Of a stretch of 20,404 nucleotides of DNA, positions 1-20,404 are shown in pieces (the first letter of the stretch is position 1; each line of letters opens with the position of its first letter). The stretch covers positions 1 to 20,404 of IMG/VR virus record IMGVR_UViG_3300035670_001467. The stretch is one strand, 5' to 3'. The notes beneath the pieces were generated by a model that saw only the letters and a list, made by a program, of their open reading frames with translations, ran no database searches and was not told where the DNA came from. This DNA comes from a virus. Made by a program: the position numbers and the translations under genes.

Positions 1-1
1 A

Positions 2-172
2 AAAATAGCAATCTTCGAACACGACTTAAAAGAAATGGTTAAAATCGCCGAAAAACTAAACGTGATGAGTAAAGATCTTTTAAGGCTTAGAAAAGATATT
101 GAGGTAGCCGTTTTTAAAATGTCGGAAATTCACGGCCTTAAGAAAGATTTAAAAGACGATTTTTTTTCATGA
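2..172 (+). CDS. C-terminal end of a coiled-coil protein (partial)
   Basis: An open frame enters from the left edge and gives 56 residues before a TGA at 170-172. The visible part is highly charged (many Lys, Glu, Asp) with a heptad-like spacing of Leu, Ile and Val, so a coiled coil is likely. No membrane segment is visible in the part present. It lies 13 bases upstream of a secreted protease and an M15 peptidase. Small coiled-coil proteins in that position are often holin- or spanin-associated, or the end of a tail protein, but that role is only inferred. The family is not recognised, and the start is outside the window. Confidence 0.6.
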   Translation, partial: KIAIFEHDLKEMVKIAEKLNVMSKDLLRLRKDIEVAVFKMSEIHGLKKDLKDDFFS

Positions 173-185
173 GAGGGGAACAACG

Positions 186-1046
186 ATGAAACGACTTTTA
201 CTGTTACTAGCCGTTTTTATGTGTTTTGGTGCGTGCGGTGCTTACGCACAAAGTTATACGTTTCGCGAAGGCGATAATTGGGTGACTAGGTATTTAAGAG
301 GCGGAGGGTCTATTCGAAATGTGACGGGGCTTCTTCGAGGATCTAACCGAGGAGCCGTCTACAAAAGTTTTGTTAGAGAAGATCTCCCGTCTAAATTTGA
401 TTGGAGGGAAGTGACTAAACTTCAACCTATTCGAAATCAGGGTTCGTGTGGGAGTTGCTGGGCGTTTTCGGTCACGGCAACAACGGAAAGCGCATACATC
501 ATTCAGCGCGGGGTTAATCCAGACGTGTTTAACCTAGCCGAGCAAACACTTGTTTCGAGTTGTTCTAGCTCAGGTAGTTGTCGCGGCGGTTACTTTACGG
601 CGTTTAGCTACGTTAGAGATTACGGACTCCCTTGGGAAAGTGAGGACCCTTACCGCGCTAGAAATTCATCGTGTAAAGCGCCGTTTGATGAAACAAGCAA
701 AGTCTTAAAATGGTACTACGTCGGAGCTTCAGGACGAGAACCCACAACGAACGAAATTAAATCAGCTATCATGACGTATGGCCCCGTTTCGGTAACGGTT
801 AACGCTTCGTTCTATGGCTATGAATCAGGCATATATAACCGATGTAACAGAAACCGCACGAACCATATGGTTAACCTCGAAGGATGGAACGACGAAGGCG
901 GCTACTGGATTATGCGAAACAGCTGGGGGAAAAGTTGGGGCGAAGACGGATACATTAGAATCAAATATACGAACACGTCTGGTTATAAGTGCAACCGTAT
1001 CGGCGAAAGAGCCGCTTATGTGGTTTTAGACGATGAAACTAACTGA
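186..1046 (+). CDS. Secreted papain-like (C1A) cysteine protease
   Basis: A 286-residue protein of the papain family. The N-terminus (MKR followed by a Leu-rich stretch) is a signal peptide with a good type I cleavage site after Ala-Tyr-Ala, about residue 21, so the enzyme should act in the periplasm or outside. The full catalytic set is visible: oxyanion Gln85, nucleophile Cys91 in CGSCWAF, His227, and Asn245 in NSWG. The family's LxEQxLV motif sits at about 117-123, and extra cysteines could form disulfides. The segment between signal and mature domain is short, without an obvious ERFNIN inhibitory propeptide. AGAGGGG precedes the ATG. The 3' end overlaps the M15 peptidase start by 14 bases, so the two are probably translated together. 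This protease family is unusual in a phage lysis region. It may open protein layers of the host envelope, or be cargo acting on the host or its surroundings; the substrate is unknown. Confidence 0.9.
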   Translation: MKRLLLLLAVFMCFGACGAYAQSYTFREGDNWVTRYLRGGGSIRNVTGLLRGSNRGAVYKSFVREDLPSKFDWREVTKLQPIRNQGSCGSCWAFSVTATTESAYIIQRGVNPDVFNLAEQTLVSSCSSSGSCRGGYFTAFSYVRDYGLPWESEDPYRARNSSCKAPFDETSKVLKWYYVGASGREPTTNEIKSAIMTYGPVSVTVNASFYGYESGIYNRCNRNRTNHMVNLEGWNDEGGYWIMRNSWGKSWGEDGYIRIKYTNTSGYKCNRIGERAAYVVLDDETN

Positions 1047-1401
1047 ACATTTCGACTCGAAAGAGTTTACATGTAAGTGTGGTTGTGGGCTTTTTCAAAT
1101 TGACGATAAGCTCGTTAACCGCCTTGAGCTTATGAGGCAGATGCTTGGCTTTCCTTTGGTAATCGCGTCAGGGTGTAGATGTGAACAGCACAATAAGGAC
1201 GTAGGCGGCTCCGTTGGGTCGCTTCACGTCCCCTTTGGTAAAACGCCGACCCGTGCCGTTGACATACGTTGCATAAACCCCGTTACGCGCTTTCGTCTAG
1301 TTGACGTTGCTCTATCGGTTGGCTTTCGTGGTTTTGGCATTGGGGCTGATTTTGTTCACTTGGACATACGCAAGACTGATCGTTTGATGTGGGTTTACTG
1401 A
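1033..1401 (+). CDS. M15-family peptidoglycan peptidase (endolysin)
   Basis: A 122-residue protein matching the small M15 (D-Ala-D-Ala carboxypeptidase-like) peptidases used as phage endolysins. Family features in order are an N-terminal HFDSKEFTCKCGCG (Cys14, 16, 18), the ASGCRC...HN...GG segment at about 45-60, and zinc ligands His65 and Asp77 followed by His109 in FVHLD. There is no signal peptide, so export would need a holin or another route. It overlaps the upstream papain-like gene by 14 bases, which makes a two-enzyme lysis cassette. Its last 119 bases are also covered, on the other strand, by the tail of the convergent nuclease gene. Confidence 0.9.
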   Translation: MKLTEHFDSKEFTCKCGCGLFQIDDKLVNRLELMRQMLGFPLVIASGCRCEQHNKDVGGSVGSLHVPFGKTPTRAVDIRCINPVTRFRLVDVALSVGFRGFGIGADFVHLDIRKTDRLMWVY

Positions 1402-1729
1402 CGATTTTATCAAAGACGTGTTCAACAAAACGAAGGATATCATCGGCACGCATTGTTAAAAGCCATCCTGTGCGATTTTTTTTATGTAAAACCAGTGGGA
1501 TTTTATCGCCGCCGTCGCGCACGGCTTGAGCAATTGCGTTGTGAATGTTTAGCTTTTCCGCGGCTTTAATCTCCCAATGTACGGCGTCTAGGTCCGTATA
1601 GAGATCTGCCGTGCCTGCCGCTCCGCAATATTGTTGAGACCGCCTAGCGTAAATATGTAGTTTTTCGCTCAAATATTTTGCCGCTTGTCGTTCTGATCTT
1701 TGGCCTTTGGAGCGTGAGTTAATTGTCAC
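1283..1729 (-). CDS. PD-(D/E)XK nuclease, Holliday-junction-resolvase-like
   Basis: A 148-residue protein whose first 105 residues look like the small phage resolvase-type nucleases: SKGQRSERQAAKYL, then ARRSQQYCGAAGTADL and the catalytic core Asp42...Glu53-Ile-Lys55, followed by NIHNAIAQAVRD and a PLVLHKKNR strand. The likely job is cleaving branched replication or recombination intermediates before packaging. The start is GTG, with AGGAG upstream. It is the last gene of the leftward operon. Residues from about 111 onward are Gln/Asn/Ser-rich, are encoded antisense to the M15 peptidase, and are probably dispensable. The fold is well supported; the resolvase substrate is inferred. Confidence 0.8.
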   Translation of the reverse strand: MTINSRSKGQRSERQAAKYLSEKLHIYARRSQQYCGAAGTADLYTDLDAVHWEIKAAEKLNIHNAIAQAVRDGGDKIPLVLHKKNRTGWLLTMRADDILRFVEHVFDKIVSKPTSNDQSCVCPSEQNQPQCQNHESQPIEQRQLDESA

Positions 1730-1750
1730 TTTTTTCTCCTAAATGTAAAT

Positions 1751-1780
1751 ACCGCCGGTACCGCCGGTCGTACCGCCGGT
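1751..1780. repeat. Three copies of ACCGCCGGT
   Basis: ACCGCCGGT occurs at 1751-1759, 1760-1768 and 1772-1780. Each copy is an inverted repeat (ACCG/CGGT) around one central base. The cluster lies in the short gap before the nuclease gene on the minus strand. It could be an operator or fold into small hairpins affecting expression of the last gene; neither is proven. Confidence 0.6.
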
Positions 1781-1783
1781 CAT

Positions 1784-1972
1784 TTAATCTCCCGCTTCTT
1801 CTATTTTTTGGCCCATTTCATAAAGCCAATTTAAAACTGGTTCTTTAAACTCATATGTCATAATCCATTCTTTTCCCGTCCATTTACATATAGGTTCCAT
1901 ATATTGATCAAAAACTTTATGGAAAGCCATATTGTTCCATGCTTCAATTAAATCTTCTTTGCTAAGTTTCAT
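1784..1972 (-). CDS. Small hypothetical protein (62 aa)
   Basis: A 62-residue, mildly acidic protein rich in Trp and Met, predicted mainly helical by eye (KEDLIEAWNNM near the start, EPVLNWLYEMGQKIEEAGD at the end). No membrane segment or metal motif is visible. It starts 6 bases after the stop of the upstream RyR-like gene, so it belongs to the same operon. Its Shine-Dalgarno sequence is weak (GAAG). The family is not recognised. Confidence 0.6.
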   Translation of the reverse strand: MKLSKEDLIEAWNNMAFHKVFDQYMEPICKWTGKEWIMTYEFKEPVLNWLYEMGQKIEEAGD

Positions 1973-1978
1973 TTTTCT

Positions 1979-2272
1979 TCACCAAGTATTCATTTGATCG
2001 TCTAGGTCTTTTTTAAAATCGTTTACCCAATCTTCTATTATTGAAAGCATTTTCTCTGCCTGTACTCTATCCGATTCTTTTTCTTTCTCCGAGAGATCTT
2101 TATATTCTGTGCCCATTTGTCGAAGCCACCGACTAACTTCTGGCCCTCGCATATGAACGTCTCCACAACAATTGGGTTCACAACATACTGAAAAAATATG
2201 ATTCATCCAATGAATCCACATTTTATGCGCTAAGTCTGCCAGTTCTTCTTTAAGCTCTTCTCTTGTTCTCAT
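1979..2272 (-). CDS. Phage hypothetical with RyR-like motif (97 aa)
   Basis: A 97-residue, charged, helical protein. The central segment YKDLSEKEKESDRVQAEKML closely resembles the YxxLxExEKExDR signature of the short RyR-type domains found in many phage and bacterial proteins. The preceding Trp-rich part (HKMWIHWMNHIF) and a Cys pair region at about 29-36 fit the same type of phage protein. The biochemical function is unknown. Its start overlaps the upstream membrane-protein stop (ATGA), indicating translational coupling. Placement in the RyR-like family is from motif recognition only. Confidence 0.7.
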   Translation of the reverse strand: MRTREELKEELADLAHKMWIHWMNHIFSVCCEPNCCGDVHMRGPEVSRWLRQMGTEYKDLSEKEKESDRVQAEKMLSIIEDWVNDFKKDLDDQMNTW

Positions 2273-2478
2273 TTTTTCCTTCTAAACCGAAGCCCAAACG
2301 CAAAAGCTCGCTCGGCTAAAACTTCAAAGAAAGTGATAAAAATCGCTAGCACCCAAAGAGGCCAAAGTACCCATTCATAGACGGTTTCAAGGCGTTCATC
2401 GTAGTATTTGCCGAGAAGAAATATAACAATAGCTCCAAGAACGCCGTAGGTAAAAACTGCTAATAAAAATGTAGTCAT
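2269..2478 (-). CDS. Small two-span membrane protein (69 aa)
   Basis: A 69-residue hydrophobic protein with two likely transmembrane helices (about residues 3-23 and 35-57), a charged linker between them (KYYDERLETV), and a strongly basic C-terminus ending RFRRKK. That end would place the C-terminus in the cytoplasm. It overlaps the downstream RyR-like gene by four bases and the upstream gene by one base, so it is an operon member. The family is not recognised. Two-span proteins in early operons can act in host takeover or exclusion, but nothing here decides that. Confidence 0.7.
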   Translation of the reverse strand: MTTFLLAVFTYGVLGAIVIFLLGKYYDERLETVYEWVLWPLWVLAIFITFFEVLAERAFAFGLRFRRKK

Positions 2479-2705
2479 TAGTCTGGCTTCTTTCCTGCAC
2501 AGATGTAAGTAAATATGTTACGCGTGTCTTTGTAGTTGTTGAGCCGATCTCGCGCTTCGTCGTAGCCTTTTGGTTTCATCTCGTCGAAATTGTCGAGCGT
2601 GATGCGAACAACGTTTCTTGACCTGACAAAATCGTCTATGAGAGATCTTCGTGCATCACCATCCACAGATAGAGCTTTTGGTTTTTGTTTAAAGTTAACT
2701 GGCAT
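2478..2705 (-). CDS. Small hypothetical protein (75 aa)
   Basis: A 75-residue soluble protein with a basic N-terminus (MPVNFKQKPK) and a charged central region (DEARDRLNNYKD). No recognised domain or membrane segment is present. A GAGAGG sequence sits at a good distance before the ATG. Its stop shares one base with the next start, which is typical of a tightly packed early operon. The function is unknown. Confidence 0.65.
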   Translation of the reverse strand: MPVNFKQKPKALSVDGDARRSLIDDFVRSRNVVRITLDNFDEMKPKGYDEARDRLNNYKDTRNIFTYICAGKKPD

Positions 2706-2766
2706 TTTTACAACCTCTCACCGGTTTCCATTGTCCGTTAATCCAAATCCATTTCCAGTTTTTCAT
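2695..2766 (-). CDS. Trp-rich microprotein (23 aa)
   Basis: A short frame encodes 23 residues beginning MKNWKWIWINGQWKPV, with four Trp, and ends inside the start of the next gene (overlap of 11 bases). It fills the only gap between two operon genes, with GGA 11 bases before the ATG. The dense Trp/Lys pattern looks non-random and resembles very small phage ORFs I have seen in such gaps. Expression is unproven. Confidence 0.4.
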   Translation of the reverse strand: MKNWKWIWINGQWKPVRGCKNAS

Positions 2767-2767
2767 T

Positions 2768-2983
2768 TTAATCGTCCAACTCTTTTAATTTATCTAATAG
2801 TTGCTCTTCGCATGTTTTTTTATCTATACACATCTTACAAGTTTCAGTCAGACACTCTATGTGATTATTTGTGTAAGCTTTCGCTGCTTCAACAACCTTG
2901 CGAAGTTTCTCATTTTCAGCTTGGAGTTTTAAACATCCTTCACAAACGTTAACTTTCATTCCATCATGTAGACAAGCCATCAT
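2768..2983 (-). CDS. Cys-rich coiled-coil hypothetical (about 71 aa)
   Basis: The protein has a short N-terminal Cys/His-containing part (CLHDG...CEGCLKL), then a leucine-zipper-like stretch (LQAENEKLRKVVEAAK), then a second Cys cluster (CLTETCKMCIDKKTCEE). Dimerisation with metal binding is plausible. The frame can be read from a GTG at 2989, but GGGGAG is better placed for one of the two consecutive ATGs at 2983 and 2980, so the start is put there. The family is not recognised. Confidence 0.65.
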   Translation of the reverse strand: MMACLHDGMKVNVCEGCLKLQAENEKLRKVVEAAKAYTNNHIECLTETCKMCIDKKTCEEQLLDKLKELDD

Positions 2984-2998
2984 TCCCACTCCCCGCCC

Positions 2999-3046
2999 TC
3001 ACCGTATCAACCGCGACCCCGACCAATATTTTTGAGAATGGTTCAT
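2999..3046 (-). CDS. 15-residue ORF, short sister of the Ser-Arg repeat ORF
   Basis: The reading frame starts with MNHSQKY, exactly as does the 82-residue repeat ORF at 3313-3561, because both begin inside the same 23-bp duplicated sequence. It continues with Trp-Ser-Gly-Ser-Arg and soon ends. Its ATG overlaps the stop of the preceding gene (ATGA), as expected for a translated operon gene. It retains about two CGACNN units. It could be a collapsed copy of, or the ancestor of, the long repeat ORF. Translation is unproven. Confidence 0.35.
   Translation of the reverse strand: MNHSQKYWSGSRLIR
3024..3046 (-). repeat. 23-bp direct repeat, copy 1
   Basis: Identical for 23 bases to 3539-3561. On the minus strand it begins ATGAACCATTCTC and therefore supplies the start codon and first seven residues of a small ORF. 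CGACNN units adjoin both copies (cgaccccgacca here). Confidence 0.9.
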
Positions 3047-3300
3047 TTTAAAATTCCAAACGATTCAATCGACGACAATGCGACATACCAATCGTGCGGA
3101 AGCTTTTGATAATCAGTCCAATCGTTTGATGTTAACTCGCCCGTTTCATAAACTATTCCGCAATCGGTAACTTTAATACATTTTTCATCTACACCGATGA
3201 GCTTACCAGTATAGATGTAGCGGCAACAAAAGACAGTGATACGTTCACCTAGCAAAGCTTCCAAACCTTCTGCTTGTGATTCTTCGATAATTTTTTTCAT
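3043..3300 (-). CDS. Phage hypothetical, small beta-barrel-like (85 aa)
   Basis: An 85-residue protein with a strand-rich middle (RITVFCCRYIYTGKLIGV, KCIKVTD, GIVYETG) and a conserved-looking end with WYVALSSIESFGILK. The pattern TGKLIGVDEKCIKV resembles small Sm/SH3-like barrels, and proteins of this layout are frequent in phage early operons. The function is unknown. It follows the repeat ORF by 12 bases, with AGGA before the ATG, and its stop overlaps the next small ORF. The barrel call is an inference from the strand pattern. Confidence 0.65.
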   Translation of the reverse strand: MKKIIEESQAEGLEALLGERITVFCCRYIYTGKLIGVDEKCIKVTDCGIVYETGELTSNDWTDYQKLPHDWYVALSSIESFGILK

Positions 3301-3312
3301 ACGTTTTTTCCT

Positions 3313-3561
3313 TTATTTTGTTAATGACCACGACCTCGACATCGACTTCGACCACGCCCACGACCTCGACCTCGACCTCGACCTCGACCTCGACCTCGAC
3401 CTCGACCTCGACCTCGACAACGACCTCGACAACGACCTCGACCACGACATCGACCACGACCTCGACATCGACCACGACCACGACCTCGACCACGACCACG
3501 ACCACGACCTCGACCACGCCCACGACCTCGACCACAAACAATATTTTTGAGAATGGTTCAT
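3313..3561 (-). CDS. Ser-Arg/Ser-Trp dipeptide-repeat protein (82 aa)
   Basis: An 82-residue frame: a unique head MNHSQKYCLW, then about 35 X-Ser dipeptides where X is Arg, Trp, Met, Leu or Lys (two units have Ala instead of Ser), then LTK. AAAGG lies before the ATG, and the stop is followed at 12 bases by the next gene, which has its own AGGA, so the ORF sits properly in the operon. The repeat is six bases long and never shifts frame. All six frames are largely open here because the DNA is a simple repeat, so openness alone proves nothing. Start signal, spacing and the sister ORF favour this strand and frame. The product would be strongly basic and aromatic, a possible nucleic-acid binder. 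Function unknown. Confidence 0.5.
   Translation of the reverse strand: MNHSQKYCLWSRSWAWSRSWSWSWSRSWSWSMSRSWSMSWSRSLSRSLSRSRSRSRSRSRSRSRSRSWAWSKSMSRSWSLTK
3325..3534. repeat. Hexanucleotide tandem repeat, 35 units of CGACNN
   Basis: There are 35 consecutive 6-bp units with no insertion or deletion. By count: CGACCT 16, CGACCA 10, CGACAT 3, CGACAA 2, CGACTT 1, CGCCCA 2 and TGACCA 1. Nine identical CGACCT units lie in a row at 3361-3414. Only the last two bases vary freely. On the coding (minus) strand these are codon positions 1 and 2 of the residue before Ser. The array is likely prone to slippage in 6-bp steps. Confidence 0.95.
3539..3561 (-). repeat. 23-bp direct repeat, copy 2
   Basis: Second copy of the 23-bp sequence at 3024-3046. 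On the minus strand it forms the start of the dipeptide-repeat ORF. The two copies bracket the array and the 85-residue gene. Confidence 0.9.
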
Positions 3562-3586
3562 AAGAGCCTTTCTAACACATCAAATT

Positions 3587-3718
3587 GCGGAAGGGAGATC
3601 AATGCCCCCCTCCCGCTAACATCGCATGGTTGTTCCTGAACGTTGGTTGACCGTCCTTGCAAGGGACAGAACGGTCAATTATGGAGAATAGTCAGTGTTG
3701 TTTTTCTCTTCACCATGC
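3587..3718. other. Structured intergenic segment with nested inverted repeats
   Basis: No gene is seen between 3562 and 3722. Three inverted repeats are visible: 3587-3597 with 3606-3616 (11 positions, two mismatches); GCATGGT at 3624-3630 with ACCATGC at 3712-3718; and, inside that, TTGACCGT at 3647-3654 with ACGGTCAA at 3671-3678, whose loop contains the palindrome CCTTGCAAGG (3655-3664). No T-run follows on either strand, so this is not a standard terminator. A small RNA, an mRNA leader for the downstream repeat ORF, or a protein-binding site are possible. Confidence 0.5.
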
Positions 3719-3722
3719 AAAC

Positions 3723-4010
3723 CTAATTTATGTGTTCTTGATATTCGTCCCAGTCTTGATGTTTTCTGTAGCTATAATTCATCACGTTTTCGTCAGAGCC
3801 CCAAACAAACGCAGGTAGCTCGTTGTAGATGTAACTTATGATCTCATACATATTAAGTCGCGCCTCTTCGTCAGCCGTACCGACTGCTTTTACGAGATCG
3901 TTTGAAAGAACAAAGCGAAGAAACGAGTTAGGCAAAATCCCTTTTGAAACATAGAGTTGAAGGGCGTCTATAAGATCTAAGCGGCTTTCCATAAAGGGGT
4001 AGTATCGCAT
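3723..4010 (-). CDS. Conserved phage hypothetical protein (95 aa)
   Basis: About 95 residues, soluble and helical. The pattern ESRLDLIDALQLYVSKGILP followed by SFLRFVLSNDL, ADEEARLNMYEIISYIYNEL and WGS is a layout I recognise from phage hypothetical proteins, with no assigned function. Three starts are possible (4049, 4010, 3992). The ATG at 4010 is chosen because AAAAGG lies about 9 bases upstream. The 4049 start would sit inside the probable promoter or leader. A TGTACA-centred AT-rich segment at about 4031-4045 lies upstream. Confidence 0.65.
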   Translation of the reverse strand: MRYYPFMESRLDLIDALQLYVSKGILPNSFLRFVLSNDLVKAVGTADEEARLNMYEIISYIYNELPAFVWGSDENVMNYSYRKHQDWDEYQEHIN

Positions 4011-4052
4011 AGTTTTTAGCCTTTTCTGTGTATATTGTACATATAACAAACT

Positions 4053-4241
4053 TCAAAATCCAGATATTTTACAGCCAATCTTTTTATGGTGTTTTTTGTA
4101 CCAAGCTTTCAGGTCTTTTTGATCAATATAGCGACGATTCGAGATCTTGCGTGATTTTAGCTCACCTGTAATAATGTGATCACGAATCATTGATTCACTT
4201 GCGCTCGTAACACGAGCGGCTTGCACAATCGTGTAAACCAC
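4053..4241 (-). CDS. AlpA/Xis-like helix-turn-helix protein, second of two (62 aa)
   Basis: A 62-residue DNA-binding protein of the MerR/excisionase-like winged-helix type: TIVQAARVTSASESMIRDHI, then GELKSRKISNRRYIDQKDL and AWYKKHHKK. The frame stays open far upstream, but the proper start is the GTG at 4241, preceded by AAGGAGA six bases away. The upstream part of the open frame is a shadow of the neighbouring HTH gene. It overlaps the first HTH gene by 47 bases. It could act as a directionality factor or transcriptional regulator; which one cannot be told here. Confidence 0.75.
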   Translation of the reverse strand: MVYTIVQAARVTSASESMIRDHIITGELKSRKISNRRYIDQKDLKAWYKKHHKKIGCKISGF

Positions 4242-4458
4242 AAAACGTCTCCTTTTCAAGTTTTGTTGTTTTTTTTGACTCAATCCAAGCTTCAACGTCA
4301 GATTTTTTATAGCGATAAAAACGCGGTGAAATCTCATAGAACGGAGGACCGCCCCCTGTTCGACGAAGCTTTGAAACATACTGAACAGTCGAGCTAAGAA
4401 GCTCGGCAACGTCTTCAGTTGACATAAAAACTTCAAGTGTTTCATCGTGTGCTAACAC
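4195..4458 (-). CDS. AlpA/Xis-like helix-turn-helix protein, first of two (87 aa)
   Basis: An 87-residue protein with a clear excisionase-type DNA-binding domain at residues 11-61: FMSTEDVAELLSSTVQYVSK, the loop LRRTGGGPPFYEI, and YRYKKSDVEAWIESKK. The tail (TFCGLHDCASRSCYERK) has three Cys and lies largely in the overlap with the second HTH gene. The start is GTG, with GGGAG six bases upstream. It is probably a phage regulator or recombination directionality factor. It is far from the integrase, so a role in excision is only a possibility. Confidence 0.8.
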   Translation of the reverse strand: MLAHDETLEVFMSTEDVAELLSSTVQYVSKLRRTGGGPPFYEISPRFYRYKKSDVEAWIESKKTTKLEKETFCGLHDCASRSCYERK

Positions 4459-4682
4459 TGCGATCTCCCTAAGTGAAGACGCCGCAGGTTGTAGTAATCG
4501 TCAAGTTCTTGCTCGTAAATGCCACGCTCGGCTTCCAGGTGTTCAAGAGCGCTTCTTACAAACGACGGGCTAAGATTGTCACTTGCTCGCTCGAAAGCTT
4601 CGATAACAGCGCTTAAACTCTCAAATTTTGACTCTAGCTCTCTAATGGTTTGATCAAGCTCTTCGGTTGCACGTTTAAGCAT
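4452..4682 (-). CDS. Coiled-coil hypothetical protein (76 aa)
   Basis: A 76-residue acidic coiled-coil protein (RATEELDQTIRELESKFESL; later ALEHLEAERGIYEQELDDYY). The frame is open further upstream to 4769, but GGAGG six bases before the ATG at 4682 fixes the start, and the upstream part overlaps another gene. It overlaps the HTH gene downstream by 7 bases. No family is recognised; it may be an oligomerisation partner of a neighbouring protein. Confidence 0.65.
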   Translation of the reverse strand: MLKRATEELDQTIRELESKFESLSAVIEAFERASDNLSPSFVRSALEHLEAERGIYEQELDDYYNLRRLHLGRSQC

Positions 4683-4683
4683 C

Positions 4684-4902
4684 TTAACCTCCGTTAAAAA
4701 AGGATCTGAGCCAGTTTTTATGACGACGAGGACCGACGAGGGGAAACTTAGCGATCTCTTGTCTCCCACAATGAATGCATGTTCTTATATAAATGGGCCA
4801 TGGGCTTAATGTTGGGGGGTCGATTCGTCCGTCCCATTCATGGTCACAAAAAATCGATTTTAACGCACCAAACCTTGACGCTCGTCGTTTGTTTTCGCTC
4901 AT
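4684..4902 (-). CDS. Small zinc-finger-like phage protein (72 aa)
   Basis: A 72-residue basic protein with a Cys/His pattern CDHEW...RTCIHCGRQE (Cys19, His21, Cys42, Cys45), similar in shape to the small DUF1660-like prophage proteins with a C-H...C-x-x-C site. Metal binding is likely; the function is unknown. It ends one base before the next gene's start and has AAAGGG about 10 bases upstream of its ATG. Confidence 0.6.
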   Translation of the reverse strand: MSENKRRASRFGALKSIFCDHEWDGRIDPPTLSPWPIYIRTCIHCGRQEIAKFPLVGPRRHKNWLRSFFNGG

Positions 4903-4925
4903 AGGTAGTTTGCCCTTTCCCTGGT

Positions 4926-5501
4926 CTATTTTTCGTCTAAAACGATTGTGGTGCGTTCTAAGACACCGCCTAAAATTTCTTCAATTCGCCGTTTTCTTTG
5001 TTCGTCGGTCTTTACGGAAATTAATTTCTCTGGTTTTTTCAACGGCTCTTTCGTGTGTTTTAGACGAAAGAGTTTTCTGTGACGATCTTGCCAGAGAGGG
5101 ATTTGTTCTGAGAGTTTTTTAATTTTCGGAGTGTCGCAAAAACAACAGCGAAACGTATATGACGCTTCAAGTTCGCCTAAATAGTTTAACTCTGGCACAA
5201 TTTTTGTTGCTTCGACGGTGCCTGATTTTTGACAAAAATTGCAATGAGGAATTTGCTTTAGTTTTTGTTCACGAAGCTCAAGTGAGCGACGGTTCACTAT
5301 TTCACGAAGTTCTCCCCGTATAACGCCTAGAGAAGGGGCCTTGACCTGAGTGTCGGCAAGTTTTGTTAGGGCGTAACTTAAATCGCCTGGGCTGATGTCT
5401 TTCACGAACAAAGCGATTTTATCGACAATCTTTGCCGAATAAACACCACCATAGTTCTCATTAAACTCGTCGAAAATTTCGTGAAATTCATGCTGATTCA
5501 T
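4926..5501 (-). CDS. Zinc-finger protein next to replication initiator (191 aa)
   Basis: A 191-residue protein. The N-terminal 70 residues are helical and resemble the small helical domain of phage helicase-loader or replication accessory proteins (FHEIFDEFNENYGG, then a domain ending GVIRGELREIV). A four-Cys zinc site follows: Cys87-x2-Cys90 and Cys119/120-x-Cys122. The C-terminus is Lys/Arg-rich. The gene overlaps the 3' end of the initiator gene by 14 bases, an initiator-plus-loader order known in many phages. No Walker motif is visible, so it is not itself a DnaC-type ATPase. The loader role is an inference from position and shape. Confidence 0.55.
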   Translation of the reverse strand: MNQHEFHEIFDEFNENYGGVYSAKIVDKIALFVKDISPGDLSYALTKLADTQVKAPSLGVIRGELREIVNRRSLELREQKLKQIPHCNFCQKSGTVEATKIVPELNYLGELEASYTFRCCFCDTPKIKKLSEQIPLWQDRHRKLFRLKHTKEPLKKPEKLISVKTDEQRKRRIEEILGGVLERTTIVLDEK

Positions 5502-6393
5502 TCCATATCTCCGGTGATGATTGTGCTAAACGTACTGTTGTTTTATTTTTAAGCAGATTCATGCTGTTGAAAATGATGTTCCAGTTGTAGTCGTTAAGCT
5601 TTCTGTTGGTTTCCAATAGTTTTCGTGGCGTCTGACAGTTTCCTATCGACCCCGGATAAAAGAAGTTCCAAAACCAACTGCTATTGTTTTCGCTGAAAAG
5701 GTATTTTATCAAATCTCGAATTGTGTCCGAGTTAGCTGATTTGTACTTTCGGCGAACATTGAAAAGGTCTTCAGCAAATCTTTCCTTTGTCCAAGACGGG
5801 TGTTTTATCCATTCGCCGTGTCTTTGTGTTTTTGCCGCTGAGACAGCGGTGAGCCACTCTTCGGCTAGGTCTAAATCTTGTTGTTCAAATTTTAATCTTT
5901 TTACTGCCTCCTTCGAACTTGTTTCGAGGGGGGAATGAGATTTAGATAATTCTTTATTTCTTCTTTTCTTTATTTCTTTACTATTGTCTCCTCTAGTGTC
6001 TCCTCTAGTGTCTTCTCTAGTGTCTCCTCTAGTGTCTTCTCTAGTGTCTTCTCTAGTGTCTTCTCCGCTTTGATATTTACTGTAATTTACAAGGGTTATG
6101 ATCGTTCCTAAGCGGCTTTTTTCTGAAATTATTGTTTCGTTTCGTTCAAGTTTTGCGATTGTTCTTGAAATTGTGTTTTTCGCAAATCCTAATTTCGAAG
6201 AAAGTTCCCTTAGACTTGTTGCTATTTGTCCGGCCATAAGTTTCTTCTTGTGCTTTCTCAATTCTGTTTTTCCGTCTTCGTAGTTTGCCATCGCAACAAG
6301 ACAACAAAGCGTAGAGATAGCCCAACCGTCACCTTCGTATTTCTCAATTAAAGAGCGATGAATTTTAACCCACCCGTTACCGTAACGACCCAT
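5488..6393 (-). CDS. Replication initiator with winged helix and internal iterons (301 aa)
   Basis: A 301-residue replisome-organiser type protein. Residues 1-50 resemble the N-terminus of phage O/DnaD-like initiators (GWVKIHRSLIEKYE). Residues 55-105 form a winged helix (GQIATSLRELSSKLGFAKN, then TISRTIAKLERNETI). Residues 110-136 are the repetitive EDTR/GDTR stretch encoded by seven 12-bp iterons, followed by a Lys-rich linker. The C-terminal part is Trp/Phe-rich (SSWFWNFFYPG) and may recruit the helicase or loader. Its likely role is to bind its own iterons and open the origin, as lambda O does. An AAGGA-ATG-TCCTT hairpin directly precedes the start and could hide the Shine-Dalgarno. Confidence 0.8.
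   Translation of the reverse strand: MGRYGNGWVKIHRSLIEKYEGDGWAISTLCCLVAMANYEDGKTELRKHKKKLMAGQIATSLRELSSKLGFAKNTISRTIAKLERNETIISEKSRLGTIITLVNYSKYQSGEDTREDTREDTRGDTREDTRGDTRGDNSKEIKKRRNKELSKSHSPLETSSKEAVKRLKFEQQDLDLAEEWLTAVSAAKTQRHGEWIKHPSWTKERFAEDLFNVRRKYKSANSDTIRDLIKYLFSENNSSWFWNFFYPGSIGNCQTPRKLLETNRKLNDYNWNIIFNSMNLLKNKTTVRLAQSSPEIWNESA
5941..5982. other. AT-rich stretch beside iterons (possible unwinding element)
   Basis: On the plus strand this 42-base stretch is mostly T and A, with TTCTTT and TTTATTTC runs, and directly adjoins the iteron array. Iterons followed by an easily melted tract form the usual layout of a phage origin lying inside the initiator gene. Confidence 0.6.
5983..6066. 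repeat. Seven 12-bp iterons, putative replication origin
   Basis: Seven head-to-tail 12-bp units, consensus AGTGTCTYCTCT on the plus strand, at 5983, 5995, 6007, 6019, 6031, 6043 and 6055. The first starts AT and the last ends CC. They lie within the initiator reading frame and encode the DTRE/DTRG repeats. The regular spacing near one helical turn fits cooperative binding by the initiator. Confidence 0.85.
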
Positions 6394-6454
6394 AAGGACA
6401 TTCCTTTCCTTAACAACTCAGCTTCACGTCAAAATATAAAATAAGCTCTAGGCT
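6394..6454 (-). promoter_or_regulatory. Short leader of initiator gene with SD hairpin
   Basis: On the minus strand AAGGA (6406-6402) and TCCTT (6398-6394) form a 5-bp stem with a 3-base ATG loop immediately before the true ATG (6393). The stem covers the Shine-Dalgarno. The rest of the gap is AT-rich and may contain a weak promoter. Confidence 0.4.
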
Positions 6455-7060
6455 TTAGTTTCGTGGCCTGTACTTACCGATCACAAATTTAACTTCTTTC
6501 ATCGGTATGCCTTTTATTTCTTGCAGAATTTTCATCTTGTCTTTGGCTTCAATGCCAAGCTCGGCAATCATTTTGCGTATAAACTCGTTTTGTTCGTTTG
6601 TGCCTTTGTAAACGGGTTCGTCTCCGTCGCCGTTATCGTTTCGTTTGTCCATTTCTTCGTCACTTCGAGCAAGCAGCAACAGATCTCGTAGGTAATAGGA
6701 AAGACCGCTTGTAAGCGCTGCAGCTAAGGCTTTGTCGCTTGGCGTTCCCTTTTTCTCAATGACAGGAAATTGGGCTTCGTCTTCTGTCATTTGACCACTT
6801 TCGGGATGAGCTAAAACAAAACGCATCGAAACGGTAGGAATAGTCCCACCTTGGTCAAAATGCCAACTTGACCTGCGCAGCACGAGACCCTCTTTTAAAA
6901 GAGCGGCTCTTGCTTCCAAAATCATCGATTCAGAACTAACGTAGTTGTAGTTTGAAAAGCTGTTACGAGCGTCTTTTAGAACACTAGAAAGAGACGTTTG
7001 AGCCCTAAGAAGAGCCTCGTATAATGTCTTTGTGTGCAATGGCTTTACTTCTTCAATCAC
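6455..7060 (-). CDS. erf: Erf-type single-strand annealing protein
   Basis: A 201-residue Erf-superfamily recombinase, which pairs complementary single strands made by the partner exonuclease. Characteristic segments are TLYEALLRAQTSLSSVLKDA, the YNYVSSESMI motif, the RFVLAHPESG strand, and KKGTPSDKALAAALTSGLSYYLRDLLLLAR. A C-terminal helical tail follows an acidic linker. The frame stays open up to 7159, but the start is set at the GTG at 7060, with GGAG seven bases upstream and an 8-base overlap with the exonuclease stop. Confidence 0.88.
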   Translation of the reverse strand: MIEEVKPLHTKTLYEALLRAQTSLSSVLKDARNSFSNYNYVSSESMILEARAALLKEGLVLRRSSWHFDQGGTIPTVSMRFVLAHPESGQMTEDEAQFPVIEKKGTPSDKALAAALTSGLSYYLRDLLLLARSDEEMDKRNDNGDGDEPVYKGTNEQNEFIRKMIAELGIEAKDKMKILQEIKGIPMKEVKFVIGKYRPRN

Positions 7061-7856
7061 AATCGATCTCCATTTTCCATTTAGGAAGTTCAACGGTTTT
7101 TGGCCCTTCGTCGTAGGATGGCCAGTCGTTCTCTTCGAGGCACTTTGCGTATAAATCAAGAGCCCGCCGGTTTTCTTGCTCGCCTAGCGTTAAAAGCTCT
7201 TCTGAAAGACGAAAAACGTTAACGCCGTAAGGTGGGCCTTTTTCGACTGCGATGATAAAAAACCCTACACAGATATTAACGACGCTTTCATACGCCCAGC
7301 GATACCATGCAGCTTGGCGATAGTATGAATAACGAAAGATCTCTCTTTCGAAAAACTTCGTCTCTGCAGACGTTGTTGTTTTGAAATCGATGATTAAGCC
7401 AAGCTTTGAAAGATCAAGCCGAGCTTTAAGGGGTAGCGCCGTTTTAGGATCGCTCCAAAAAAGGCTTTGCTCCCTTGTCGAATCAACATACAAGTTCTCT
7501 ACAAGAGAATGCTCTTTAACGCGTCGTATCATGTTTTGAACGGTCATCATGTCGTCTTCTGATAACAGCGCTTTTCCCGCATGCTCTTGGCTAAATTTTT
7601 CGTATATTTCTTTTCCTGCTTTTGTTCGTCTGTCACAGACGGGCATGACGGCAAACTCTTTTGGAAAATCAAAGGGCTCAAGCAGTAGTTTATGGAACGC
7701 TTGACCGAACGTTTGAGCGCTTGTCGATGGTGTTGGGTGGTCTTTTTCCCACTTCAAATGCGCAGGACTTCTATGAATATGGTTTAAAAGAGAGATGTTT
7801 AACGCTTCGTTTTTTCGATAATCTTCAAAACAAATTTGAGCGTTCGACGTTTTCAA
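7053..7856 (-). CDS. RecE/Exo-VIII-like PD-(D/E)XK exonuclease
   Basis: A 267-residue nuclease of the type that chews the 5' strand of linear DNA ends and hands the single strand to Erf. Visible core: FGQAFHKLLLEP (His55), the ARLD strand with Asp148, the catalytic Asp157-Phe-Lys159 in IIDFKTT, and the QAAWYRWA helix (Gln181, Tyr185). The start is TTG at 7856, with GAGGGAG eight bases upstream. That Shine-Dalgarno is part of a GGAGTACTCAACTTG sequence shared with attP. It is the first gene of the leftward operon, so it is likely under direct repressor control. Confidence 0.85.
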   Translation of the reverse strand: MKTSNAQICFEDYRKNEALNISLLNHIHRSPAHLKWEKDHPTPSTSAQTFGQAFHKLLLEPFDFPKEFAVMPVCDRRTKAGKEIYEKFSQEHAGKALLSEDDMMTVQNMIRRVKEHSLVENLYVDSTREQSLFWSDPKTALPLKARLDLSKLGLIIDFKTTTSAETKFFEREIFRYSYYRQAAWYRWAYESVVNICVGFFIIAVEKGPPYGVNVFRLSEELLTLGEQENRRALDLYAKCLEENDWPSYDEGPKTVELPKWKMEIDCD

Positions 7857-7869
7857 GTTGAGTACTCCC
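7855..7869 (-). promoter_or_regulatory. GGAGTACTCAACTTG site overlapping exonuclease start
   Basis: On the minus strand this 15-base sequence is identical to 10356-10370 in the attP arm. It contains the palindrome GAGTACTC, and here it also supplies the Shine-Dalgarno and TTG start of the exonuclease gene. It may be an operator or an integrase arm-type site. Confidence 0.6.
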
Positions 7870-7881
7870 TCGAGTTGTGTT

Positions 7882-7954
7882 AAAGAGGGTCTAAATTCCG
7901 TTACAAAAACAGACCCCCTTTAACTGTCCACCTTTTGGGTTGTTCAAAAGACAG
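7882..7954. promoter_or_regulatory. Two hairpins in the leftward leader
   Basis: AAAGAGGGTCT (7882-7892) pairs with AGACCCCCTTT (7911-7921) with one mismatch. CTTTTG (7932-7937) pairs with CAAAAG (7945-7950), extended by CTGTC/GACAG with a bulge. Both lie in the untranslated leader between the leftward promoter and the exonuclease start. They could form an attenuator or antitermination structure. Confidence 0.55.
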
Positions 7955-8025
7955 ACACACACAAAACGCTAAAAACATTAGTGATATCGAAGATTTAAAT
8001 TACCCCCTCCCGAATCACCAAAGAT

Positions 8026-8084
8026 TAAATAACAATGTTATAAGTTAAAGTCAACTAAAAAAATTATAAAATAAACTGTTATTT
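8026..8084. promoter_or_regulatory. Overlapping divergent promoters with inverted half-sites (switch region)
   Basis: Rightward: -35 TTAAAG at 8045-8050 and -10 TAAAAT at 8067-8072 (16-base spacer). Leftward: -35 TTGACT at 8054-8049 and -10 TATTTA at 8031-8026 (17-base spacer). The two -35 boxes overlap. AAATAACA (8027-8034) and TGTTATTT (8077-8084) form an 8-bp inverted repeat symmetrical around this centre, one half on the leftward -10 and the other near the rightward start point. TTATAA occurs twice inside. This fits a repressor-controlled lysis/lysogeny switch. No gene is seen in 7870-8101. Confidence 0.6.
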
Positions 8085-8125
8085 GATTTTGTAAACAAGT
8101 TATGTTGAAAGGGTCTCTTAACTGT

Positions 8126-8476
8126 ATGAAGAATTATATTGTGGCTTCTGAAGTGTTAAAAATATTAGGAAAAAATTTAAGAAGGCTAAGGACTGATCTT
8201 GGCCTTTCGATGAGGGAATTAGCCGACAAGCTAGAAATTAACTATACGTCCTTAAGTAATTACGAACACGGCCGCAACCTTCCATCTGCTGATGTGCTGG
8301 ACAGATTTGTCGACTTTTACAAAGTAACGCATGCAGATTTATTCACGGCCGATTCAAAAGCAAAACCTAGTCCTAAACAACAGCGAGTAACGCTCAATGA
8401 AGCGCTCGAAATCGTTAACAAAAATCTCAGAGGGATTAAAATCAAAAAATCCTGCGATAACTCAAAAGCTTGTTAG
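8126..8476 (+). CDS. XRE-family phage repressor (116 aa)
   Basis: A DNA-binding protein with one HTH_3/XRE domain: LGKNLRRLRTDLGLSMRELA, then EINYTSLSNYEHGRNLPSAD and LDRFVDFYKV. The C-terminus is short and basic, without the S24 protease half of LexA/CI-type repressors, so SOS cleavage is not expected. It is transcribed away from the exonuclease/Erf operon from overlapping promoters, the usual position of the lysogeny repressor. The ATG at 8126 is used (GAAAGGG about 12 bases upstream). An in-frame ATG at 8102 is possible but has no Shine-Dalgarno. Its targets are inferred to be the inverted half-sites at 8027-8084. Confidence 0.8.
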   Translation: MKNYIVASEVLKILGKNLRRLRTDLGLSMRELADKLEINYTSLSNYEHGRNLPSADVLDRFVDFYKVTHADLFTADSKAKPSPKQQRVTLNEALEIVNKNLRGIKIKKSCDNSKAC

Positions 8477-8813
8477 GCTCTATCTTGGGGGAATTGGGCT
8501 TTTAGCTATGGGTTTTCCGCTTTGGTTTGCCGCTGATCGCCCGTCAATATTTTGGGAGCTTGCGTTAGGCCCTGAGTGGTTTGTCATGTTTGTTCCTGCC
8601 TTGATCTGGGCTTTTCTTGGGCTTATAGCGCTTCGTCTTGTCTTTAATCAGCTAAAGGGTTTTTCTATCATCAAAAGCGACTGGGAAACTTCGGGTAAAA
8701 GATCCCCTTTTTCGCTTTATTTCGTCTGGCGCTACGCTAGTTCGCTTGTTCTTTTGTGCTTCTCGATTGGGGTTGCTCTTTTCGTTAGGTGGTTTATTCA
8801 GTTGAAAAAGTAA
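8397..8813 (+). CDS. Three-span membrane protein next to the repressor (138 aa)
   Basis: A 138-residue basic membrane protein with three likely helices (about residues 27-46, 60-84, 113-135) and Lys-rich ends. The chosen ATG overlaps the repressor's last 80 bases and has no clear Shine-Dalgarno. The next ATG would cut into the first helix, so 8397 is the better choice. It is co-oriented with the repressor and so likely expressed in the lysogen. Membrane proteins there often give superinfection exclusion or other lysogenic conversion, which is only a possibility here. The family is not recognised. Confidence 0.65.
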   Translation: MKRSKSLTKISEGLKSKNPAITQKLVRLYLGGIGLLAMGFPLWFAADRPSIFWELALGPEWFVMFVPALIWAFLGLIALRLVFNQLKGFSIIKSDWETSGKRSPFSLYFVWRYASSLVLLCFSIGVALFVRWFIQLKK

Positions 8814-9132
8814 GCAGACAATCTGCTAGGTTTTCATCGACTTGCAGAATTTTCTTGACAGGCCCAAAAACGACCCTTAGATTAAGTAACTCAGTGCTGC
8901 ATGCTGCCGCTTAAAACCCAAAACGCCCTCAAGTGAAAACTCAAATCTTCGTTACTAAAAATTCTTAAAAAACCCCCCCTATCGATAGGTCTGGGCGTAG
9001 GCGTAGCCGGAGCCTAGACTAGGACTTGGTTCTTTGGCTATGTAAAGAACATGCGCAGCCCGTAGGATGGATCGCGAAGCGATCGCTGCTTCAAACGCTG
9101 ACGTTCGGTATCCGAAGCTCAAGTTTAAAACA
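8814..9132. other. Intergenic segment with a string of hairpins
   Basis: No gene is supported here. Inverted repeats: CCTATCGATAGG (8978-8989, perfect 12-bp palindrome); TAGGC/GCCTA (8998-9002, 9012-9016); GTTCTTT/AAAGAAC (9029-9035, 9044-9050); GATCGC-GAA-GCGATC (9070-9084); TTCGG-TAT-CCGAA (9104-9116). The membrane-protein gene and the integrase converge here, so some of these may serve as terminators, although none has a clear T-run. Confidence 0.5.
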
Positions 9133-10317
9133 TCAAGATTTTTTTTGAAGCCCAAAATCCAGTTTTATAAAATCACCGAGAATCAAGCTTTGCTTTTCAA
9201 GCGCATCGCGAAGAGGACGCTCAGAAAGATGCGCATAAACCTCAGCCGTAACTTTTACGTCAGAGTGATGAAGAAGCTTAGAGATGACTTCCATGCGTTC
9301 ACCCGAAGAAACCAGGTAGCTTCCAAACGTTCGTCGAAGATCATGAATGCGAAGGTTTTTGATATTGGCCTCAAGTAAAATCTTCTTCCAATCTTTAGAA
9401 AGCGAGTTAATGTGTTTTCTGCGACCCGTGCGAGACGGGAACACGTAAGGATTACCCAGTTTTTTAGGAATTGAGCGAAGAAGCTTAACGCTAAGATCAC
9501 TTAAAGGCTCGTCGACTCCGTCTTTGGTCTTTGTCGTTTTTAGATAAATGCGCTTTGCCCTAAGATCAACAGACGACCAGCGAAGAGAGAGAAGTTCTGT
9601 CTTTCGTAGGCCCGTCAGAAGATAAAGCCAAAGAAGCGTTGAAATGTAAGGGTTAGGATAAGTGTTCAAAGCTTCGGCAAGTCTTGGCATTTCGTCTTCA
9701 TAAACGTAGCGCTCCCGTTTTATCTCACGAAATTTTCTAATACGACGCGCAGGATTGGGAGAGCTTTCAGGGATAAGGCCCCAGTCTATAGCGCACTCAT
9801 GCATTTTGCCGATAAGAGACAGCACCCGATTGGCTTGATAAGGAGCCCTAACGCCTAGCGCACTGATTTTTTGAGCAACCAATTCACGACGAAGCTCGGT
9901 TAAGCGGCGACCGCCAAACCAGGGAATAACGTAAGCATCAAGACGTTTTTTGTCTTCTTTCCAGCTTTTCTTGTGCGAAAGCGCGTGACGCGCAAGATAG
10001 GTTTGCGAAAAACTTTTAACGGTTTGATCTCCCCTCGATTGATAGGGAAGAGGGTCTTCTCCACGAGCTATTTTTGTTAGAAGCTCGACGGCTCGCTCAC
10101 GCGCTGTTTTAAGGTTAAAAACGCCTACGTCGCCAATGGTCATAAAACGCTGCTCTCCCGTCTTTGTTCGCTTTCTACAGAAGAATACTTTGCGCCCCGA
10201 TGGATAGACACGAACGCCAAAGCCCGCAAGTGAGTCGTCCCAGTAAATGCAGATCTTCTTTGACTTGGGATCTCCCGTGTAGACGAGGCCGTCGATTGTG
10301 CTTTTTGATAATTTCAC
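9133..10317 (-). CDS. int: Tyrosine-family site-specific integrase (394 aa)
   Basis: A phage integrase that joins attP to the host tRNA site. The N-terminal arm-binding domain is of the DUF4102 type (WDDSLAGFGVRVYPSGRK, then RFMTIGDVGVFNLKTARERA). A SAM-like core-binding domain spans about 100-190. The catalytic domain has Arg238 in TGLRKTELL, a Lys at about 263-265, His325-x2-Arg328 in HDLRRTF, His351 in LHHSD, and nucleophile Tyr361. The start is GTG at 10317 with a weak ribosome site. Paired GGAGTACTCAA repeats lie just upstream. All catalytic residues are present, so it should be active. Confidence 0.95.
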   Translation of the reverse strand: MKLSKSTIDGLVYTGDPKSKKICIYWDDSLAGFGVRVYPSGRKVFFCRKRTKTGEQRFMTIGDVGVFNLKTARERAVELLTKIARGEDPLPYQSRGDQTVKSFSQTYLARHALSHKKSWKEDKKRLDAYVIPWFGGRRLTELRRELVAQKISALGVRAPYQANRVLSLIGKMHECAIDWGLIPESSPNPARRIRKFREIKRERYVYEDEMPRLAEALNTYPNPYISTLLWLYLLTGLRKTELLSLRWSSVDLRAKRIYLKTTKTKDGVDEPLSDLSVKLLRSIPKKLGNPYVFPSRTGRRKHINSLSKDWKKILLEANIKNLRIHDLRRTFGSYLVSSGERMEVISKLLHHSDVKVTAEVYAHLSERPLRDALEKQSLILGDFIKLDFGLQKKS

Positions 10318-10344
10318 TGTTTTTTTCCCGAAAGTCGCTTGAGT

Positions 10345-10366
10345 GGAGTACTCAAGGAGTACTCAA
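10345..10366 (+). repeat. Two tandem GGAGTACTCAA sites, left attP arm
   Basis: GGAGTACTCAA occurs at 10345-10355 and again, directly abutting, at 10356-10366. The pair lies between the integrase start and the attP core, about 100 bases from the tRNA segment. Probably integrase arm-type sites; they could also be repressor operators on the integrase promoter. Confidence 0.75.
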
Positions 10367-10447
10367 CTTGTAAATTACGTAGTTTCAAAAAGCAATATCT
10401 ATTTCACTAAATTACTAATTTCATTGAATGTGTATAGTTTTGATTCA

Positions 10448-10461
10448 GGTACATTTGTACC
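10448..10461. repeat. Hairpin GGTAC-ATTT-GTACC beside attP core
   Basis: A perfect 5-bp inverted repeat with a four-base loop, seven bases before the tRNA-derived segment. It may be part of the core recognition sequence or an accessory-protein site. Confidence 0.45.
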
Positions 10462-10467
10462 CTAAAA

Positions 10468-10513
10468 CTGACTCTTAATCAGCGGGTCCCGGGTTCGAAT
10501 CCCGGCACTCCCA
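10468..10513 (+). other. attP: attP core: 3' half of a tRNA-Lys(CTT)-type gene
   Basis: The sequence runs from the anticodon stem (CTGA / TCAG around loop CTCTTAA, anticodon CTT at 10474-10476) through the variable loop and a perfect T arm (CCGGG-TTCGAAT-CCCGG) to the 3' acceptor strand CACTCCC and discriminator A (10513). The 5' half (acceptor GGGAGTG and D arm) is absent, so this is not a functional tRNA. It is the identity segment that would restore the host tRNA after integration. It lies between integrase and late genes, so attP is intact. Confidence 0.85.
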
Positions 10514-10680
10514 TGTCGTAACATATCTTAATCATTAAGCTAATCAGACATTCTAAGAGATTTATGAGAGAAAGTTTTTTCTAGGGAGTACGCAGGGAGT
10601 ACTCAACCAATTTTCGACACTAAAAATTGAACGTGCTACGATGAAAGAAGCAAAGGTGTGTGAGGGTGTGAGGTTCTAAA
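10514..10680. other. Right part of the attP region, no gene seen
   Basis: Together with 10318-10467 this makes up the non-coding attP region. It contains the right-arm repeats and a GT-rich stretch near 10650-10675, but no gene of convincing size. Confidence 0.6.
10585..10606 (+). repeat. Two GGAGTAC-type sites, right attP arm
   Basis: GGAGTACGCA at 10585-10594 (one mismatch) and GGAGTACTCAA at 10596-10606, in the same orientation as the left pair and about 72 bases from the tRNA segment. Paired direct repeats on both sides of a core are the typical arrangement of arm-type sites. Confidence 0.75.
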
Positions 10681-10720
10681 AGTAGCGCGGCCTTGTTTTA
10701 TCGACAGGGCCTCGACTACT
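10681..10720 (+). terminator. Hairpin upstream of the small membrane genes
   Basis: AGTAG...GGCC (from 10681) pairs with GGCC...CTACT (to 10720) in a long stem with small bulges, followed by GATTTTCTTC. It looks like a terminator insulating attP from rightward transcription. ATATTTCGG then occurs twice, 11 bases apart (10731, 10742), just before the next gene. Confidence 0.5.
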
Positions 10721-10760
10721 GATTTTCTTCATATTTCGGGAATATTTCGGTGAGGCAAAT

Positions 10761-10952
10761 ATGATATACGTTTGGGCCGCGGTTGCAATCATTATTTTGT
10801 TTCTTCTCGTTAGGCTAGCAAAATGGATCGTTGCTCCTCGTGTTGAGCAAGAGCGAACCGAACGGTGGACGTCTTGGCTTGATTTTCGTAAATGGCGACG
10901 CGAAAACGGCGGTCTTATAGGTTGGCGTAGGAGACGAGACGAAACGCCTTAA
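10761..10952 (+). CDS. Single-span membrane protein with basic tail (63 aa)
   Basis: A 63-residue protein with one N-terminal transmembrane helix (about residues 2-20, MIYVWAAVAIIILFLLV) and a very basic, Trp-rich cytoplasmic tail (KWRRENGG, WRRRRDE). TGAGG lies before the ATG. Its layout matches the following gene, so the two may be diverged duplicates. The function is unknown. It is the first gene of the rightward cluster after attP. Confidence 0.65.
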   Translation: MIYVWAAVAIIILFLLVRLAKWIVAPRVEQERTERWTSWLDFRKWRRENGGLIGWRRRRDETP

Positions 10953-10984
10953 AACTTAAATTTGAGCGTTTAGGAGGCATTCGT

Positions 10985-11134
10985 ATGATTTGGATTATCG
11001 GAGCAATCGTTTTAGGAGTTGTGGCACTTTTGGCACTTCTCATTGTTCGACGTCGAAGAAGAATTGCACAGGGACTTCCCGTCTGGCACCCAGGTGATTT
11101 TTTACGCAAGTGGCGTGAAAGGAGACAATCGTGA
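10985..11134 (+). CDS. Single-span membrane protein with basic tail (49 aa)
   Basis: A short frame encodes 49 residues: a helix starting MIWIIGAIVLGVVALL, then five consecutive Arg, and a tail ending FLRKWRERRQS. TAGGAGG precedes the ATG by a good distance. Its stop overlaps the next GTG start (GTGA). It resembles the 63-residue protein just upstream in having a short helix, an Arg-rich membrane border and a KWR motif. The function is unknown. Confidence 0.65.
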   Translation: MIWIIGAIVLGVVALLALLIVRRRRRIAQGLPVWHPGDFLRKWRERRQS

Positions 11135-11322
11135 AATTTAGAATTTACCGCGACCTTGATTCAAAACATCTCAGAAAAGTTATCGTTGAACTTTACGGCC
11201 CAAACGGCGAGCTTGTTGAACGCTCCAAAATGTTTCTTGGCTTCAACTTTATAGCCAGGCTTCATAGAAGAAAAAAACGAATGCTTGAACGGGCAAAAAT
11301 CTTTATCGCTGAAAGTTGCTAA
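11131..11322 (+). CDS. Small basic hypothetical protein (63 aa)
   Basis: A 63-residue basic protein, strand-like at first (MKFRIYRDL, VIVELYGPNGELVE), then a strongly basic helix (ARLHRRKKRMLERAKIF). The start is GTG, preceded by AAAGGAGA and overlapping the upstream stop. It could bind nucleic acid or the membrane surface. No family is recognised. Its stop overlaps the stop of an antisense microprotein by four bases. Confidence 0.6.
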   Translation: MKFRIYRDLDSKHLRKVIVELYGPNGELVERSKMFLGFNFIARLHRRKKRMLERAKIFIAESC

Positions 11323-11453
11323 AACGAAGCGTCTTCAGCTTGGCATATAACAGCGTAAGAAATGATCGATAAAAACGCGGAGATTATTCCCCAAATAGGG
11401 CTTATCTTAAAAGCTTCCATTATAACAAACCATGAAACAATCATATAAATCAT
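11319..11453 (-). CDS. Antisense two-span hydrophobic microprotein (44 aa)
   Basis: A minus-strand frame of 44 residues, starting MIYMIVSWFVIMEAF and continuing with a second hydrophobic segment (IWGIISAFLSIISYAVI) before a short acidic end. AAGGAG lies at good spacing before the ATG. It is transcribed divergently from the HTH regulator at 11563 and converges on the 63-residue gene, whose stop it overlaps. Small double-span proteins can be toxins, holin-like or regulatory. None of these is shown. Confidence 0.55.
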   Translation of the reverse strand: MIYMIVSWFVIMEAFKISPIWGIISAFLSIISYAVICQAEDASF

Positions 11454-11562
11454 AAAAACTCCTTAATATGTTATAAAGCAAAATCCATATACAACGTTAA
11501 TCAGCCGTTGTCAAGTAGTACAATTTCAGGTTAGATTCATACATATATCTGAGGTACATTGT
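11454..11562. promoter_or_regulatory. Divergent control region before the second regulator
   Basis: Rightward promoter candidate: -35 TTGTCA (11508-11513), 18-base spacer, -10 TAGATT (11532-11537). Inverted repeat ACAACG (11491-11496) / CGTTGT (11506-11511) overlaps that -35. A second, CATACAT (11538-11544) / ATGTATG (11563-11569), spans the GAGG ribosome site and the start codon. Autoregulation by the HTH protein is plausible. Confidence 0.5.
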
Positions 11563-11772
11563 ATGTATGACGCAAAACTCTTTGGACAAAGACTAAAAGA
11601 AGAGCGCCTCGTTAGGGATTTAACCCTAGCCGAAGCAGGAAGTTATCTAAAAATCGATCAAGCGTCGCTTTGTCGTTTCGAATCGGGACGAAAGCGCCCG
11701 TCGCTTGAAACGCTTTGTCGCATCTGTAACACATTAAACGTTTCGCCTGAGAAGATGCTAAGAGGTCTCTAG
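11563..11772 (+). CDS. Short XRE-family regulator (69 aa)
   Basis: A 69-residue protein that is almost entirely one HTH_3 domain: FGQRLKEERLVRDLTLAEAG, IDQASLCRFESGRKRPSLE, TLCRICNTLNVSPEKML. GAGG lies eight bases before the ATG. It is the second XRE regulator of the phage and heads the cluster that leads into the packaging genes. It may control late genes or act as the counterpart of the main repressor. Its stop overlaps the next GTG start by one base (TAGTG). Confidence 0.8.
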   Translation: MYDAKLFGQRLKEERLVRDLTLAEAGSYLKIDQASLCRFESGRKRPSLETLCRICNTLNVSPEKMLRGL

Positions 11773-11972
11773 TGGCTACGCCTTCTAAAAACAACGCAGC
11801 AAATCGCGGGAAATCCGTTTCGATGTTTTGTCCGTCATGTCAAGAAAAGATGGAAATTGTTGTGGCTTACGGCTTTACGGAGAGGGGAAAGTTTGCTCAA
11901 TGTAGCAAGTGTGGTTTTCTTCGCAAGTATCAAAACGGCGATTATAAGAAGTATCAGCGGGGTGACGAGTGA
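11772..11972 (+). CDS. Zinc-ribbon microprotein 1 (66 aa)
   Basis: A 66-residue protein with a zinc ribbon formed by CPSC and CSKC (CPSCQEKMEIVVAYGFTERG, then CSKCGF), a Ser/Asn-rich N-terminus and a Lys/Tyr-rich tail. The start is GTG, sharing a base with the HTH stop. It is coupled by GTGA overlap to a second zinc-ribbon gene. The ribbon could bind nucleic acid or RNA polymerase, in the manner of phage Com-type or transcription-factor ribbons. The role is not established. Confidence 0.65.
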   Translation: MATPSKNNAANRGKSVSMFCPSCQEKMEIVVAYGFTERGKFAQCSKCGFLRKYQNGDYKKYQRGDE

Positions 11973-12118
11973 CTTATATCTGTCCTAGGTGTGGCAAAGA
12001 ACACGTTGAAACTAATCACAAGAAAAAGAGGATTATCTGTGGGTATTGTCGTTGTATGATACTTGATAAAACTCGTGATAAGATAAAAGAAGAGAAAGAC
12101 CATGGAAGAAAAACCTAA
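11969..12118 (+). CDS. Zinc-ribbon microprotein 2, Rpo12/RPB12-like (49 aa)
   Basis: A 49-residue frame: VTYICPRCGKEH, basic linker, then ICGYCRCMILDK and a charged tail. CPRC and CGYC form a zinc ribbon. The order (aromatic-x-CPRCG, a gap, CxYC, then a hydrophobic triplet and a basic residue) resembles the RNA polymerase subunit Rpo12/RPB12 and short RpoP-like ribbons. It starts at a GTG overlapping the previous stop and ends 17 bases inside the terminase small-subunit gene. It may work with ribbon 1 as a late-gene regulator, which is inference. Confidence 0.6.
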   Translation: MTYICPRCGKEHVETNHKKKRIICGYCRCMILDKTRDKIKEEKDHGRKT

Positions 12119-12515
12119 AAAATACGGTCGCCCGTCAAAATACGACCCCAAGTTCTGTGACATGCTTATCGAACATATGTCAAACGGTTTGTCTTTCGAA
12201 GCCTTTGCCGGTCTTTTGAAAGTTTCAAGAGACGTCCTTTACCGTTGGACAAAAAGCCACGAAGAGTTTGCCGAGGCAAAAAAGGTTGCAACGGAAGCTT
12301 GCCGGAAATGGTGGGAGCAAGCCGGTATCGACGGCCTTCATTCGAAAAGCTTTAGCTCGGCTGTTTGGATTTACAATATGAAATGTAGGTTCAAAGAAGA
12401 CTGGGCAGACGTTCAAAAAGTCGAACAAACAACAAAGATGGACGTCACGGCGTCAACTCACGAATCGTTAATCAACGAAACGTTAAAAGCGATAGCAGAT
12501 AAAAATGGCGGCTAA
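12102..12515 (+). CDS. terS: Terminase small subunit
   Basis: A 137-residue DNA-recognition subunit of the packaging motor. The N-terminus GRPSKYDPKFCDMLIEHM, with an HTH (GLSFEAFAGLLKVSRDVLYR), is typical of this small-subunit type, followed by W-rich helices (KWWEQAGIDG, SAVWIYNMKCRF). The C-terminal part may contact the large subunit. It overlaps the large-subunit start by 11 bases, and GAAGAG/AGAAAG precedes the ATG. It would choose the packaging site (pac or cos), which I could not identify. Confidence 0.85.
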   Translation: MEEKPKKYGRPSKYDPKFCDMLIEHMSNGLSFEAFAGLLKVSRDVLYRWTKSHEEFAEAKKVATEACRKWWEQAGIDGLHSKSFSSAVWIYNMKCRFKEDWADVQKVEQTTKMDVTASTHESLINETLKAIADKNGG

Positions 12516-13887
12516 CTATAAGCTTCTCTACTCGTCTGGAGTTATCGCGCCGTGGTATCTGCGAAAATCCCAACTACCTCTTTACAATCTACTTCGAACG
12601 AAAAAGAGGGTCGTTGCAAACTGTCACAGACGTTTTGGGAAAGGCACAACGGTTCTTGTCTATGCTTTTGAGCGTCTTATTACGCGCCCAATTATTGTAC
12701 GATACGGCGCTCCTACACAAACACAGGCTTATGATATCCTTCAAATTTTAATCGATCACATCTTTGATTTTTGCCCTGAACTGAAGCCTTCGCTTAAAAA
12801 CACGATTGAGTTCCCTTCGGGCGGTCGTATGCACATCTTTGGAGCAAAAGACTCGGCCGAGCTAGACAAAGCGCGCGGAAGTGAATCCGATATTATCATC
12901 GTCGATGAATACGGGTTTTTTCGTTTCAAACCTGAATATCTGCTTAAATCAGTTCTTTCGCCCCAGCTTGATACAACAGACGGTCAACTTATTATCACGT
13001 CAACACCGCCTGAAGATCTGACGCACCCTTATCTTCACGAACTTGCCCAGGCCGAAACAGATGATAGTCTTTTTCGTTGGGACATAGACGATTCGTTAAA
13101 GATTGGCGACATAAGCCCAGATCTTCACGAGAAGATTTTAGAGCGGTCGGGAGGAGAAGAAAGCGACGCTTATCAACGCGAGTATAAACTTGCTCTTGTC
13201 GCAAACAAATCGCGTCTTGTCGTCCCAGAAGCGCAGGACGAATCCCTTTATATTCAGTCGTGGGATAGGCCGTCGTCGTTTGAATGGTTTTTCATGTGCG
13301 ATCTTGGACTTAAAGACTTTTTCGCTGGGATTTGGGGCTACGTTAATTTTTTATCAAACGTTCTTTGTGTTGAGCGTGAGCTTGTCGTCAACTACAAATC
13401 AACGGGCGAGATAGCAAAGCTTTTAAAAGACATTGAGGACGTATTGGCTATTTATCAATGTCGTCGTCTTGGGGATTCAAACGATCCTCAACAACTCTTT
13501 GATTTGAGCAAAGACCATGACTACCAAGTCTCTCCCATAGTGAAGCGATCAAAGATGAGCAACGTCGGCTTTAGGGACTCAACGATTAACGGGCTTCGCG
13601 TCGCAATCGGACAACGTCGTATTATGATTAATAAATCAGGGTGTCCTAATCTTTGTATGCAATTAAAATATGGGATCTGGAATGAACATAGAACCGACTT
13701 TGAACGAACGGAAAAGATGGGTCATTTAGATGCAATGATGGCTCTTGCTTATATGTGGGATAACGCTGATTTTGACAAGAACCCCTATCCTGTACTTTCT
13801 CGTCACACGACCGAGTCAACGCACTTTATTCGCCCTGATCTTTTAAGCCAGCCAAAGAACGAACTTTCTAAGCTTTTTTCTAAATAA
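12505..13887 (+). CDS. terL: Terminase large subunit
   Basis: A 460-residue packaging ATPase and nuclease. ATPase: Walker A-like HRRFGKGTT at residues 41-49 (Lys46), Walker B IIIVDEYG (Asp134, Glu135) and the coupling motif ITSTPP at about 164-169. RNase H-like nuclease domain: Asp266 in FMCDLGL, Asp324 in RLGDSND, and Asp409 in GHLDAMMALAY. The length is normal and all key residues are present, so it should be functional. It translocates DNA into the prohead through the portal encoded next. Confidence 0.93.
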   Translation: MAANYKLLYSSGVIAPWYLRKSQLPLYNLLRTKKRVVANCHRRFGKGTTVLVYAFERLITRPIIVRYGAPTQTQAYDILQILIDHIFDFCPELKPSLKNTIEFPSGGRMHIFGAKDSAELDKARGSESDIIIVDEYGFFRFKPEYLLKSVLSPQLDTTDGQLIITSTPPEDLTHPYLHELAQAETDDSLFRWDIDDSLKIGDISPDLHEKILERSGGEESDAYQREYKLALVANKSRLVVPEAQDESLYIQSWDRPSSFEWFFMCDLGLKDFFAGIWGYVNFLSNVLCVERELVVNYKSTGEIAKLLKDIEDVLAIYQCRRLGDSNDPQQLFDLSKDHDYQVSPIVKRSKMSNVGFRDSTINGLRVAIGQRRIMINKSGCPNLCMQLKYGIWNEHRTDFERTEKMGHLDAMMALAYMWDNADFDKNPYPVLSRHTTESTHFIRPDLLSQPKNELSKLFSK

Positions 13888-13933
13888 TTCTAAATTGTCT
13901 TCTCGTACAACGGTCCTGTTATTGTTTGACCAA

Positions 13934-13990
13934 ACACTACATATGGTGTTAACGTTTTGCTATAATCAAATCAGACACCATATATAGTGT
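13934..13990 (+). promoter_or_regulatory. Extended -10 promoter between two 16-bp operators (portal operon)
   Basis: Perfect extended -10 TGCTATAAT at 13958-13966, with a poor -35 (TACATA, 13938-13943). ACACTACATATGGTGT (13934-13949) covers the -35, and ACACCATATATAGTGT (13975-13990) lies at the start point. They are nearly the same sequence in opposite orientation, and their centres are 41 bases apart, about four helical turns. This points to a dimeric regulator binding both sites and perhaps looping the DNA. The gap 13888-13998 holds no gene. Confidence 0.75.
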
Positions 13991-13998
13991 AGGTCCTC

Positions 13999-15936
13999 AT
14001 GAAAGAATATTGGGCTAAGAAAAGCGGAGACGAGCTATCAATTGAGCTTTACGAGCGCGTCAAATCATTTCAAGACTTTGTCCTAACGTCGGGCTTATCA
14101 GGCAGTTGGAGAAAAAACCGAGATTTTTACGAAAACAGGATTGTTGACGACGAAATCGGCTCAGACATCTTAGACGCAGGCGAAGTGGGCGAGCTTAAAG
14201 CTACGACTTTCAATCATTTCAGAAACATCCTTCGCCATATGATCAATCAGATAACGGCGCAAGTTCCCTCCTACGACGTATCGGCAACCAATGTAGACGT
14301 AAAAAGTAGACGCTCAACTTCAATAGGACGAGATCTTGTCAAATACTACTTCAAAGCTAGACGTCTTTCAAAACACATGGCATCGGCCGTTGAAAAAGCA
14401 AACGTTTACGGCGACGGCTTTTTGGTCTGTGAGTTTAACCCAACGATTGGTCGCGTAATTACGGTTGATGAAAACGGTCGTTTTATGCGCGAAGGCGATT
14501 TCGATTTCGAAGTTTTATCGCCCGATCATGTGTTTTACGACCCTATGAAACAGTCCCGTGAAAAATGGGATTGGGTTACGTTTAGAAAGCCAAGAAACAA
14601 GTTCGACCTTGCAGCCGTATTTCCAAAGAAAAAAACAGAAATCATAGAAACTGAAGGCGATATTTCAGACGACTCCTACGACAATATGTTTCGCTACAAA
14701 AACTATTCGCTATCGTCTGATGATATTTATGTCTACTCGACCTATCACAAAGCAACAAACGTACTTCCGCGGGGTCGCTATATTCTTTGGATTGGATGCG
14801 AAAGCTCGCAAACGATTCTCTACGACTCGGACAACCCCTACCGCGAAGAGCTACCGATCTTTGGCCTTTCTCCTTCGTTTTACCTCGAAACAGCTTTTGG
14901 CTTTACTGAAGCTAATATACTTCGCTCAGCCCAGATGGCTCTAACGATGGCCGTTTCTGCTATGGTTACCAATCTTTCAATGGGTGCCGAAAACAATATT
15001 TGGACGCCAAGAGGATCTGGCTTAACGGTTGAAAAGCTTTTAAACGGAGCAAATCACATTCAGTCGGACGTTCGCCCAGAAGTCGTATCGTTCTATCAAG
15101 AAAACCCAAACCTCGTGAATATGCTTCAACTTTGCACGAACACGATGGAAACCCTTTCCGGTCAAAACGCGGTTATACGTGGCAACGTAAAAGATACGCC
15201 CAATCTAAAATCAGGTATCGCCCTTGCTACGGTTATTAATCAAGCACAAGAGTACAGCCAGGCTCTTCAGAAAGGTTACTACGACCTCTTTGAAGACGTC
15301 ATGAGCTTTATTCTTACAACGCTAAAATCTGTAGCAAACGAAGAACGCATTTACGAGATATCGGGCAAACAAAACAGATCGGCCGTTAAAAGCTTTACAT
15401 CAAAAGATCTTGAAGGTGTTTCACGTGTAACAGTTGAGCGAACAAATCCCGTTGCAAATACGCCTGCAGGACGCATCGAAATAGCAATGGAACTTCTTAA
15501 AATGGGCGTTATTAAGCCAGAACAGTTCTTTGACGTTATGAACACAGGAAACTTAGACGTCGCGACAAAATCAGATGAAATGCTTTTAGACTACGTCGCT
15601 TCTGTCAAAGAAAGACTGCTTGATGGCCAAAAAGTTATTCCTGTACCTGGAATTAACCACCAACTTTTCGTTCAAGAAATTCAGAGTCTTCTTTTTGACA
15701 TCGACCTTACGAGTAATCCAGAAAATGCAGAAATAGTACGAAACATTACCGAAACGATACAGGGCCACATGAATTTTGTGCGAAACGGTGACGAAGTAGC
15801 AAACTTAATTTATGGCGGACAACCTCCGACCCCACGTCAGATCGGTAACGACGAATTAAATATTGAACAACAACAACAAGCGCCCGTCGATCAAGGACCG
15901 CAAGCTACGCCTGTGCCTTCGGCACCGATGTTTTAG
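13999..15936 (+). CDS. Portal protein
   Basis: A 645-residue portal, the dodecameric ring for DNA entry and exit at one capsid vertex. It resembles the large portals of P22/podovirus-type phages: an N-terminal charged part, a core with ATTFNHFRNILRHMINQIT, a wing with beta strands (HVFYDPMKQSREKWDWVTFR), long helices (NAVIRGNVKDTPNLKSGIA), and a Gln/Pro-rich C-terminus (from about 620, IEQQQQ) that may project into the head. It has its own promoter with two operators just upstream, and is followed by the scaffold and capsid genes. The exact subfamily is uncertain. Confidence 0.85.
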   Translation: MKEYWAKKSGDELSIELYERVKSFQDFVLTSGLSGSWRKNRDFYENRIVDDEIGSDILDAGEVGELKATTFNHFRNILRHMINQITAQVPSYDVSATNVDVKSRRSTSIGRDLVKYYFKARRLSKHMASAVEKANVYGDGFLVCEFNPTIGRVITVDENGRFMREGDFDFEVLSPDHVFYDPMKQSREKWDWVTFRKPRNKFDLAAVFPKKKTEIIETEGDISDDSYDNMFRYKNYSLSSDDIYVYSTYHKATNVLPRGRYILWIGCESSQTILYDSDNPYREELPIFGLSPSFYLETAFGFTEANILRSAQMALTMAVSAMVTNLSMGAENNIWTPRGSGLTVEKLLNGANHIQSDVRPEVVSFYQENPNLVNMLQLCTNTMETLSGQNAVIRGNVKDTPNLKSGIALATVINQAQEYSQALQKGYYDLFEDVMSFILTTLKSVANEERIYEISGKQNRSAVKSFTSKDLEGVSRVTVERTNPVANTPAGRIEIAMELLKMGVIKPEQFFDVMNTGNLDVATKSDEMLLDYVASVKERLLDGQKVIPVPGINHQLFVQEIQSLLFDIDLTSNPENAEIVRNITETIQGHMNFVRNGDEVANLIYGGQPPTPRQIGNDELNIEQQQQAPVDQGPQATPVPSAPMF

Positions 15937-15977
15937 CCCGGTTCATTCAATAAACCAAGACGCTTTTAGGAGATTGT

Positions 15978-16976
15978 ATGGAAGAACAATTAGGCACCAC
16001 TATGCCCGCTGAAGAAGAAACCGTTGAAACGCAAGACGTTGAAACGAGTGATCCCGTTTCACCCACCGAAGAAACGACCGAAGTACCTGCGAACGAATTT
16101 AACGACGCCGAGAAAGCAGAGATAGAAAAATTTATGTCTCGCTTCAAACTCCCTGAAGGAGTTGATTACTACGCTGATAAAGATGGCTCACTTAAATTCA
16201 TCGTGCCCATTAACGGAAAAAAATTCATTGCTTCGCCCGAGGATTTAGTCAAAGGCTTTGGCTTAAACCAAGCTGGCTATCAACGTCTAAACGAGGCTAA
16301 AGGCATTGAAAAAGAAGTGCGAGACATGTTTGCTCGCATCAAAGAAAACCCTCGTGAGCTTTTTACTCTGGCTCATAAACTCGGCGTTGATCCTCGAGAA
16401 CTCGCTGCCGAGTATCTTCAGGAAATCGTCGAAGAAGAAGAGTTAAGCCCCGCAGAGCGTGAAGCTCGTCGAGCTAAACGTGAGCTTGAAGAATACAAAA
16501 AAGAAATTGAACGAATACGTCTTGAACGCGAGCAAGAGCAGCTTAATGCTCAAATCGCTGACGAGCGTGATCGTTACGATAAAGAGCTAGTTGCTGCTAT
16601 GACTGAACACGGATTTACGAAGTCTAACACCAAGACAAAATCGTACATCTTAAGCTCGGCCGTTGGCAAAATGATGCTTGCTCTTCAAAACGGTAGGACA
16701 CTGACCCCGTCGGATGCAGTTTATCTTGCCAAACAAGACTGGCAGGATTTCGTGCAAGGTGTTTACGGAGAACTGGATTCAAACCAAATCCTAAGCGTTA
16801 CGCCAAAACACATTATCGAAGCAATCCGAAAGGCAGATCAAGCCGGTCTCAAATCAAAATTGCTAGGCACACCAACTAGCTCGGTTGACATTGGAGGCCC
16901 AGTCGATCTCGAAGAAGTTCCTACGCGAAAACCTAAAAAAACCAAAACTATTAACGAATTTTTTGACAATCTATAG
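15978..16976 (+). CDS. Capsid scaffold protein (332 aa)
   Basis: A 332-residue highly charged protein between portal and capsid genes, the usual scaffold position. The first about 50 residues are very acidic (Glu/Thr-rich). A small globular stretch follows (YYADKDGSLKFIVPINGKKF), then a long coiled coil at about 155-210 (EREARRAKRELEEYKKEIER) and a basic end (RKPKKTKTINEFFDN) that would contact the capsid protein. TAGGAGA precedes the ATG. The role is assigned by position and composition, not by a sequence family. Confidence 0.8.
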   Translation: MEEQLGTTMPAEEETVETQDVETSDPVSPTEETTEVPANEFNDAEKAEIEKFMSRFKLPEGVDYYADKDGSLKFIVPINGKKFIASPEDLVKGFGLNQAGYQRLNEAKGIEKEVRDMFARIKENPRELFTLAHKLGVDPRELAAEYLQEIVEEEELSPAEREARRAKRELEEYKKEIERIRLEREQEQLNAQIADERDRYDKELVAAMTEHGFTKSNTKTKSYILSSAVGKMMLALQNGRTLTPSDAVYLAKQDWQDFVQGVYGELDSNQILSVTPKHIIEAIRKADQAGLKSKLLGTPTSSVDIGGPVDLEEVPTRKPKKTKTINEFFDNL

Positions 16977-16987
16977 GAGTCACTAAA

Positions 16988-18241
16988 ATGGCTGATCATG
17001 TAAATTTATCACAGGCAAACGGTTGGTTCAAAACCAGCTACGGAGATCTTAAAGATCTTATTCCAGAAAACCTTTATTACGCAAAAGAAATCCCAGCGCT
17101 TGATAGCTCAAAGCAACCCGGCGCAGATTATTCCGTTGGCGTAACCCTTACCAGTGAACAGGGCGTAACGAAAGCTTCAAGTCAAGCCGGAGCTTTTGCC
17201 CTTAATCCTCCGATTGCTCTTGCATCAAGCAAGACATCGATTGCAGGAAGCCAAATTCTTCTTCGCAGTGCATTAGACTACGAATCCGTGTTTGCATCTA
17301 AAAACCAAAACGCATTTGTTCAAGCAACAAAAGGCGTTATAAAAAACATGTTAAAAAGCGTTTACGGATTTATCGAAGCTGACATTATGTGGGGAAAAAC
17401 AGGTCTTGGCGTTTTAAGTGCTGCAGCCGGTACGACCCTTACTATTACAACAGCAACGTATGCAGCTGGTCTTTGGCGCGGAAGCGAAAACAGAAAGCTT
17501 CGCATCGAATCAGCGGCTGGCGTACTTCGCGGAACATGTACGATCACAGGTTATTCGATCTCTGGCAGAACACTCACAGTAGATGCAATCCCTGCCGGTA
17601 CGATCGCAACTGACGTTTTATTTTTAGAAGCAGACGGAGCAAGCGGAGCAAACTGTATGCAAGGCTTGTACGGCGCAATGGCTGTTCAAACGGGTACTCT
17701 TTGGGGTATTAACCGTTCAACTTACGGCCTGTGGCGTCCAGCTGGTCTTTATAGCGCAGGCTCGGCCCCACTTTCTTTCAATAAAATCATGGGTGCTATT
17801 GCTCAAGCCGAAGACAACGGTCTTGGCGATCAAGCAGTTGAAGTTGATTGTGTTGTTTCGACAAAAGCTTGGAAAGATCTTGGAAACGACATGGCTGCTC
17901 TTCGTAGCCTTGATAGTTCCTACAAATCAGGCGAAGCACAAAACGGCGCTGAAAAGCTTACGTTCTTTAGCCCAGTAGGAAAAGTCAGCATTTTCGCACA
18001 CAAAATGATGAAAGAAGGCTATGCGTTTATTCATCCGAAAGCATCGAAAGCTTTTGAAATGGTTGGTGCACAACCTAAGCCTACATTTGCTCTTCCTGGA
18101 ATGAATAAAGCCGGTGAAGAATATCTTCGTCCAATGGAAAACAACGCAGGATTTGAAACTCGCCTTTATTTTAACGGCGCGGTTTTCAGCACAATGATCA
18201 ACGAAACAATCGTTATCAACAATATCGTTAACGCTGCCTAA
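16988..18241 (+). CDS. Major capsid protein (HK97-type fold)
   Basis: A 417-residue protein directly after the scaffold, with TAGGAG before the start. The layout fits an HK97-type coat protein: an N-terminal helical region (SYGDLKDLIPENLYYAKEI), a middle with a strand-rich insertion (about 138-215, VLSAAAGTTLTITTATY onwards), and a C-terminal part with the P-loop-like VDCVVSTKAWKDLGND and a closing strand (FSTMINETIVINNIVNAA). No cleaved delta domain is seen; the separate scaffold does that job. It is the most likely major structural protein. Confidence 0.85.
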   Translation: MADHVNLSQANGWFKTSYGDLKDLIPENLYYAKEIPALDSSKQPGADYSVGVTLTSEQGVTKASSQAGAFALNPPIALASSKTSIAGSQILLRSALDYESVFASKNQNAFVQATKGVIKNMLKSVYGFIEADIMWGKTGLGVLSAAAGTTLTITTATYAAGLWRGSENRKLRIESAAGVLRGTCTITGYSISGRTLTVDAIPAGTIATDVLFLEADGASGANCMQGLYGAMAVQTGTLWGINRSTYGLWRPAGLYSAGSAPLSFNKIMGAIAQAEDNGLGDQAVEVDCVVSTKAWKDLGNDMAALRSLDSSYKSGEAQNGAEKLTFFSPVGKVSIFAHKMMKEGYAFIHPKASKAFEMVGAQPKPTFALPGMNKAGEEYLRPMENNAGFETRLYFNGAVFSTMINETIVINNIVNAA

Positions 18242-18252
18242 GCGTTGGTCTT

Positions 18253-18297
18253 AGCGGGGTTGTCCTAGTCCTGTGCAACAATTCTAGGACACCCGCT
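18253..18297 (+). terminator. Strong hairpin between capsid and fibre genes
   Basis: AGCGGG-GT-TGTCCTAG (18253-18268) pairs with CTAGGACACCCGCT (18284-18297), a 14-bp stem with a two-base bulge, followed by only TTTAAAAG. It is probably a partial terminator giving high capsid and lower fibre expression. Confidence 0.65.
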
Positions 18298-18314
18298 TTA
18301 AAAGAAAGGTTTTT

Positions 18315-20404
18315 ATGACAATCAATTTAACGGTTAGAAGCGGAACAGCGCGTGCATACCCTCAAGACGGAGACGAAGACTGGGGAGTTGACGCGAGTGC
18401 TCTCATGGTTGACGTCGTAGCAGGCGTAAACGCATCGGCAACGACAAACAACACAATGCAATACGACGCAATTGTAGGGAGTGCGGCTCAAGTAACGGCA
18501 GGAACAGCAACCCATACAACGTTTGCTGCAATGTTAGCAGCCGTTTCAAACGGTGACATTGTTTTCGTGCGCGAAGGTTCATGGGAACAAGACGCAACTT
18601 TTGACATAACTAAATCTATTACAATCGTTGGCTCTGGCGAAGGCTCAGTCTTAACGACTTCAGCCGCATTTGCCGCAGGTGCGATTGTTACTATATCGGC
18701 CGATGGTGTAACTCTTCACAACGTAAAAATCGATGACGGAACAGGTGCACCTGATTACGCAATCAGCATTTCAGCGGGAGTGGTTCGTTGCAACGCCTCG
18801 GTAAAGATTGACGGTACGTATGCCATAGCCCCTGTTCTAAACGACTCTGATTGTGTTTCAGACACAACCGCCGACGGTGCGGTTGTAGGTCCATCGGGTG
18901 ACGTCCAAAGGCAGGTTAAAGATAACGATGCTACGGCGTATCAGATTGGATCTTCTGTAGATCCTGACATGTTGGTTTTTGATACAACAACGGGTGCAAA
19001 GACACTCAAATTTAACTGTGCGCTAGGCGGAAGTAACGTTTTAGACGAAGACAACATGGCAAGCGATAGCGCAACCTCTCTTGCTACGCAACAGTCCATA
19101 AAAGCCTATGTTGATACGAAAACAGCGGCTCAGAACGAATTTACAGAACTTACCGATACGCCTGCAAGTTATGTAGGCCAAGCCGAAAAACTCGTTAAAG
19201 TCAATGCAGGTGAAAATGCCCTTGAATTTTATGATCAATCAAGCATCGATCATGATGCGTTGACAAACACCCACAATTTAACAACCGATATTGACCACGA
19301 CGCGATAACGAATACGCATAACCTCACAACTGATATTGACCACGACGCGTTGACAAATACTCATAATTTAACAACAGATATCGATCATGATGCGTTGACG
19401 AATACACACAATCTTACAACCGATATTGACCACGACGCTTTAACAAACACGCATCAAGGCGTTGATACGGCCGACGCCCCTACGTTTGACGGAGTGACGT
19501 TAACCGATGCTATTGTTTTTGATGAGCTTGCCGCAACCCCGGCCAATCCAGGCGCGGGTGATAAAAAGTTTTATGCTAAAAACGATGGCAAACTTTACAC
19601 ACTTGATAGCGCAGGAAACGAGATTGAAGTAGGATCGGGCGGCGGCGGCGGTGGCATAAACTATATTGAGGATAGCGACGCTGAAGCAGGAACAGGTTCA
19701 TGGGCAACGTATGCCGATGCAGCTGGGACAACTCCTGTAGACGGCGACGGTGCAGGCGCAACGGTAACATGGACACAAAACACGACGACTCCGCTTCGTG
19801 GTACGGCTGATTTTAAGCTTGCGAAAGACGCCGCTGATAGACAAGGCGAAGGCGTTTCGTATGATTTTTCGATTGACCGCGCTGATGTTAATAAACAGCT
19901 TTGGATATCGTTTGACGTCGATGCAACAGACACAGACTACGCCGCAGGAGATCTCGTCGTTTATGTATACGACATTGATAATACGGCTCTTATCACACCA
20001 AGCTATACATCTATAGCAGGGGCTTTGTATGAGTTTAAATGCTCTTTCAATGCAACAGATAGCGTAAACTATAGACTAATCATTCACGTTTCATCGACTA
20101 ATGCAGCGGCTTACGACATTTATTTTGATAATTTTAAAATTGGCCCAGAAGAGTTGATACAGACGACTCCCGTTTCGGATTGGACATCCTATACCGCTAC
20201 TTTAAACTCTGATACAGCCGTAACAAAGGTTACAAAGTACCGTCGTATTGGTGATACAATAAAAATCATAGGTACATTAACTTGGTCAGGTGCCGGTAAT
20301 AATTCTGATTTAACCGTAGCTCTCCCTTCTGGTTTAACAATCGACTCAACAAAAATTGGAAGTACAACAGCATATGAATGTACGTTAGGGACCGCTTTTT
20401 GGAA
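18315..20404 (+). CDS. Fibre or spike protein (partial, 3' end outside window)
   Basis: A frame open from ATG 18315 (GAAAGG upstream) to the right edge, 696 codons so far. Residues about 60-200 look like a right-handed beta-helix (ITIVGSGEGSVLTTSAAF, VTISADGVTLHNVKIDD). Five 15-residue repeats of the IDHDALTNTHNLTT type follow at residues 310-384, typical of trimeric phage fibres, then a Gly-rich hinge (about 440-448) and further beta-rich carbohydrate-binding-like domains. It lies directly after the capsid gene, where some phages (for example phi29) encode head fibres, so it may decorate the capsid or form a tail spike. The receptor is unknown. Confidence 0.8.
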   Translation, partial: MTINLTVRSGTARAYPQDGDEDWGVDASALMVDVVAGVNASATTNNTMQYDAIVGSAAQVTAGTATHTTFAAMLAAVSNGDIVFVREGSWEQDATFDITKSITIVGSGEGSVLTTSAAFAAGAIVTISADGVTLHNVKIDDGTGAPDYAISISAGVVRCNASVKIDGTYAIAPVLNDSDCVSDTTADGAVVGPSGDVQRQVKDNDATAYQIGSSVDPDMLVFDTTTGAKTLKFNCALGGSNVLDEDNMASDSATSLATQQSIKAYVDTKTAAQNEFTELTDTPASYVGQAEKLVKVNAGENALEFYDQSSIDHDALTNTHNLTTDIDHDAITNTHNLTTDIDHDALTNTHNLTTDIDHDALTNTHNLTTDIDHDALTNTHQGVDTADAPTFDGVTLTDAIVFDELAATPANPGAGDKKFYAKNDGKLYTLDSAGNEIEVGSGGGGGGINYIEDSDAEAGTGSWATYADAAGTTPVDGDGAGATVTWTQNTTTPLRGTADFKLAKDAADRQGEGVSYDFSIDRADVNKQLWISFDVDATDTDYAAGDLVVYVYDIDNTALITPSYTSIAGALYEFKCSFNATDSVNYRLIIHVSSTNAAAYDIYFDNFKIGPEELIQTTPVSDWTSYTATLNSDTAVTKVTKYRRIGDTIKIIGTLTWSGAGNNSDLTVALPSGLTIDSTKIGSTTAYECTLGTAFW
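19242..19466 (+). repeat. Five 45-bp coding repeats in the fibre gene
   Basis: 45-base units start at 19242, 19287, 19332, 19377 and 19422 (the last diverges after 12 codons). The protein unit is nearly invariant, while codons differ mostly at silent positions (GAT/GAC, CAT/CAC, TTG/ATA), so selection acts on the protein repeat. Confidence 0.9.

Follow-up and report, generated by a model that had tools for sequence, protein, structure and literature searches.

Sequence comparison places the hexanucleotide array of the window, by which we mean the whole 20,404-nt stretch of viral DNA analysed, in a conserved two-gene module found in about 100 distinct uncultured phage loci. The first gene of the module encodes a small acidic protein with a predicted Sm fold, and the second gene, of which the array would be the coding body, encodes an X-Ser dipeptide-repeat protein, denoted here as XS. 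There is good support for translation of the X-Ser frame, and translation and the module, considered jointly, are close to certain. Our best explanation of the whole, to which we give a probability of roughly one half, is that XS and the Sm-fold protein are produced by coupled translation and form an RNA-binding condensate whose valency is set by array length.

The 82-aa X-Ser protein of the window starts with ATG, reads MNHSQKYCLWSRSWAWSRS...SLTK, and consists of a basic leader (MNHSQKYCL) followed by dipeptides in which Arg, Trp, Met, Leu, or Lys precedes Ser. The start codon of the 85-aa partner gene follows 12 nt after the end of the X-Ser ORF. Codons in the Ser position number 36 (TCG 32, GCG 2, TCA 1, and ACA 1) and lie in a single register with zero indels. 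The X codons comprise 13 TGG, three ATG, two TTG, and one each of AAG, TTA, and AAA; the remaining 16 of the 37 are AGG, nine of which form one unbroken RS run of the kind by which SR/RS proteins are recognized. The longest run of perfect CGACNN units contains 26 units (3361-3516), compared with a maximum of two in 200 shuffles of the window. The preliminary description had reported 35 units without an indel; the array is real, and this number is correct if near-perfect units are included with the 26 perfect ones. Taken alone, the array of the window is also open in other frames, and an open frame in a single window is therefore no proof of coding.

In the window, the long X-Ser copy lies upstream of the Sm-fold gene and a shrunken copy of 15 codons lies downstream, at the site where the X-Ser gene is usually found in L131 and most relatives (Table 1). 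L131 is the nearest relative of the window, with a partner 73% identical that is followed by three tandem X-Ser copies. An X-Ser copy upstream of the partner is also present in L022 and L193. Neither the second leader copy nor the significance of the 85-aa gene lying between the two had been recognized in the preliminary description.

Table 1 Features of the X-Ser/Sm-fold module in the window.
Feature	Position	Strand	Basis or remark
X-Ser dipeptide-repeat gene, 82 aa	3313..3561	-	Sequence and homologous ORFs; leader and frame kept in more than 100 phage loci
Shine-Dalgarno-like AGAAAGG	3567..3573	-	5 nt before the X-Ser ATG; read from the sequence
85-aa acidic protein with predicted Sm fold (type A partner), net charge -5	3043..3300	-	Relatives and AlphaFold2 model
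Contracted second X-Ser gene, MNHSQKYWSGSRLIR, 15 codons	2999..3046	-	ATGA overlap with the stop of the Sm-fold gene
Duplicated leader DNA, ATGAACCATTCTCAAAAATATTG, 23 nt	3539..3561; second copy 3024-3046	-	Sequence comparison

The loci in IMG/VR were chosen by a profile of the 85-aa partner, independently of the downstream repeat. This profile identified 315 relatives (type A), and among the best 80 of them, an X-Ser ORF was located directly behind the partner in 74 of the 78 that could be evaluated, a proportion that the profile could favour since it was built from members at loci found by their arrays. An array-based scan returned many more X-Ser ORFs than those linked to this partner. The X-Ser ORFs without the 85-aa gene were mostly behind a different gene of ~110 aa (type B), which carries the motif string RTVT...TG...AAWIADSGRF...EVEP and is distantly related to type A by profile comparison (hhalign 95.7%, E 1e-8). 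A separate profile scan found 359 type B relatives, and an X-Ser ORF was found behind the partner in 60 of 78 loci among the best 80. The other 18 (L224 and 17 others of L212-L291) had no detected X-Ser gene, and Sm-fold genes without one behind them were also observed in L142, L143, and L160. Such genes suggest that the Sm-fold partner may act alone in some phages. No other neighbouring gene was common to more than six of 61 loci. Profiles were required: used as single sequences, neither the 85-aa protein nor the terminase retrieved any relatives.

A tblastn search of the 85-aa protein against GenBank phages returned one record, MW202825.1 (Manatee Spring; L010), with 67% identity. In this record, two X-Ser ORFs lie behind the partner homologue, and both have an ATGA overlap as their start. 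Within its X-Ser tract are 33 nt (6018-6050) that we take to be an Illumina adapter; the assembly would have failed at this point, and the true array is probably longer. The record is listed as complete in GenBank despite this adapter-like sequence. GenBank contains one type B-linked X-Ser protein, recorded as hypothetical (UOF78858.1). Searches starting from the window itself were less productive: its module region gave no nucleotide match to GenBank phages, tblastn of the XS protein gave none, probably because of the low-complexity filter, and a codon-pattern search for MNHSQKY gave three matches, all by chance. Rfam and tRNA scans were empty. No RNA recognition motif was found in the XS chain, which showed only a weak low-complexity match to PRP38_assoc (E 0.029, below the cut-off).

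Four tests support translation, the first of which concerns the phase of the start codons. Wherever an ATGA or GTGA start overlapped the stop of the partner gene, it was in phase with the X-Ser frame, in 26 of 26 type A and 29 of 29 type B loci (55 of 55 in total), the chance of being in phase being one third for each and shared ancestry being a caveat. After greedy thinning at 80% partner identity, which was used because single-linkage clustering had joined type A into a single cluster, 41 of 41 overlap starts were in phase. One of the 26 type A loci (L178) has a stop codon after the overlap start, and its array uses a separate start codon further on. The preliminary description had proposed a translated, basic X-Ser repeat protein within an operon, and had named relatives with the array but a broken frame or start as evidence against it. 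Across more than 100 loci, all overlap starts were in phase and no array ran past its stop, and the conservation of frame and start in relatives supports the proposal. The 52 complete arrays end with their ORF, and in the four with further repeats nearby, these repeats form another complete gene that has a leader of its own.

The codons of the invariant residue point in the same direction. Ser in the XS arrays is encoded by TCT, TCG, TCA, TCC, AGC, and AGT, and in four type A loci nearly every serine codon is AGC, while the protein shows the usual pattern. These AGC arrays occupy separate places in the partner tree, requiring four changes, of which at least two are forced. No single-base path leads from TCN to AGC through serine, which argues that the amino acid is what is conserved. 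The leaders share a basic aromatic motif (e.g., LKQKYRS, KRNKFRS, and KKKKYWS) of the type (K/R)x(K/R)(Y/F/W)(R/W)S, after which come ~10 to 45 X-Ser dipeptides. Arg, Trp, and Gly predominate at X, with Gly and Trp as common as Arg. Leader and array are repeated together in loci with several copies. In L014, at least 14 tandem X-Ser genes were observed behind one Sm-fold gene, mostly with the leader MITKR(T/S)(K/R)W.

Among loci whose partner genes are identical, array length differs by 6, 48, or 84 nt; these lengths come from metagenome assemblies, in which repeats are poorly handled. The suggestion that the repeat can change length without losing its frame is borne out by such six-base steps between near-identical relatives. 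Slippage between neighbouring units was rejected as the sole source of the arrays, since enrichment of identical X residues is absent at lags 1 and 2 and slight at lags 3 to 5, a pattern implying a contribution from larger duplications or from substitution. Variation within arrays is by far the greatest at the first X-codon base, at 1.58 bits compared with 0.6 or less elsewhere, and changes of this base in NGG yield Arg, Gly, or Trp. The single most variable base per unit had suggested a diversity-generating retroelement, and this candidate is not favoured; no reverse transcriptase was noticed among the ORFs examined. Nearly all X codons end in G, and Gly and Arg at X are encoded almost only by NGG; GGG accounts for 94% of the Gly codons in XS but 19% of those in neighbouring genes. 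This bias exceeds what selection on the protein alone requires. One possible reason is that TGG is the sole Trp codon and that NGA becomes a stop if its first base changes to T; another is a role at the nucleotide level.

Both partner types are predicted from their models to have an Sm fold. The AlphaFold2 model of type A, based on 47 aligned members, had a pLDDT of 93.9 and contains a helix and strands. The best 50 VIA-align rows for this model were all Sm/LSm proteins, archaeal Sm proteins, or complexes containing them, with Z from 9.6 to 10.6 (at 10.6, rmsd 2.1 over 68 residues), and Foldseek agreed with Sm (best E about 2e-3). A separate AlphaFold model of type B (pLDDT 88.1) also matched Sm proteins, with Z up to 9.6 (rmsd 1.9, 65 residues). 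Both models show a helix followed by a five-stranded bent barrel, as expected of Sm/LSm proteins. At the level of sequence, none of the 26 members compared with PF01423 (LSM) exceeded the cut-off, a single member giving a match at E 0.064, and the LSM profile had no match in the window while controls gave matches. Canonical Sm sequence signatures were thus not found, and RNA binding by the partner is not assured. The NCBIfam family MM0924, on which our literature search found nothing, matched 22 of the 47 type A members weakly (best E 2e-4). The two products differ sharply in charge: the partners are acidic (median pI 4.8 for type A and 5.2 for type B), and XS is strongly basic (median pI 12) and Trp-rich.

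The ATG or GTG of XS often overlaps the stop codon of the Sm-fold gene, and we propose that translation of the two genes is coupled in such cases and that both products would be made together. XS is probably disordered, and its Arg and Trp residues may bind the acidic, Tyr-rich Sm-fold partner. Together they could bind RNA as a ribonucleoprotein or condensate that would target the RNA of phage or host in the course of infection, its valency being determined by array length. The molecular role assigned here to XS, that of a disordered protein that binds RNA or drives condensation together with the Sm-fold protein, is plausible but falls a little short of even odds. We advance only tentatively the fuller picture of a phage ribonucleoprotein-condensate module, with an Sm-fold RNA-binding core and an RS/WS/GS partner whose valency is tuned by hexanucleotide slippage. 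The 18 type B loci lacking XS, the NGG bias, the absent Sm signatures, and the origin of the array lengths in metagenome assemblies count against our best explanation.

Several known systems resemble parts of this module. SR/RS-domain proteins such as SRSF1 likewise combine Arg-Ser repeats with a small RNA-binding-type domain; in the phages, however, the repeat has a gene of its own, Trp and Gly also occur at X, and the partner has an Sm fold rather than an RRM. RS peptides bind acidic and aromatic surfaces (PMC10023157). The predicted fold of the partner and its basic low-complexity companion are reminiscent of Sm/LSm proteins, some forms of which carry RG or RGG tails, but the phage protein is acidic, has no Pfam LSM match above the cut-off, and has its tail-like part as a separate, often coupled protein. 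Borg elements contain fast-evolving DNA repeats within ORFs, with units divisible by three and encoding disordered stretches (PMC9879509). The XS repeats likewise lie within an ORF and have a unit length divisible by three; Borg repeats vary from locus to locus, whereas XS keeps one dipeptide grammar and one kind of partner across phages. A further parallel was seen at a single locus (L027, 5426-4564, minus strand), where a DUF6948 protein (Pfam E 1.6e-20), a small protein from a family with members similar to the Sm-fold model, is overlapped by an X-Gly (GSGYGDG) repeat ORF. The repeat there is Gly with Ser, Tyr, or Asp, and the pair is possibly a parallel system with an acidic repeat. A search for DUF6948 in 398 genomes gave no match, and its control was likewise empty.

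The leading rivals to our explanation are antitoxin-like control of a harmful peptide and DNA condensation, both of which we regard as unlikely. Arg/Trp richness is known from antimicrobial peptides, and XS could be a cationic peptide harmful to the host cell or a competing phage, with the acidic Sm-fold protein, made first, binding and controlling it. The opposite charges, the acidic partner gene in first place, and translational coupling would fit such a pair. However, one X-Ser copy of the window precedes the partner, XS is present in numerous tandem copies in some phages (L014 has at least 14), and alternating Ser and Gly is atypical of membrane-active peptides. Alternatively, XS could be protamine-like and pack phage DNA or the host nucleoid, with the Sm-fold protein as its carrier, as its median pI and its high Arg and Ser content would allow. 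Against this, the partner fold is of an RNA-protein type, Gly and Trp equal Arg in frequency at X, and the module of the window lies among small genes on the nuclease/recombination/replication side, distant from the packaging genes.

Two further rivals deny that the protein matters. The repeat might act as DNA or RNA, being G-rich, through NGG codons read by rare tRNAs, a Shine-Dalgarno-like GGAG, or a quadruplex, with the protein as a by-product. The preliminary description had raised a DNA or RNA element as an alternative, and the strong NGG bias would fit it. A G-quadruplex was modelled in nine of 32 arrays, and the quadruplex idea is weak. The all-AGC arrays nevertheless disfavour such an element, since unrelated Ser codons (TCN and AGC) give the same protein pattern; frame, leader, and stop are all conserved, and the predicted RNA structure is no more stable than that of synonymous controls (mean -56.5 vs -63.8). 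We consider this rival improbable. A chance microsatellite in a non-essential region, open by accident, would accord with the rapid change in array length and with hexamers leaving several frames open, but the partner, the leader, the overlap start, and serine across codon families are conserved over more than 100 loci. The phase of the overlap starts strongly disfavours such slippage noise, which we consider very improbable. Among all these readings, the coupled XS/Sm-fold module forming an RNA-binding condensate remains the one that we prefer. If true, bacterial viruses would possess a counterpart, probably convergent, of the Sm/SR chemistry of eukaryotic speckles.

The module is common in environmental phage contigs and nearly absent from GenBank phages, where it was found in two of 50,697 records, both from an environmental sample with no named host. 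Partner homologues were not found in ~700 genomes (type A) or ~400 genomes (type B), in searches run without a positive control, and no partner homologue was found in plasmids. Family libraries contain no name for the 85-aa protein or the X-Ser protein. The open literature, coverage of which excludes most subscription papers and preprints, contained no description of such a gene pair, and the module may be of a new kind. Ordinary similarity searches miss the X-Ser repeat, and annotation often omits short ORFs. The module offers a minimal, separable two-part system for studying how dipeptide low-complexity proteins cooperate with a folded partner, and the natural spread of array length and of the Arg/Trp/Gly mix provides ready variants for tests of valency and sticker composition.

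Other repeats and genes in the window were also observed. About seven copies of a 12-bp repeat lie at 5981-6065 within a DnaD-like helicase-loader gene (protein EDTREDTRGDTR) and resemble origin iterons set within a replication gene. Repeats of 45 bp at 19257-19454 encode HDALTNTHNLTTDIDHD in a tail-side ORF truncated by the end of the window. Positions 186-1046 encode a papain-like C1 peptidase (Pfam PF00112, E 1e-50) with an apparent signal peptide, which adjoins a small ORF for a putative M15-type peptidase; the two form an unusual possible lysis pair.
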